Source: Bacteroidaceae bacterium
GTDB taxonomy: Bacteria; Bacteroidota; Bacteroidia; Bacteroidales; Bacteroidaceae
DNA length: 55,492 nucleotides
Direction of reading: 5' to 3'
NCBI GenBank assembly: GCA_017560945.1
Contig: JAFZDY010000045.1
Coordinates: 1 to 55,492 of the forward strand
A program made the position numbers and the translations under genes. This document shows positions 1 through 55,492 of this stretch, piece after piece. The notes beneath the pieces were generated by a model that saw only the letters and a program-made list of their open reading frames with translations, was not told the DNA's origin and searched no databases. The stretch's first letter is position 1. Every line of letters starts with the position of its first letter.

Positions 1-45
1 ATCAACTCCCCTCCATAGAGGGAGGGGCAGGGGGTGGGTCTGTAG
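1..45. repeat. G/C-rich hairpin repeat at the window start
   Basis: CTCCCCTCCATAGAGGGAGG followed by GGCAGGGGGTGGGTCTG matches the hairpin block type seen at 19670-19697, 20046-20076 and 24540-24573. It lies downstream of bcp and may double as a transcript end. Confidence 0.65.
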
Positions 46-80
46 GGGCAAGGGGATTGGATCCGTGGTTTTTTTTATTT

Positions 81-530
81 TTACCTTAGAATCTGCTTTG
101 CATGTTCCTTCACCTTGATTTCCTTGGGTAGGATGATGCGTTCAATAATACCCTCTTCGTTGATGATAAAGGTGGTACGGAAGGTTCCCATATACTTGTG
201 TCCGTACATACTCTTCTCTCCCCACACGCCGAAGGCCTCAACCAATGTCTTTTCTGTGTCGGCTATCAAGGGAAAAGGGAGTTCGTGTTTGCTGATGAAT
301 TTTTGGTGCGAAGTCGTACTATCCACACTCACACCTACTACTTCGTATCCCGCCTTACGCAACTCCGCATAGTTGTCACGCAGATTACATGCCTCTGTGG
401 TACAACCTAATGTGTTGTCCTTGGGGTAGAAGTAGAGTACCAACTTCTTCCCTTTATATTGGTCGAGTCGAATCTCCTCGCCTTTTTCGTTTATGCCCAA
501 TAAGTCAGGGGCTTTGTCTCCTATATTCAT
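81..530 (-). CDS. bcp: Thioredoxin-dependent peroxiredoxin (Bcp/PrxQ)
   Basis: Cytoplasmic thiol peroxidase that reduces H2O2 and organic hydroperoxides with electrons from thioredoxin. The 149-residue protein is full length for the BCP/PrxQ family. The peroxidatic cysteine is C43 in the motif TLGCTTEAC, and C48 five residues on is the usual resolving cysteine of the two-Cys PrxQ subtype. An AhpC/TSA-type thioredoxin fold covers nearly the whole chain, with no signal peptide. It stands alone: the GH43 gene upstream ends in its own terminator (671-698), and a promoter is visible at 595-625. Downstream (1-60) is a GC-rich hairpin repeat of a type seen elsewhere in this window. Confidence 0.95.
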   Translation of the reverse strand: MNIGDKAPDLLGINEKGEEIRLDQYKGKKLVLYFYPKDNTLGCTTEACNLRDNYAELRKAGYEVVGVSVDSTTSHQKFISKHELPFPLIADTEKTLVEAFGVWGEKSMYGHKYMGTFRTTFIINEEGIIERIILPKEIKVKEHAKQILR

Positions 531-594
531 TTTTCAAATGTCTTTTGTCACTTTGGGTTACATCACACGTTTGAAATGTATGATTTTCTGCGAG

Positions 595-625
595 CGAAGA
601 TAGTGCAAACCGAGTGAATAACAAA
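595..625 (-). promoter_or_regulatory. bcp promoter
   Basis: On the minus strand, TTTG (625-622) lies 23 nt ahead of TATCTTCG (602-595), a 7/8 match to the Bacteroidetes -7 box TAnnTTTG. Predicted 5' UTR is about 55 nt. Confidence 0.5.
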
Positions 626-670
626 ATAAATTCATCGATTTTTTCTTTTTTCTTTTTTAGTTATAACAAA

Positions 671-698
671 GGGCTGATTTCTCGAATGAAATCAGCCC
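671..698 (-). terminator. Terminator after GH43 gene
   Basis: Perfect 11-bp stem GGGCTGATTTC/GAAATCAGCCC with a 6-nt loop. On the minus strand it is followed by a short T-rich stretch, and it lies about 60 nt after the GH43 stop codon. Confidence 0.7.
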
Positions 699-756
699 CC
701 TGTAACTTTATCGATGTGGGTAAAAACTCCGTCGAATATGTATATTTTATAGATGC

Positions 757-2427
757 TTACTTTTCTTCGCAACTATATTTGAAGTATTCTACATCCACGT
801 GTCCGCCAACCTTCTTTGTAGCATAGTTGAAGATTCCGAACTTAGTTCCCATGAAGAAACGGCGATAGTCAAATATCATGCGATAGTTTTTAGTTCCGAT
901 CTGTGTCCATTGTTCACCATCGAGGCTATAATAGAAGTTTGCAGCATCGTTTCCACCGCGTCTGCCATTGGGACGGAAATCACCATCAAGGCGCAACCAT
1001 ATCTTGGGTTGTTTTGCGTTGAGGAGTGTTGTCAAGTCAATGGTTTCAATAACCTTCTCGTCAACTTTTGTTACAGCTTTTTCACGTTCGGTCAAGGTAA
1101 CATTCTGCTCGCTCATTTCGAGTGTCCACTTTTTGCCGTTCTTTTTAACGGTTAATACACCGCTATCGCCATTGAATGCACTCAATCCTGCGCAATCACC
1201 ATCCTTCATCTTTGACAAATCCATGCAGATGTAACCACTACAAGCAGGACCTTCCATACGCTGGGTCAAGGTGTTGGGTGCCAAATAGAGGTTGGGGACT
1301 ACACGGCTTGTCTTGAGTCGCATGAATCCTGGACGCTCAGTTAAACTCCATGCATTGTCCACAGGATTGTGGTTCCATTGCCAGTGCAGAGCCAACTTAG
1401 TGTCGTCAAACTCGTCGGAGAGTACAATTTTCTTGGTGGGTTGTCCAGTCTTGTACGGACGCATGATGTCGGGTACTCTGTAACTCTCATCGCCCAACAT
1501 AGGCCAACCATCAATCCAACGAACAGGAGACAATGTCAGTACTCGGCCTACACCATTACGGTCTTGGAACATGATACCATACCAGTCGCCCTCTTCGGTG
1601 TCAACAATAGTACCTTGTGCCAAGTGGCTGAAACCTCCGAACGGACTTTCCAATATTACGTTCTTTTCCCATTTGCCATTCAAGTCCTTTGTACGATAGC
1701 ATACTTCACGACGGTTAAGACCTCCACCGTATGCCTGGCTGATAAGCATAGCATAGTAGGTACCACGGTGCTTGATGACGCGAGTTCCTTCCAACAATCC
1801 GCGTTCTTCCTCTTCGCGTTGGAAATAGTGACGCAAACTACCTTCTACTACACTCTTTAAGTCACGTGTCAACTGACACATTTCACCTGTTCCAAAGAAG
1901 ATGTAGGGTGTGCCATCGTCGTCGAAGAACAATGTAGCATCGTGGAAGTGGCGCAAGCGTGTGTGGATTGTCCAGGGACCTTCTGCTTTGGGGGCGGTGA
2001 AGATGTATGTGTCGCCCATAGAACCTTGTTCATTGGGTGCCAACAATGCCCAGAACTTACCATCGTGATACTTCAATGATGTAGCCCATTGTCCACGACC
2101 ATATACGGTTCCTACGCCTTCGCCTTTTTGATCCTCAAGTGGCAATGAGAATGCAAGATCATACTTGGGCGAATCAGTCAATTTATCGAAAATATAACCT
2201 ACGGTCTCCCAATTCTTCAAGTCCTTTGAGGCCATCACGGGTGCACCAGGCATCAAGTGCATGGTGGTGCTGACCAAGTAGAATGTGTCACCTACGCGGA
2301 TAACATCTGGGTCGGGCACATCAGCCCATAGCATTGGGTTTTTGATAGGCTCTTCCTTCATTTGTTGCTGAGCAACACCTACAGCACACAACATGCTTAA
2401 TAGTAAAGCAGAAAAAAAGTGTCTCAT
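757..2427 (-). CDS. Secreted GH43 family glycoside hydrolase (GH43_12-like)
   Basis: Periplasmic or surface arabinofuranosidase/xylosidase-type enzyme acting on plant arabinoxylan-like glycans; the exact substrate cannot be read from sequence. The 556 residues have a signal peptide (about 1-19, cleavage near AVGVAQ), a five-bladed GH43 propeller (about 28-335) and a C-terminal beta-sandwich (about 345-552, PF17851-type). The three expected acids are present: D39 in VPDPDVI (base), the Asp of FHDATLFFDDDG (pKa modulator) and the Glu of LLEGTRV (acid). No SusC/D pair or regulator lies nearby, so it is not inside an obvious polysaccharide-utilisation locus. A -7 box TATATTTG lies at 2533-2526. 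Confidence 0.88.
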   Translation of the reverse strand: MRHFFSALLLSMLCAVGVAQQQMKEEPIKNPMLWADVPDPDVIRVGDTFYLVSTTMHLMPGAPVMASKDLKNWETVGYIFDKLTDSPKYDLAFSLPLEDQKGEGVGTVYGRGQWATSLKYHDGKFWALLAPNEQGSMGDTYIFTAPKAEGPWTIHTRLRHFHDATLFFDDDGTPYIFFGTGEMCQLTRDLKSVVEGSLRHYFQREEEERGLLEGTRVIKHRGTYYAMLISQAYGGGLNRREVCYRTKDLNGKWEKNVILESPFGGFSHLAQGTIVDTEEGDWYGIMFQDRNGVGRVLTLSPVRWIDGWPMLGDESYRVPDIMRPYKTGQPTKKIVLSDEFDDTKLALHWQWNHNPVDNAWSLTERPGFMRLKTSRVVPNLYLAPNTLTQRMEGPACSGYICMDLSKMKDGDCAGLSAFNGDSGVLTVKKNGKKWTLEMSEQNVTLTEREKAVTKVDEKVIETIDLTTLLNAKQPKIWLRLDGDFRPNGRRGGNDAANFYYSLDGEQWTQIGTKNYRMIFDYRRFFMGTKFGIFNYATKKVGGHVDVEYFKYSCEEK

Positions 2428-2525
2428 AATAGATTTTTAATTTAATGTAGCGAGGTCCTATATTTTATTGTCAATCATGTGGCAAGAACCTCCATAATAC
2501 CACAATTGACATTCCTTATTTTTTG

Positions 2526-2533
2526 CAAATATA
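2526..2533 (-). promoter_or_regulatory. GH43 gene -7 box
   Basis: TATATTTG on the minus strand matches TAnnTTTG. It implies a 5' UTR of about 90 nt; no clear -33 TTTG is seen. Confidence 0.5.
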
Positions 2534-2860
2534 GTGAAACTTCTCGTCTTTTTACATAAAACTTTATTTTTTTTACAAAGGGGTGAGTAATATTCGTTTT
2601 TTTAGTAATCATTTTATCGCCCATTAAAACTATCAAAATGTCAAAATGCATATTTTGCTTGCGAGAATAGTGTATTTGGGCGCAAGAATTGTTTTGCTTG
2701 GAAATACGCGATTTTTGGTGCTTTAATAAGATGTAAGTGGATGATTGATTGTGTGATATAAAAATATTAGTTTCGTAATAAGGGATATTCTACACGTCGA
2801 AAATGCAGTAAAAATGTCGATTTGTCCAAGAGGGGTAAACGGAACGATGTACGCACCCTC

Positions 2861-2970
2861 GTCCGATGGCCATCCAACTCGAGATGAATGGCCATCCATC
2901 TGCCATCCGATGGCCATTTGTGTATGACTCCGATGGCCATCCGACAAAAGTCCGATAGCCATCGGACTTA
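2861..2970. repeat. Five-unit 22-nt-period array of ATGGCCAT palindromes
   Basis: The self-complementary octamer ATGGCCAT starts at 2866, 2888, 2910 and 2933, and a one-base variant ATAGCCAT starts at 2955. Spacings are 22, 22, 23 and 22 nt, about two helical turns. Flanks are usually CCG/TCC (for example CCGATGGCCATCC), and the last unit extends to CCGATAGCCATCGG. Bases between cores vary. It lies in the 860-nt gap between the divergent GH43 and cvfB genes. The period is not a multiple of three and no convincing ORF crosses it. Function unknown; a binding array for an oligomeric DNA-binding protein is the simplest idea. Confidence 0.85.
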
Positions 2971-3072
2971 AGGGCATTTGGGAGGGGTGATGTGTAATAA
3001 AGCCTATTTTAGCGCGCAGATGGTATGACTTTTGTGAATATGAAAGGTTAAAATCGGATGATTTGTAACCTG

Positions 3073-3105
3073 TTTATGCAAAAAGAAAGGCGAGTTTTGC
3101 ATAAA
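3073..3105. repeat. Perfect 11-bp inverted repeat upstream of cvfB
   Basis: TTTATGCAAAA (3073-3083) and TTTTGCATAAA (3095-3105) are exact inverted copies separated by 11 nt. Further TTATGCAA/ATATGCAAAA copies follow at about 3125 and 3210. This may be an operator region or simply AT-rich structure. It lies about 150 nt upstream of the cvfB promoter. Confidence 0.6.
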
Positions 3106-3237
3106 TATGCACTATTATCCTGCCTTTATGCAATTGGAAGATTAACAAAAAGTAAGTGAATAGCGAGAATTTGTGCGGTGTGCAATTTGATTTGCCATCA
3201 AAATGAAAGAATATGCAAAAAAGTGTTCTCGAAAACC

Positions 3238-3266
3238 TTTATTTACGAAGATTGTCACTACCTTTG
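3238..3266 (+). promoter_or_regulatory. cvfB promoter
   Basis: TTTA (3238-3241) and TACCTTTG (3259-3266) at the expected 21-nt distance. The -7 box matches TAnnTTTG exactly, and the start codon is 21 nt after it. Confidence 0.65.
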
Positions 3267-3287
3267 TAGGCCAATCAAGTAAAGACT

Positions 3288-4124
3288 ATGCAACATATCA
3301 AGTTAGGAAAATATAATCAATTGAAGGTGGTGAAGACGGTGGACTTCGGAGTGTACCTTGACGGATACGATGATGGAGAGATTCTGCTTCCCACACGCTA
3401 TGTGCCCGCCGAGTGTAGGGTGGGTGATGTGCTCAATGTGTTCATTTATCTCGATAATGAGGAACGTTTGGTGGCTACAACCCTTGAGCCTCTGGTGCAA
3501 GTGGGTCAGTTTGCTTGGTTGGAGGTCTCGTGGGTCAACGAGTATGGCGCTTTCCTTAATTGGGGGCTGATGAAGGACCTGTTTGTCCCTTTCCGCGAGC
3601 AGAAAATGAAGATGCAGATGGGGCGCAGTTACCTTGTACATGCACACTTGGACGAGGAGAGTTACAGAATAGTGGCTTCTGCAAAGGTGGAGCGTTACTT
3701 GAGCAAGGAGCATCCGTCCTATCAACAGGGCGAGGAGGTGGAGGTGCTCGTGTGGCAACGTACCGACTTGGGTGTGAAGGTCATCGTGGACAATCTGTAT
3801 GGAGGATTGCTTTACAATAGCGAATTATTCACTTCCGTAGAGCCAGGCATGAGGATGATGGCATACGTGAAGCAAGTGCGCGAGGATGGAAAGATTGACC
3901 TCTGTTTACACAAGGTGGGATATGCTAAGGTAGAGGACTTCTCGGATACATTGCTTGCCTATCTGAAGGAGCATGATGGATATGTGCAACTCCATGACAA
4001 GAGCCCTGCCGAGGCTATATACGACGCCTTTGGAGTGAGTAAGAAAACATTTAAGAAAGCTGTGGGCGATCTCTATAAGAAACGCCTTATCACCATCAGT
4101 GAAGCGGGCATTCGTCTGCTTTAA
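3288..4124 (+). CDS. cvfB: S1 RNA-binding protein, CvfB family
   Basis: Predicted cytoplasmic RNA-binding regulator of the CvfB (YitL) family, which in Firmicutes affects virulence-factor expression through RNA. The 278 residues contain tandem S1-like OB folds (about 5-60, 70-130 and 145-205; for example KTVDFGVYLDG and WVNEYGAFLNWG) and a C-terminal winged helix (about 215-278, ending in the family-typical VSKKTFKKAVGDLYKKRLI). Length and domain order match the family. It is monocistronic, with its own promoter and a strong terminator at 4146-4188. The molecular target in Bacteroidales is not known to me. Confidence 0.88.
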   Translation: MQHIKLGKYNQLKVVKTVDFGVYLDGYDDGEILLPTRYVPAECRVGDVLNVFIYLDNEERLVATTLEPLVQVGQFAWLEVSWVNEYGAFLNWGLMKDLFVPFREQKMKMQMGRSYLVHAHLDEESYRIVASAKVERYLSKEHPSYQQGEEVEVLVWQRTDLGVKVIVDNLYGGLLYNSELFTSVEPGMRMMAYVKQVREDGKIDLCLHKVGYAKVEDFSDTLLAYLKEHDGYVQLHDKSPAEAIYDAFGVSKKTFKKAVGDLYKKRLITISEAGIRLL

Positions 4125-4145
4125 GAATGGTATAGATATGTAGAG

Positions 4146-4188
4146 GCTCACGCGACTCTTCTTCGGACGAGTTGCGTGAGCTTTTTTT
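4146..4188 (+). terminator. Intrinsic terminator of cvfB
   Basis: Stem GCTCACGCGACTC (4146-4158) pairs with GAGTTGCGTGAGC (4169-4181) with one wobble/mismatch, followed by seven T (4182-4188). Confidence 0.9.
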
Positions 4189-4222
4189 GTATGTGATGAG
4201 GGGAGGGGTAACGTATAGATAC

Positions 4223-4286
4223 AAAAAAAGGGTCAACGCCTTGACCCAACCTTTATTAACCTTAAATCTAATACCATGAAAAACTT
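4223..4286 (-). ncRNA. Candidate free-standing small RNA (about 64 nt)
   Basis: Reading the minus strand, a -7 box TACCTTTG sits at 4298-4291 with TTG at 4320-4318 in the -33 position. A transcript starting near 4286 would run through a leader containing TTTTTCATGGTATTAGA and end at the hairpin TTGGGTCAAGGCGTTGACCC (7-bp stem, 4247-4230) followed by seven T (4229-4223). That is a complete promoter-RNA-terminator unit with no plausible ORF. The next gene downstream is on the opposite strand, so it is not a leader of a local gene. It resembles no RNA family I can name with confidence. Confidence 0.6.
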
Positions 4287-4290
4287 GATG

Positions 4291-4320
4291 CAAAGGTACT
4301 GCTTTTTTGCAGACTCACAA
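4291..4320 (-). promoter_or_regulatory. Promoter of the candidate sRNA
   Basis: Minus-strand TACCTTTG at 4298-4291 (exact TAnnTTTG) with TTG at 4320-4318, 22 nt upstream. The intrinsic terminator follows about 45-70 nt later. Confidence 0.55.
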
Positions 4321-4423
4321 GTGTTTAGTTCAAGAAAGTGAATGAAACTTTGTTTTTCTTGATATATATCAAGTAAAACTCTGTTTGTCCTCTCTTTTAG
4401 TTACATTTTTACTATTTGATATT

Positions 4424-5149
4424 CTAAAAACAGGTGTAGCTTTTCTTTAGCTCCTCGCGCAAGGCTTTGGCCTTTCCACCTGTAAGGTTGTCAAGCAATG
4501 CCCAAAAGTGTGGGCCGTGATTCATCTCACGTGTGTGGCACAATTCGTGTAGCATTACATACTCGCGTAGGTGGGGTGGCAACAGCATGAGGTAGCAGGA
4601 GAGGTTGATGTCGCGTCGCGCTGAACAACTTCCCCATCTTCCTTTGCTCGTGTTTATCTTGCAAACTCCGAATGGTAGGTTGTGAAGAGCCGATAGTGCG
4701 CGTATCCGCTCGGGGAGCATCCATTGGGCTTGTTGACGAAGCGCCCTTTCCACCACCAAATGTAGCCACTCTTGTCGCTTGGGGTCCGTGAAATCGGTGT
4801 CTGGCGGACATACGATGACGGTTTGCCCTGGCTCGGCGTGCAGATGAAACGTTTTCCTTGTCCCACGTTGAAGGGTGATGCTCATAAGGTCGGTATCGAT
4901 GCGGAAGTCCCAATGGATGTGTGGCTTCCCACCATGTTTCTCCAATTCAGTTTTCTGCATCTCCAATTGGCGAGCTTGTAATTGTTGACGGAAGTTGTTG
5001 AGAGTGTCCGTCAATGTGCGTAGTGAGGTGTGTGGTGGTATAGTCACAACCACGCCCTCGGCTTGTGGGCGCATGATGATGCGTCGTGCACGTGAGTTCT
5101 CTCGTATGGTGATAAGACCCAATTGTTCGTCGGTGAATTTCTCAGTCAT
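4424..5149 (-). CDS. YgjP-like metallopeptidase domain protein (DUF45/M48-like)
   Basis: Predicted zinc metallopeptidase of the YgjP/SprT-like group (PF01863); substrate unknown. The 241-residue soluble protein has the HExxH-type motif HELCH at 201-205, a downstream metal-ligand region NHGPHFW (210-216) and the family signature WGSCS (172-176). No signal peptide or membrane segment is visible. In many genomes such proteins sit next to restriction systems, but here the neighbours are core genes and no such system is present. The start is the first ATG after a short AT-rich gap; no -7 box was recognised upstream. Confidence 0.85.
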   Translation of the reverse strand: MTEKFTDEQLGLITIRENSRARRIIMRPQAEGVVVTIPPHTSLRTLTDTLNNFRQQLQARQLEMQKTELEKHGGKPHIHWDFRIDTDLMSITLQRGTRKTFHLHAEPGQTVIVCPPDTDFTDPKRQEWLHLVVERALRQQAQWMLPERIRALSALHNLPFGVCKINTSKGRWGSCSARRDINLSCYLMLLPPHLREYVMLHELCHTREMNHGPHFWALLDNLTGGKAKALREELKKSYTCF

Positions 5150-5262
5150 TTTTTAGAAGGTCTGAAAAATATTTTTTCCTTGTACGTGGTGAACAATTTT
5201 CTAACTAAGGATGTTATCCTTTCGTTAATATTTTCTCTCTCTAATATTCTAATAGGAATGGC

Positions 5263-5386
5263 GGCTTATCGTTCGTGATGAATAGTAAGCCGCTTTATTG
5301 TTTCCATACGATTCGAGGGCTTCCTCCCTTCCCAATCGGAAGTACGATCCGTTGAGGTGAGAAAGCCCTCGTATTGTGTGGCTATT
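5263..5386. terminator. Two adjacent hairpins downstream of argB
   Basis: Hairpin 1 pairs GCGGCTTA with TAAGCCGC (about 5263-5294) and is followed on the plus strand by TTTATTG. Hairpin 2 is a long-loop structure with stem CGAGGGCTT/AAGCCCTCG (about 5315-5372), just after the argB stop on the minus strand. Together they probably end the topA-aroK-argB transcript and separate it from the YgjP gene. T tracts are short, so efficiency is uncertain. Confidence 0.5.
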
Positions 5387-5392
5387 GGCTAA

Positions 5393-6160
5393 TTACTCGA
5401 TGATGGTTCCTTGGGTGCCGTTGATGGCAGATGCTTGTGTGATGATGACACGGCTGACACCAGCTTCGAGAGCTTGGAAGGAGTTTTCCAATTTGGGAAT
5501 CATGCCTCCTTGTATGATGCCTTCGGTGACAAGGTTGTCGAAATCAGCACGAGTGAGGTGGGGGATGACACTATCATCGTCATTCTCGTCGCTCAATACG
5601 CCTTTCTTCTCAAAACAGAAGATGAGTGTCACATCGAACAAACGTGCCAATGCTTTGGCCGTTTCACCTGCAATGGTGTCTGCATTGGTGTTCAAGAGGT
5701 GTCCCTCCTTGTCGTGAGTAAGTGGAGCCATCACGGGTACTACTCCTTCGTGGATGAGTTTGCCCAAGAACTCTGCATTCACTTCGTCCACGTCGCCTAC
5801 GAATCCATAGTCAATGTCCTTCACTGGACGCTTGTGCGAGCGGATGACATTCATATCTGCACCTGTCAGGCCCAAAGCATTTACTCCATGAGATTGCAAT
5901 CCTGCAACAATATTCTTGTTTACCAACCCGCCATACACCATTGTTACTACACGCAGGGTGTCGGCATCGGTAATGCGACGTCCGTTTACCATTTGGCTCT
6001 CAATGCCCAATTGGGCGGCAAGGCGAGTGGCCGAACGGCCTCCACCGTGTACCAATAGTTTCTTTCCTGGGATGGCAGAAAAGTCGGTCAGTAGGCGTTG
6101 TAGGGTTTCCTCTTCCTCCACAATTTTACCACCCACTTTAATGATGGTCAATTTCTCCAT
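5393..6160 (-). CDS. argB: Acetylglutamate kinase
   Basis: Phosphorylates N-acetyl-L-glutamate (or the N-succinyl analogue reported for Bacteroides arginine synthesis) in the second step of arginine biosynthesis; cytoplasmic amino-acid kinase family. The 255 residues show the nucleotide-binding KVGGKIV (8-14), the substrate-loop HGGGRSATRLA (39-49) and the C-terminal IQGGMIPKLENSFQAL region. It is the last gene of a topA-aroK-argB run, 44 nt after aroK. An argE-like gene lies 6.7 kb away in a separate run, so the arginine genes here are scattered. Confidence 0.94.
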   Translation of the reverse strand: MEKLTIIKVGGKIVEEEETLQRLLTDFSAIPGKKLLVHGGGRSATRLAAQLGIESQMVNGRRITDADTLRVVTMVYGGLVNKNIVAGLQSHGVNALGLTGADMNVIRSHKRPVKDIDYGFVGDVDEVNAEFLGKLIHEGVVPVMAPLTHDKEGHLLNTNADTIAGETAKALARLFDVTLIFCFEKKGVLSDENDDDSVIPHLTRADFDNLVTEGIIQGGMIPKLENSFQALEAGVSRVIITQASAINGTQGTIIE

Positions 6161-6204
6161 TTCGATTTATCCTTTTATTAACTCAGGGGAGACTGAGTCG
6201 TTTA

Positions 6205-6744
6205 TTACTTGTCAATAGATGCCATGATTTGTTTTTCCAACATGTCGGAAGCCTCTTGTATGCGTCCTCCGTTATCCAATAGGCCGATGTCGAATATCAA
6301 GTGCGCCTGATTATAGTATTCTTCGCGCTTGTCGAGCGATTCGCGGATGAAAGCATCTAACTCTTCATCGTTTTTCTGAGCAATGAGGGGGCGCTTTTGT
6401 TTTCCCATGCGCAGGTGGGTGCGAAGTGTCTCTGCAGAGGCTTTCAGATACACGGTCAGCCCTTGTGTATTCATGTATTCCATATTGTCGAAGAAGCAAG
6501 GTGTACCACCGCCAGCAGAAATCACTACATCCTCGAATTCTGCCACCTCGTGTAGCATGTTTCGTTCTACTTGTCGGAATCCCTCCTCACCTCGTGTGGC
6601 AAACAGTTGGCTTACACTTTGGTGGTAACGATTTTCTATGTACCAATCAAGGTCAATGAACTCCAAGTTCAAGTTACGGGCAAGAATCTTCCCTAAGGTA
6701 GTCTTGCCCGCACCCATATAGCCTATCAGTATGATTCTCTTCAT
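6205..6744 (-). CDS. aroK: Shikimate kinase
   Basis: ATP-dependent 3-phosphorylation of shikimate in the chorismate pathway; cytoplasmic NMP-kinase fold. The 179 residues have the Walker A GYMGAGKTTLGK (8-19), the shikimate-binding FIDLDWYIE (about 30-38) and GGGTP (about 79-83). Its start is only 3 nt after the topA stop, so co-transcription and probably translational coupling with topA are likely. aroB, another shikimate-pathway gene, is 24 kb away. Confidence 0.94.
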   Translation of the reverse strand: MKRIILIGYMGAGKTTLGKILARNLNLEFIDLDWYIENRYHQSVSQLFATRGEEGFRQVERNMLHEVAEFEDVVISAGGGTPCFFDNMEYMNTQGLTVYLKASAETLRTHLRMGKQKRPLIAQKNDEELDAFIRESLDKREEYYNQAHLIFDIGLLDNGGRIQEASDMLEKQIMASIDK

Positions 6745-6747
6745 CTG

Positions 6748-9090
6748 TTATTTCTTTCTTGCGGCTGTCTTTCGAGATGTTTTCTTAGGACCCTCTTTCT
6801 CTTGCTCCTCGATGATGGCCAAACAATGGATGGCTTGCAAGGTGGTGGGTTCTGTGTCCTTTGGTATCTTGTAGTTCTTTCCCTTGTAGGCGATGTAGGG
6901 GCCATAACGGCCGTTTAGAATCTGTATCATCTCCTCGCCCTCGCCCAAAGTCTTGATGTGTCGATTGGCTTCGGCCTGATTCTTTTCAGCAATCAAGGCT
7001 ACGGCTTCTTCCAATGTGATGCTCATAGGGTCAATACCTTTGGGGACAGATATATATTTACCATCGTGTTGCACGTAAGGACCAAAGCGACCTGAACCAA
7101 TGGTGACGGGCAATCCTTCCAATTCACCTACTGTTCGAGGCAGACGGAAAAGCTCCAAAGCCTCCTCCAAGGTGATGTTGTCCATAGTTTGTCCCTTCTT
7201 CATTTGTGCAAAACGGGGTTTTTCTTCGTCTTCAGCAGAGCCTATCTGTACGACAGGACCAAAACGGCCGATTTTTACTGAGACGGGTTTTCCTGAAGTT
7301 GGGTCGATTCCCAATACTCTCTCACCTACCTTATGTTCTGTTTTGGTGGACATGGCTTCGTCAACCAAGGGAGCAAAGGTGTGGTAGAAGTCTTTAATCA
7401 TACCTGTCCATTCCTTGTCACCTTCCGCCACTTCATCGAATCGTTTTTCTGCACTGGCGGTAAAATTGTAATCCATAACCTGAGGGAAATATTGTAGCAA
7501 GAAATCGTTTACTACTGTACCAGTGTCGGTAGGTATCAATTTTGCTTTCTCGTTTCCAAATGTCTCCTCGTGTATGTCTTGAATGAATTCTCCGTTTCTT
7601 AAGGTGATGGTATGAATGTCTCGTTTTGTACCAAGTTTGTCGCCTTTCTCAACATACTCGCGTTGTTGTATGGTGGAGATGGTGGGCGCATAGGTAGAAG
7701 GACGTCCGATGCCAAGTTCTTCCAACTTGCGTACAAGGCTTGCCTCAGTGTAACGCAAGGGTTGCTGGGTATAGCGCTCGGTAGCAGTCATTGTGTCGAG
7801 TTTGATTCCTTGTCCAATCTGCAATGGTGGCAACAGGCTTTCGCTTTCTTGCTCCTGCTCATCATCGTTTGATTCGCGATACACACGCAAGAAACCATCG
7901 AATTTTACCACCTCTCCTGTGGCTACAAATTGTTCGAGGTGCCCCTTCATCGATATGTTTACCGTAGTTTTTTCCAACTCTGCATCTGCCATTTGTGAAG
8001 CGATGGTACGCTTCCATATAAGGGTATACAAACGGCGTTCTTGTGGAGTGCCTTCAATGGATTGCTTATCCATGTAAGTCGGACGTATGGCTTCGTGAGC
8101 CTCTTGTGCTCCTTTGCTCTTAGTCGCAAATTGGCGAGTCTTTACGTATTCCTCACCCATCTGTTCTTGAATGGTTGTACGGCTTGTATTGATGGCCAAT
8201 GACGATAAGTTTACCGAGTCGGTACGCATGTAGGTGATGTGTCCGTTTTCGTACAATCGTTGGGCAACCATCATGGTTTGCGATACGGTGAATCCCAACT
8301 TGCGTGCGGCCTCCTGTTGTAAGGTACTAGTGGTAAAAGGAGCCGCAGGGCTCTTCTTAACAGGTTTAGTTACGATGTCTTCGATAGAAAATTCAGCACC
8401 ATTGGCTCGCTTGAGGAATGTCTCAGCCTCTTCACGTGTCTTGAATCGATTTTCCAATTCAGCCTTCAACTCTGAAACCTTTCCGTCGTTACCTGTTGTT
8501 TGAAACACGGCTGTTACTCGGTATGAAGCCTCACTTTGGAACTGTTGGATTTCGCGCTCGCGTTCTACTATTAAGCGGACAGCAACTGATTGTACACGGC
8601 CTGCAGAAAGTGCGGGCTTTACTTTGCGCCACAATACAGGAGAGAGTTTGAATCCGACAATGCGGTCAAGTACGCGACGTGCTTGCTGGGCATTTACCAA
8701 GTTAATGTCGATGGTGCGTGGGTTCTCTATGGCTTGTAGAATAGCATTTTTGGTGATTTCGTGGAATACTATACGTCGTGTCGTTTCAGGTTTCAGTCCC
8801 AAAACTTCTGCCAGATGCCAAGAAATCGCTTCTCCTTCGCGGTCTTCATCGGAAGCCAACCACACTGTTTCTGCTTTTTGGGCTTCTGCTTTCAACTCGC
8901 TGACCAACTTTTTCTTGTCTGTTGGTATTTCGTATAGAGGTTCAAATGTTTCGGTATTTATACTGAATTCTTTTTTCTTCAAGTCGCGAATGTGTCCAAA
9001 ACTTGACAATACTTTGTAGTCCTTTCCAAGAAACTTTTCAATGGTCTTCGCTTTGGCCGGAGACTCAACAATTACCAAATTCTTTTGCAT
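6748..9090 (-). CDS. topA: DNA topoisomerase I
   Basis: Type IA topoisomerase relaxing negative supercoils. The 780 residues start with the Toprim domain (metal acids in DEDREGE, 81-87), followed by the gate domains with the catalytic tyrosine Y287 in ITYMRTDSVNLS. The C-terminus carries repeated Topoisom_C_Rpt units (GRFGPVVQ, GRFGPYVQ, GRYGPYIAYKGKNYKIPK) instead of Cys4 zinc fingers; I see no cysteine-rich ribbon. This form is common in Bacteroidetes. A basic tail (KKTSRKTAARKK) ends the protein. A -7 box TACTTTTG (9128-9121) sits directly after the GH31 terminator. aroK follows after 3 nt. Confidence 0.96.
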   Translation of the reverse strand: MQKNLVIVESPAKAKTIEKFLGKDYKVLSSFGHIRDLKKKEFSINTETFEPLYEIPTDKKKLVSELKAEAQKAETVWLASDEDREGEAISWHLAEVLGLKPETTRRIVFHEITKNAILQAIENPRTIDINLVNAQQARRVLDRIVGFKLSPVLWRKVKPALSAGRVQSVAVRLIVEREREIQQFQSEASYRVTAVFQTTGNDGKVSELKAELENRFKTREEAETFLKRANGAEFSIEDIVTKPVKKSPAAPFTTSTLQQEAARKLGFTVSQTMMVAQRLYENGHITYMRTDSVNLSSLAINTSRTTIQEQMGEEYVKTRQFATKSKGAQEAHEAIRPTYMDKQSIEGTPQERRLYTLIWKRTIASQMADAELEKTTVNISMKGHLEQFVATGEVVKFDGFLRVYRESNDDEQEQESESLLPPLQIGQGIKLDTMTATERYTQQPLRYTEASLVRKLEELGIGRPSTYAPTISTIQQREYVEKGDKLGTKRDIHTITLRNGEFIQDIHEETFGNEKAKLIPTDTGTVVNDFLLQYFPQVMDYNFTASAEKRFDEVAEGDKEWTGMIKDFYHTFAPLVDEAMSTKTEHKVGERVLGIDPTSGKPVSVKIGRFGPVVQIGSAEDEEKPRFAQMKKGQTMDNITLEEALELFRLPRTVGELEGLPVTIGSGRFGPYVQHDGKYISVPKGIDPMSITLEEAVALIAEKNQAEANRHIKTLGEGEEMIQILNGRYGPYIAYKGKNYKIPKDTEPTTLQAIHCLAIIEEQEKEGPKKTSRKTAARKK

Positions 9091-9120
9091 GATTTTTGAT
9101 GCTTTCTTTTAATTCGGCCG

Positions 9121-9128
9121 CAAAAGTA
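9121..9128 (-). promoter_or_regulatory. topA -7 box
   Basis: TACTTTTG on the minus strand matches TAnnTTTG. It begins immediately after the T tract of the upstream terminator, so any -33 element would lie inside the terminator hairpin. Confidence 0.55.
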
Positions 9129-9170
9129 GAAAAAAAGAAGATTCCCACCTATATAATAAGGTAAGAATCT
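9129..9170 (-). terminator. Terminator of the argE-AKR-GH31 run
   Basis: On the minus strand AGATTCTTACC pairs with GGTGGGAATCT over 11 bp (two G-T wobbles, 11-nt loop), followed by TCTTTTTTT. It abuts the topA promoter. Confidence 0.8.
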
Positions 9171-9286
9171 CCATTTTTAAACTAAATTTAGATTTTAAGA
9201 CTATTTTTTGTACCTTCTTTCGAGCATACGAGGTATTGTTTGTCGTTTGCTCGTATAGTTACGTGTCTCTCAAATTCTCGGGCTAT

Positions 9287-11872
9287 TTACCATTTTACTT
9301 GAATCTTTTTCCCTGTGTAGGTTACCTCTTTTTTCTGGTTTCCTTTAACTAATGTAAAGGTACGTTCTTGTTGCATACCATCAAAGGTTCCTTCGCGTTT
9401 TCCGATAGTCAATGTCTGCTTGGCCTCATTCCATTCAATGGGAATGCGACTATATGCTCCTGATTCGTAATTGTGATTGATTCCTTCATCTTCGTAAAGG
9501 CAGAAGGTGGCATTTGCTCCAGGATAAATGTGTAAAGCTATGGGCTCATCGCTTACCTCTGCTACATATTGCTTGGCAGGGCCAAAGGGAATGATGGAGC
9601 CGCCTTTGACAAATACGGGAATTTGCTCTATGTTGATATCGGTTGTTACGTATTGCTTGCCCGCATATTGCTTACTTGTCCAATAATCGTACCAACCACC
9701 TGCGTTTTCTGGTAGATAACTTCGGTAGGTAGTAACTCCTTGTTCTATTACTGGATGAATGAGCAATGAGGGTCCGAACATATATTCAATATCTTGCTTC
9801 AGTGCCTCTTCGTCGTTTGCAAAGTCGAATATCAATGGACGCATTAAGGTTGAACCATCGTATGATACTCGTGCAGCTTCGCTATATATGTAAGGTTGTA
9901 GACGATAACGAAGTTCCAAATAACGAGCAATGATTTGCTCCGCCTTTTTGCCGTAACGCCATGGTTCAGTATCACTTGTATAACCATGTACACGCATGAG
10001 GGGTAAGAAAGTGCTTGTTTGTATCCAACGGAGCATGCATTCTATGTATTCTGCGTTTGTGTACTGATCTCCAGGACGGAAGAATCCTCCAGCGTCATAG
10101 GTCCACCAAGGCAATCCAGTGCTGACAAGACCTAATCCCGCAACAATTTGACGGCGCAGAGTCTCCCAATCGTTGCCTACGTCTCCTGACCAAAATACGG
10201 ATCCATAGCGTTGTATGCCAGGAAATGCACTACGGGTGAATATCATCTGGCGACGTGTGGGGTCATCATTGCGACATCCTTCATATACGGTTTTGCTAAC
10301 CAACAGAGGATAAACATTACGGAAAACCTCGCCAGGGATAGTTTGATTGTTTACTTTTCTACCTACTAAGTCGTCATTTTCAGGTTCGGTTGCGTCTTGC
10401 CACCATGCGTCTATTCCGTAGGGCTTTAGAAGTCGTTTGCTGAAATTCTCCCAATAGAATGAAGCGGCATCTGGGTTAAAGAAATCTACCCATGACGTTT
10501 GAGGAATATAGTAATTCTTTTCTGTAAGTTGTTTGCCTACCTCAGAGTTTTCATCAACCTTTGACCATACAGAAAGCATGAGGCGTATGTTCATGTCGTG
10601 CAAACTATTTACCATAGCAGCAGGATCTGGATAGTTGCCTTCATCGAATTGCATAGAGTTCCATCCGTATTTACCCCAATATTGCCAATCTTGGACAATA
10701 AGGTCGATGGGGAGTTTGCGTTGGCGGAAAGTAATCGCATTTTCCAATAACTCAGTTTGCGATTTATATCGTTCACGACAATGTATATAGCCTAATGCCC
10801 ATTCAGGTAGCATGGGGACTTCTCCTGTAAGGTTGCGGTACGAGGCTATTACTTCATCGGCACTTCCTACAAATAGGGTATAATCAACGCACGAGGCCAC
10901 AGGTGATTGCAATGTGGTAAAATTGTCTATGGGCTTGTAATAGAGTATAGGCTTGTCGTTGCGCTCCAATTCGGCCATTACTTCGTGCTTGCCTGCTTTC
11001 AAATCTACTATAACTGAAGTTGTGGGAGGTAGCCACAAGTTTCTTACATCGACAATAGTTTTTCCGTCGATGTTCAAGTGATGACGACGAGCCATGTTTT
11101 GCCCTACGTCCAGTAAAAGTGCGTAGCGTCCGTCTGCAGGAATGTCCAATATGCTCTTGAATGCATTTGAACGGCGTACCTCGCGTTTGCCTCCTTCAGT
11201 AGATGTGACATTCACCGATACTGCTTCACCTACTTCATTACCCTGCTCCAACTTTATTGAACTTTCTGCAGGGTTGAAGTCTGTCAAACCATAGTTGTTC
11301 CACAACAAACCATACCCTCTACTTGATAACACAAAGGGGATTGCTATTTGTGTGTTTACTTGTGTGAGTCTGCGAGTCAGTCCACGTACATTGCTATATC
11401 CATCCTGAAATTGACCAAGTCCGTAGAGATATTCATCTTCAGGTGATTCCATTTGTAAACGTGCGTTGTAAGTCGGTTCACCTTGAACTGTACTGATTTG
11501 TAACTGATGCGAGGTAGCCTTGAATACCTCTTCTCCTCGTGCATTGTCTACGGTTAAAGTCTTTGCCCCATTGTCCACACGTATGGTCATTGAGGAAGTT
11601 TCAATCAGGGTCAGTTCTCCTTGTCTCTTTGATTTGTATCTAACTTTCTCGTTACCAGCCTCAGGCAAGTAAATCCATTCAGGCAAATCGCGTCCTTCTC
11701 CCTCCGAATATTGTACACGTAAGGCGTTTTCGGCCATTATGGTAAGATTCATGACTCCCTTGTGGAAAGGAATACTTATTTCGTTAGGCGCCTTCTCCTC
11801 TGCGGCTTGTATGTGCCCTATACATAAGCAATGTAAAAGCAGATAAGGTATAATCTTTTTGTAAATGTGCAT
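9287..11872 (-). CDS. Secreted GH31 alpha-glycosidase (alpha-xylosidase/alpha-glucosidase type)
   Basis: Exported retaining alpha-glycosidase. The 861 residues have a signal peptide (about 1-23), an N-terminal beta-sandwich, an inserted PA14-like segment (about 225-320) and the catalytic barrel (about 350-690), then beta-sandwich C-terminal domains. The nucleophile is D493 in WWQDATEPE and the probable acid/base is D564 in WSGDVGNDWE. The PA14 insertion is typical of Bacteroides GH31 alpha-xylosidases, but specificity cannot be settled from sequence alone. It is the last gene of a run with AKR (18-nt gap) and argE-like. No SusC/D genes are adjacent. Confidence 0.88.
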   Translation of the reverse strand: MHIYKKIIPYLLLHCLCIGHIQAAEEKAPNEISIPFHKGVMNLTIMAENALRVQYSEGEGRDLPEWIYLPEAGNEKVRYKSKRQGELTLIETSSMTIRVDNGAKTLTVDNARGEEVFKATSHQLQISTVQGEPTYNARLQMESPEDEYLYGLGQFQDGYSNVRGLTRRLTQVNTQIAIPFVLSSRGYGLLWNNYGLTDFNPAESSIKLEQGNEVGEAVSVNVTSTEGGKREVRRSNAFKSILDIPADGRYALLLDVGQNMARRHHLNIDGKTIVDVRNLWLPPTTSVIVDLKAGKHEVMAELERNDKPILYYKPIDNFTTLQSPVASCVDYTLFVGSADEVIASYRNLTGEVPMLPEWALGYIHCRERYKSQTELLENAITFRQRKLPIDLIVQDWQYWGKYGWNSMQFDEGNYPDPAAMVNSLHDMNIRLMLSVWSKVDENSEVGKQLTEKNYYIPQTSWVDFFNPDAASFYWENFSKRLLKPYGIDAWWQDATEPENDDLVGRKVNNQTIPGEVFRNVYPLLVSKTVYEGCRNDDPTRRQMIFTRSAFPGIQRYGSVFWSGDVGNDWETLRRQIVAGLGLVSTGLPWWTYDAGGFFRPGDQYTNAEYIECMLRWIQTSTFLPLMRVHGYTSDTEPWRYGKKAEQIIARYLELRYRLQPYIYSEAARVSYDGSTLMRPLIFDFANDEEALKQDIEYMFGPSLLIHPVIEQGVTTYRSYLPENAGGWYDYWTSKQYAGKQYVTTDINIEQIPVFVKGGSIIPFGPAKQYVAEVSDEPIALHIYPGANATFCLYEDEGINHNYESGAYSRIPIEWNEAKQTLTIGKREGTFDGMQQERTFTLVKGNQKKEVTYTGKKIQVKW

Positions 11873-11890
11873 AAGCGTATTTTTTTTGTG

Positions 11891-12826
11891 TTATGAGTTC
11901 TTCCAGCTAACTCTCATTTGTTCTCCGATGATGGCGCGAACCTCATTCAAGAGTTCTTCGTTTACAGATTCTTGGGCATAAGCCACATTCTTCAGTACAT
12001 TTTGAGGATTTGTGGTGCTGAATAGGGTGGTGGCTATGCGTGGGTTGCTTACGGCATATTGCATGGCCAATTGCTCAATGGGGTAATTCTTCATTTTACA
12101 ATGTTCCATGGCTTTTCGGCAAGCGTCAACCAGTGGTGCAGGGGCAGGATGCCAATTAGGGACACCGCGCTCACTCAACAATCCCATTGACAGAGGGGAT
12201 GCATTGATAATACCTATGTTACGTTCTTCAAAGTAATCCAAGAAGTCTATGAGTTTGTCATCGCACAAACAATAGTGGCAGAAGTTCAATACTGTTTCTA
12301 TCGTACCCTCGGGGCAATGGTCAACTACCCATTGCAGATTCTCCAGTTGCAAGTCTGTGATACCCACATGTCCCACTATGCCTTTCTCGCGGAGTTCTAC
12401 CAATGCGGGCAGTGTCTCGTTGACAACTTGGTGAAGGTCTGCAAATTCTATGTCGTGCACATTGATGAGGTCGATATAATCCACGTGCAGGCGCTCCATA
12501 CTTTCGTACACGCTCTCTGTGGCTCGTTTCCCGCTATAGTCCCAAGTGTTTACACCATCTTTTCCATAGCGTCCCACCTTGGTTGAAAGGTAATAACTCT
12601 CGCGAGGGAGCTCTTTCAAAGCCTTGCCTAATACCGTTTCAGCCTTATAGTGCCCATAGTAAGGAGATACATCTATGAAATTGATACCTGCATCTACGGC
12701 GGTATGTACCGCTTTGATACCTTCTTGTTCTTTTAAATCGTGAAAAACTCCACCTAATGATGAGGCTCCTAAACTGAGTGAGGATACCTTCATTCCTGTC
12801 TTTCCAAGTTCGTGATAAGTTAACAT
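11891..12826 (-). CDS. Aldo/keto reductase (L-galactose dehydrogenase-like)
   Basis: NAD(P)-dependent oxidoreductase of the AKR family. The 311-residue TIM barrel carries the catalytic tetrad D52, Y57, K83 and H124 (DVSPYYG, STKVGRYG, NVHDIE). Overall it resembles L-galactose / D-threo-aldose 1-dehydrogenase-type AKRs, which oxidise free sugars, so pairing with the GH31 enzyme downstream is plausible as sugar handling. The substrate is inferred only. It lies 43 nt after the argE-like stop and 18 nt before GH31, consistent with one transcript. Confidence 0.85.
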   Translation of the reverse strand: MLTYHELGKTGMKVSSLSLGASSLGGVFHDLKEQEGIKAVHTAVDAGINFIDVSPYYGHYKAETVLGKALKELPRESYYLSTKVGRYGKDGVNTWDYSGKRATESVYESMERLHVDYIDLINVHDIEFADLHQVVNETLPALVELREKGIVGHVGITDLQLENLQWVVDHCPEGTIETVLNFCHYCLCDDKLIDFLDYFEERNIGIINASPLSMGLLSERGVPNWHPAPAPLVDACRKAMEHCKMKNYPIEQLAMQYAVSNPRIATTLFSTTNPQNVLKNVAYAQESVNEELLNEVRAIIGEQMRVSWKNS

Positions 12827-12869
12827 ATATAAATTGTGTTTTTGATGCGTTGATTGTATATTCTTTCAA

Positions 12870-13928
12870 TTATAGCGAAAGACCATCTAATAACTTCATG
12901 TAAATGTTGTAGGCATTTTCAATTTCGTCGATGAGGATGTATTCGTCTGCAGTGTGCGAACGGCTGCTCTCTCCTGGTCCCATTTTCAACGAAGGGAAAT
13001 GCATGAGTGCCTGATCCGATAGAGTGGGGGATCCAAAGGGCTTTAATCCCATCTTGATTGCACGCTTTATCAACGGATGATTGATGTCTATGCGAGAAGA
13101 GTTCAGACGGTATGATCGTGCCTTGGCTTCGCTCTGAATGTGTTGGCAGATCTCTTTGTATAACTCCTCGTTGTTGTACAATTCATTGCTGCGTATATCC
13201 ACCACAAAAGAGCATCGATCGGGTACTACATTGTGTTGTGTGCCAGCATTCACCTGTGTCACACTCATCTTTACAGGTCCTAACAGCGAGGATTCCTTTT
13301 CGAATCGATAATCACGAAACCACGCAATATCTCCTAGTGCTTTGTATATTGCATTGTCTCCTTCGTTTCGTGCTGCGTGTCCTGCTCGTCCGTATGATGT
13401 TACATCGAGCACCATCAGCCCCTTCTCTGCTATAGCGGGTTGCATACCTGTAGGTTCTCCTACGATAGCGACTGTGATGGGGGGCAATATGGGCAGCACA
13501 CTTTCTATACCATTTTTGCCCGATACCTCTTCTTCGCACGAGGCTAAGTATATGAGGTTGTATGTTTGTGGACGAAGGCATAGTTGGCGAAATACCTGTA
13601 GCAGGGTTATCACACTGGCACCTGCATCGTTGCTACCAAGTCCGTATAGACGCCCATTTTCAATTACAGGGGCGTGCGGGTGGCGTTTCCATCCAGCTAC
13701 AGGCTTCACCGTGTCGATGTGTGAGTTGAGTAACAAGGTGGGTCTTTTGGGGTTAAATCCTGGGCTGAGGCACCATACGTTGTTTCCTGAACGGTAAGTC
13801 ATGATGCCTACTCCCTCGATGAAATTTTGTAAGGCATCAGCCGCTACCTCTTCTTCGCGACTGAACGAGGGTATGATGATGAGTTGTTTTAGCAACTCTA
13901 CTGCTTCTGATAAAATATAATTTTCCAT
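12870..13928 (-). CDS. argE: M20 family acetylornithine deacetylase-like hydrolase (ArgE type)
   Basis: Zinc amidohydrolase expected to release the acyl group from N-acyl-ornithine or N-acyl-citrulline in arginine biosynthesis. The 352-residue M20 fold shows metal-binding motifs NSHIDTVKP, GSNDAG and CEEEVSG, followed by VGEPTGM and a dimerisation domain (about 165-270). It closely resembles the short (about 355 aa) Bacteroidetes ArgE type. Which N-acyl substrate it uses cannot be told. It starts a run with AKR and GH31. A promoter with both boxes lies 150 nt upstream, giving an unusually long leader. Confidence 0.82.
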   Translation of the reverse strand: MENYILSEAVELLKQLIIIPSFSREEEVAADALQNFIEGVGIMTYRSGNNVWCLSPGFNPKRPTLLLNSHIDTVKPVAGWKRHPHAPVIENGRLYGLGSNDAGASVITLLQVFRQLCLRPQTYNLIYLASCEEEVSGKNGIESVLPILPPITVAIVGEPTGMQPAIAEKGLMVLDVTSYGRAGHAARNEGDNAIYKALGDIAWFRDYRFEKESSLLGPVKMSVTQVNAGTQHNVVPDRCSFVVDIRSNELYNNEELYKEICQHIQSEAKARSYRLNSSRIDINHPLIKRAIKMGLKPFGSPTLSDQALMHFPSLKMGPGESSRSHTADEYILIDEIENAYNIYMKLLDGLSL

Positions 13929-14077
13929 AACTATCGTGTTGGTGAGCCTACGAGGGGTGTGTGAAGGTTTTCACCTTTATTTTTTTTCTTTCCTGAGTTA
14001 CGCAATGTGTGCGCGTTAGTATTTTTTGTGTCGATTGTGAGAGGGATGTGTGAATCCTTATCTGCGATAAATCGCGA

Positions 14078-14108
14078 CAAAAATAGTGACATCCTTGCGA
14101 AATACAAA
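14078..14108 (-). promoter_or_regulatory. argE-like gene promoter
   Basis: TTTG at 14108-14105 and TATTTTTG at 14085-14078 on the minus strand (23 nt apart). Transcription from here gives a leader of about 140 nt before the 13928 start. Confidence 0.6.
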
Positions 14109-14191
14109 GTTTTTCTTCTCTTTTTTCTTTCTTGAGTTTGTTTGTCATCTCTTTTCTAAGAGAAATAGTAGACTTGTTTGTCTTGTGCTTT

Positions 14192-16657
14192 CTATGGTGT
14201 TGCAATCTTCATACTTGCACTCTCTCCAACAATCAGTATGTGTATGGGGGCAACAGAACGTTTCAGTCGTATTGTCTCTCCCATTGAGCGTGCGTGGGAA
14301 ACTAACATTCCCTGTGCGTTGTAAAGTCGGATGGTTTCTCCGTATTGTACTCCGTCGATGATTAAGTCTTCGCCATCAATTCTCCATGTCCAATGAGGGG
14401 TATCCATTTCTTCAATGCTTGAAATAGCTTCTGTTAAGAGGTTAATTCTCAACTTTGAACATGTCGGCATGCTGAAGGTGTATTCGTCGCTATAGATCAC
14501 CTCTTTGCTTCCACCAGAGGACGTAGTGATTGTGATTTCCCATCCTTTTATACTTGTCGTTTCATTATTTGGCTCTGCCTTTAGGGTGATGTCTCGTCCT
14601 GCAAAGAATTTTCCGTCAAATTTCCCTTTGGAGAGGGTGATGCCATTGAACTCTACTTGTGTCTTTTTCAATTGCTCTTCAGTGTAATATTCATTGATGA
14701 CCATATTGATGGGAGTCCCCAACTCGTAGTAATCTGCCAAGTGCTGGTAGAAGTGTGTGTGGCGTTCTTTCAACCAATTCTCTGTTTGGCTCAGTTCGTC
14801 ATTATAGTTGGGCCACCATTCATTTATCAATTTACGATGGTTGGGGTATTCATACTTGATTTGTTCGTACATGGATTGTAGTATTGCCCATGTCGTTTCG
14901 TAGTTCATGAAATCGCCCATGTAGATGAGTGTTCGGTCAATGAAATCTCGCTTGAAGTCCTTGTCGTCCATTAGTCGGCGGAAGAGTCGGGTGGCGTCAC
15001 TCGAGTTTGCCCAATTTCTGTCCATGTCGTATCCAGGCGTGTGTAGCCATAGGATGGTGTTGTAACTGGCAGGCGAACCATACAATCCCAGTCCGAAGTC
15101 AGTGTCTTTGGCAATGAATCTCCATCGTCCTCCCTCTTCTCGTGGACGCCACATAGTGATGTTGTTGCCTGGAAAGTCTTGGTTGTTATAGTATATATTC
15201 ATTATCATCAGGTTGGCAAACTCTGTGCAATCCATCCACTTTTCGTATTCGGCCAACGTGTGACCCTTCTCTGTGTAGAAGGCTTGAAATGCTTGGAAGT
15301 TGTCCATTGTGCCCTCTTTCAATTCCCACCAGTTTTCTATCAGGTCGATGTCTTCGAGTTCGTTGTAATGGGTGTAGATGTTGTCTTCATTACTTCTTTC
15401 TCTGATGTTCAGCATACCCTTGTATTCCCCATTTATGTACACAATGGCAGGAGCCCACGCTTGCCAGTCGAGGTCTGCGTGTGTGGCCATGGTGCGTTGG
15501 ATGACTGCATCGCGCATATACAAATAGTCGAAGTCGTTTCCTGCATTGCGCAATGCGATGGACTTGAATTCATCAATGCCTGGTCGTTGGTCGGGGAAAA
15601 ACTCTTGTTTGAATCGTTTTTGGCCAAATCGCTTGTGCGCATATAGAGCCAACGATTTCAGGGAGTGGTCGCGTGAAGCAGCACCAAAGACTCTTGTTTC
15701 GCACAGTTGGTTGATTGTGCTTAACTTCTTGTTGAAGAATTCAAGGTTGATAGGGCGCCTCCAATTGTAGTTGTAGTTCTTTTGCTCAGCATTGTATGTG
15801 CCCTGTACGAGGATTCCTATCTGATTGTCGTAGAAGTATTTATCGTCCGATACAATGGATATGATTGGCAATGTCAATTCGCGAGGGAAGAAAATGTACG
15901 AATGTGTTGTCGAACGAGGCGAAAGCCATCCTTTGCAGAAGGGCTTGGCGCGGATGATGGTTGTCTTGGTTATGGGGATTTGCGAGGTGTACACGTTGCT
16001 TTCCTCCGTAGGCTCGCTTCCATCGGTGGTGTATCGTATTACACACCCCTCAGGAGCATCATCAGGGAGCGATAGGGTGAGGTTGAATGTCTTTCCCAAT
16101 GTGGTCACATTTCCAGCCTTACTGAAGATGGGCTCGCTCAATATTCCTTCGCAGATGGTTCCACAATTGCTCTTCTCAGGGGTAGGGGAGTATTGGTAAC
16201 CCAATTCATCTGTGCCATCGTGTTTTCGTCCGTAAGCAATGTTGGGCGCTGGTTGCTTGGGAAGGCCTTCTATCTTGTCAATAATGGCGTTTTCGCCCTT
16301 GAAAAGGAATATGCTTCCTCCCTTTCCCGACTCCAGTCGAAAGTTCGTATGTCGGCCAGTAGTCTCCTTGTCGCAATAGAGGAGGTAGTATCCCTTTGGC
16401 TCAATGTTTGTGTTGGGCAATGTCCAAGCCTCGTTGCCATTTTCGGTGAGACCAATTTTGTAATTGCCTAAGTTTATTTTTTCTCCCGTTGGGTTGAAAA
16501 TTTCCACCCACGAGTCAGGAAAATCGTTCATGTCATCCATGATGCAGTCAATGTTAGATTGCATGATTTCGTTGATGACGATTTGTGCCTTTGTATTTTG
16601 CCCGTGTGCGAGGCTCAGTAGGCAAATGAGCAGGCGTAGGAGGAGTCCTCTTTTCAT
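14192..16657 (-). CDS. Secreted lamin-tail / CotH-kinase-domain protein
   Basis: Exported 821-residue multidomain protein. Order: signal peptide (about 1-24), lamin-tail domain (INEIMQSN..., about 27-150), a chitobiase C-terminal-like domain (IRYTTDGSEPTEESNVY region, about 185-255), and a CotH kinase-like domain (about 260-640). The last contains ALRNAGNDFDYLYMRD, YINGEYKGMLNIRER and the putative metal-binding FIAKDTDFGLG. C-terminal Ig-like and short beta segments (about 660-821) resemble a type IX secretion tail but lack a clear consensus. Spore CotH proteins phosphorylate coat proteins; the role of these secreted Bacteroidetes relatives is unknown. It is monocistronic with a -7 box at 16706-16699. 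Confidence 0.85.
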   Translation of the reverse strand: MKRGLLLRLLICLLSLAHGQNTKAQIVINEIMQSNIDCIMDDMNDFPDSWVEIFNPTGEKINLGNYKIGLTENGNEAWTLPNTNIEPKGYYLLYCDKETTGRHTNFRLESGKGGSIFLFKGENAIIDKIEGLPKQPAPNIAYGRKHDGTDELGYQYSPTPEKSNCGTICEGILSEPIFSKAGNVTTLGKTFNLTLSLPDDAPEGCVIRYTTDGSEPTEESNVYTSQIPITKTTIIRAKPFCKGWLSPRSTTHSYIFFPRELTLPIISIVSDDKYFYDNQIGILVQGTYNAEQKNYNYNWRRPINLEFFNKKLSTINQLCETRVFGAASRDHSLKSLALYAHKRFGQKRFKQEFFPDQRPGIDEFKSIALRNAGNDFDYLYMRDAVIQRTMATHADLDWQAWAPAIVYINGEYKGMLNIRERSNEDNIYTHYNELEDIDLIENWWELKEGTMDNFQAFQAFYTEKGHTLAEYEKWMDCTEFANLMIMNIYYNNQDFPGNNITMWRPREEGGRWRFIAKDTDFGLGLYGSPASYNTILWLHTPGYDMDRNWANSSDATRLFRRLMDDKDFKRDFIDRTLIYMGDFMNYETTWAILQSMYEQIKYEYPNHRKLINEWWPNYNDELSQTENWLKERHTHFYQHLADYYELGTPINMVINEYYTEEQLKKTQVEFNGITLSKGKFDGKFFAGRDITLKAEPNNETTSIKGWEITITTSSGGSKEVIYSDEYTFSMPTCSKLRINLLTEAISSIEEMDTPHWTWRIDGEDLIIDGVQYGETIRLYNAQGMLVSHARSMGETIRLKRSVAPIHILIVGESASMKIATP

Positions 16658-16698
16658 GGGTTGTTATCGAATTTTAGGTGGTGTAGGTTTTTATTTCG

Positions 16699-16706
16699 CA
16701 AAGATA
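16699..16706 (-). promoter_or_regulatory. CotH gene -7 box
   Basis: TATCTTTG on the minus strand, 42 nt upstream of the start codon; no clear -33 element. Confidence 0.55.
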
Positions 16707-16859
16707 GTGATTTTTATTTAGATAGAGAATATTATGGCTAAAAGTTGTTCGTTGGTGGGTATCTGTATTCTTGTTTTGGAGTTAAATTTTCATGCTATAT
16801 TATATAAGGTTAGTCGTTCGATGGCGAGTGGTGGTTGCAATGAAAAGTTTTTTGTTTGA

Positions 16860-16985
16860 TTATCCTTGGTTTTTCGTTTTGGAAAACTTTTTGGTTTTTG
16901 TAAAAATGTAAATCATTGATACATAGTGTTCTAACATTTTGTTTTGGATAACTTTGAAAATTGTTAATAACTTCTTTGTGGAAAA
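16860..16985. promoter_or_regulatory. DnaA-box-like cluster upstream of the RNR gene
   Basis: TGTGGAAAA at 16977-16985 fits the relaxed DnaA box TGTGNAWAA. One-mismatch relatives occur at 16943-16951 (TTTGGATAA) and 16878-16886 (TTTGGAAAA). The sequence is AT-rich, so chance matches are possible. Confidence 0.3.
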
Positions 16986-17017
16986 TTTGGTCAACTCGAA
17001 AAGTCTCCGTAGATTTG
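16986..17017 (+). promoter_or_regulatory. nrdJ promoter
   Basis: TTTG at 16986-16989 and TAGATTTG at 17010-17017, 24 nt apart. The start codon follows 25 nt later, leaving no room for a cobalamin riboswitch in the transcript. Confidence 0.65.
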
Positions 17018-17042
17018 CACCCACTTAATTCAATGTAATCTT

Positions 17043-19580
17043 ATGGAACAGAAAACATATTCTTATGAGGAAGCATTTGAGGCCTCTCTCAAATACTTCA
17101 AAGGCGACGAGTTGGCAGCCCGTGTATGGGTAAACAAGTATGCCGTGAAGGACTCGTTCGGAAAAATCTATGAGTGCTCGCCCGAGGACATGCATTGGCG
17201 TATTGCCAACGAAGTGGCCCGCATCGAGCAGAAGTATGCCAACCCATTGAGTGCAAAGGAACTCTTTGACCTGATGGATCACTTCAAGTACATCGTGCCG
17301 CAGGGTAGCCCTATGACAGGTATCGGCAACGATTTTCAGATTGCTTCGCTTTCCAACTGCTTTGTTATCGGTATGGAGGGAAAGGCCGACTCATACGGAG
17401 CCATCATCCGCATCGATGAAGAGCAGGTACAATTGATGAAGCGTCGCGGAGGTGTGGGTCACGACCTCTCACACATTCGCCCCAAGGGTTCACCCGTGAA
17501 GAACTCTGCATTGACCTCTACCGGTCTTGTACCCTTCATGGAGCGTTACTCCAACTCTACTCGCGAGGTGGCTCAGGACGGACGCCGTGGCGCCCTCATG
17601 TTGAGCGTGAGCATCAAGCACCCCGACTCTGAGTCGTTCATCGACGCCAAGATGACCGAGGGTAAGGTGACCGGTGCCAACGTGTCGGTGAAACTCGACG
17701 ACGACTTCATGCGAGCAGCTACCGAAGGCACACCCTACATTCAGCAATACCCCATCACAGGTGACAATCCTATGGTGAGCAAGGAGATCAATGCACAGGC
17801 CTTGTGGAAGAAGATTGTGCACAATGCATGGAAGAGCGCCGAGCCTGGTGTACTCTTCTGGGATACCATCATTCGCGAGAGTGTGCCCGATTGCTATGCC
17901 GACCTTGGCTATCGCACCGTTAGTACCAACCCCTGTGGTGAGATTCCCCTTTGCCCCTACGACTCATGTCGTTTGTTGGCCATCAACCTCTACTCATACG
18001 TAGTAAATCCCTTTACCAAGGATGCATACTTCGATTTTGAACTCTTCAAGAAGCACGTGGGATTGGCTCAGCGCATCATGGACGACATCATCGACCTCGA
18101 GTTGGAGAAGATTGAGCGCATTATGGACAAGATCAAGAGCGACCCCGAAAGCGACGAAGTGAAGGGAAGCGAGATGATGCTTTGGGAAAAGATCTACAAG
18201 AAGAGCGGACAAGGCCGACGCACAGGTGTAGGTATTACCGCCGAGGGCGATATGATTGCAGCCATGGGCTTGCGCTATGGCACACAGGAGGCTACCGATT
18301 TCAGTGTCGAGGTGCACAAGACCATAGCCATCGAAGCCTACCGTTCATCAGTAAATATGGCCAAGGAGCGTGGCGCATTTGCCGTGTACGATAGCGAGCG
18401 CGAGAAGAACAACCCCTTCGTCAATCGCATCAAGGAGGCCGACCCCGCCCTGTACGAGGAGATGAAGCAATACGGTCGTCGCAACATCGCTTGCCTCACC
18501 ATTGCCCCCACAGGTACCACCAGCCTCATGACTCAGACCACCAGCGGTATCGAGCCCGTGTTCATGCCCGTGTACAAGCGTCGTCGTAAGGTAAACCCCA
18601 ACGACCCCGAGGTACATGTCGACTTCATGGACGAGACAGGCGATGCCTTCGAAGAATACATCGTCTACCACCACAAGTTCCTCGAGTGGATGCGCGTGAA
18701 CGGATACGACACCGAGAAGCGCTACACCCAGGAGGAGATTGACGAGTTGGTAGCATTGTCACCCTACAATAAGGCCACCAGCAACGACGTCGATTGGTTG
18801 ATGAAGGTGCAGATGCAGGGTGCCATCCAAAAGTGGGTTGACCACTCTATCAGTGTCACCATCAACCTCCCCAACGATGTGGACGAGGAGCTCGTAAACC
18901 GCCTCTACGTAGAAGCATGGAAGAGCGGATGCAAGGGATGTACCGTATATCGCGATGGAAGCCGTGCAGGTGTGCTCGTGTCTACCAAGAGCGACAAGAA
19001 GGACGAACCCCTCCCATGCAAGCCACCCACAGTTACCGAGGTGCGCCCCTCAGTGCTCGATTGCGACATCGTACGTTTCCAGAACAACAAGGAGAAATGG
19101 GTAGCCTTCGTAGGTTTGCTCGACGGATACCCCTACGAAATCTTTACAGGTTTGCAGGACGATGAAGAGGGCATCATCCTCCCCAAGAGTGTGACACGTG
19201 GACGCATCATCAAGACCACCGACGAGGAGGGACGCAAGCGCTACGACTTCCAGTTCGAGAACAAGCGCGGATACAAGACCACCGTCGAGGGACTTTCCGA
19301 GAAGTTCAACAAGGAGTATTGGAACTATGCTAAACTCATCTCAGGCGTACTCCGTTATCGTATGCCCATCGAGCAGGTTATCAAACTCGTAGGTTCGCTC
19401 CAACTCGATAGCGAGAGCATCAACACCTGGAAGAACGGTGTAGAGCGTGCCTTGAAGAAATACATTCAGGACGGTACCGAGGCAAAGGGTCAGAAGTGCC
19501 CCAATTGTGGACACGAAACCCTTGTATATCAAGAAGGATGCCTTATCTGCAAGCATTGCGGAAGTTCACGTTGCGGATAA
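17043..19580 (+). CDS. nrdJ: Adenosylcobalamin-dependent (class II) ribonucleotide reductase
   Basis: Makes deoxyribonucleotides from ribonucleoside diphosphates using a thiyl radical generated from coenzyme B12. The 845-residue chain has the family's SLSNCFVIG region (about residue 103), NPCGEIPLC with the active-site cysteine (about 299), and PTGTTSL in the barrel. A TSCPD-type C-terminal domain (about 670-780) follows. The tail is a Cys-rich ribbon CPNCGHETLVYQEGC plus CKHCG ending in SSRCG, which likely holds the redox-shuttling cysteines. It is monocistronic with its own promoter and terminator. Codons are strongly C/G-ending, as in the following operons. Confidence 0.95.
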   Translation: MEQKTYSYEEAFEASLKYFKGDELAARVWVNKYAVKDSFGKIYECSPEDMHWRIANEVARIEQKYANPLSAKELFDLMDHFKYIVPQGSPMTGIGNDFQIASLSNCFVIGMEGKADSYGAIIRIDEEQVQLMKRRGGVGHDLSHIRPKGSPVKNSALTSTGLVPFMERYSNSTREVAQDGRRGALMLSVSIKHPDSESFIDAKMTEGKVTGANVSVKLDDDFMRAATEGTPYIQQYPITGDNPMVSKEINAQALWKKIVHNAWKSAEPGVLFWDTIIRESVPDCYADLGYRTVSTNPCGEIPLCPYDSCRLLAINLYSYVVNPFTKDAYFDFELFKKHVGLAQRIMDDIIDLELEKIERIMDKIKSDPESDEVKGSEMMLWEKIYKKSGQGRRTGVGITAEGDMIAAMGLRYGTQEATDFSVEVHKTIAIEAYRSSVNMAKERGAFAVYDSEREKNNPFVNRIKEADPALYEEMKQYGRRNIACLTIAPTGTTSLMTQTTSGIEPVFMPVYKRRRKVNPNDPEVHVDFMDETGDAFEEYIVYHHKFLEWMRVNGYDTEKRYTQEEIDELVALSPYNKATSNDVDWLMKVQMQGAIQKWVDHSISVTINLPNDVDEELVNRLYVEAWKSGCKGCTVYRDGSRAGVLVSTKSDKKDEPLPCKPPTVTEVRPSVLDCDIVRFQNNKEKWVAFVGLLDGYPYEIFTGLQDDEEGIILPKSVTRGRIIKTTDEEGRKRYDFQFENKRGYKTTVEGLSEKFNKEYWNYAKLISGVLRYRMPIEQVIKLVGSLQLDSESINTWKNGVERALKKYIQDGTEAKGQKCPNCGHETLVYQEGCLICKHCGSSRCG

Positions 19581-19614
19581 AATCTTATAAAGTATAATAG
19601 TTTGTTTAGTGCAG

Positions 19615-19657
19615 GAGAGGGGGAGTTGGCCATCGTCAACCTCCCCTCTCTTCATTT
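19615..19657 (+). terminator. nrdJ terminator
   Basis: Stem from 19615-19628 (GAGAGGGGGAGTTG) pairs with 19637-19650 (CAACCTCCCCTCTC) over 13 of 14 positions, followed by TTCATTT. Confidence 0.75.
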
Positions 19658-19659
19658 AA

Positions 19660-20180
19660 CAGACCCACCCCCATCCCCTCCCTGTGAGGGAGGGGGGATG
19701 CCATACGGCGCGGTAAATTCTTCGGACGCAGATGACGCGGATGACGCAGATTTATTCTTTTTCTCCTCAATCATTTTTGTCATTTTGAGCGTAGCGACTA
19801 TACCTTAATGAAAAATAAAAGAGGTTTTGTTGAGCCTTTAGGGCGACTTGCTTGCTTGATGAGAGCTTTGCTCGAACTAAAAGTAAATCTGATTACGTGA
19901 ACTTTGGTAATGTATTGCTTACGTTCTCAGAAATATTTTTTAGGCACGGATTTCACGGATTGCGCGGTTTTTATAAATTCAAAATTTAAGATTCAAAGTT
20001 CAAGGTTCAAAGTTCAAGGTTCAAATTAGCAAGTCATTCATCAAGTCCTCCCTCACAGGGAGGATTTAGGTGGGTCTGCATATTTATCCGCGTCATCCGT
20101 GTCATCCGCGTCTAAGAAATGTCACGTCCCGCATGGCAAAAATCATAATTCACAAATCATAATTCATAATTCACAATAAA
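19660..20180. repeat. Mosaic intergenic repeat region, left flank of the SBP-SpoIIE operon
   Basis: About 520 nt without a gene, built from short repeated blocks. There is a G/C hairpin block (CCCCATCCCCTCCC...GGGAGGGG, 19670-19697) and a second (TCCTCCCTCACAGGGAGGA, 20046-20064). GACGCGGATGAC-type blocks sit at 19729-19750 with inverted copies at 20090-20113. TTCAAGG/TTCAAAG runs lie at 19990-20024, ATTAGCAAGTCATT at 20025-20038, and CATAATTCA units at 20144-20175. Related blocks recur at 1-45, 24390-24575 and 43223-43272. No transposase or ORF is visible. These look like recombining dispersed intergenic repeats. Confidence 0.75.
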
Positions 20181-20184
20181 TTCT

Positions 20185-20192
20185 TACCTTTG
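20185..20192 (+). promoter_or_regulatory. -7 box of the SBP-SpoIIE operon
   Basis: TACCTTTG, exact TAnnTTTG, 40 nt before the first start codon. It directly follows the CATAATTCA repeat units, so the -33 region is repeat sequence. An imperfect palindrome, TGTTTCACA-TG-TGTGTGACA (20199-20218), lies at the expected transcription start. Confidence 0.55.
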
Positions 20193-20232
20193 TGGCCATG
20201 TTTCACATGTGTGTGACAGAAATATATAGCCT

Positions 20233-21177
20233 ATGAAGAAATACCTATGCCTGTTGTCCTTCGCGCTCGTATCCCTTCTCACGGGGTATGCGCAGAAGAT
20301 AACCTTCAGCCCTCAGTGGACACCTCAAAGCCAGTTTGCCGGCTACTATGCAGCCCTCGAGAATGGTTACTATGCCGAGGCTGGGTTGGACGTCACCATC
20401 GTACACCCCACCAACTCGTACAACTCCATGAACATGCTCACCGATGGCACGGCAGACATCATCACGTGCGAACTCATTCAAGCCATGATGACCACTGGCA
20501 AGGATGTCAACCTCGTGAACCTGTTGCAAACCACCCAGCACTCCACCCTCGTGCTCATTTCGCATAGTGGCGACGTGCGTCAGATGTCCGACCTTGCAGG
20601 GCGTCGTGTAGGCACATGGAAGGGAGGCTTTAGCGAAGTTCCCTACATGATTGACACCGAGGAGAAGTTGAACATCGAGTGGATACAGTTCATCACCCCT
20701 CTCAACATCTACATCTCGGGCGCCATCGATGCAGCCCTGGCAAAGAGTTACAACGAACTCCTCCTCTTCTACATGGCAGGTGTCACCCCTGGTAGCCTCC
20801 TCCAGTTCTCCCAGTTGGGGTACGACTACCCCGAGGATGGACTCTATGCCAACGAGAAGTTCTTCAAGCGAAACCCCGAGGCGTGTCGCAAGTTTGCCGA
20901 GGCTTCGCGCCGTGGATGGGAGTGGGTACGCGAGCATCGTGCCGAGGCTCTCGACATTGTCATGAAGTACGTCAAGGCCGAGAATGTCCCCACCAACGTA
21001 TACATTCAGAAGTGGATGCTCGAGGCCATACTCGAGGTACAGGAGGATGTCAAGGGTGAAGCACCCACCTACACCCTTGGTGTCGAAGACTTCGACCTGC
21101 TCAACGAAACATTGCTCAAGCATGGCTTCATATCCAAGCCCGTTGTTTACAAAAGATTTACAGGAGGTGACCAATGA
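20233..21177 (+). CDS. Orphan NMT1/THI5-like periplasmic substrate-binding protein
   Basis: Exported 314-residue periplasmic binding protein with signal peptide 1-20 (cleavage near LTGYAQ). It belongs to the NMT1/THI5-like (SsuA/ThiY-related) fold. The N-terminal signature QWTPQSQFAGYYAALENGYYAEAGL (split here as QWTPQSQFAGYYA, then ENGYYAEAGLDV) is the form also seen fused to signalling domains. There are no ABC permease or ATPase genes anywhere near; instead its stop overlaps the start of a sensor phosphatase (ATGA). I infer a ligand-sensing role for the phosphatase rather than import. The ligand is unknown; pyrimidine-, thiamine- or sulfonate-like compounds are bound by relatives. Confidence 0.85.
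   Translation: MKKYLCLLSFALVSLLTGYAQKITFSPQWTPQSQFAGYYAALENGYYAEAGLDVTIVHPTNSYNSMNMLTDGTADIITCELIQAMMTTGKDVNLVNLLQTTQHSTLVLISHSGDVRQMSDLAGRRVGTWKGGFSEVPYMIDTEEKLNIEWIQFITPLNIYISGAIDAALAKSYNELLLFYMAGVTPGSLLQFSQLGYDYPEDGLYANEKFFKRNPEACRKFAEASRRGWEWVREHRAEALDIVMKYVKAENVPTNVYIQKWMLEAILEVQEDVKGEAPTYTLGVEDFDLLNETLLKHGFISKPVVYKRFTGGDQ
21162..21170 (+). promoter_or_regulatory. Perfect Shine-Dalgarno at the SBP/phosphatase junction
   Basis: AGGAGGTGA, fully complementary to the usual 16S rRNA 3' end, lies 3 nt before the ATG at 21174, inside the last codons of the binding protein (encoding GGD). Such sequences are rare ahead of genes here, and this one coincides with an ATGA start/stop overlap. Confidence 0.6.
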
Positions 21178-23096
21178 AACTATTCAACTTTAAACCCAAA
21201 AGAACCATCTCGGGTCGTCTCATGACCCGCGTCCTCATCGTATCGGCTTTCATCTTCACCCTCACGTTTGCCTTCTTCCTGCACATGTCGGCCAAGAAGA
21301 TGAGGGAAGAGGCCGTCCATCGTGCCCATAGCGAACTCTCCAACACCATCCATCAGATCGATGCTGTGCTCCGCTCTGTGGAGGTGGCCGTGGAGAACAC
21401 CGCGTGGATAGTCCCCCATCGTCTGGCGTCGCCCGAGTACTTGTACGATGTCACCCGTCGCCTGCTTCAAAACAACGACTTTATTTGCGGGTGTGCCGTA
21501 GCCTTCGAGCCCAACTATTTCCCCACTCAGGGACACTACTTCTCGCCCTACTCCTATCGTGGCGAGGATGGCGAAATCCACTCCATGCAACTGGGAACCG
21601 ACTCCTACGACTATCACCACATGGATTGGTATCAGATTCCCAAACTCCTCGACAAGCCCTACTGGAGCGAACCCTACTACGACGATGGTGGTGGCGAGCA
21701 GATGATGTCCACATACTCCGTGCCCCTGTACGATGCCGAGGGACGCTTCTACGCCATCATCACCGCCGACCTCTCCCTCGAGTGGCTCACCGAGTTGGTA
21801 GGTAACATCAAGGCTTTCGACCGTGCTTATAACCTCATGGTTAGTCGCAATGCCTCCTACATTGTCCACCCCGATCGTGACCTCATCCTCAACGAGACCA
21901 TCTTCTCCTCCACCTATGGCGACGAGGACGAGTCGCTCGCAAAGTTGCAGGACGACATTGTCAATGGCCGTGCAGGCGAGGTACTCCGCACCAGGGAGGA
22001 TGGCAAGTTCTTCGTCTTCTACTCACCCGTGGAGACCACCCAGTGGACGGTAGCTATCATGTGTCCCCTCGGTGAACTTTACCTCGAGGCCAAGACCCTT
22101 CGCGACATGCTCATTGTCCTTGGTGTCTTTGCCCTTTTGCTGATGGTCATCCTCAATCACAATGGTATTCGCAAGGTGGTAGCCCCTGTAGAGAAGTTTG
22201 CCCACGTGGCCAAGGAGATAGCCAATGGCGACTTCAATGCCACCCTGCCCGAGATACGTTCGAACGACGAACTCAAGCACCTGCACGACTCCTTCGAGTA
22301 CCTCCAGCACTCCCTGGTACGGTACATCGACGAACTACAGGTTACCACCGCCAACAAGGAACGCATCGAAAGTGAACTACGCATTGCCCACGGCATTCAG
22401 ATGGGAATGATTCCCAAGATATTCCCTCCCTTCCCCGAGCGCGACGACCTCGCACTCTTTGCCAAACTCGTACCCGCCAAGGAGGTAGGTGGCGACCTCT
22501 ACGACTTCTTCATCGAGGACGAGAAACTCTACTTCATCATTGGCGACGTATCGGGCAAGGGTGTCCCCGCCTCGTTGGTGATGGCAGTTACCTGTCGTCT
22601 CTTCAGGTCGGTGGCCTCGCACTTCAGCAAGCCCGAGGATATCATCTCCTCCCTCAACGACTCCCTGGCCGATGGCAACGACTCCAACATGTTCTGCACC
22701 GCCTTCCTCGGCATACTCGACCTCAGGACAGGCCAACTCCAGTACTGCAATGCGGGACACAATGCCCCCCTCACCATCGACGCACAGGGCCACGTAGCCC
22801 TCGTGGATGTGGTGCCCAACCTCCCCTTGGGACTCTTTGAAGGCTTCCCCTACGAGGGTCAGCAGACCATGCTCGACAAGGGTACCATGCTCTACATGTT
22901 CACCGATGGCGTGAGCGAGGCCGAGAACCCCGATAAGGAACTCTTTGGCGACGATCGCCTCACCCAGTTGTTGCAGGAGTGTGCCACCCTCGAGCCCCAC
23001 GCCCTTGTGGAGGAAACCTTTGCACAAGTGAAGCGCCACGCCAACGGAGCCGAACAGAGCGACGACATCACCGTCATGTGTTTGAAACATTGTTAG
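21174..23096 (+). CDS. Cache-HAMP-SpoIIE (PP2C) sensor phosphatase
   Basis: Inner-membrane serine/threonine phosphatase of the RsbU/SpoIIE class. The 640 residues comprise TM1 (about 18-39), an extracytoplasmic dCache domain (about 40-308), TM2 (about 310-327), HAMP (about 328-385), a short helical linker and a PP2C domain (about 425-638). The phosphatase metal ligands are visible: D441 in GGDLYDF, D458 in GDVSGKG, D578 in FTDGVSE and D630/D631 in QSDDITV. In partner switching such enzymes dephosphorylate a STAS anti-anti-sigma protein. The preceding binding protein is translationally coupled and may present its ligand to the Cache domain. The next gene is the expected kinase-type partner. 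Confidence 0.92.
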   Translation: MKLFNFKPKRTISGRLMTRVLIVSAFIFTLTFAFFLHMSAKKMREEAVHRAHSELSNTIHQIDAVLRSVEVAVENTAWIVPHRLASPEYLYDVTRRLLQNNDFICGCAVAFEPNYFPTQGHYFSPYSYRGEDGEIHSMQLGTDSYDYHHMDWYQIPKLLDKPYWSEPYYDDGGGEQMMSTYSVPLYDAEGRFYAIITADLSLEWLTELVGNIKAFDRAYNLMVSRNASYIVHPDRDLILNETIFSSTYGDEDESLAKLQDDIVNGRAGEVLRTREDGKFFVFYSPVETTQWTVAIMCPLGELYLEAKTLRDMLIVLGVFALLLMVILNHNGIRKVVAPVEKFAHVAKEIANGDFNATLPEIRSNDELKHLHDSFEYLQHSLVRYIDELQVTTANKERIESELRIAHGIQMGMIPKIFPPFPERDDLALFAKLVPAKEVGGDLYDFFIEDEKLYFIIGDVSGKGVPASLVMAVTCRLFRSVASHFSKPEDIISSLNDSLADGNDSNMFCTAFLGILDLRTGQLQYCNAGHNAPLTIDAQGHVALVDVVPNLPLGLFEGFPYEGQQTMLDKGTMLYMFTDGVSEAENPDKELFGDDRLTQLLQECATLEPHALVEETFAQVKRHANGAEQSDDITVMCLKHC

Positions 23097-23130
23097 GAGA
23101 CTGATATTTTTTTTAAAAATAAGTATATAT

Positions 23131-23538
23131 ATGGAAAAGTCACTCATACTGGCAAACGATATTGCTGAAATCAGCAAACTTGCCACATTCATCGACGAGA
23201 TTGGCGAGGAGTTCTCCCTTGCGCCCGATGTAGTGTTCAATCTCAACCTCGTCCTCGAGGAGGCCGTGGTCAATGTCATCAACTATGCCTACCCCAAGGA
23301 GGAGCATCAGTCCATCTACCTCTCGGCCACCCTGCACGAAGGCTCCATCGTCTTCGTCCTCACCGACACAGGCAAGGAGTTCGACCCCACCCAGGCACCC
23401 GAGGCAGACATCACCCTCTCCGCCGAGGAGCGCCCCATCGGAGGCCTTGGCATCTTCCTCATCCGTCAGATCATGAACGAGGTGAAGTACCAGCGCATCG
23501 ATGGCAAGAATGTCCTCACACTCGAGAAGAAATTGTAA
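23131..23538 (+). CDS. RsbW/SpoIIAB-like ATP-binding protein (putative anti-sigma kinase)
   Basis: The 135-residue stand-alone GHKL ATPase domain is the size of RsbW/SpoIIAB/BtrW. The N box is LVLEEAVVNVINYAYP (41-55, Glu43-Asn48), G1 is DTGKEFDP (79-86), and the G2 loop is GGLGIFLIRQ (104-113). Such proteins bind and inhibit a sigma factor or another effector and phosphorylate a STAS antagonist. It follows the phosphatase by 34 nt, forming the phosphatase/kinase pair of a partner-switching system. No STAS protein or sigma factor is encoded within the window, so the target must lie elsewhere or be of another kind. Confidence 0.88.
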   Translation: MEKSLILANDIAEISKLATFIDEIGEEFSLAPDVVFNLNLVLEEAVVNVINYAYPKEEHQSIYLSATLHEGSIVFVLTDTGKEFDPTQAPEADITLSAEERPIGGLGIFLIRQIMNEVKYQRIDGKNVLTLEKKL

Positions 23539-23580
23539 TATGTAGGCACATAATAACTCTTTTTTAAACCAGTAAATCGT

Positions 23581-24264
23581 ATGAACAAACTCTTTTCATT
23601 CATGCTCCTCGCCCTTACCCTTGTGGCCTGCAAGCCCACTGGCGAGTCGCACAAGTCTGCCCTCGAGCAGGAACTCGAGCAGATAGGTCTGCAAAATGTA
23701 GCCGAGCAGATACCAGGCATCGAGGTCTATATGGTCTATGCCACCCCCTATAACTTCATGGGCAGAGTCCTCTACACAGGGCTCGACGAGGCCTACCTTG
23801 TGCCCGAGGCGGTGGAGAAACTCCGCAAGGCCAACGAACTCCTCCGTCAGCGTCGTCTCGACCTTCACCTCGTGGTGTACGATGCCGCACGTCCACGCTC
23901 CATCCAGCAACAGATGTGGAAGGTGGTGGAGAATACCGAACTTCAGGACTTCGTCGCCAACCCCAACAAGAGCGGTGGTGGCCCTCATAACTATGGCGTA
24001 GCCGTGGATGTCACCCTGGTCGATTGCACCGGTCACCCCATCCCCATGGGCTCCGAGTACGACTACTTTGGCGACCGTTCACGTGTCGACCTCGAGGACC
24101 AACTCATTGCCACAGGCGAAATCAACCAACGCGAGTTGCTCAATCGCCAACTTCTGCGCGACATCATGACCGAAGCCGGTTGGCTCGTCGAACCCTCTGA
24201 GTGGTGGCACTTCAATGCCATGCTCCTCACCGAGGCCAGCGAAAGACTGGAGGTGATAAAGTGA
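23581..24264 (+). CDS. Lipoprotein D-Ala-D-Ala dipeptidase, VanX/M15D family
   Basis: Predicted lipid-anchored periplasmic zinc dipeptidase. The 227 residues start with a lipoprotein signal (LVAC, Cys17). The M15D residues are in place: H136 and D143 in GPHNYGVAVDV, E207 and H210 in SEWWHF, and R104 in YDAARPRS (VanX R71 equivalent). VanX relatives hydrolyse D-Ala-D-Ala, which here would serve peptidoglycan turnover; no vanA/vanH genes are present, so glycopeptide resistance is not suggested. It ends the four-gene operon 42 nt after the RsbW-like gene, tying cell-envelope chemistry to the signalling genes. Confidence 0.87.
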   Translation: MNKLFSFMLLALTLVACKPTGESHKSALEQELEQIGLQNVAEQIPGIEVYMVYATPYNFMGRVLYTGLDEAYLVPEAVEKLRKANELLRQRRLDLHLVVYDAARPRSIQQQMWKVVENTELQDFVANPNKSGGGPHNYGVAVDVTLVDCTGHPIPMGSEYDYFGDRSRVDLEDQLIATGEINQRELLNRQLLRDIMTEAGWLVEPSEWWHFNAMLLTEASERLEVIK

Positions 24265-24340
24265 TAGCAAGCGCCCCCCCTCGTCCGCAAGCAAAAACTA
24301 ACAATTAACAAATTAACATCTACCTATCACTATACAAAGA

Positions 24341-24378
24341 AAAGCCTCTCGTTCCACACGAGGGGCTTTCTTTCTTTT
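24341..24378 (+). terminator. Terminator of the SBP-SpoIIE-RsbW-VanX operon
   Basis: AAAGCCTCTCGT (24341-24352) pairs with ACGAGGGGCTTT (24358-24369) with one wobble; a T-rich tail follows. Confidence 0.85.
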
Positions 24379-24389
24379 CCATAGGTAAG

Positions 24390-24575
24390 GGGTTAAATTC
24401 AAACTTCAAGGTTCAAAGGAGAAGGAGGAGAAAAAAACCGTGTCATCCGTGTCATCCGTGCCTAAAGAATTAGAGGAAAAAGAATCTGCGTCATCCGCGT
24501 CATCTGCAGATGAAAAATGTCATTAGCAAGTCATTTCACTCCCCTTCCTTGCGGAGGGGCAGGGGGAGGGTCCAC
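24390..24575. repeat. Mosaic intergenic repeat region, right flank of the SBP-SpoIIE operon
   Basis: Contains TTCAAGGTTCAAAG (24402-24418), CCGTGTCATCCGTG blocks (24437-24462), GCGTCATCCGCGTCAT (24488-24503), the exact 14-mer ATTAGCAAGTCATT (24522-24535) and a hairpin block CTCCCC...GGAGGGGCAGGGGG (24540-24566). The same block types lie at 19660-20180 on the other side of the operon. In the 20025 and 24522 copies the ATTAGCAAGTCATT block precedes a G/C hairpin block in the same order. Confidence 0.75.
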
Positions 24576-24579
24576 CTCT

Positions 24580-25905
24580 TCACATCGCATACTCCGCTAT
24601 GCTACCACTGATTTGGAGGAGGGAGATTTCGCACATCTTGGTGTTGTACTCGGCGGAGAGGATGCGCTCCTCGGCATCCAAGAGGCTCTTTTGTGCCTCG
24701 CGCATCTCGATACCTGAGAGGTCGCCAAGGAGGTAGCGCTCGCGGGCAATCTCGTAGTTGTCGCGTGCGGCAATGAGGTTGTCGCGCTCGAGTTGCAACA
24801 GGTCGATGTTATTTTGGTATGCTTGCCACAGGCTGATGAGGTCGGCTCGAAGGCTTTGCTCCAATTCCTCGCGCTGGAGGCGTGCGTTCTCTACGGCCAA
24901 CTTGGCATTGTTTGCCTGACGACGCTTGTCGCCATTGAAGAGGTTGATGCCTACGGTGACACCGAAACTGAGGCCAAGGTTGTCGCGCACCTCGGTGCTA
25001 CCTACCTCGTACATGCTATGGGTGTAGCCGTAGCCGGCATTGGCACGCACGTAGGGGTAGTTGCGACTAAGTACGGCTTGCTGGTCCAACTTTGCAAGGG
25101 ATTGGCTTTGCTCGGCTTTCAACAACGTGGCGTTGGTGCGCAGGGTGTTGTCCCACAACTGGTCGAACTTCAGGGTGAGGTCGGGGATGATGAGTGTGTC
25201 CTGCACCATCACAGGGCTATTCATGTCGCTAACGGCCATGAGTTCGTTGAGGCGTATGCGTGAGTTGTTGAGTTGCTCCTGTTGCTTGATGAGCGAGGCT
25301 TGGTCGGCATTGTAGTGTACGCGTGCCTGCTGGAGGTCGAGGCGTGAGAAACTACCGATGCTATAGCGTGCCTCGACGATGCGCAGGCGTTCCTTGGAGA
25401 GGGTGACGGCATACTGGAGGTTCTTCAGGCGGATGTTCTGTTGCACGAAGTTGTAGTACTCGGCGGAGAGGGTGGCGATGAAGTCCTCGATGGCGATGCG
25501 TGTCTGAGTCTCGCCCTGTGCCTCGAGCTCCTTCAACTTCTTGTAGTTGGCCTGTATGCCGAATCCGTCGAAGAGGGTCCAGTTGAGCGAGAGACCTGCA
25601 TTGAGTGTCTGGTCAAAGGCGCCATGTTCGCTCACGGTCTCGCCAGTGGTACGCATCTTGGTGTCGGTGTCGTCGATGCCTCCGCTATATCCGGCACTGA
25701 GGTCGAGGGTGGGCAGATAGCCAGCATTGGCAAGGGTGGTATTGTTGTGCACCACCTGCTCGTTGTTGCGCACGATGCGCAGGGAGTAGTTGTTCTGCAA
25801 CCCTTCCTCGAGGCACGATTGCAGGGAGTAGATAGGCTGAGCATGCGTGGCTGTGACACTGAGGAGTGCCACGCCTACGGATGCGAGTGTATGCTTTAGG
25901 TTCAT
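24580..25905 (-). CDS. TolC-family outer membrane efflux protein
   Basis: Outer-membrane exit duct of the RND pump encoded just upstream. The 441 residues have a signal peptide (about 1-22) and two repeats of the OEP domain (about 25-225 and 240-430), with long helical heptad-rich segments (for example around residues 130-190 and 330-420). It is the third gene of the adaptor-RND-TolC operon, 64 nt after the RND gene. The G/C-rich hairpin repeat immediately after its stop may serve as its transcript end. Confidence 0.92.
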   Translation of the reverse strand: MNLKHTLASVGVALLSVTATHAQPIYSLQSCLEEGLQNNYSLRIVRNNEQVVHNNTTLANAGYLPTLDLSAGYSGGIDDTDTKMRTTGETVSEHGAFDQTLNAGLSLNWTLFDGFGIQANYKKLKELEAQGETQTRIAIEDFIATLSAEYYNFVQQNIRLKNLQYAVTLSKERLRIVEARYSIGSFSRLDLQQARVHYNADQASLIKQQEQLNNSRIRLNELMAVSDMNSPVMVQDTLIIPDLTLKFDQLWDNTLRTNATLLKAEQSQSLAKLDQQAVLSRNYPYVRANAGYGYTHSMYEVGSTEVRDNLGLSFGVTVGINLFNGDKRRQANNAKLAVENARLQREELEQSLRADLISLWQAYQNNIDLLQLERDNLIAARDNYEIARERYLLGDLSGIEMREAQKSLLDAEERILSAEYNTKMCEISLLQISGSIAEYAM

Positions 25906-25969
25906 TCTTAGTCTATTTTTTGTGTATAATATGTTAGAATGCGGTTATATCACGAAAAAGGGGTAATCA

Positions 25970-28900
25970 CTACTCCTCCTCCTTCTTGCGCTCGGTGGAG
26001 ATGTAGAGGTAGATCGCGGGTACCACGAAGAGGGTGAGGATGGTGGACACCAACATACCGCCCACGACCGCTATACCCATGGCTATGCGTCCATTGGCTC
26101 CCTCGCCTGTGGCGTACACCAAGGGGATGAGGCCGAGAATGGTGGAGACACTGGTCATAAGGATGGGGCGCAAGCGTTGGATGGATGCCAGGCGGATGGC
26201 CTCGAAACGACTCTCGCCACTGGCCTGTCGCTGGTTGGCAAACTCGACGATGAGGATACCATTCTTTGCCACCAAACCGATGAGCATGATGATACCAATC
26301 TCGCTATAGATGTTCATGGTCTGACCATTGAGCGACATGAATACGAGGGCTCCTGCTACCGCCAACGGTACGGTGAACATGATGATGAGGGGGTCCTTGA
26401 AACTCTCGAACTGTGCTGCGAGGATGAGGTAGATGAGCACGAGGGCGAGGGTGAAGGCGAACATAAGGCTATCGGAACTCTCGCGATACTCCTTGGAGTC
26501 GCCCGAGAGGGCTGTGCGGAAGGTGTCGTCGAGGACTTCCTTGGCTATGCGGTCCATCTCGTCCAATCCGTCACCAATGGTCTTGCCATCGGCCAAACCT
26601 GCTGATACTGTGGCAGAGGCAAAGCGGTTGTAACGATAGAGCTTGGGAGGCGCAATGCCCTCCTCTAACTCGATGAGGTTGTCCATCTGTATCATGTCGC
26701 CCTTGTCGCTACGCACGTAAATGGACTTGAGGTCGATGGGCTTGTTGCGTTGCTGGCGATTGATTTCGCCCACAATCTCGTATTGCTTTCCGTTCATGTA
26801 GAAGTAGCCCATGCGCTGGTCGGCCAAGCCATACTGCAATGTTTGAGCAATGGTGCGTGTGCTGACACCCATGACGCTGGCCTTGTCACGATTGATGTGG
26901 ATGCGTGCCTCGGGCTTGCTGAACTTCAGGTCGACGTCCGTCATTTGGAAGACAGGGCTCTCGTTCACCTTTTCCATGAACTTGGGCAACACCTCCTCCA
27001 ACTTCTCGATATTGGTGGCTTGTAGCACGTACTGAACAGGCATACCTCCACGGCGTCCGCCAAAGGTGGTCTGTTGCTGAACGAAGGCGCGTGCCTTGGT
27101 CTTTGATTGCACGGCTGCAGATAGTTTTTCGGCCAACTGCATCTGAGTGTAGTCGCGCTCGCTGATGTCGGGGAGGGTCAACTGGATGTTACCCGAACCA
27201 CTGGACACACGTGCGGTGACGGCCGGCAACTCGCCTGCAATGGAGTCGACCAGATCGTTGAGGTCCTCGGTATAGTCGCGGATGAACTCGTAGGTGATGC
27301 CCTCGGGGCCACGTGTGTTGATGGTAATCTTGGAGCGGTCCTCGAGGGGTGCCATTTCAGAGGGGATGACATTCCACAACCAACCGATGACGCCAAGGGT
27401 GGCGACAAAGATGACAATGGCTACCCACTTGTGTCGGAGGAAGAATTCCAACCCCTTGGCATAGATGTTGTTCAAACCAATGAAGAAGGGCTCGGTCTTG
27501 AGATAGAACCAGCTCTGCTCCTCGCGGCGCTTCAATATCTTGGTGGCCAACATGGGGGTGAAGGTGAGGGCTGAGAATGAGGAGATGATGACCGCACCTG
27601 ACACCACGAAGCTAAACTCGCGGAAGAGGCGACCTGTCATACCCTCCATGAACACGATGGGGAAGAATACGGCTACCAACGTGATGGTGGTGGAGATGAT
27701 GGCAAAGAAAATCTCCTTGGAGCCCTCGACACCAGCCTCCTTGGGCTTCATGCCTCGCTCGATGCGGATGTAGATATTCTCGGTCATTACGATGGCGTCG
27801 TCCACCACTAAACCTACGGCAAGCACTACGGCAAGCATGGAGAGCACGTTGATGGAGAATCCGCAAATGTACATGATGAAGAACGAGCCGATGAGCGACA
27901 CAGGTATCACAATGCAGGGCACGAGGGTCACACGCCAGTCGCGAAGGAACAGGAAGATGATGACCATTACCAAGATGAAGGCAATGTAAACGGTCTCCTT
28001 CACCTCGGAGATGGAGGCGCGGATGAACTGAGTGTTGTCAAAACCATAGGAGTACTTGATGTCCTCGGGGAGGTCCTTCTCCATCATCTTCATACGCTCA
28101 TACACGGCGTTGGCAATCTCGATGTGGTTGGCACCTGGTTGGGGGATGACTACAACACCTACCATGGGCACACCGTTCATCTTCATGTAACTTTTGATGT
28201 CGCGAGCCTCGACCTCGGCACGACCAATGTCGCTGAAGCGGATGATGCGTCCCTTGTCCTCCTTGATGATGATGTCGTTGAACTCCTGTGCTGTGTGCAT
28301 CAGTCCCAAGGTACGGATGCTGAGTTCGGTGGTGTTACCTTCGATGCTTCCTGAGGGCAACTCGACATTCTCTCTGTCCACTGCGTTCTTCACGTCCATG
28401 GGGGTTACACCATAGCCCGACATCTTGATGGGGTCGAGCCAAAGGCGCATGGAGTAGCGCTTCTCACCCCAAATGCTCACACCGCTCACGTCGGGGATGG
28501 TCTGTAATTGTTCCTTCACTGTGAGGTCGGCAATCTCGCTAATCTCGAGCAACGAGCGCTTGTCACTCTGAATGGCAACCATCAGGATGGGGGTGGCATC
28601 GGCATCGGCCTTTGATACGGTGGGAGGGTCGCAATCGCGTGGCAAGAAGCGCTGGGCACGCGAAACCTTGTCGCGCACGTCGTTGGCCGCGGTCTCCAAG
28701 TCTACCGACAACTCGAACTCTACGGTGATGCGGCTACTACCCTGGCTACTAACACTCGTGAGTGAACGGATGCCAGGGATACCATTGATGTTTTGCTCAA
28801 GGGGCTCGGTAATCTGATTCTCAATGACGTCGGCATTGGCACCAGGGTAAGAACAACTTACCGAGATGATGGGATTGTCCACCGACGGATACTCGCGCAC

Positions 28901-28999
28901 GCCCAACGTGTTGTAGCCAATGATACCGAAGAGGATAATGATCAGTGTCATTACTGTGGACAGTACTGGGCGGCGTATGCTAAGTTCTGATATGTTCAT
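25970..28999 (-). CDS. RND efflux permease (HAE-1/AcrB-type)
   Basis: Inner-membrane proton-driven exporter of the AcrB/MexB class, 1009 residues with 12 expected TM segments and two large periplasmic loops. TM1 starts at about residue 10 (RRPVLSTVMTLIIILFGIIGY). The proton-relay Asp pair is in GLVVDDAIVMTENI. Substrates cannot be deduced; dyes, bile salts and drugs are typical in gut Bacteroidales. It sits 35 nt after the adaptor and 64 nt before the TolC gene. No TetR or other local regulator is encoded. Confidence 0.95.
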   Translation of the reverse strand: MNISELSIRRPVLSTVMTLIIILFGIIGYNTLGVREYPSVDNPIISVSCSYPGANADVIENQITEPLEQNINGIPGIRSLTSVSSQGSSRITVEFELSVDLETAANDVRDKVSRAQRFLPRDCDPPTVSKADADATPILMVAIQSDKRSLLEISEIADLTVKEQLQTIPDVSGVSIWGEKRYSMRLWLDPIKMSGYGVTPMDVKNAVDRENVELPSGSIEGNTTELSIRTLGLMHTAQEFNDIIIKEDKGRIIRFSDIGRAEVEARDIKSYMKMNGVPMVGVVVIPQPGANHIEIANAVYERMKMMEKDLPEDIKYSYGFDNTQFIRASISEVKETVYIAFILVMVIIFLFLRDWRVTLVPCIVIPVSLIGSFFIMYICGFSINVLSMLAVVLAVGLVVDDAIVMTENIYIRIERGMKPKEAGVEGSKEIFFAIISTTITLVAVFFPIVFMEGMTGRLFREFSFVVSGAVIISSFSALTFTPMLATKILKRREEQSWFYLKTEPFFIGLNNIYAKGLEFFLRHKWVAIVIFVATLGVIGWLWNVIPSEMAPLEDRSKITINTRGPEGITYEFIRDYTEDLNDLVDSIAGELPAVTARVSSGSGNIQLTLPDISERDYTQMQLAEKLSAAVQSKTKARAFVQQQTTFGGRRGGMPVQYVLQATNIEKLEEVLPKFMEKVNESPVFQMTDVDLKFSKPEARIHINRDKASVMGVSTRTIAQTLQYGLADQRMGYFYMNGKQYEIVGEINRQQRNKPIDLKSIYVRSDKGDMIQMDNLIELEEGIAPPKLYRYNRFASATVSAGLADGKTIGDGLDEMDRIAKEVLDDTFRTALSGDSKEYRESSDSLMFAFTLALVLIYLILAAQFESFKDPLIIMFTVPLAVAGALVFMSLNGQTMNIYSEIGIIMLIGLVAKNGILIVEFANQRQASGESRFEAIRLASIQRLRPILMTSVSTILGLIPLVYATGEGANGRIAMGIAVVGGMLVSTILTLFVVPAIYLYISTERKKEEE

Positions 29000-29034
29000 T
29001 TTGGAATGTAAGAATTATGTGTGGGTGTTGTCAC

Positions 29035-30114
29035 TTATTTTACCTCGTCCAAAGTTACAGGAAGACCCATACGCAATTGCATGGTTCCTGAGGTGATGAT
29101 GGTGTCGCCATACTGCAGGCCATCGAGCACTTGCACACGGGCCTCGTTGCGGATTCCCTTGGTGATGGCTACGGGCTGTGCCTTGCCACCCTTGTACACG
29201 AATACCTTGTCGATACCCATCTCGGGCACAATGGCCTCGGTGGGGATGGCAATGGCTTCGGAGATTTCCATTGTCTTCAAGTGAATGTTGGTGAATCGAC
29301 CAGGGAAAAGTTTGCCATCGGTGTTGGAGTAAAGGGCACGCACAGGGAAGGTGTGTGTCAACTGGTCAACCTTTGACTCTGTAGCGTAGATCTTGGCGTC
29401 CAAACGCTCCAATTGTCCCTCGATGTTGAAGGTCAATCCCATGCCCGACTTTACAGAACTTGAGTAACGCTCGGGCACTGCAAACTCAATCTTGAGCGGA
29501 GTGATTCTTGTCAAAGTGGCCACGACGGTACCTGTAGAAGCGAAGGCTCCCTCACTGACCTGACGCAAACCTATGATGCCATCGAACGGCGCACGCAACT
29601 CTGTTTGAGCAATGTTGGCCTTCACCAAGTCGATGTCGGCTTGAAGTGTGGCAAGGCTTGTGCGTGCCTCCTCGTAAGCCTCCTTACTGACTGCATCCTT
29701 CTCCAATAGGGCGTTTTGACGATACACACGATCTTGTGCCAATTGGAGTTGCGACTCCAATTTCTTCAACTGAGCCTGCAGAGGACCATCGTTTACCTTG
29801 GCCAAGAGTTCTCCCTTGGTGACATGAGAGCCTTCAGTGAAGTTGATGCTGATGATCTTGCCCGAAGTCTCGAAAGACAAGTTTACCTCTTCGTCAGGGA
29901 TGAGTCGGCCAGTGACCACAATCTCGTCGGTCAGTGAACGTGGCTTGATGACCTCTGCTGTCACGTTCAAGGCCTTACGGCCACTTCCTGCTTTTTTTAC
30001 TTGATCTGCCAACTGCAGTTCTTCGTTCTCCTTGGGGATTTGACTCCAAATGCCCCAACCGGCCAATCCGATGACGATGACACCGACAAGGCCCCATTTA
30101 GTAGGTTTGTTCAT
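29035..30114 (-). CDS. RND efflux periplasmic adaptor (membrane fusion protein)
   Basis: 359-residue MFP bridging the RND pump and TolC. It has an N-terminal membrane anchor (about 7-24; VIVIGLAGWGIW), a first beta-barrel/lipoyl half (about 50-100), an alpha-hairpin (about 100-155; QLKKLESQLQLAQDRV...), a lipoyl half (ELRAPFDGIIG, about 168-180) and C-terminal barrel and membrane-proximal domains. First gene of the operon, with a -7 box at 30168-30161. Confidence 0.93.
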   Translation of the reverse strand: MNKPTKWGLVGVIVIGLAGWGIWSQIPKENEELQLADQVKKAGSGRKALNVTAEVIKPRSLTDEIVVTGRLIPDEEVNLSFETSGKIISINFTEGSHVTKGELLAKVNDGPLQAQLKKLESQLQLAQDRVYRQNALLEKDAVSKEAYEEARTSLATLQADIDLVKANIAQTELRAPFDGIIGLRQVSEGAFASTGTVVATLTRITPLKIEFAVPERYSSSVKSGMGLTFNIEGQLERLDAKIYATESKVDQLTHTFPVRALYSNTDGKLFPGRFTNIHLKTMEISEAIAIPTEAIVPEMGIDKVFVYKGGKAQPVAITKGIRNEARVQVLDGLQYGDTIITSGTMQLRMGLPVTLDEVK

Positions 30115-30160
30115 TGTTATCTGTTTACTCGATTTTTACTCTCTTTTGTATAATTTTCTA

Positions 30161-30168
30161 CAAAGGTA
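30161..30168 (-). promoter_or_regulatory. RND efflux operon -7 box
   Basis: TACCTTTG on the minus strand, 46 nt before the adaptor start codon; -33 element unclear. Confidence 0.55.
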
Positions 30169-30303
30169 TGTATTTCTCGCAATACTGCCCACGTTTTTGA
30201 GATGAAATTATACGTTTGTTAATGTTTTTTTTAACTTCTTCCACTTGATGCACGCATCGTTGGCTCGTTTTCTTTAAAAACGGAGGTGAAAAATGTGGGG
30301 GGA

Positions 30304-31362
30304 TTAACCCATTGCTTCGCGGTAGAAATCCAACATGTCGTCAATCTCTTTGCGAGTGGCTGTTTGATTGATGCGAATGTCTCCTATCTCGCCAAGAAGG
30401 GTGAAATTGATGATGCCTGATGAGTTCTTCTTGTCGTGTGTCATGAACTGATAGAGACGGTCGTAGTGCTTGCAATCGAATTCGAAATTTCCGTATGTTT
30501 CGCGAATAAATCGAATGGTTTGTCTCATCTTGTCCTGTGGGAAACTTGTCTTGAGACATGAGAGGTAAAGTTCGCACACCATACCCCACGCAACGGCGTA
30601 TCCATGCAGGTGCGGACGATTCTCCTCCAATGCCAGACTCTCGAACGCATGTCCTACAGTGTGGCCTAAATTGAGGGCTTTTCGGATGCCATGCTCCAAG
30701 GGATCTTGCGTTACGATATCTTCTTTTATCTTTACACTTTGAGAAACTAAATTTTGCAAATGAGGGTAGTCGATGTGCTCGAAGTCGAAGTTCAATAGCT
30801 CTGCCCAATGGGTGGGGGTGCTGATGAGGCCGTGCTTCAACATCTCGGCATAGCCAGAAACCAAGTTGGGGAAGTCCAGCGTGCGCAGAAAGTTGGTGTC
30901 GATGAGTACACTTGAGGCGGGAGAGAATACGCCCACTTCGTTCTTTAAACCATTGAAGTTAATCCCAGTCTTTCCACCCACAGAGGCGTCAACCATGGCA
31001 AGCAGGGTGGTGGGAATGTTTATGTAGGCAATGCCACGCTTGAACGTGGAGGCGGCAAATCCACCCAAGTCTGTCACCATGCCACCTCCTAAATTGAGCA
31101 TGAGTGAGTGGCGTGTGCCCCCCTTGTCGCCCAACTCTTTCCACACGTGAGCCAATGTCTCCAATGTCTTGTGTGTGTCAGTCGCTCCAATGGTGATGAT
31201 GCAAGCGTTGCTCAAATAGTCAAACTCTTGGATGAGTGGCAGACACAACTCGTGCGTACACTCGTCTGTAAGTATGAAAAGTTTATCGTGTGGACAAGCC
31301 TCGATTGCTTGCTTGAGACTTGCCGACAGGTCGCTCGATAGTATAATTTGCTGCTTATTCAT
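30304..31362 (-). CDS. aroB: 3-dehydroquinate synthase
   Basis: Converts DAHP to 3-dehydroquinate (shikimate pathway step 2) using NAD+ and a divalent metal. The protein has the NAD-binding GGGMVTDLGGFAASTFKRG and PTTLLAMVDASVGGKTGIN motifs, and metal-ligand regions E(MLKHGLI), H in NLGHTVGHAFE and H in RPHLHGYAVAWGM. I place the start at the ATG at 31362 (MNKQQIILSS). A longer reading frame begins 15 codons upstream at 31407, but a TATCTTTG -7 box (31402-31395) lies inside that extension, so it would not be transcribed. Length is then about 352 aa, normal for AroB. It is monocistronic. Confidence 0.94.
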   Translation of the reverse strand: MNKQQIILSSDLSASLKQAIEACPHDKLFILTDECTHELCLPLIQEFDYLSNACIITIGATDTHKTLETLAHVWKELGDKGGTRHSLMLNLGGGMVTDLGGFAASTFKRGIAYINIPTTLLAMVDASVGGKTGINFNGLKNEVGVFSPASSVLIDTNFLRTLDFPNLVSGYAEMLKHGLISTPTHWAELLNFDFEHIDYPHLQNLVSQSVKIKEDIVTQDPLEHGIRKALNLGHTVGHAFESLALEENRPHLHGYAVAWGMVCELYLSCLKTSFPQDKMRQTIRFIRETYGNFEFDCKHYDRLYQFMTHDKKNSSGIINFTLLGEIGDIRINQTATRKEIDDMLDFYREAMG

Positions 31363-31394
31363 AATCAAAAAGTAGATGTCCTTTTTTATGTCTG

Positions 31395-31402
31395 CAAAGA
31401 TA
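31395..31402 (-). promoter_or_regulatory. aroB -7 box
   Basis: TATCTTTG on the minus strand, 33 nt upstream of the chosen start; decides the start in favour of 31362. Confidence 0.6.
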
Positions 31403-31467
31403 TTCAAAAAATAGAGGAAAACAGAGTGGTTTTTGCTTAAAAAGCTGAAAAATTGTTGTTTTATTGC

Positions 31468-31475
31468 TATCTTTG
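31468..31475 (+). promoter_or_regulatory. -7 box for the outer-membrane protein gene
   Basis: TATCTTTG; no good -33 TTTG at normal distance. If used, the leader before 31791 is about 310 nt. Confidence 0.45.
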
Positions 31476-31495
31476 CAGTTTGAATTCGAAAATTT

Positions 31496-31619
31496 ATGGG
31501 GAATGGTCCTTGCCGAGGAAAAGATGAGTGATGTGCCCCTTAATTGTCTTTCGTTTTATCAGATGAAATTTGGACTCGTCGATAAAAAAGGGCAGTTTGT
31601 CGAAAACCACCTATTATAA
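31496..31619 (+). other. Leader region with two overlapping small ORFs
   Basis: Within the long leader, ATG at 31496 opens an 11-codon ORF (MGNGPCRGKDE, stop 31531). A second ATG at 31524 overlaps it by 8 nt and opens a 31-codon ORF beginning MSDVPLNCLSFYQMKF and ending at 31619. Neither resembles a known protein. They could be leader peptides of an attenuation mechanism or chance ORFs. Confidence 0.3.
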
Positions 31620-31702
31620 GGTGTGTAAATATTAAACTTTTTCTGTGGGCTCAAGTCATAAGACCGTACGCAAAAAAATGCTGCGTTGCTGATGTTTTTG
31701 CC

Positions 31703-31748
31703 GCAGGTAGACAAAAAACTTTTAGCAGGTAGGCAAAAAAACTTTTTA
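31703..31748 (+). repeat. Two-copy tandem repeat ahead of the outer-membrane protein gene
   Basis: GCAGGTAGACAAAAAACTTTTA (22 nt; 31703-31724) is followed directly by a 24-nt near copy (31725-31748) differing by one substitution and two extra bases in the A and T runs. It lies 42 nt before the start codon, inside the presumed leader. Confidence 0.7.
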
Positions 31749-31790
31749 GAGAGAAAAAAATAAGTATAAATATAATAAGGTAAAACCAAA

Positions 31791-34700
31791 ATGAAAAAAT
31801 TACTGTCATTATTGATCGTGTGTGTATGTGCATCGGCAATGTCGTTTGCACAGGAAAAGAACGTGGTAGTAAGTGGTTTGGTGCAGGATAAGAAAACTGC
31901 CGAACCTGTAATGCAAGCCACTGTTCAGTTGTTAACAGTGAAGGATAGCACCTTTGTAGCTGGTAATGTCAGCGACGAAGATGGTCGCTTTGCTTTGCCT
32001 AGTGTAGCTTCTGGAAGCTATTTGCTGAAGATTTCTTACACTGGTTACACTACCATGTGGAAGAGCTTGTCAGTAAATAAGTCTACTGATATGGGTATCC
32101 TTGCCCTTGAACAGGATGCAGTGTTGTTGAAGCAAGCAACTGTAACCGCTCAGTTGGCCGAAGTACAGGTGGTAGAAGATACCGTTATGTATAACGCAGG
32201 AGCTTATCGTGTGCCCCCCGGCTCAATGTTGGAAGAGTTGGTAAAGAAACTCCCCGGTGCACAGGTGGATGAAAACGGACAAATCACTATCAACGGTAAA
32301 AAGGTTAGCAAGTTCATGATGAACGGTAAGGAATTCTTTAGCGGTGACCAGGAAACTGCTATGAAGAACGTACCCGTAGAAATGATTGATCGCTTGAAAG
32401 TGTACGACAGACAGAGTGACTTGGCTCGTGTAACAGGTATCGACGATGGTAATGAAGAAACAGTAATCGATATGCAGGTGAAGCCTGGTATGGCTAAGGG
32501 ATGGTTTGGTAATACTGACCTTGGTTATGGTACTGAGGACCGTTACTCTGCACGACTCATGTTGAACCACTTTGATGACGTGGCACAAACATCAATCCTC
32601 GGTGGTGCTAACAACGTAGGTGGTCGTGGTTTCCCAGGTGGAGCAGGTGGCTTCATGGGTGGTGGCGGTGGTGGTGGCCTCCGTTCTAACAAGAATGCAG
32701 GTTTCAACTTCGCTATGGAAAGAGACAACATCGAATTTGGTGGTGACATCCGCTATACTCACAATGACTCTGATAACAAGACTATCACTTCAAGTGAAAC
32801 ATTCCTTCAGTCAGGTAGTTCATATTCTAACAGCCGTAGCAACAGCATGAGCTGCAGCGGTAACTGGAACATCAACTTCCGTTTGGAATGGACTCCCGAC
32901 CTTTACACTAACATCATTTTCCGTCCTACTATAACTTTCAGCCGCTCAAACAGTTTCTCTGAAAGCAACTCAGCAACATTCAATCAGGATCCGTACGAAT
33001 ATACATCAGATCCTTTGAGAGATGCACACAATGCTGAAGTATGGGCTGAAAACGATCCTCGTGTCAACCTCAATGACAGTAAGTCAAACAGCGACACTGA
33101 CAACTTGAATGCAAGTGGTACATTGCAGGTGAACAGACGCCTCAGTGATGAAGGACGTAACCTTACTTTCGTAGGTACATATAGCTATGGTGATAGCGAA
33201 AGCAAATCAGTATCAGCTTCAAATGTTGACTATATCTCTACTGGTTCAAAGGATATCCGTAACCGTTACAACGTAACTCCTGGTAAGAACTGGAACTACA
33301 ACTTGCAGTTTACTTACAGTGAACCTATTATGGAAGATACTTACTTGCAGTTCATCTATAGTTTCAGCGAAAGCTATACATTGAACGACCGTTCAACTTA
33401 TGACTTCAGCCCTGTTCCTTTAAGAAATGAATTCGGTCAGATTGTATATGACGAATTTGGTCAGATTGTGTATGCTAACAACGAGCAGTATGTTGATTAC
33501 ATGAACGATGGTTTCCCCATGACTCCCGAAGATTACAAGTCTTATTTGGATAAAGAGCAGAGCCAGTACCAAGAGCGTTACAACTACAACCACGAAGGTC
33601 AGGCTATGTTGCGTGTGAACCGCGATAACTACCAATTCAATGCTGGATTCACTGTATTGCCTCAGACAACTAAGATGGATTACAAGTATTTGGGTAAGGA
33701 TACAATCTTGAAGCGTACTGTTGTTAACTTCACTCCTAACATCCGTTTCCGTTACAATTGGGACAAGCAGACACGTGTAGAAATGACTTATCGTGGACGT
33801 AGCAGCCAGCCCAATATGACTGACATGTTGGATATTACGGATGATACTAATCCGTTGAATATTACTCAGGGTAACCCTGGATTGAAGCCTTCGTTCAACC
33901 ACAACATGAGCGCAAACTTCAATACTTACAACATGGATAAGCAGCGCAGTATCTTTGGTAATATTGGTGGTTCGTTGACTCAGAATAATGTAAGCAGCAA
34001 GGTTACTTATGATCCCGCAACAGGTGGACGTATCACAAGACCTGAGAATATCAATGGTAACTGGAGTGCAAATGGATCATTTGGTTTCAACACTGCATTG
34101 CCTAACAAGCACTTCACAGTAAGCACTAATACTAACGCTTCTTATAACAATAGCGTACAGTACTTCAGCCAGATTGGTGTAACTCCTAATGGTGAAAGCG
34201 TGAAGAATGCTACTCGTTCAATCAATGCAGGTGAGCAATTGCGTGGAACATATCGTAACGACTGGGAAAACGGTTGGGGATTGGAAGTAACTCTCTCTGG
34301 AAACCTTAACTACCAGCACGCTGAGAACGATATGCAGCCTGAACGTAACATGGATACTTACATGTATTCTTACGGTGGTAGCACTAACGTTAACTTCCCC
34401 TGGAACATGACATTGTCAACTGACATGAGTATGAACAGCCGTCGTGGTTATAGCGATCCTAACATGAACACTGACGAGCTCATTTGGAACGCTCAGATTG
34501 CTCAGGCTCTCTTCAACGGTGCAGCTACTCTCTCATTGCAGTTCTATGATATCTTGCACGAACAGAGCAATATCAGCCGTACTATCAACGCTTCAATGCG
34601 TCGCGATAGCGAAAGCAACGCAATCAACAGCTACTGCATGGTACACTTCATCTATCGTTTGAACATCTTCGGTGATGGACGCAACGCTTTCCGCAGAAAC

Positions 34701-34844
34701 CGTGGTGGTATGGGTGAAATGCCTGGTGGTATGATGCCTGGCGGTATGATGCCTGGTATGATGGGCGGTGGAATGCCTGCTGGTGGCGGCTTCGGCGGCG
34801 GCATGGGCGGCTTCGGTGGCGGTATGGGCGGAATGCGCTTCTAA
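31791..34844 (+). CDS. Large outer-membrane beta-barrel protein (TonB-receptor-like, CarboxypepD_reg + OMP_b-brl)
   Basis: Exported 1017-residue outer-membrane protein. It has a signal peptide (about 1-20), a carboxypeptidase-regulatory-like beta domain (about 25-105; VSGLVQDKKTAEPVMQATV), a plug-like region (about 130-215; SMLEELVKKLPGAQVDENGQITINGKK) and a long Asn/Ser/Tyr-rich barrel (about 225-970). The tail (about 975-1017) is a Gly/Met-rich low-complexity run (GGMMPGGMMPGMMGGGMPAG) ending in MRF; a Gly-rich patch also occurs near residue 287. I see no SusD partner, so a Sus-type glycan importer is unlikely. A 24-nt in-frame duplication (33429-33476) encodes EFGQIVYD/EFGQIVYA. Ligand unknown. 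Confidence 0.87.
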   Translation: MKKLLSLLIVCVCASAMSFAQEKNVVVSGLVQDKKTAEPVMQATVQLLTVKDSTFVAGNVSDEDGRFALPSVASGSYLLKISYTGYTTMWKSLSVNKSTDMGILALEQDAVLLKQATVTAQLAEVQVVEDTVMYNAGAYRVPPGSMLEELVKKLPGAQVDENGQITINGKKVSKFMMNGKEFFSGDQETAMKNVPVEMIDRLKVYDRQSDLARVTGIDDGNEETVIDMQVKPGMAKGWFGNTDLGYGTEDRYSARLMLNHFDDVAQTSILGGANNVGGRGFPGGAGGFMGGGGGGGLRSNKNAGFNFAMERDNIEFGGDIRYTHNDSDNKTITSSETFLQSGSSYSNSRSNSMSCSGNWNINFRLEWTPDLYTNIIFRPTITFSRSNSFSESNSATFNQDPYEYTSDPLRDAHNAEVWAENDPRVNLNDSKSNSDTDNLNASGTLQVNRRLSDEGRNLTFVGTYSYGDSESKSVSASNVDYISTGSKDIRNRYNVTPGKNWNYNLQFTYSEPIMEDTYLQFIYSFSESYTLNDRSTYDFSPVPLRNEFGQIVYDEFGQIVYANNEQYVDYMNDGFPMTPEDYKSYLDKEQSQYQERYNYNHEGQAMLRVNRDNYQFNAGFTVLPQTTKMDYKYLGKDTILKRTVVNFTPNIRFRYNWDKQTRVEMTYRGRSSQPNMTDMLDITDDTNPLNITQGNPGLKPSFNHNMSANFNTYNMDKQRSIFGNIGGSLTQNNVSSKVTYDPATGGRITRPENINGNWSANGSFGFNTALPNKHFTVSTNTNASYNNSVQYFSQIGVTPNGESVKNATRSINAGEQLRGTYRNDWENGWGLEVTLSGNLNYQHAENDMQPERNMDTYMYSYGGSTNVNFPWNMTLSTDMSMNSRRGYSDPNMNTDELIWNAQIAQALFNGAATLSLQFYDILHEQSNISRTINASMRRDSESNAINSYCMVHFIYRLNIFGDGRNAFRRNRGGMGEMPGGMMPGGMMPGMMGGGMPAGGGFGGGMGGFGGGMGGMRF

Positions 34845-34884
34845 TACCTACCAAAATTATAAAAAAGGAGTATTATAAAAAAAT

Positions 34885-34925
34885 GAGGACTGCACTTTAC
34901 TCAAGGTGCGGTCCTCTTTTTTTTC
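34885..34925 (+). terminator. Terminator of the outer-membrane protein gene
   Basis: GAGGACTGCACTT (34885-34897) pairs with AAGGTGCGGTCCTC (34903-34916), followed by nine or more T with one C. Confidence 0.92.
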
Positions 34926-35420
34926 TTTCTATCCTTCTTTTTCCCCTTTCTTACTTATCCTTTCTTCTTTTTCTCTTCTCTTCTCTTCTCTAATCTAATC
35001 TTAAAGTATTCTCCTTCTAAGTTAACGCGGTGAGATCTAAGAACGATATACAACTCCTTCCTCAAATCATGTGCATTCGCGTGTTTGCTATCAAGTGAGC
35101 AATAGTAATTAGATTCTATGTGTGACCGATAGGTTAGGGGAATTGCTATATATGTAGCTTCGTATTCAATCCTTTTTTATAATGAATGAGCAGAGTTTAT
35201 CTAATATGAGGTGTAATCATTATTTTTAGTAATCATAATAGGAAATTATAATAAAACATACCTGTGGATTATCTCAGTATTGATGTGTGACTCTTATACT
35301 GATATAGGTCGGGATAATCTTTAACGATTGTCATTGGTTGCTTTCAGTCTTATTTGTATGTGAGATTGATCGAGTTATTCTTCGTCATTAATTTCTTATT
35401 TTCGTATCGTTATAATATAA
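34926..35420. other. About 500-nt region without recognisable genes
   Basis: AT-rich sequence beginning with a pyrimidine tract that contains four perfect TTCTC units (34971-34990) followed by two TAATC units. No ORF of note, tRNA or promoter pair was recognised. It lies between two terminators pointing toward each other, so it is probably untranscribed. Confidence 0.5.
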
Positions 35421-35422
35421 AA

Positions 35423-35452
35423 CTTGCTTACTCCGTTGTTGGAGTAAGCAAG
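35423..35452 (-). terminator. Terminator downstream of the DUF4831 gene
   Basis: Perfect 12-bp stem CTTGCTTACTCC/GGAGTAAGCAAG with a 6-nt loop; on the minus strand followed by TTTTATATT. Confidence 0.8.
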
Positions 35453-35538
35453 AATAGAATACATGATTTTGATAAATATTCTTATGTCAAATCTGTAGCT
35501 AAATGTGAATGTTTGTAGCTGAGTCGTTTGGGTTTATA

Positions 35539-36606
35539 TTATTCTCGTTCAATCTTTCGAACGGCGCCAGTTACAGGGTCGAATGATATTCGTGTTGTAG
35601 CACCTTTGTTGAAAAGGTCAACGGCAAGTACATCAGTGTTGCCATATTGTCCTACAGATAACTCTTCCTCGTAGAATACCTCTTTATTATTATATATCTT
35701 CAGCAATGCTTTTCCTGGTGTATTGTAAACCACACCTTGTGGTCCTTTCACCTTTTTGGCTTTCTTGTCTACAATGGGTTGGGGAAGGTCAGTTATGTCC
35801 TTTATGCTGTAGTAGATGGGGGCTCCACTCAAGTCATCTGCATCGACCACTCCCAATTTACTTGAGAAACGGAAAAGGACATTTTTTTCAATATCTATGC
35901 TGTCAGGAGATAGAACGAAGGTTCTTTTTTCTTTTTGTGTACTTGTTTTTCCTTTGAACATGGCAACAAGTGCATTTTCTTGTTCGTCAAGGTTGGCAAG
36001 AATTATTTTTAGTGCTTCTCCATCTTTGGGCATATTGTCTATTTGTCCACGTAAAATGGCATTACGGCTTTCTCGGATATTGTAAATCTCTTTGGCTACG
36101 AGTTCTGCCATCTTTGCAGTTGATGTAGCAGACAGAATCTCTTCGCTCAAGAAATCTTTAGGATTTATATCTTTTTCCTTTGGGGTATCATCGTTGGAAG
36201 GTGTATAAGGCTTTTGCGATACAGGTTGGTTGATAGATAACAATACTCCCTCTTCTGATAATTCCACAAGCGAGGCTATACTCTTGTCCTTTAACTTTAT
36301 GGTATATCCCTTTTGTGGATCTCGTGTTCCTACTGTTTTTATGGTCATGCCTTTGATGTTCCATATAGTATATGGTGAATTGGAAATACCTTGTACACGG
36401 AGGAACTTGTTGGCATAGTCGCTAAATTCTCCAGGAATATATTCTTCCTTCTCTGCTTCCAATGAAATTTCTATTAACGTGCGAGGTAGGAAATAGGTAA
36501 CTCCTTCTGCATTTATTCCTGGGGTGGTGTTGTAGCCACTCACTTCCGTTTGTGCAATGCCGTTCAGGCTTGCAAGCATACTTAGTATTAAGAACCCTTT
36601 CTTCAT
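35539..36606 (-). CDS. DUF4831 family exported protein
   Basis: Bacteroidales-specific protein of unknown function, 355 residues. It has a signal peptide (about 1-19; LNGIAQ), the family-like opening GVTYFLPRTLIEISLEAEKEEYIPGEFSDYA split over residues 36-66, and a C-terminal beta-rich region ending in DPVTGAVRKIERE. No enzymatic motif is visible. It lies 28 nt after nnr, but a -7 box in the last nnr codons suggests it also has its own promoter. Known homologues occur in many gut Bacteroidales; I know of no assigned function. Confidence 0.8.
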   Translation of the reverse strand: MKKGFLILSMLASLNGIAQTEVSGYNTTPGINAEGVTYFLPRTLIEISLEAEKEEYIPGEFSDYANKFLRVQGISNSPYTIWNIKGMTIKTVGTRDPQKGYTIKLKDKSIASLVELSEEGVLLSINQPVSQKPYTPSNDDTPKEKDINPKDFLSEEILSATSTAKMAELVAKEIYNIRESRNAILRGQIDNMPKDGEALKIILANLDEQENALVAMFKGKTSTQKEKRTFVLSPDSIDIEKNVLFRFSSKLGVVDADDLSGAPIYYSIKDITDLPQPIVDKKAKKVKGPQGVVYNTPGKALLKIYNNKEVFYEEELSVGQYGNTDVLAVDLFNKGATTRISFDPVTGAVRKIERE

Positions 36607-36634
36607 ATGATTCCTTATATGTTGTTGTCTAAAT

Positions 36635-38185
36635 TTAGTAACACTTTAATTCCTTGTTGCTGCAAAGATAGTCATTCTTTTTTAATTGTTTCCACACGAG
36701 TGGCAATTTCTCTATAATGTCACTTGCAATCATTCCGTTTTCTCCCTTCTCTTCTGCTGCGAGGTCACCAGCTGCACCATGGATGTATGTGCCAATAATC
36801 GCTGCATTTTCAGGAGAATAGCCTTGTGCCATGAGTGCTAATAATACACCAGTCAGTACGTCGCCACTTCCTGCTGTGCCCATACCGGGATTTCCTGTGG
36901 GGTTGAATCGGCAAACTCCGTCGGAGGTGATAACGGCTGTCCATGCTCCTTTTAGAATGATGTTCACCTGCATCCGTTCAGCCAACTCCTGTGCGCGTAT
37001 CAGTCGTTCGTAGCCGTTGGCACAGTGTCCTATCAATCGTTCCATTTCCTTGGGATGAGGTGTGAGTATACTATGCTTAGGTACGAGGGGTAGCCACGTT
37101 TTGTTGTTTGCCAAAATGTTTAGCGCATCGGCATCCAATATGATGGGAGAGATGCTTGTCTCCAATTGTTCATGCAAGGCATTTTCTGTATCTTCGTGTT
37201 GTCCAATGCCTGGTCCTATAGCCACTGCGTTATAAATCTGGGTATTTAGCGGCATGGCAAAGTGGTGTTCATGTTCATCGTGGTGAACCATAGCCTCAGG
37301 AATCGCAGTTTGCAATATCGAATTGTTGCACTTTGGCGCATGTACAGTCAATAATCCTACTCCGCTTCTCATGCATGAGCGAGCAGCTAACACTGAAGAT
37401 CCTGCCATGCCGTACGAGCCTGCAATTAACAATGCATGTCCATAAGTGCCCTTGTGAGAGAATTCATTGCGTGTCTTGAGCATAGGGCGCACCAAGTCCA
37501 TGTTGGTTACGTAATATTTGCTAACTGCTTCGTCTAAACCTTGTTGACTCAGGCGAATGTCCAAGCAGAACCATTCGCCTAAATACTTTTGGTTTTCAGG
37601 GAAGAAGAAGGCCAACTTTGGTAGTTGGAGAGTTAGTGTAGTGTCTGCTTTGATGATGTTTTCGCCTATGTTGTAACTGTTGTCTTCACACATTAGCCCC
37701 GAAGGCACGTCAATAGATATTACCATTGCTGGCGAGGCATTGATGTATTTGACTACTGCAGCAAATCCTCCGTCCAATGCCTTGCTCAAGCCTGATCCGA
37801 ATAAACCATCAATTACTATGTCGCTCTTCAACAAGGGTACAGGGGCAAAGTGTGAAGTTACCTCAGTAAATTGTATTTCGGGATAATCCAACAATCGTTC
37901 GGCATTTGTTTGACAATCGTCTGACAAATGTCCTTTCGGGTTGAACAAATATACTTCCAACTTATGGCCATGACCAGTAAGTAGGCGTGCTACAGCCAAT
38001 GCGTCTCCTCCATTATTGCCAGGTCCGGCAAATATTTTGAAAGTACGTGGCTGTTGAAACATGTGTGTAATTGCATTAGCCAGTGCTGTTGCGGCACGTT
38101 CCATTAGGTCGATGGGCGATATGTTTTCCTCTTCGACAGTACGCTTGTCGAGACCCCTTATTTGCAATGTTGTCAATAATTTCAT
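36635..38185 (-). CDS. nnr: Bifunctional NAD(P)H-hydrate epimerase / dehydratase
   Basis: Repairs hydrated NAD(P)H: the N-terminal YjeF_N half (about 1-210) epimerises R/S-NAD(P)HX, and the C-terminal carbohydrate-kinase-like half (about 225-500) dehydrates S-NAD(P)HX using ADP. Visible motifs are FAGPGNNGGDALAVARLL, SIDVPSGL, HKGTYGHALLIAGSYGMAGS, LTPHPKEMERL and GNPGMGTAGSGDVL. I start at the ATG at 38185 (MKLLTTLQIRGLDKRT), the family N-terminus. An upstream in-frame ATG at 38323 would add 46 hydrophobic, non-conserved residues and cross a TACTTTTA box at 38217-38210. The DUF4831 gene follows. Confidence 0.92.
   Translation of the reverse strand: MKLLTTLQIRGLDKRTVEEENISPIDLMERAATALANAITHMFQQPRTFKIFAGPGNNGGDALAVARLLTGHGHKLEVYLFNPKGHLSDDCQTNAERLLDYPEIQFTEVTSHFAPVPLLKSDIVIDGLFGSGLSKALDGGFAAVVKYINASPAMVISIDVPSGLMCEDNSYNIGENIIKADTTLTLQLPKLAFFFPENQKYLGEWFCLDIRLSQQGLDEAVSKYYVTNMDLVRPMLKTRNEFSHKGTYGHALLIAGSYGMAGSSVLAARSCMRSGVGLLTVHAPKCNNSILQTAIPEAMVHHDEHEHHFAMPLNTQIYNAVAIGPGIGQHEDTENALHEQLETSISPIILDADALNILANNKTWLPLVPKHSILTPHPKEMERLIGHCANGYERLIRAQELAERMQVNIILKGAWTAVITSDGVCRFNPTGNPGMGTAGSGDVLTGVLLALMAQGYSPENAAIIGTYIHGAAGDLAAEEKGENGMIASDIIEKLPLVWKQLKKNDYLCSNKELKCY
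36663..36670 (-). promoter_or_regulatory. DUF4831 gene -7 box inside the nnr 3' end
   Basis: TATCTTTG on the minus strand, overlapping nnr codons for Asp-Tyr-Leu-Cys, about 57 nt before the DUF4831 start. Confidence 0.5.
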
Positions 38186-38248
38186 AAAATATCTATCAAT
38201 GATGATGTAAAAGTAGTGATTTTCTGGTAAAATATGAAAGAAAAGTAC

Positions 38249-38256
38249 TAAATTTG
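38249..38256 (+). promoter_or_regulatory. Possible adk -7 box
   Basis: TAAATTTG matches TAnnTTTG, 85 nt before adk; no convincing -33 box. Confidence 0.35.
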
Positions 38257-38340
38257 TGCCAATTTTCCTAAAAAGGTTTTTCTTTGTGCGGAAAATGGTG
38301 GCAAAATGAATGTATAGATACAATTTAATAGTAAAAAGAA

Positions 38341-38916
38341 ATGCTTAATATCGTAATTTTTGGAGCACCAGGTTCTGGTAAAGGAACACAGAGTGCACGT
38401 ATTGTAGAAAAGTACGGATTGAATCACATCTCAACTGGTGATGTGTTGCGTGCCGAGATTAAAAATGGTACAGAGTTGGGTAAAATAGCCAAAGGATACA
38501 TCGACCAGGGACAACTGATTCCTGATGCATTGATGATAGATATATTGGCCAGTGTATTTGATTCATTCGTCGACAGTAAAGGTGTGATTTTTGACGGATT
38601 CCCCCGCACCATCGCTCAAGCTGAGGCATTGAAGGTGATGTTGGCTGAACGTGGACAAGAGGTTTCTATTATGCTCGACTTGGAAGTTCCTGAAGATGAA
38701 CTGATGACTCGCCTTATCAAGCGTGGACAAGAGAGCGGACGTGCTGATGATAACGAAGAAACTATCAAGAAACGTTTGGTAGTTTATCATTCACAGACTG
38801 CTCCCCTTATTGATTGGTATAAGGCTGATGGAAAATACTGCCATATCAATGGATTGGGTACGATGGAAGGTATCTTTGCAGAGATTTCCGAAGCAATCGA
38901 TAAGGTAGTAGGCTAA
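38341..38916 (+). CDS. adk: Adenylate kinase
   Basis: Interconverts ATP+AMP and 2 ADP. The 191 residues include the P-loop GAPGSGKGTQS (7-17), DGFPRTIAQAEAL (AMP-binding region) and a short lid (GQESGRADDNEETIKKRL). The lid lacks the extended zinc-type insert of 214-residue enzymes, so this is the short bacterial form. obgE follows after 66 nt containing a hairpin and T run. Confidence 0.96.
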   Translation: MLNIVIFGAPGSGKGTQSARIVEKYGLNHISTGDVLRAEIKNGTELGKIAKGYIDQGQLIPDALMIDILASVFDSFVDSKGVIFDGFPRTIAQAEALKVMLAERGQEVSIMLDLEVPEDELMTRLIKRGQESGRADDNEETIKKRLVVYHSQTAPLIDWYKADGKYCHINGLGTMEGIFAEISEAIDKVVG

Positions 38917-38926
38917 TGTTTTATAG

Positions 38927-38976
38927 GCATGGTTTGCTCCATATTGAGGGGTGACCATGCTTGAAATCTTTTTTTT
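38927..38976 (+). terminator. Hairpin plus T run between adk and obgE
   Basis: GCATGGT (38927-38933) pairs with ACCATGC (38954-38960), with possible inner CTCC/GGGG pairing, followed by an eight-T run at 38969-38976. It ends 7 nt before the obgE start, so it may be a partial terminator or attenuator rather than a full stop. Confidence 0.5.
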
Positions 38977-38982
38977 GATAAT

Positions 38983-40161
38983 ATGGCAGAAAGTAACTTT
39001 GTAGACTATGTAAAGATATACTGCCGCTCGGGAAAGGGCGGACGAGGTTCTATGCACATGCATCGCGCCAAGTATGTTCCCAATGGTGGACCTGATGGTG
39101 GTGATGGTGGACGGGGAGGTGATGTCATCCTGCGAGGTAATCGTAACTACTGGACACTGCTGCATTTGAAATACGATCGTCACGTATTTGCCGGACACGG
39201 AGGTAATGGCTCAAAATGTAAAAGCTTTGGTAAGGACGGTGAAGATAAAATCATAGATGTTCCTTGTGGTACAGTGGTTTACAATGCCGAGACTGGTCAG
39301 TATATTTGTGATGTTACAGAGCACGACCAGATGGTTACCTTGTTGAAAGGCGGACGTGGAGGATTGGGTAATTGGCATTTCCGTACAGCCACGCGTCAAG
39401 CACCACGTTTTGCGCAACCAGGAGAGCCTATGCAAGAACTTACTGTCATCATGGAGTTGAAACTCTTGGCTGACGTGGGTTTGGTGGGCTTCCCCAATGC
39501 AGGTAAGTCAACTTTACTTTCTGCTGTCTCTTCCGCTCGTCCCAAAATTGCGAACTATCCCTTTACTACTTTAGAACCCAATTTGGGTATTGTGCCTTAT
39601 CGTGAGGGTAAGTCTTTTGTTATGGCTGACATACCTGGTATTATTGAGGGAGCAAGTGAAGGTAAAGGGCTAGGACTTCGTTTCTTACGCCATATTGAAC
39701 GAAATTCATTGTTGCTTTTTATGGTTCCTGGGGATGCTGACGACATTCGACGTGAATACGAAATATTACTGAATGAATTAGCAACTTTCAATCCCGACAT
39801 GATGGACAAACAACGTATTTTGGCCATCACAAAAAGTGACATGTTGGATGAAGAACTTATCCAAATGTTGAGCGAACATTTGCCCGAGGATGTACCTCAC
39901 GTGTTCATCTCATCACTTACAGGACAAGGTATTTCGCAATTGAAAGACCTCTTGTGGACTGCTCTCAATAGCGAGAGTAACAAGTTGGCAGGCATTGTAC
40001 GTGATGATAAGTTGGTACATCGTCCCAAGGATATGAATAAACTGGCTCAGGAACTTCGTGAAATGGGAGAAGACGAAGAAATCGAGTTTGTCGATGATTG
40101 GGAAGACGAGGAAGAAGAGTGGGAGGAGTTGGACGACTTTGAATACGACGAAGAAGAGTAA
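38983..40161 (+). CDS. obgE: GTPase ObgE/CgtA
   Basis: Essential ribosome-assembly and stress GTPase. The 392 residues have the Gly-rich Obg fold (about 1-158; [25 protein letters not shown]) and a G domain with G1 [10 protein letters not shown]2 PFTTLEP, G3 DIPG and G4 TKSD (about 160-325). A C-terminal acidic tail ([22 protein letters not shown] region, about 365-392) follows. The acidic tail is typical of Bacteroidetes Obg. pgeF follows closely. Confidence 0.96.
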
Positions 40162-40188
40162 ATTTACCATTCAATTCATTCTTGTCCC

Positions 40189-40962
40189 TTGAATTATTTG
40201 CACTATCACATTTCCGATGAGATAATCGCCTTCAGTACCTGTCGTAGTGGAGGTGTTAGTAAGGGAAATTATGCATCCTTCAATTGTACTCACTATTGTG
40301 GTGACGAGCCTGAATATGTGCTTGCTAATCGCAGTCGTTTGTGCGGTGAGTGGAATATACCTACCGATCGTTTGGTTCTTCCACGTCAAGTACATGATAC
40401 CAAAGTGGTAGTTGTGGATGAACTCTTTATGAGTAAGACTTTGATTCAGCGGGATGAAATACTTGATGGAGTGGATGCCCTCATCTCACCTTTGCCCAAT
40501 GTGTGTTTGGCAATTTCTACAGCAGATTGTATACCTGTTCTTCTGTATGATACAAAGTTGCGTGTGGTGGGTGCTATTCATGCAGGGTGGCGTGGTACAG
40601 TGGCTCGTATAGTTTCTGATGTCCTTGCTCAAATGAAGATACTGTATGGAACTCAAGGTGAAGATGTTCGTGCAGTTATAGGTCCTGGTATATCATTGGA
40701 TGCTTTCGAAGTTGGTGACGAGGTCTATGATTCTTTTTGTAAAGCAGGCTTCCCTATGGAACAGATCTCTCGTCGTTATGAAAAGTGGCATATTGATTTG
40801 TGGGAGGCAAACCGCCTTCAGCTATTGGAGGGTGGATTGTTACCCAATGCAATTGAGGTGGCAGGAATTTGCACTTACCAACATTTTGAGCGCTTCTTCT
40901 CAGCTCGCCGTTTAGGGATACATTCGGGTCGTATACTAACTGCTATCATGAGACGGAACTGA
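40189..40962 (+). CDS. pgeF: Peptidoglycan editing factor PgeF (YfiH/laccase-domain)
   Basis: Multicopper-laccase-fold (PF02578) amidase-type enzyme that in E. coli removes L-Ser-containing muropeptide precursors; relatives also show purine-nucleoside activity. The 257 residues include ISTADCIPVLLYD, GAIHAGWRGTV and IGPGISLDAFEVG, which carry the conserved Cys/His metal ligands. The only start codons between the in-frame obgE stop and the conserved region are TTG (40189 or 40198); I use 40189, 27 nt after obgE. No ATG start is available. Confidence 0.9.
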   Translation: MNYLHYHISDEIIAFSTCRSGGVSKGNYASFNCTHYCGDEPEYVLANRSRLCGEWNIPTDRLVLPRQVHDTKVVVVDELFMSKTLIQRDEILDGVDALISPLPNVCLAISTADCIPVLLYDTKLRVVGAIHAGWRGTVARIVSDVLAQMKILYGTQGEDVRAVIGPGISLDAFEVGDEVYDSFCKAGFPMEQISRRYEKWHIDLWEANRLQLLEGGLLPNAIEVAGICTYQHFERFFSARRLGIHSGRILTAIMRRN

Positions 40963-41029
40963 TAATGTACTCCTGTTATATTCATATTATAAGTAATTGT
41001 AAAAACTCTCTTTAAATCCAATAAACGAT

Positions 41030-41212
41030 ATGGACGATATTTCTAAAACCATTTTGCAGGGTATTACTTTCAAAGGCGCCTCTTCTCGCCCAAAGGAAGA
41101 AAAAGTTAAAACTAAAGCCAAAAAGAAGGCTTACATTACTGGAGCCCATGGATCTGGTGCTGCAAAAATGAAAGCAGAGTTCAGAAGAAAACGAGCAAAC
41201 CGACATAAGTAA
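41030..41212 (+). CDS. Small basic conserved-type protein (60 aa), unknown function
   Basis: Sixty residues, very Lys/Arg-rich in two patches (SSRPKEEKVKTKAKKKAY and MKAEFRRKRANRHK) around a short Gly/Ala segment (TGAHGSGAAKMK). No signal peptide. The composition suggests binding to RNA or another acidic partner. It lies 67 nt after pgeF on the same strand and before a bidirectional terminator, so it may end the adk-obgE-pgeF transcript. I do not recognise a named family. Confidence 0.65.
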   Translation: MDDISKTILQGITFKGASSRPKEEKVKTKAKKKAYITGAHGSGAAKMKAEFRRKRANRHK

Positions 41213-41280
41213 AAATAAGGATACTTCAATTCTCGAAATTTAAATAATTCATTAGAGAATTGTAGATTGATTCATAATAC

Positions 41281-41315
41281 AGAAGGGGCTGAATACAAGC
41301 GATTCAGCCCCTTCT
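41281..41315. terminator. Bidirectional terminator between convergent genes
   Basis: Perfect 14-bp stem AGAAGGGGCTGAAT (41281-41294)/ATTCAGCCCCTTCT (41302-41315) between the 60-aa gene and the SLC13 gene, which face each other. A second weaker hairpin CAATTCTC/GAGAATTG lies at 41227-41262. Confidence 0.8.
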
Positions 41316-41339
41316 ATGTATGCAATAAAATGTTCAAAT

Positions 41340-43208
41340 TTAATAAGGGAACAGTAACGGAAGTACTATAACCATTACTATTGCCATAATAATCTGCAGA
41401 GGGAGACCAACTTTTGCATAGTCCATAAAAGTATATTGTCCAGCAGGCATTACCAACGCATTAGGTGGTGTACTGAATGGTGAAGCGAAACACATACTGG
41501 CTGCAACGGTAACAGCAAATAAGAACGGGTAGGGACTTACACCCACCTGTATGGCTGATGCCATGGCTATAGGTGCCATCAAGACTGCAGTAGCAGTGTT
41601 ACTAATGAACATAGTCATTAAAGAAGTGGTGAAATAAATTCCTGCCAATAGAGCAGTAGGGCCGAAACTACCCAATCCACTTACCAAACTACTTGAAATG
41701 TATTCGCTTACACCCGTTTTCTCCAAAGCTAAGGACATTGGCATCATTGCTGCTATGAGTACGATACTTTCCCAATTGATGGTTTTATAGGCAGCCTCTA
41801 CGTTGCGGAAACAGCCGGTGAGCACCATCAATAGACCTGCTATCATCACGGCTGTTACAGGAGCCACGGGTATAAAGTCGAACATCATCATTGCAATCAT
41901 CAATACCATGATGAAGGCTGCCAACGGAGCCTTGTAGTCCAATGTTACTTTAGCTGCTTCAGCCAAGGGTTGACCCAATACCACCCAGTCTTCATCTTCG
42001 TTGCTTAAACGAGCGATATTTGCCCATGTACCCTGTACGAGTAATACATCACCATAGTTCATACGTATGTCCTTCAAACCATGTAACATATATTCTCCTT
42101 TGCGACGAATACCCAATACGTTGATGTTGTATTTCTGTCTGAAATTGGTATCTATCAAAGTGCTATGTATCAACTTAGACGAGGGCATAAGCACAATCTC
42201 CGCCATACCAATGTCGTAGAAATCCAACACACCACGGTCGCCCTGTGTCTTCAGTTGACTGTCGTCCAAGAAAAGCATTTGGTAATCGTTGGCAAAGTGT
42301 TCAGCCTTTTCACGAGCACCCATCAAATATAGAATGTCACCTTCTTCCAACGGTGTAGAAGGATCAGCCATATTTTGACTTACACTCTTCATTAACTTCG
42401 TACGACGACTTTGATTTTCACGACGGATTTCAAAGATGGTGACACCAAAACGGCGATGCACATCCAGTTCAGCAGCAGTTTTTCCTATCAACGTAGAGTT
42501 GGATGTCACTTGCAAACGATTCAAGTTGTTGACCAACTGATACTCGTTTACCAAATCGCTCAATGACTTATTCTTATGTCCATCGGCATTCTCCTTCTTT
42601 TGCTTTCCAGAAAGGAACCATTTGGTCAATGGCAATAGCACCAATACACCTACTGCTACACAGACAAGTCCTACTGGAGTGAAAGAGAAGAATTTCAATG
42701 GTTCATATCCGGCTGAGGTAAGAGCATCTTGAATCACAAGGTTAGGCGGTGTACCAATGAGGGTCATCATACCTCCCATGCTACTGGCAAAAGCCAAAGG
42801 CATGAGCAAACGACTGACATTGGCCCCTGCTCCAGCGGCCATACTTACTACGATAGGAAGCATCAGTGCTACCGTACCCGTATTACTTACAAAGGCACCT
42901 ATGGCAGCAGTGCCTATCATTACCAATAGGAACAGACGAAGTTCGCTTCGTCCTGCCAGTTTCAATAGACTTCCACCGATGATTTTGGCCAATCCTGTTT
43001 GAAAGATGGCTCCACCTACGACAAACAGGCCCACCATCATGATGACTGTGGAATTGGAGAAACCAGACAAAGCTTCAGTGGGTGTCAATATGTTAAAAGC
43101 AAGCAATAGCACCAAAGCGCACAGTGCCACCAAGTCGGAGCGGACACGGCCGCTCACAAAGCCTATCACTGATAGGGCAAGAATAATTAGAGTTGTTATC
43201 ACAATCAA
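41340..43208 (-). CDS. SLC13-family anion permease with RCK_C (TrkA-C) domains
   Basis: Inner-membrane transporter of the SLC13/DASS type with two cytoplasmic TrkA-C domains between membrane halves (about 215-295 and 300-390). Relatives move sulfate, dicarboxylates or other anions with Na+. The 622 residues have the paired signature regions SNTGTVALMLPIV (N half) and SNTATAVLMAPIA (C half), each followed by a GTPPN/TPPNALVMPAG loop. There is no ATG at the N-terminus: the start is TTG at 43208 or GTG at 43202. The substrate is not deducible. Confidence 0.88.
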   Translation of the reverse strand: MIVITTLIILALSVIGFVSGRVRSDLVALCALVLLLAFNILTPTEALSGFSNSTVIMMVGLFVVGGAIFQTGLAKIIGGSLLKLAGRSELRLFLLVMIGTAAIGAFVSNTGTVALMLPIVVSMAAGAGANVSRLLMPLAFASSMGGMMTLIGTPPNLVIQDALTSAGYEPLKFFSFTPVGLVCVAVGVLVLLPLTKWFLSGKQKKENADGHKNKSLSDLVNEYQLVNNLNRLQVTSNSTLIGKTAAELDVHRRFGVTIFEIRRENQSRRTKLMKSVSQNMADPSTPLEEGDILYLMGAREKAEHFANDYQMLFLDDSQLKTQGDRGVLDFYDIGMAEIVLMPSSKLIHSTLIDTNFRQKYNINVLGIRRKGEYMLHGLKDIRMNYGDVLLVQGTWANIARLSNEDEDWVVLGQPLAEAAKVTLDYKAPLAAFIMVLMIAMMMFDFIPVAPVTAVMIAGLLMVLTGCFRNVEAAYKTINWESIVLIAAMMPMSLALEKTGVSEYISSSLVSGLGSFGPTALLAGIYFTTSLMTMFISNTATAVLMAPIAMASAIQVGVSPYPFLFAVTVAASMCFASPFSTPPNALVMPAGQYTFMDYAKVGLPLQIIMAIVMVIVLPLLFPY

Positions 43209-43222
43209 TAAGTTTAAACAAA

Positions 43223-43272
43223 GAATTATGAATTATAATAAAGAGTCTCCTCCTTGCTATAATTCATAATTC
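43223..43272. repeat. 15-bp inverted repeat of the CATAATTC type
   Basis: GAATTATGAATTATA (43223-43237) and TATAATTCATAATTC (43258-43272) are perfect inverted copies with a 20-nt spacer, lying between the acyl-CoA ligase and SLC13 genes. The arms share the CATAATTCA word with direct copies at 20144-20175. Confidence 0.8.
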
Positions 43273-43299
43273 AAAATTGATAATTAATAATTAATTATA

Positions 43300-45105
43300 T
43301 TACTCTTCGTACATCTTATCAATTATTTCTGCATAGTTTTTGTTCAATGCAGAACGCTTAATCTTAAGCGTGTTGGTAAGTTCTCCGCGTGCCATGCTGA
43401 ATGGTTCGGGCAACAAGGTAAAACGTTTTACCTGCTCATAGTGAGCAAATTGCTGTTGCAACGTGTCGATGCGGTCCTGCATCATTCCTGTGATACGTGG
43501 ATGAGCAAGCAATTCCTCCATAGATGCATATTGCACACCATTTTCATCTGCAAATTGTTTTAGCAACTCATATTGTGGAATAATGAGTGCTGATACGAAT
43601 TTTCGTTGGTCAGCAATAATGGCTATTTGGTCGATGTATCGGTCAACCGAGAGTTTGGTTTCCAATGCTTGTGGGGAAATGTACTTACCATTCGATGTCT
43701 TGAACAGGTCTTTGATTCGTTCAGTCAAGAAGAGTTGGTCACCCTTGAGGTATCCCGCATCGCCAGTATGGAACCATCCATCTTTGTCAATGGCTTCAGC
43801 CGTAGCCTCCGCCTTCTTGTAATATCCTTTGGTGATGGTCTTTCCGCGTAACAATATCTCGTCGTTCTCACCAATCTTGACTTGGACATCGGACATAATA
43901 GTTCCTACTGAGCCTATCTCGAATCCAGGGCTGACAAAGCAGGAGACAGTAGCGCACGACTCGGTGAGTCCGTATCCCACAATCATGTTGATACCTACAG
44001 CATGTACAAATTCACATATTTCGTTGGGCACAGCAGCTCCAGCCGTGGGAAAGAAATTTCCGTTTTCAAGTCCAATGGCTTTCTTGAGCAATGCATAAAT
44101 TGTCTTTTGGTAGAACTTATACTTCAAACCAAGCATGAATGGAGGACGTTTGCCTAAACGTATGTAGTCAAGATTGTGCTTCTTGCCGACTTTGATGGCA
44201 TCCAGCATCAACTTTTGTTTGAGGCCTTTCTCCGATGCAATCTTTTCGTTTACGCCAGCATACACCTTTTCCCAAAAGCGGGGTACGCTACACATAAGCG
44301 TAGGACGAACTTCCTTGATGGTGTTTGCAATTTCTGCAGGACGTAGATTGAGACAAACTTCCACACCCCTGTGCAAGCAGTAGTAGGTCCATGCACGTTC
44401 GAATACATGGGTCAAAGGGAGGAAACACATCGAAATGTCTTTGTCAGACATCATTGTCAGACGGATGTCGTGAATGCGAATAATCTCCTCGTAGGTTGAA
44501 TGGTGAAGCATTACTCCCTTGGGTTCGCCGGTAGTTCCACTTGTATACAGAATGTTGGCGAGATCCTCGAAAGAAGCACGATTTGTACGCTCTGCCACTA
44601 CGGCAGCATGGGGGAGTCCTTCTCCTAATCTTAAGAATTCGTCGAAGTAAATACTGGTGGTGTCACGCTCGTTCTTCTTGATTTTGGGATCAAACAGAAT
44701 CAGTTTCTCCAATGTGGGGCATAGTCCCAATATGCTGAAAGCTGTTTCATACTGATATTGCTCACCCACGAAAAGGAAACGTATCTGAGCATCGTCAATG
44801 ATGTATTGTGCTTGAGCAGCAGAACTGGTTGCATAGAGGGGAACAGAAACTGCACGGTTAGCATGTCCTCCAAAGTCTGCATACAGACATTCGGGCATAT
44901 TTTGTGAGAAGATACCTATATTTTCTTCCTCACGAATGCCCAATTCCACCAAGGCATTGGAGGCTTGATGAACATATTTGCTTACTTGATTCCATGAAAT
45001 GGATTTCCACTGGTTCAGGTCATAATCCCTGTATCTCAGTGCACTTCTTTCTCCATATTTCTCTGCCTGTTTGTGAACCAATACGGCAAAATGATGATTT
45101 CCCAT
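43300..45105 (-). CDS. Long-chain fatty acid--CoA ligase (AMP-binding)
   Basis: Activates fatty acids to acyl-CoA through an acyl-adenylate. The 601 residues have the P-loop YTSGTTGEPKGVMLHHSTYEE (start about 187), the VGYGLTES motif (about 367), WFHTGDAGYL (about 445) and LKIKRSALNKNY at the C-terminus. It groups with FadD15/LACS forms of about 600 residues that are common in Bacteroidales. Its promoter has a TATCTTTG box at 45152-45145. The SLC13 gene downstream is 91 nt away across a repeat. Confidence 0.92.
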   Translation of the reverse strand: MGNHHFAVLVHKQAEKYGERSALRYRDYDLNQWKSISWNQVSKYVHQASNALVELGIREEENIGIFSQNMPECLYADFGGHANRAVSVPLYATSSAAQAQYIIDDAQIRFLFVGEQYQYETAFSILGLCPTLEKLILFDPKIKKNERDTTSIYFDEFLRLGEGLPHAAVVAERTNRASFEDLANILYTSGTTGEPKGVMLHHSTYEEIIRIHDIRLTMMSDKDISMCFLPLTHVFERAWTYYCLHRGVEVCLNLRPAEIANTIKEVRPTLMCSVPRFWEKVYAGVNEKIASEKGLKQKLMLDAIKVGKKHNLDYIRLGKRPPFMLGLKYKFYQKTIYALLKKAIGLENGNFFPTAGAAVPNEICEFVHAVGINMIVGYGLTESCATVSCFVSPGFEIGSVGTIMSDVQVKIGENDEILLRGKTITKGYYKKAEATAEAIDKDGWFHTGDAGYLKGDQLFLTERIKDLFKTSNGKYISPQALETKLSVDRYIDQIAIIADQRKFVSALIIPQYELLKQFADENGVQYASMEELLAHPRITGMMQDRIDTLQQQFAHYEQVKRFTLLPEPFSMARGELTNTLKIKRSALNKNYAEIIDKMYEE

Positions 45106-45144
45106 GTATGTATATGATTAGTGTATACTCTTTAATATCGTTTG

Positions 45145-45152
45145 CAAAGATA
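45145..45152 (-). promoter_or_regulatory. Acyl-CoA ligase -7 box
   Basis: TATCTTTG on the minus strand, 39 nt upstream of the start codon. Confidence 0.55.
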
Positions 45153-45282
45153 CAGTTTTATTTGCAATTATTTATGGAAATGGTGCCTAAAAAATCAATC
45201 TGATGTGTTTCTATGTGCCAATATTCCTGTTGTTGTTTTAATATTGATACATATAATGTGATAAAATCAAGGCAATGTTTCT

Positions 45283-45313
45283 TTTGATTTTTCAAAGAAA
45301 AAGCGTACTTTTG
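45283..45313 (+). promoter_or_regulatory. Nitroreductase gene promoter
   Basis: TTTG at 45283-45286 and TACTTTTG at 45306-45313, 23 nt apart, 26 nt before the start codon. Confidence 0.65.
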
Positions 45314-45339
45314 CAGACATAACTCTAATATCGGAGAAT

Positions 45340-46080
45340 ATGGAATACATAAAGAATCGTCGGAGTATCCGAAAATATAAATGTGAAGATGTAAGTACTG
45401 AGTTACTGAACGAATTGTTGGAGACGGCTGCTCGTGCGCAGACTATGGGAAACCTTCAATTGTACAGTGTTATTGTTACACGCGATGAGTCAATGAAGGA
45501 ACATCTTTCACCCACTCATTTCAATCAACCTATGGTGAAGGGGGCGCCCGTGGTGCTCACTTTCTGTGCCGATTTCAATCGTACAACCCAGTGGTGTCTC
45601 AATCGTCAGGCCGACCCTGGCTATGACAACTTCCTTTCGTTTATGAATGCTGCCAGTGATGCATTGCTGCTTTGTCAGAACTTTTGCAATTTGGCCGAAG
45701 AAAAGGGCTTAGGAATTTGTTATTTGGGTACTACCATCTATAACGCAGGCAAAATAATAGATGTCCTTAAACTCCCTCGTTTGGTTGTACCTGTGGCTAC
45801 CATTACCTTGGGATGGCCTGACGAGTGTCCGCCTCAGACAGATCGTCTCCCTCTGAAGAGTTTTATACACGAGGAGACTTATCAGGATTATACCTTGGCC
45901 GACATTGATTGCTATTATTCTCCTAAAGAGGCTTTACCCGAGAATCAACATTTCGTTGAGATAAACAATAAACAGACACTGGCTCAAATTTTTACTGATA
46001 TCCGTTATACTCGCCAAGCGAATGAGGCAATGTCAGTCGCTTTGCTTGAGGTGCTGAAACGGCAGGGATTCATCGAGTGA
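45340..46080 (+). CDS. Nitroreductase family flavoprotein
   Basis: FMN-dependent NAD(P)H oxidoreductase of the NfsA/FRP group, 246 residues, cytoplasmic. The FMN-phosphate-binding N-terminus RRSIRKYKCEDVS (7-19), AARAQTMGNLQLYSVIVT (31-48) and the GICYLGTTIYNA region (about 127-138) are visible. Natural substrate unknown; such enzymes reduce quinones and nitro compounds such as metronidazole. It has its own promoter. The AAA-DUF4435 pair follows after about 85 nt without an obvious terminator, so read-through is possible. Confidence 0.9.
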   Translation: MEYIKNRRSIRKYKCEDVSTELLNELLETAARAQTMGNLQLYSVIVTRDESMKEHLSPTHFNQPMVKGAPVVLTFCADFNRTTQWCLNRQADPGYDNFLSFMNAASDALLLCQNFCNLAEEKGLGICYLGTTIYNAGKIIDVLKLPRLVVPVATITLGWPDECPPQTDRLPLKSFIHEETYQDYTLADIDCYYSPKEALPENQHFVEINNKQTLAQIFTDIRYTRQANEAMSVALLEVLKRQGFIE

Positions 46081-46165
46081 GCGGGAGGGGGGATACAGAC
46101 GTGATTTTTCCCCTACTGTGAAAAAAGAATTTGCGTGTTTACCCGATAAAAAATATAAATCTTCA

Positions 46166-46984
46166 ATGAAAAATATAGCAGAGTATATCCAACGGATTGA
46201 GATTAAATCGCTGTGGGGACGTAAGAATATTGTATGGAATTTACGTCCCGATGTGAATATCCTGAGTGGTATCAATGGCATAGGTAAGAGTACTATTTTG
46301 AACGAATTGGTGCATTCTCTTGGTTCTGCTGATGGCGCTTCTCGTGCTGATGGTCGAGCCATCGTGAAGACCATTTTGTTTCCCGAAGAGGCAACATCCA
46401 TACGATATGATGTCATTCGTAGTTTTGACCGTCCTCTGCTGCATGCTGATTTGTTGGAGAAGATGGCCGACAAGAATGTCAAGACAGAATTGGATTGGCA
46501 ACTATATCAACTTCAACGCCGTTACTTGGATTATCAGGTGAATGTGGGCAATCGCATCATTGAGAAACTGACAAATGGAACGCCTGAAGGACAGACCGAA
46601 GCAGCCATGTTGTCCATTCCCAAGAAAATGTTTCAGGATATGGTGGACGAACTGTTTTGCGAAACCAGCAAGCGCATAGTTCGGCAGAGCAATGAAATAA
46701 TGTTTGAGCAGGATGGTGAAACCCTTTACCCCTATCAACTCTCTTCAGGAGAGAAACAGTTGCTCGTCATCCTCTTGACCGCATTGGTACAGGATGGACA
46801 ACCGGCCGTACTTTTTATGGATGAGCCAGAAGTCAGCTTGCATATAGAGTGGCAGCAGCGTTTAATCGAACTCATACGTCGCTTGAATCACAATGTTCAG
46901 ATTATTCTCACAACCCATTCTCCTGCAGTCGTTATGAATGGATGGCACGATGCTGTTACCGAGGTGAGCGACATTACGGAGTAG
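46166..46984 (+). CDS. Compact AAA/ABC-type ATPase (AAA_15/21-like), partner of the DUF4435 gene
   Basis: 272-residue SMC/ABC-like ATPase. Walker A GINGIGKST (35-43), ABC signature LSSGEKQ (192-198), Walker B VLFMDEPEVSLH (215-226) and H-loop TTHSP (249-253) are all intact. Between them lie only about 150 residues of helical sequence, so the long coiled-coil arm of OLD or Rad50-type proteins is absent. I use ATG 46166; a GTG at 46118 could add 16 residues. The next gene, 55 nt on, encodes a DUF4435 TOPRIM-like protein: the same pairing as AriA-AriB of the PARIS anti-phage system, but this ATPase is shorter. Confidence 0.85.
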   Translation: MKNIAEYIQRIEIKSLWGRKNIVWNLRPDVNILSGINGIGKSTILNELVHSLGSADGASRADGRAIVKTILFPEEATSIRYDVIRSFDRPLLHADLLEKMADKNVKTELDWQLYQLQRRYLDYQVNVGNRIIEKLTNGTPEGQTEAAMLSIPKKMFQDMVDELFCETSKRIVRQSNEIMFEQDGETLYPYQLSSGEKQLLVILLTALVQDGQPAVLFMDEPEVSLHIEWQQRLIELIRRLNHNVQIILTTHSPAVVMNGWHDAVTEVSDITE

Positions 46985-47039
46985 TTGCATTATGCTTCAT
47001 CCTTGGGTGACTCTGATTTTCCAATAATACACAATACAC

Positions 47040-48047
47040 ATGGGTAAAAGACTTGTCGACAATATCAATTCGCAATACATTGCTGCATCCAATCTGTTGC
47101 AGCCTAAAAAGTCGCGGAAGAAGATTGTGGCTTACGTAGAAAGTTACGATGATGTCTTTTTCTGGAGGTCGTTATTGAGCGAGTTTGAAAACGATGAGTA
47201 TTATTTTGTAGTAATGCTCCCGTCGTCAGAGTCTTTGCAAAAGGGGAAAAAGGCCGCATTGATGAATCGTCTTGGATGTGGATTGGGGCAGAATATGATA
47301 GCCTGTGTGGATGCCGACTACGATTACCTGTTACAAGGCGCTACGTATACTTCGCAGCAAATCATTAGTAGTCGTTACGTGTTACATACCTATGCCTATG
47401 CCATTGAAAATTTTCAATGTTACGCAGAGGGTTTGCACGAGGCTTGTGTCATGGCAACGCTGAACGATCGTTCTATTGTTGATATCCCTGCCTTCATGAG
47501 GCTTTATTCACAAATCATACATCCATTGTTCGTATGGTCAATCTTCTTCTATCGTAAGGGTATGCTGAACAAGTTCTCTATTACCGAATTCAATAGCGCC
47601 GTGTCGATATGTTCAGTAAACTTGCGCCGTCCTGAAGAGGTGTTGGATGCGTTGGCCAGTCGAGTTCGCAGAAAATTGAATTGGTTGGAAAGCCATTACC
47701 CTCGCTATCGCACAAGTGTAAATGCATTAAAGGACGAACTTTCTCAATTGGGCGTGACTCCTGAAACTACGTATATGTTTGTCCAGGGGCACAATCTGTT
47801 CGAAAATGTAGTATTGAAACTACTTACTCCCATTTGTGCACAGTTGCGTCGCGAACGCGAACTGGAAATAAAAATGTTGGCAGAGCATGATATGCAAATG
47901 CAAAATGAATTGACCTGTTATCAGCGTAGTCAGGCAGGCATCAATTTTATATTGCGCAAGAATACGGGATACAAAGAGGCTCCTCTTTATCAGCGCTTAC
48001 GCGATGATGTACGCCAGTTTCTTGCCAATTTACGCCCTCAAGGATAA
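47040..48047 (+). CDS. DUF4435 protein, TOPRIM-like (AriB-type)
   Basis: 335 residues. The N-terminal half looks TOPRIM-like: strand plus acidic motif KIVAYVESYDDVFFWRSLL (E34, D37, D38), then MIACVDADYDYLL (D91, D93). This is the Glu...DxD arrangement of OLD/AriB nucleases. The C-terminal half (about 150-335) is helical, with a Gln/Glu-rich stretch near 275-300. DUF4435 proteins are the nuclease subunit of PARIS and occur beside AAA_15/21 ATPases, as here. Whether this chromosomal pair defends against phage or has a housekeeping role is not known. It ends just before the rplS promoter. Confidence 0.78.
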   Translation: MGKRLVDNINSQYIAASNLLQPKKSRKKIVAYVESYDDVFFWRSLLSEFENDEYYFVVMLPSSESLQKGKKAALMNRLGCGLGQNMIACVDADYDYLLQGATYTSQQIISSRYVLHTYAYAIENFQCYAEGLHEACVMATLNDRSIVDIPAFMRLYSQIIHPLFVWSIFFYRKGMLNKFSITEFNSAVSICSVNLRRPEEVLDALASRVRRKLNWLESHYPRYRTSVNALKDELSQLGVTPETTYMFVQGHNLFENVVLKLLTPICAQLRRERELEIKMLAEHDMQMQNELTCYQRSQAGINFILRKNTGYKEAPLYQRLRDDVRQFLANLRPQG

Positions 48048-48084
48048 GAAAATCAACTAAAAAACGAAAAAACGTATCCTTACT

Positions 48085-48116
48085 CTTGGCTATATCCCAA
48101 ATAATTAGTTACTTTG
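48085..48116 (+). promoter_or_regulatory. rplS promoter
   Basis: CTTGG at 48085-48089 and TTACTTTG at 48109-48116 (7/8 match to TAnnTTTG), giving an 80-90 nt leader. Confidence 0.5.
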
Positions 48117-48204
48117 CACCCGCTTTCGCGCAATCGCTGTCAAAAAGAAGAGAGATTTGATATGTTGCGTAGTAACGATAAACAATTTAATAACAAATTA
48201 CACA

Positions 48205-48558
48205 ATGGATTTAATTAAAATTGCTGAAGAAGCATTTGCTACCGGTAAGGAGCATCCCTCATTCAAGGCTGGTGATACTGTAACAGTAGCATACCGTATC
48301 GTTGAAGGTAACAAGGAGCGTGTACAGTTGTATCGCGGTGTTGTTATCAAAATCGCAGGTCACGGAAACAAGAAGCGTTTCACCGTGCGCAAGATGTCAG
48401 GAACTGTAGGTGTTGAGCGTATCTTCCCTATCGAGTCTCCGGCTATCGACAGCATCACTGTCAACAAGGTTGGTAAGGTTCGTCGCGCTAAGTTGTACTA
48501 CTTGCGTAAACTTACCGGTAAGAAGGCCAGAATTGCAGAAAAGCGCGTTAACGCTTAA
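48205..48558 (+). CDS. rplS: 50S ribosomal protein L19
   Basis: 117-residue ribosomal protein at the 30S-50S interface. It has the L19 core [34 protein letters not shown] and [11 protein letters not shown]. The start is the ATG at 48205 ([11 protein letters not shown]), the conserved N-terminus; an upstream in-frame start at 48157 would add 16 non-conserved residues. It is monocistronic with its own promoter and terminator. Confidence 0.97.
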
Positions 48559-48580
48559 TCATACGAACTGGTTGAAACAA

Positions 48581-48612
48581 AAAAGGCGTATCCGTTATCG
48601 GGTGCGCCTTTT
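48581..48612 (+). terminator. rplS terminator
   Basis: GGCGTATCC (48585-48593)/GGGTGCGCC (48600-48608) fully paired with two wobbles, flanked by AAAA and TTTT. The flanks make it symmetric, so it may also serve convergent panE. Confidence 0.85.
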
Positions 48613-48637
48613 CTTATTTATTGAAAACTGTATGGTG

Positions 48638-49642
48638 TTATTCAAAATATTGCAGGTTGTCAAAGCTTGGACGGAGTTCGTCTTGTTCAATGCGATGAAT
48701 GATTTCCACCACACGATCGTTCATTGGAGTAGGACAACCAACTTTGCGTCCATAAGCCGAAACGGCTCCATTGATGGCATCTACTTCCGTGAGTTTCCCC
48801 TTCTCTAAATCCTGAAGCATACTGGCTTTTAACTTGGCGTGCTTCCGTATGGCGATAGGAATAATGAAGAACGAGAAAGCCCGTTTCAATGCATTCTGGT
48901 AGTCGAGTAATTTCACAATATCCTTACCCTGTACAGGCTCTATGCGAATGCCTCCCACCTGGCACACATCGATGCACTCTTTGATTAAGGCTTGTACGAT
49001 GCGGCGCGATTCGCGAGGCTTTGCAGCTTCACCAAAGGTACAGCCAAGTACGGCACTCATACCCGAAAATGCCGCATTGATGAGCAACTTGCTCCATCGC
49101 GTACCCAGGAAGTTCTCTTCCACCTCTACAGTTCCCATCAACTCCAGCACCTCCTTCACTTTGGCAAAATGTTTGCTACGGTTCTTTGAAATTGCTCCCA
49201 AGGCGAATGACAATGCATCAGGTTCACTTGTCAGTTCGCATACACCGGGTGATTGGAGTGTCGCTCCCCATGCTACGGTACATCCAAGTACGCGCTCTTC
49301 ACCCAATACCTCGGCTATTTGCATTTCGGGCAATCCATTTTGGAATGTTACCAGTACTCCGTCGGGAGCAAGGAATCCCTTCAGCATTTGCACCACCTCT
49401 GCATTGTGCTGTTGCTTGGTCATCAGGAACAGAATGTCATATTGCCCATTCATCTCATCGGGTGTATATGCCACTACTGGTTGGCAAAACTGTACCGTGC
49501 CCACCACTTGAGCGCCCTTTGACTTCAATGCCTCCACGTGAGCCACATTGCGATTGATTAACTCTATGGCCACCCCTGCCTTACTGATATATGCTCCGAG
49601 AATGGTGCCCAGTGAACCGGCACCGTATATTGCTATGCGCAT
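48638..49642 (-). CDS. panE: 2-dehydropantoate 2-reductase (ketopantoate reductase)
   Basis: NADPH-dependent reduction of ketopantoate to pantoate in the pantothenate/CoA pathway. The 334 residues begin with the Rossmann motif IYGAGSLGTILGAYISKAG (4-22), followed by FLMTKQQHNAEVV, FQNGLPE and the KPR C-terminal domain with WSKLLINAAFSGMSAVLG (catalytic Lys/Asn region). Some ApbA/PanE paralogues use other 2-keto acids, so the assignment is by family. It is convergent with rplS and has a clear promoter at 49721-49691. Confidence 0.85.
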   Translation of the reverse strand: MRIAIYGAGSLGTILGAYISKAGVAIELINRNVAHVEALKSKGAQVVGTVQFCQPVVAYTPDEMNGQYDILFLMTKQQHNAEVVQMLKGFLAPDGVLVTFQNGLPEMQIAEVLGEERVLGCTVAWGATLQSPGVCELTSEPDALSFALGAISKNRSKHFAKVKEVLELMGTVEVEENFLGTRWSKLLINAAFSGMSAVLGCTFGEAAKPRESRRIVQALIKECIDVCQVGGIRIEPVQGKDIVKLLDYQNALKRAFSFFIIPIAIRKHAKLKASMLQDLEKGKLTEVDAINGAVSAYGRKVGCPTPMNDRVVEIIHRIEQDELRPSFDNLQYFE

Positions 49643-49690
49643 AGTGTTATTTGCTTTTATTCCTTATTATATATGTAATAGTTATGGGAG

Positions 49691-49721
49691 CAAAGGTACA
49701 GAATAACATTGATATATCAAA
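49691..49721 (-). promoter_or_regulatory. panE promoter
   Basis: Minus-strand TTTG at 49721-49718 and TACCTTTG at 49698-49691, 23 nt apart. Confidence 0.65.
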
Positions 49722-49780
49722 AGAGTCGGGGCGAAATTATAAGATTAAAGGGAGATTCCTTAAATATTTTTTCTTCGTTT

Positions 49781-49815
49781 TTTGTCGATTATGTCGAATT
49801 TAGATAGTATCTTTG
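49781..49815 (+). promoter_or_regulatory. SDR-CAT operon promoter
   Basis: TTTG at 49781-49784 and TATCTTTG at 49808-49815 (spacing a little long). The -7 box overlaps the upstream TTG at 49813 and so argues for the ATG start at 49843. Confidence 0.6.
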
Positions 49816-49842
49816 AATCGTCAAAATTTATATAAACAAGAT

Positions 49843-50559
49843 ATGCAACAGGCATTCAACAACAAAGTAGTGATTGTTACAGGTGGCGCAAACGGCATAG
49901 GCCAATGTGTTGCCAATGAATTCAAGAATCAGGGAGCATACGTCTATGTCATAGACAAGCAAGAGGAGGGTGAACACTTCGTGGGAGATATATCCAAGAA
50001 AGAAGTCCTTGAGGCATTTGTGGACGAGATTCTCAAAAAGCACGACAAGGTGGATTACATCATCAACAACGCTTTACCCTTGACAAAGGGCATTGACGAA
50101 TGTACCTACGAAGAATTTCAATACGCCCTCAGTGTAGGAGTTACTGCTCCTTTCTATTTGGTAAAACTTTTGAGGGAACATTTGGCTGAGGGTGCATCCA
50201 TTGTAAACATATCCTCTTCACGTGACAGAATGAGCCAACCACAAACCGAGAGTTACACCGCGGCCAAGGGAGGCATAGCAGCATTGACCCACGCACTTGC
50301 AGTGAGCCTTGCAGGCAAAGCAAGAGTGAACTCCATTTCACCCGGATGGATTGATACCAGTAATTCTGTGGTGGAAGGTCCTGACACCATCCAACAACTT
50401 GTCGGACGTGTGGGTCGTCCCACGGATATTGCCAATATGGTACTGTTCCTCTGTTCCGATAAGTCAGGCTTCATCACCGGTGAAAACATCTGCATTGATG
50501 GCGGAATGACTCGACAGATGATTTACCACGGAGACAATGGTTGGACCTTAAATGTGTAA
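49843..50559 (+). CDS. SDR family oxidoreductase
   Basis: NAD(P)-dependent short-chain dehydrogenase, about 238 residues. The cofactor motif is VIVTGGANGIGQ, followed by NNALP (NNAG-like), catalytic Ser in ISSSRD and YTAAKGG (YxxxK). The C-terminus has SPGWIDTSN and FITGENICIDGGMTRQM. Substrate unknown. The start at 49843 (MQQAFNNK) is chosen because a -7 box covers the longer TTG start. Only 3 nt separate it from the CAT-like gene, so the two are co-expressed. Confidence 0.88.
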   Translation: MQQAFNNKVVIVTGGANGIGQCVANEFKNQGAYVYVIDKQEEGEHFVGDISKKEVLEAFVDEILKKHDKVDYIINNALPLTKGIDECTYEEFQYALSVGVTAPFYLVKLLREHLAEGASIVNISSSRDRMSQPQTESYTAAKGGIAALTHALAVSLAGKARVNSISPGWIDTSNSVVEGPDTIQQLVGRVGRPTDIANMVLFLCSDKSGFITGENICIDGGMTRQMIYHGDNGWTLNV

Positions 50560-50562
50560 AAT

Positions 50563-51186
50563 ATGAAAACAGAAGTAAATCCACAAGATACATCGCGAGC
50601 CGAAGCCTTTTCGCTTTGGATGACATCGCCTATGCCCATGGTCACTTTGACCAAGACTTTCGATGTAAGCAACCTGCTGAAAGCCAGTAAGAAGTCTGGG
50701 ATTAAATTCAATACCTTGCTTTGCTGGTGCATCGGTAAAGCCGCAAGCCAGATTAAGGAGTTTTACCTGCTTCCTGAAAAGGGAAAACTTTATCAGTACG
50801 ACTGCATCGCCATCAATGTGATAGTAAACAATTGCAAAGATGGCATCAACTCGTGCGACATCTCATTCTCGGAAGATATCAAGCAATTTGCACACGACTA
50901 TAGCACACTGACCACACAAGCATCCACTGAGTGCAAGAGTTCGTTCCTTGAGGATCATATCATTGTAGGAACTTCTGCTATGATTCAAACTGAACTCGAT
51001 TGTATCGTCAACCAATACACCGATAAGTTCAACAACCCCTTAGTCATGTGGGGTAAATACCGCAAACATTGGTTCAAGACCACATTGCCCATCTCCTTCC
51101 AATTCCATCACACACAGATGGACGGAGGCCATGCTGCCAGTTTCCTCGAACTGTTACAACGAGAGATAAATTCAGTGTCTATTTAG
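50563..51186 (+). CDS. Chloramphenicol acetyltransferase-family protein (CatA-like)
   Basis: CoA-dependent O-acyltransferase fold, 207 residues, close to CAT size (about 215). The active-site signature FHHTQMDGGH is present, with H183 and D187 aligned to CAT H195 and D199. The N-terminal RAEAFSLW (for CAT R..F..F) and the trimer-interface region are partly diverged, and the residues around the chloramphenicol pocket are not obviously conserved. Chromosomal coupling to an SDR gene (3-nt gap) suggests a metabolic acetylation rather than drug resistance; this is inference. Confidence 0.8.
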   Translation: MKTEVNPQDTSRAEAFSLWMTSPMPMVTLTKTFDVSNLLKASKKSGIKFNTLLCWCIGKAASQIKEFYLLPEKGKLYQYDCIAINVIVNNCKDGINSCDISFSEDIKQFAHDYSTLTTQASTECKSSFLEDHIIVGTSAMIQTELDCIVNQYTDKFNNPLVMWGKYRKHWFKTTLPISFQFHHTQMDGGHAASFLELLQREINSVSI

Positions 51187-51299
51187 CTCAATTGAGCCAC
51201 CCTTAAGTGTAACCAAATAACGCTTAAGAGAAAAGTTGGTAACGCTTTAGAGATATTATGCTCATGCTTAAGCGTTACTGAACTTACGCTTAAGCGATA
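51186..51299. repeat. Five-unit 22-nt-period array of CTTAAG palindromes
   Basis: CTTAAG cores start at 51202, 51223, 51267 and 51289, with a variant CTTTAG at 51245; spacings are 21, 22, 22 and 22 nt. The best units extend to ACGCTTAAGCG. A perfect 12-bp palindrome GCTCAATTGAGC (51186-51197) sits at the left edge. The array occupies almost the whole gap between the convergent CAT-like and YjbR genes. It shares the number of units and the period, but not the sequence, with the array at 2861-2970. Confidence 0.85.
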
Positions 51300-51355
51300 T
51301 TTCTCCCCTATCAAGTCGCTGAAAATCAAGTATTCTATTTCAATAATATACTACG

Positions 51356-51736
51356 TCATTCGTCATCCTCGGGCAATGGATAAATGTTGGCCTCGGTCTT
51401 CAGTTTACGGGGCATCTTCTTAACCACTTCATTGTAGCTATGGCGAATGAGTGACTGAACCAATTTGTCGGGCAATGAGCCGAAGAGGTTCAGTTGATTC
51501 CAGTGCTTTTTGTTCATGTGCCAGGCAGGGGCGATCTCGGGATAGCGTTCGCGTAACTCGAGGGCATATTCGGGAAAACACTTGAGGACAAACCATTCGG
51601 TGTTTTCCAAATCCATCATGGCAAAAATCTTTCCACCGATGCGAAATACCAGGGTAGTTTCGTCAAAGGGGAAATCCTCGGTCACCAATGGGAGGGACAG
51701 GCAATAGTCTCTTGCTTCTTCAATGTTCATGGTCAA
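51356..51736 (-). CDS. MmcQ/YjbR family protein
   Basis: 126-residue CyaY-like/double-wing fold protein of the MmcQ/YjbR family, sometimes described as DNA-binding but without a firm role. Family features are ARDYCLSLP, FPFDETTLVFRIGGKIFAMM split over residues 23-42, and the C-terminal KKHWNQLNLFGSLPDKLV. The start overlaps the stop of the upstream gene (ATGA at 51736-51733), indicating translational coupling. It is the last gene of a five-gene operon. Confidence 0.88.
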   Translation of the reverse strand: MTMNIEEARDYCLSLPLVTEDFPFDETTLVFRIGGKIFAMMDLENTEWFVLKCFPEYALELRERYPEIAPAWHMNKKHWNQLNLFGSLPDKLVQSLIRHSYNEVVKKMPRKLKTEANIYPLPEDDE

Positions 51737-52032
51737 TATGGATTAGCATATATAGGTATCAGTTGACTTTCCTCTGGCCAATGTGGGAGGAAGAATAGGG
51801 GAAGGGGAGTGCCGCCCACACCTGACCATTCGATGCGTCTGACGTGGTTGAAGTCAGGTGCGCCAAAGGCAAACGAGCGACCATAGAGCAGGATGGCTCT
51901 GCGTCCCTCATCAAGTTTCCATAGACCACCACCAAAGGGACACTCTTCGTCCCATCCCAAAAGTTCACGATGTTGGTAAACACGACCAAACTTCAGGATT
52001 CCGTATTGATTGATAATAAACTTCTGATACAT
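51733..52032 (-). CDS. Hypothetical protein, 99 aa
   Basis: Short protein with many Trp, Tyr and Phe residues and Gly-rich turns (GWDEECPFGGGLW, LLYGRSFAFGAPDF, WSGVGGTPLPLFFLPHW). No signal peptide or catalytic motif. Position in the operon (24 nt after fluC, 4-nt overlap with the YjbR gene) supports it being real. I do not recognise a family. Confidence 0.7.
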   Translation of the reverse strand: MYQKFIINQYGILKFGRVYQHRELLGWDEECPFGGGLWKLDEGRRAILLYGRSFAFGAPDFNHVRRIEWSGVGGTPLPLFFLPHWPEESQLIPIYANPY

Positions 52033-52056
52033 GGTCTGCTATTATTACGTCACTAT

Positions 52057-52428
52057 TTACTTCACTATCCAATAAGCCAAAGCAATCAGTGCAATGCCCA
52101 TTATCAAACTCGTGGCGACATACCCGATGAAACCACCTATATTGCCAGCATGAAGCATTTGTAAACTTTCGTTGGTAAAGGCCGAGAATGTGGTGAATCC
52201 TCCGCATACACCAGTAGTAAGGAGCAAGCACCACGGAGAGTTCGTAGAGCTATATTTACTGAACAGGGCAAATACCACTCCAAAGAGAAAACTTCCAAGA
52301 AGGTTTACGAATAATGTGCCCCATGGGAAACCTTGTCCACACAGGCTTTTCATCAGTGTGGATATGGTATACCTCAATGCCCCACCCACGAAACTTCCTA
52401 AACCTACTATAAATATTGACTTCAACAT
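52057..52428 (-). CDS. crcB: Fluoride channel FluC/CrcB
   Basis: Inner-membrane fluoride exporter working as a dual-topology dimer. About 123 residues with four TM helices. Diagnostic motifs are GSFVGGALRYTIS (pore Arg), NLLGSFLFGV (Asn polar track) and GVCGGFTTFSAF (central Na+-site and Phe-box region). I start at ATG 52428, overlapping the GNAT stop by 7 nt; the longer ORF from 52461 would overlap by 40 nt. No fluoride riboswitch is seen in front of it or at the operon promoter. Confidence 0.92.
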   Translation of the reverse strand: MLKSIFIVGLGSFVGGALRYTISTLMKSLCGQGFPWGTLFVNLLGSFLFGVVFALFSKYSSTNSPWCLLLTTGVCGGFTTFSAFTNESLQMLHAGNIGGFIGYVATSLIMGIALIALAYWIVK

Positions 52429-52895
52429 GATGTGTGTGATTCGTACATAATGTAATGACACTCTTCCATTCCTGATTTTTGATACACACGTTGTGCCGTT
52501 GTGTTGTGTCTGTCCACATAAAGACGTACTTGGGAAATATGCTCATCCTTGGCAAGTTCCAACACTTTCCTATACATTGTTTTATAGATACCGCGTGCGC
52601 GATAGTGGGGAAGGACATACACACTCTGTATCCACCAATACCAACCACAATTCCAATCGCTCCATTCGCGAGTAATCATCAGGCATCCAACGATTTTTTC
52701 ATCTACCTTTGCCACAATGTACCGTCCTTTAGCCTCGTCTTCCAATACGGCCTTTACACCGTTGCTCACACGTTCGTAATTCAATGAAGTCCCTTCTGAC
52801 TCCATTGCCATATCCATCTGGAAACGCGTTATCTCCTCTATATGTGATATGTCTCCAATTCCTATCTCTAAATCCATATCAGTACACTGTTTCAT
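52422..52895 (-). CDS. GNAT family N-acetyltransferase
   Basis: 157-residue acetyl-CoA-dependent acetyltransferase. The CoA-loop region is VYVLPHYRARGIYKTMYRKVLE (about 97-118, Q/RxxGxG/A-type RARGIY), followed by VRLYVDRHNTTAQRVYQKSGMEE (motif B). Substrate unknown. It is the second gene of the operon, 36 nt after the first acetyltransferase gene. Confidence 0.87.
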   Translation of the reverse strand: MKQCTDMDLEIGIGDISHIEEITRFQMDMAMESEGTSLNYERVSNGVKAVLEDEAKGRYIVAKVDEKIVGCLMITREWSDWNCGWYWWIQSVYVLPHYRARGIYKTMYRKVLELAKDEHISQVRLYVDRHNTTAQRVYQKSGMEECHYIMYESHTSC

Positions 52896-52931
52896 TACTA
52901 TAAACTTATGGAAGTATAATAAATGCAGAAG

Positions 52932-53567
52932 CTAAAGAGTCGGATTACCAGGGCGTTGCATCGCATATATTGTGAGATTTCCCAGGGTGTCTGTCTGTTC
53001 CTTAAGTTGGAATGAGAAGTGTTGATACAATGCTACATTCTTAGCTTTCAGAGTTTCGAGATAGCAACTCTCGCCCGAAGCATCAAGATAATCCAGAAGG
53101 GCCTTTATCAGAGGTTTTCCATAGTGCTGTCCTTGTTTGTCGAGGCGCGTAGCAAAGGTCATCAGATAGCCATCGTTAGCGGTTCTGTTTCGTTTTACTA
53201 CCTGTTCTATCTCGATTTCAAAACGTATCAATCGGATAATTCTTCTGATGCCGAACTTGAAAAACATTTTCAGCCCGCCTGCTTTTACATAATCGAGTAA
53301 GCCAGGTTCTTTGCTTTTGGGAGGGATATAGGCCAATACAGAATTGACCTCCTTGCTGTCGGCTATGCAGATGGCATTATCGGGGAGAAGGGCAAGAGAA
53401 ACCTCCCAAAACAGACGCATTATGTCGTGGTCATATTTTCCGTAGCAAATGTACTTGAACATGTCGTATTGACTGAAACCATCAGCAAGCGTGGTGGCAA
53501 AACGTTGTATGTCTTCGTGTTGCATAACGTAACACTCTTTGAAAGCAGGAATAGAATGGATGTTCAT
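52932..53567 (-). CDS. GNAT-like acetyltransferase
   Basis: About 211 residues; a diverged GNAT fold with CoA-site sequence FATRLDKQGQHYGKPLIKALLDYL (about 145-168) and CYLETLKAKNVALYQHFSFQ (about 176-195). Substrate unknown. The start at 53567 (MNIHSIPAFK) is chosen because a TATTTTTG -7 box lies at 53592-53585; the longer start at 53627 would be upstream of it. It leads a run of five tightly packed genes: GNAT-GNAT-crcB-hypothetical-yjbR. Confidence 0.8.
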   Translation of the reverse strand: MNIHSIPAFKECYVMQHEDIQRFATTLADGFSQYDMFKYICYGKYDHDIMRLFWEVSLALLPDNAICIADSKEVNSVLAYIPPKSKEPGLLDYVKAGGLKMFFKFGIRRIIRLIRFEIEIEQVVKRNRTANDGYLMTFATRLDKQGQHYGKPLIKALLDYLDASGESCYLETLKAKNVALYQHFSFQLKEQTDTLGNLTIYAMQRPGNPTL

Positions 53568-53584
53568 TGATGTTTTCTTTTCTG

Positions 53585-53615
53585 CAAAAATAGTAAACTT
53601 CTGCTTAAGAACAAA
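53585..53615 (-). promoter_or_regulatory. Promoter of the GNAT-crcB-yjbR operon
   Basis: Minus-strand TTTG at 53615-53612 and TATTTTTG at 53592-53585, 23 nt apart; short leader of about 10-20 nt. Confidence 0.7.
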
Positions 53616-53812
53616 GATCCTCCACAAAAAACAGCATTTAATAGAAACGTTTTAAAGATATTGAATGAAACATAAGGATACGCTATTAAAGAAAAGTTGC
53701 CATTAAGTGATAGCTTTGCATAGCAGGAGCAAATTCGTAAAATCTAAGTTGTTTTTTCTTTTGGTTAAACATTATTTTTGTTCTTAATGTATCAGACATA
53801 AGAACTTATCAA

Positions 53813-53820
53813 TATCTTTG
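53813..53820 (+). promoter_or_regulatory. Alcohol dehydrogenase gene -7 box
   Basis: TATCTTTG; leader of about 145 nt before 53974. The leader can pair CTACTTAT with ATAAGTAG (about 53859-53901), but no riboswitch class was recognised. Confidence 0.5.
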
Positions 53821-53973
53821 CAGTATAAATCATCGGATACGATAAATAAATACGTAAACTACTTATTGAATTATCGCATAAGATAAGATAGTATAAGTAG
53901 AGACAAGGGAGAACAAACTTGGAGAAGCCTTGAAAGGATTGACTGAAAAACTCATGGCATAAAATAGACAATT

Positions 53974-55005
53974 ATGTTAGCATACACATACATCGAAAAA
54001 GGAAAGTTTGCTTTGGTGGAGAAGCCGAAGCCTACGTTGATAGAACCTACCGATGCCATTGTTCGCGTGACAATGAGCAGTATCTGTTCAAGTGACCTGC
54101 ATATCAAGCACGGAAGTGTACCTCGTGCGGTGCCAGGCATTACCATAGGGCACGAGATGGTGGGAGTGGTAGAAGCCGTGGGCGCGGAAGTAACCCATGT
54201 AAAGCCAGGCGACCGAATAACGGTGAATGTAGAGACGTTTTGCGGAGAGTGTTTCTTCTGTAAGAATGGTTATGTGAACAATTGTACCGACCCGAATGGC
54301 GGTTGGGCATTGGGATGCCGTATCGATGGTGGACAGACCGAATATGTGCGTGTACCCTTAGCCAATCAAGGACTGAACCGTATTCCCGATAGCGTCACCG
54401 ATGAACAGGCATTGTTGGTAGGCGATGTATTGGCCACCGGCTTTTGGGCAGCCCGCATTTCTGAGATAACCGAAGATGATACTGTCTTGATCATTGGCGC
54501 AGGGCCGACTGGTATCTGCACGCTGCTTTGCGTCATGTTGAAGCAACCCAAACGCATCATTGTATGCGAAAAGTCCGAAGAAAGACGTCGCTTTGTGCGT
54601 GAACATTACCCCGATGTATTGCTCACTACTCCCGAAGAGTGCAAGGACTTTGTTCTCCAGCATAGCGACCATGGTGGTGCTGATCGAGTGCTCGAAGTAG
54701 CCGGAGCCGATGACACCTTCCGTTTGGCATGGGAGTGCGCCCGTCCGAATGCCATTGTAACGGTGGTTGCCCTTTATGACCAACCTCAAGTTCTTCCTTT
54801 ACCCGACATGTATGGCAAGAACCTCACTTTTAAGACGGGTGGTGTAGATGGATGCGATTGCGAGGAAGTCCTCCGCCTGATTGAGCAAGGAAAGATCGAC
54901 ACCACTCCGCTCATCACGCATCGTTTCCCATTGAGTGAGATTGAGAAAGCCTATCGTATCTTTGAGAATAAATTGGATGGTGTGATTAAAGTGGCAATAA
55001 CCTAA
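53974..55005 (+). CDS. Zinc-dependent alcohol dehydrogenase (MDR family)
   Basis: 343-residue medium-chain dehydrogenase. Catalytic zinc ligands: C38 (SICSSDLH) and H60-E61 (GHEMVG). The structural-zinc lobe has C90, C93, C96 and C104 (CGECFFCKNGYVNNC). The NAD(P) Rossmann motif is IIGAGPTGICT (about 172-182). Overall it resembles threonine/sorbitol/secondary-alcohol dehydrogenases; substrate not resolved. It has a long 5' leader and a small Cys-rich protein gene 25 nt downstream. Confidence 0.9.
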   Translation: MLAYTYIEKGKFALVEKPKPTLIEPTDAIVRVTMSSICSSDLHIKHGSVPRAVPGITIGHEMVGVVEAVGAEVTHVKPGDRITVNVETFCGECFFCKNGYVNNCTDPNGGWALGCRIDGGQTEYVRVPLANQGLNRIPDSVTDEQALLVGDVLATGFWAARISEITEDDTVLIIGAGPTGICTLLCVMLKQPKRIIVCEKSEERRRFVREHYPDVLLTTPEECKDFVLQHSDHGGADRVLEVAGADDTFRLAWECARPNAIVTVVALYDQPQVLPLPDMYGKNLTFKTGGVDGCDCEEVLRLIEQGKIDTTPLITHRFPLSEIEKAYRIFENKLDGVIKVAIT

Positions 55006-55030
55006 TTTTTAAAAGTATAAATCAATAGTG

Positions 55031-55240
55031 ATGCAACCTCCGAAGATAGAAGATTCTACCAAAGAAGAGCGACAAGCTTTTGTACTTGAAGCATGGAAGT
55101 GTCTGCACGATTGTGAAGCGTGCGGTAAATGTCGCATCCTAAAAGGAAGGGATGCCGAAACGCTATATGCCGATTACATTGAAGGCAATCGAAGTTATAT
55201 GGATATTACGTTGGAGATAAGGAATCGTTCGATGCGATAG
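55031..55240 (+). CDS. Small cysteine-rich protein (69 aa)
   Basis: Contains a Cys cluster C-x3-C-x2-C-x2-C (CLHDCEACGKC) near residues 23-34, followed by RILKGRDAETLYADYIEGNRSYM split over residues 35-57. The cluster could bind an Fe-S cluster or zinc. The start is ATG 55031; a GTG one codon earlier is possible. It follows the alcohol dehydrogenase by 25 nt and is probably co-transcribed. No named family recognised; a redox or metal role is inferred from the cysteines only. Confidence 0.65.
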   Translation: MQPPKIEDSTKEERQAFVLEAWKCLHDCEACGKCRILKGRDAETLYADYIEGNRSYMDITLEIRNRSMR

Positions 55241-55291
55241 CTTTATCGCTTGTTCGTATTGGCAAAGCCAGTCTCTGAGTGGGGTGATGAT

Positions 55292-55492
55292 TTATGCCTT
55301 CTCAAGAGCACGTCTGCCAGCCTCTGTCATCAGTCCTCTATCTTCAAGATCCATGCATCTATGCTTGTTCAACTGAGTCCAATGGCTCTTAGGACGGCGA
55401 GGAGACAATCTTTGCGCAAGTCTCCCGTCTGGGAGTCTCTTCAGTGTACTGTCTATCCATCCGAAGCAAAGCGCCTCCTCAACAACCTCAAT
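55292..55492 (-). CDS. YdeI/OmpD-associated family protein (C-terminal part, cut by window end)
   Basis: The minus strand from the window edge reads open for 66 codons to a TAA at 55294-55292. The translation includes EALCFGWIDSTLKRL, RLSPRRPKSHWTQLNKHR and DRGLMTEAGRRALEKA. This is the conserved C-terminal half of YdeI/DUF1905-type (bacteriocin-protection) proteins. The N-terminus lies beyond 55492. It converges with the small Cys-rich gene. Function in Bacteroidales unknown. Confidence 0.85.
   Translation of the reverse strand: MEVVEEALCFGWIDSTLKRLPDGRLAQRLSPRRPKSHWTQLNKHRCMDLEDRGLMTEAGRRALEKA

Follow-up and report, generated by a model that had tools for sequence, protein, structure and literature searches.

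The window analysed here, a 55,492-nucleotide stretch of DNA from a Bacteroidaceae bacterium, carries an operon in which the gene for a periplasmic solute-binding protein precedes those for a membrane phosphatase and an RsbW-like kinase, and the binding protein and the phosphatase form a conserved unit. Judging from sequence comparisons, we lean towards the view that this operon provides the sensing part of a ligand-gated partner switch that acts on alarmone-type enzymes and on transporters, not on a sigma factor. Known partner switches steer sigma factors or diguanylate cyclases, and secretion systems are steered by such switches as well. In some relatives, the switch lies beside genes for starvation-signal enzymes or for an amino-acid transporter, which suggests a new coupling of outside nutrients to growth control.

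Organization of the operon

All four predicted genes are present on the plus strand, with a 4-nt overlap followed by gaps of 34 and 42 nt, so that the layout described in an earlier note on this DNA is borne out by the open reading frame coordinates and by Pfam support for each product (Table 1). The overlap joins the stop codon of the binding protein gene to the start codon of the phosphatase gene (ATGA). The binding protein scores 118.7 bits against the Pfam NMT1 model (gathering cut-off 20.5) and has an apparent N-terminal signal peptide, as judged by eye. Its nearest solved structures by sequence, ThiY (3ix1) and THI5, are thiamin-precursor proteins; the similarity is too remote to identify what the protein binds, and assignment by homology was dropped; a structure model of the protein was set aside (mean pLDDT 69.7).

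The phosphatase matches the Pfam families SpoIIE (3.3e-53), MCP-like_PDC_1 (1.1e-31), dCache_1 (2.1e-15) and HAMP (6e-8) and retains the SpoIIE/PP2C catalytic motifs GGD, DVSGKG, TDGV and QSDD; its two membrane-spanning-like segments are about 270 residues apart, not 308 as previously stated. The kinase has the N box EEAVVN, the G1 box DTGKEFD and the G2 box GGLG expected of its family, but scores far below the NCBIfam cut-offs for both RsbW (49.2 versus 145) and SpoIIAB (33.8 versus 135). Comparison with related locus L031 gave dN/dS values of 0.17 for the binding protein, 0.18 for the phosphatase and 0.15 for the kinase, indicating purifying selection, whereas against L061 and L076 synonymous sites were saturated except in the kinase (dN/dS 0.06).

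Table 1 Features of the operon and its flanks in the window.
Feature	Position	Strand	Support
Left intergenic repeats D1 (19977-20033) and D2 (20088-20120)	19977..20120	+	
TACCTTTG, candidate Bacteroidales -7 box	20185..20192	+	40 nt 5' of first start codon
NMT1/THI5-type periplasmic solute-binding protein, 314 aa	20233..21177	+	Pfam NMT1 4.6e-34
dCache-HAMP-SpoIIE/PP2C membrane phosphatase, 640 aa	21174..23096	+	Pfam; catalytic motifs
First TM-like segment, phosphatase residues 20-38	21231..21287	+	Hydropathy
Extracytoplasmic dCache sensor, residues 91-295	21444..22058	+	MCP-like_PDC_1 91-207, dCache_1 140-295
Second TM-like segment, phosphatase residues 309-327	22098..22154	+	Hydropathy
HAMP domain, phosphatase residues 332-382	22167..22319	+	Pfam
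SpoIIE/PP2C catalytic domain, phosphatase residues 449-638	22518..23087	+	Pfam
HATPase_c_2 serine-kinase-like protein (RsbW-like), 135 aa	23131..23538	+	Pfam HATPase_c_2 1.3e-26
Peptidase_M15 (VanX/DdpX-like) lipoprotein, 227 aa	23581..24264	+	Pfam Peptidase_M15 5.5e-25
Intrinsic-terminator-like stem-loop, 12-pair stem then T-run	24341..24369	+	
Right intergenic repeats D1 (24397-24425) and D2 (24438-24470, 24486-24518)	24397..24518	+	

Conservation of the binding protein-phosphatase pair

The genes present, their order, their conservation and the homology of their domains were observed directly across relatives. Among 70 named related loci in which the sequence extends 2.5 kb or more past the binding protein gene, a Cache-SpoIIE phosphatase is encoded next to the binding protein in 69, and the remaining one (L060) retains a C-terminal SpoIIE remnant. 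Within Bacteroidaceae, a protein of the Cache-HAMP type adjoins the binding protein in 22 of 23 relatives' loci, with SpoIIE as the output domain in 14 and a histidine kinase in 8. The linkage on which the earlier note had staked its proposal is thus conserved. The ATGA junction recurs in 57 of 80 loci, and in 30 of the 80 the phosphatase and the kinase are fused into a single chain. An RsbW-like domain is found within the examined stretch in 52 of the 70 loci and a STAS protein in 44; Phocaeicola barnesiae DSM 18169 and Prevotella sp. ne3005 have the binding protein-phosphatase unit together with STAS. An apparent fusion of binding protein and phosphatase in L034 (a 1005-aa open reading frame) proved to be an artefact of start choice, the two genes being in different frames.

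Candidate partners on other contigs

The absence of STAS proteins noted earlier holds inside the window but not for the genome, which carries one STAS-only gene on contig C53 and another on C54, nor for many of the relatives counted above. The C53 gene adjoins a second RsbW-like kinase, a paralogue 72.6% identical to that of the window, and the C54 gene adjoins genes for a RelA/SpoT-domain protein and for the permease and ATPase of an amino-acid ABC transporter. Both STAS proteins read SSSGL and thus have the phosphorylatable serine of the SSG motif; in the related loci, 45 of 50 STAS proteins match an SG motif search, 44 of these as S-S-G.

In the window genome (82% complete), there is one NMT1 protein, and the four BPD permeases are encoded on contigs C54 and C1, with no cognate permease beside the binding protein and none on the window's contig (C44). 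The binding protein is thus an orphan with respect to its own transporter type. The broader statement that no transporter is nearby stands for this contig but not for all relatives: an amino-acid-type ABC ATPase lies within the examined stretch in 21 of the 70 loci, directly upstream in 12 of them.

We considered whether the window operon forms a single cluster with the C54 genes, split between contigs, and rejected this, given that the window genes most resemble the cluster type of L060-L071, and those on C54 the type of L073 and L074, identities that suggest remnants of two types. Both types occur in isolate RGIG7312 (L061 and L078). Judging by the identities, the operon and the genes on C54 may never have functioned as a single unit, which slightly lowers our confidence in the favoured explanation and slightly raises it in a classic partner switch on a sigma factor.

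Linked alarmone-type enzymes and transporters

At least one scored output gene is present within the examined stretch in 31 of the 70 loci, and none in 39. Two groups of RelA/SpoT proteins are linked to switch genes, as are STAS-APH fusions. In L072, genes for a RelA/SpoT protein, permease, ATPase, STAS protein, binding protein, phosphatase and kinase form a compact operon (successive gaps 9, -8, 11, -1, -1 and 3 nt), and in L131 the order is synthetase, HD hydrolase, APH, binding protein and phosphatase-kinase (gaps -11, 1, -1 and 6).

One RelA/SpoT group, of 350 aa, keeps the ATP site and the FGYxSLHY loop intact; its best NCBIfam match is YjbM, at 54 against a cut-off of 320. In a reverse search from this synthetase among 393 order-level genomes, all 8 strong matches lie beside an HD hydrolase and 6 of them beside SpoIIE, RsbW and STAS genes, but the binding protein was found at none of the 8 and switch neighbours at none of 12 weaker matches examined; within Bacteroidaceae, switch genes are missing from the neighbourhood of 8 of the 17 synthetase loci that could be judged. 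Across 151 genomes of the family, the binding protein and the 350-aa synthetase co-occur (12/22 versus 6/129; Fisher 4e-8, uncorrected for kinship), also when only SpoIIE-type loci are counted (7/15 versus 11/136; Fisher 4e-4, again uncorrected for kinship). The C54 protein belongs to the other group: its RelA_SpoT domain scores 48.8 bits (cut-off 27) and the ATP-site motifs RVKTLSS and EIQIRT are present, but the nucleotide-acceptor loop FGYxSLHY is lost, the group reading FRPQRLN, so that the protein may not make (p)ppGpp. One member of this group, L189, is not flanked by switch genes.

The transporter ATPase ends in what profile comparison and a predicted model indicate to be a degenerate RsbW-like domain. 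Against the RsbW profile, the C-terminal domain gave a probability of 91.3, an E value of 9.5e-7 and a score of 43.6, compared with 19.8 for the best control (a smaller, earlier comparison gave 74.3 and 2.7e-5), and the order of elements in the AlphaFold model is beta-alpha-alpha-beta-beta-alpha-beta-beta. Of ten copies of the tail, one matched HATPase_c_2 in Pfam (E 0.075), and the 50 listed of 1732 Foldseek matches to the whole ATPase model are ABC ATPases. The tail is near an RsbW or STAS gene in 3 of 34 loci, or 5 of 38 with four further loci added. Strong-score HATPase_c_2 proteins accompany it in 22 of 22 genomes, versus 221 of 393 overall (Fisher 2e-6), to which we give little weight, kinship being uncontrolled, the family being present in 368 of the 393, the threshold having been set post hoc and the weak-score list transcribed by hand.

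A model of the switch and its alternatives

In the favoured model we infer the ligand, the direction of switching, the pairing across contigs and the control of effectors. The NMT1-type protein would bind a small molecule in the periplasm and dock on the dCache domain of the phosphatase; the HAMP domain would pass the signal to the SpoIIE domain, which would remove phosphate from a STAS protein, and the RsbW-like kinase would re-phosphorylate it, both roles being suggested by family membership and motifs. The remaining parts of the module would sit on further contigs of this genome, with the products of the C53 and C54 genes as the likely STAS partners. Unphosphorylated STAS would bind non-sigma effectors, most likely the RelA/SpoT-domain enzyme encoded beside the STAS gene and the amino-acid ABC transporter, with the RsbW-like tail of the ATPase as a putative docking domain; in relatives, the effectors would include an alarmone synthetase with an HD hydrolase and, as a fusion with STAS, an APH-type kinase. 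More tentatively, and with slightly less than even confidence, we suggest that in Bacteroidales a switch driven by the ligand-loaded binding protein sets a dedicated alarmone synthetase/hydrolase and gates amino-acid importers, a stringent-type response to an outside nutrient through STAS serine phosphorylation, without a sigma factor. If the link holds, gut Bacteroidales would rely on a partner switch to tie alarmone metabolism and the import of amino acids to a nutrient signal from outside, hinting at a role for RsbW-like proteins in bacteria without an evident sigma-B-type target.

The kinase could instead act as the anti-sigma factor of an alternative sigma factor whose gene lies elsewhere, with the alarmone and transporter genes adjacent for other reasons. 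Such control is the textbook case of partner switching (excerpt of PMC8256260), the phosphatase, kinase and STAS motifs are all there, and the target need not be linked, in keeping with the loci that have no other output gene, or might be unseen in an incomplete genome. We nevertheless regard this as unlikely: there is no sigma-factor family among the 25 most-matched families (82 of 92 unlabelled operon genes; 52 single-gene families lie outside), the genes linked instead are those for RelA/SpoT proteins and STAS-APH fusions, and the kinase falls short of both family cut-offs. Similarly doubtful, if a little less so, is a shared binding protein that both feeds the amino-acid-type ABC transporter and informs the phosphatase, the switch gating the transporter alone and the alarmone link being secondary. 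The ATPase in 21 of the 70 loci, directly upstream in 12, and its RsbW-like tail agree with this, as do the L071 and L074 permeases, which are short and show BPD_transp_1 only, and MlaFB offers a precedent for binding between a STAS protein and an ABC ATPase (excerpt of PMC7367683); however, 49 of the 70 loci show no such ATPase in the examined stretch, the C54 permease protein bears its own SBP_bac_3 domains, and alarmone genes are also linked where no transporter is visible, as in L131.

The earlier note had proposed an output on the envelope, the switch acting on peptidoglycan via the VanX-like lipoprotein. That protein has the lipobox LVAC and an EWWH motif but scores below the cut-offs of the NCBIfam VanX (48.5 versus 320) and DdpX-type (118.4 versus 176) models, and its gene is co-directional with the operon but outside the conserved part. 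M15 peptidases do recur by switch genes: besides the window, in L061 (82% identical, on the 5' side), L114 (10 nt after SpoIIE) and L310 (79 nt after the APH gene, at a locus lacking the binding protein), with a fragment in L071. Given that a relative lies within the examined stretch in only 3 of the 70 loci, among L060-L070 just in L061, and that an extracytoplasmic lipoprotein would not be bound directly by STAS or the kinase, the proposal is unsupported and we consider it very improbable; the VanX-like gene may be a passenger or a lineage-specific addition.

Comparison with known systems

SiaA has a membrane-receptor layout, and the window phosphatase scores 64.8 bits against the SiaA equivalog model (cut-off 700). 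In the excerpt of PMC8457831, the Pseudomonas system SiaABCD comprises the phosphatase SiaA, the kinase SiaB, SiaC and the diguanylate cyclase SiaD; as in our model, the phosphorylation state of a STAS-like protein depends on a phosphatase and a kinase working against each other, and through that protein a nucleotide second-messenger enzyme is switched. Here, by comparison, there is a separate binding protein, a Pfam STAS protein takes the place of the antagonist, and RelA/SpoT-type proteins and HD hydrolases are linked. RsbU/RsbW/RsbV and SpoIIE/SpoIIAB/SpoIIAA are drawn from the three protein families represented in the present cluster and have matching catalytic motifs; the cluster differs in its low-scoring kinase, in the phosphatase-kinase fusions and in having no sigma factor among the families listed for linked genes.

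LuxP-LuxQ couples a binding protein in the periplasm to a membrane sensor. NspS-MbaA is another such pair, and in BctC-BctE, too, the membrane sensor is the actual or proposed target of the periplasmic binding protein (excerpt of PMC9602780). In contrast to these three, the pair described here has a SpoIIE phosphatase output and a binding protein of the NMT1 type. MlaB is a STAS protein proposed to regulate the ABC ATPase MlaF (excerpt of PMC7367683), whereas here the RsbW-like domain on the ATPase is the likely docking site and STAS would be part of a phosphatase-kinase switch. The small alarmone synthetases RelQ/YjbM share the RelA_SpoT domain, with the ATP-site and FGYxSLHY motifs of the 350-aa group, but the proteins found here have an extra C-terminal region and are linked to an HD hydrolase, an APH-type kinase and a partner switch. 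Among the matches listed in openly licensed PMC papers, with subscription papers and bioRxiv outside the search, neither this cluster nor a partner switch for an alarmone synthetase was described.

Flanking signals

In front of the operon lies TACCTTTG, by consensus a candidate Bacteroidales -7 box; the site noted earlier is present but is weak alone, with 49 matches to TANNTTTG on both strands of the window against 36.8 expected. The terminator reported behind the operon is likewise there as a stem and T-run, although such sites are not enriched as a class (5 in the window versus 4.0 expected). The intergenic repeats D1 and D2 on the right side have the same order and orientation as those on the left.

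Conservation of the binding protein and its Cache-HAMP partner

The four open reading frames lie exactly where the earlier note placed them, and Pfam assigns them, in order, to NMT1 (4.6e-34), MCP-like_PDC_1/dCache_1-HAMP-SpoIIE (SpoIIE, 3.3e-53), HATPase_c_2 (1.3e-26) and Peptidase_M15 (5.5e-25). The catalytic motifs of the phosphatase and of the RsbW-like kinase encoded at 23131–23538 are intact according to a motif search, and comparison of the first three genes with L031 (L-numbers denote loci fetched from related genomes, G-numbers genomes) gives dN/dS of 0.15–0.18, indicative of purifying selection. The 308 residues counted in the earlier note between the transmembrane segments of the phosphatase are an overestimate, given that hydropathy places these segments at residues 20–38 and 309–327.

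The linkage of the binding protein with a SpoIIE phosphatase, part of the operon proposed in that note, is conserved across related genomes. A scan of named genomes yielded at least 553 relatives of the binding protein, and the best 80, that is, the closest relatives, among which histidine-kinase types would rank lower, were taken for neighbourhood counts. SpoIIE adjoins the binding protein in 74 of these 80, the remaining six comprising five with a partial gene only and one at a contig edge, and the ATGA junction between the two genes is retained in 57. At least 2.5 kb of downstream sequence is present in 70 of the 80 (hereafter, the 70 named loci), and 69 of these encode the Cache part as well. 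In the remaining one, L060, the phosphatase is reduced to a C-terminal piece of 112 aa; the binding protein beside it is the closest relative among the best 80 of at least 553 (76%), and this copy looks decayed or misassembled.

Within the Bacteroidaceae, relatives of the binding protein were detected in 22 of 151 genomes, including that of the window. Apart from the window there are 23 loci, and in 22 of them the binding protein has a Cache-HAMP-type neighbour; the sole exception, in G053, is a fragment. The output domain of these neighbours is SpoIIE in 14 cases and a histidine kinase in eight (L044, by Pfam, and L046–L052, by BLAST). That one type of binding protein is found beside Cache-HAMP proteins of two or more output kinds argues that the binding protein acts on the Cache domain, which we infer to be its target. 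The histidine-kinase genes are frequently found as two in tandem; in L044, the first contains a HisKA region and no HATPase match.

Candidate STAS partners of the switch

The earlier note reported that a STAS protein was missing; this holds for the window itself, but STAS searches of the genome detected two STAS-only proteins, encoded on contigs C53 and C54 and both with the sequence SSSGL, along with a third match, on C2, that appears by eye to be a SulP transporter. On C53, the STAS gene is immediately preceded by an RsbW paralogue that shares 72.6% identity with the kinase of the window, and the two are flanked by ligA and trmD (gene names assigned by eye). On C54, STAS comes after a 290-aa RelA/SpoT-domain protein, a permease containing SBP_bac_3 domains and an ATPase, in this order. 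Among the 70 named loci (from the best 80 of at least 553), the fetched stretch includes a STAS gene in 44 and an RsbW-like domain in 52; in 30 of the best 80, phosphatase and kinase form a single chain. In Phocaeicola barnesiae DSM 18169, the operon is minimal and consists of genes for the binding protein, phosphatase, kinase and STAS.

Seven of the 70 named loci, all closer relatives of the gene in the window, encode a fusion of STAS with an APH-type kinase domain (in L031 by Pfam STAS and APH and TIGR02172, in the others by BLAST); STAS searches found no such fusion in the window's genome. Seven of 82 unlabelled operon genes matched Y_phosphatase3 (tyrosine-phosphatase-like), located just upstream of the binding protein (L061, L062, L063, L067, L068, L070 and L076), and six of these seven loci also contain the STAS-APH fusion.

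RelA/SpoT proteins as the putative output

The strongest argument that RelA/SpoT proteins are the output of the switch (phosphatase, RsbW-like kinase and STAS) is that two types of these proteins are joined to it, in differing gene orders (L072, L074, L131, L132, L170 and L310). Against this reading, 39 of the 70 named loci (from the best 80 of at least 553) have no scored output gene in the fetched stretch.

A profile of the 350-aa type, a protein present in five of the first loci, was searched against 393 genomes of the order and matched 35 places in 33 genomes, eight of them strongly (E < 1e-160). Neighbourhoods were retrieved for all eight strong places and for 12 of the 27 weaker ones. 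SpoIIE, RsbW-like and STAS genes adjoin the synthetase in six of the eight strong loci, and the other two, from one genus, contain the ATPase and permease; by BLAST, an HD hydrolase is encoded beside the synthetase in all eight. None of the 12 weaker places, two of them on short contigs (3.9 and 7.2 kb), includes switch genes, ATPase/permease or HD hydrolase; the C54 protein, which brings the weaker places covered to 13 of the 27, does adjoin STAS. The binding protein is absent from all eight strong loci, which makes it an optional front end. Among 18 Bacteroidaceae genomes with the 350-aa synthetase, picked by searching with the profile of the other group, one locus is at a contig edge, and of the other 17, nine include switch genes in the fetched stretch and eight have none. 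In G081, a single 562-aa open reading frame combines an HD_4 hydrolase with a RelA_SpoT synthetase domain, in that order, which ties the HD protein to a probable role in alarmone turnover.

The phylogenetic tree separates the 350-aa type from the 290-aa type of the window's genome, each in a group of its own (support 88/99 and 84/29), and support for the 290-aa group is firm (100/99) only when the unlinked L189 is included. The loop FGYxSLHY is kept in the 350-aa type, and FRPQRLN takes its place in the 290-aa type, so that the acceptor of the latter may differ.

An RsbW-like tail on amino-acid transporter ATPases

The linked amino-acid-type transporter has an ATPase of about 365 aa, of which about 120 residues lie past the ABC domain. 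Comparison of this tail with the RsbW profile gave a probability of 91.3 (E 9.5e-7, score 43.6), against a maximum score of 19.8 among controls (four unrelated and two reversed profiles, plus 20 shuffles); an initial comparison based on a smaller sequence set yielded 74.3 and 2.7e-5. The L073 ATPase is modelled with good confidence by AlphaFold (mean pLDDT 90.8, pTM 0.76), and its tail, residues 243–364 of the model, is beta-alpha-alpha-beta-beta-alpha-beta-beta, in agreement with the RsbW/GHKL order. By eye, the G1 and G2 boxes are lost, which makes docking a more likely function of the tail than kinase activity.

RsbW or STAS is found nearby in only three of the 34 loci fetched from the tail searches, and in five of 38 once C54 and L032 are counted among the positive loci and L174 and L175 among the negative ones, which argues against exclusive coupling of the tail to the switch. 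Two tail-bearing ATPases are encoded in the window's genome, one on C54 and one on C1. Each has a BPD permease next to it, and BPD permeases total only four in this genome. Many amino-acid ABC ATPases across the order bear RsbW-like tails (L266, from C1 itself, and G050, G088, G070, G117 and G113), several of which are permease-ATPase single chains of about 720–1155 aa.

A proposed mechanism and the possible origin of the gene set

In the most likely mechanism, in which we infer every step beyond gene content, the binding protein loaded with ligand would touch the dCache domain of the phosphatase, which would dephosphorylate the STAS proteins of C53 and C54; the kinase would reverse this reaction, and free STAS would bind the RelA/SpoT protein as well as the tail of the ATPase. 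Three articles offer precedents: diguanylate cyclases under control of STAS-type proteins (PMC8457831), the STAS protein MlaB, proposed to regulate the ABC ATPase MlaF (PMC7367683), and sensors on which binding proteins act or are proposed to act (PMC9602780).

In L072, one strand encodes the RelA/SpoT protein, permease, ATPase, STAS, binding protein, phosphatase and kinase, separated by 9, -8, 11, -1, -1 and 3 nt; L073 has an almost identical gene set with STAS at the end, and L069 and L076 encode the RelA/SpoT protein on the opposite strand. The operon and the C54 genes together would make an L072-like set, and they may be halves of one cluster. Sequence identities suggest, rather, remnants of two cluster types: the window's binding protein is closest, among the best 80 of at least 553, to STAS-APH-type loci (62–76%), and the C54 genes are closest to L073 and L074 (RelA/SpoT, 78–79%; ATPase, 81% in L073). 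Given these identities, the window's phosphatase is a putative partner of the C54 STAS. Transporters for ions or dicarboxylates are found repeatedly within the clusters (L034, L038, L042, L132, L134 and L310), and TrkA_C was matched by five of 82 scanned operon genes of named loci.

The M15 peptidase, a lipoprotein, bears zinc-site motifs (motif search, partly by eye) and scores below both the VanX and the DdpX-type cut-offs. L061, L071 (a fragment), L114 and L310 have relatives of it near the switch, but such relatives are present in only three of the 70 named loci (from the best 80 of at least 553). We regard this gene as a passenger or as one added late.

The operon is flanked on both sides by the intergenic repeats D1 and D2, in identical order. 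Across 451,138 bases of the window's genome (23 pieces), D2 occurs in only four places, all flanking the operon, and D1 has 15 further matches in five other pieces. The pattern fits, and does not prove, insertion or relocation through recombination, the repeats being a possible trace of rearrangement.

Coordinates and sequence patterns of individual features
Feature	Coordinates	Pattern	Remarks
D1/D2 repeats	window 19728-20120 and 24397-24518		bracketing the operon
D1		TTCAAAGTTCAAGG-like	intergenic
D2		GTCATCCGYGTCATCYG-like	intergenic
Binding-protein locus in L060	1331-3271		beside the 112-aa phosphatase piece
RsbW-tailed ATPase locus L266	7128-9327		from C1
HD_4-RelA_SpoT open reading frame in L314	8224-9912		genome G081
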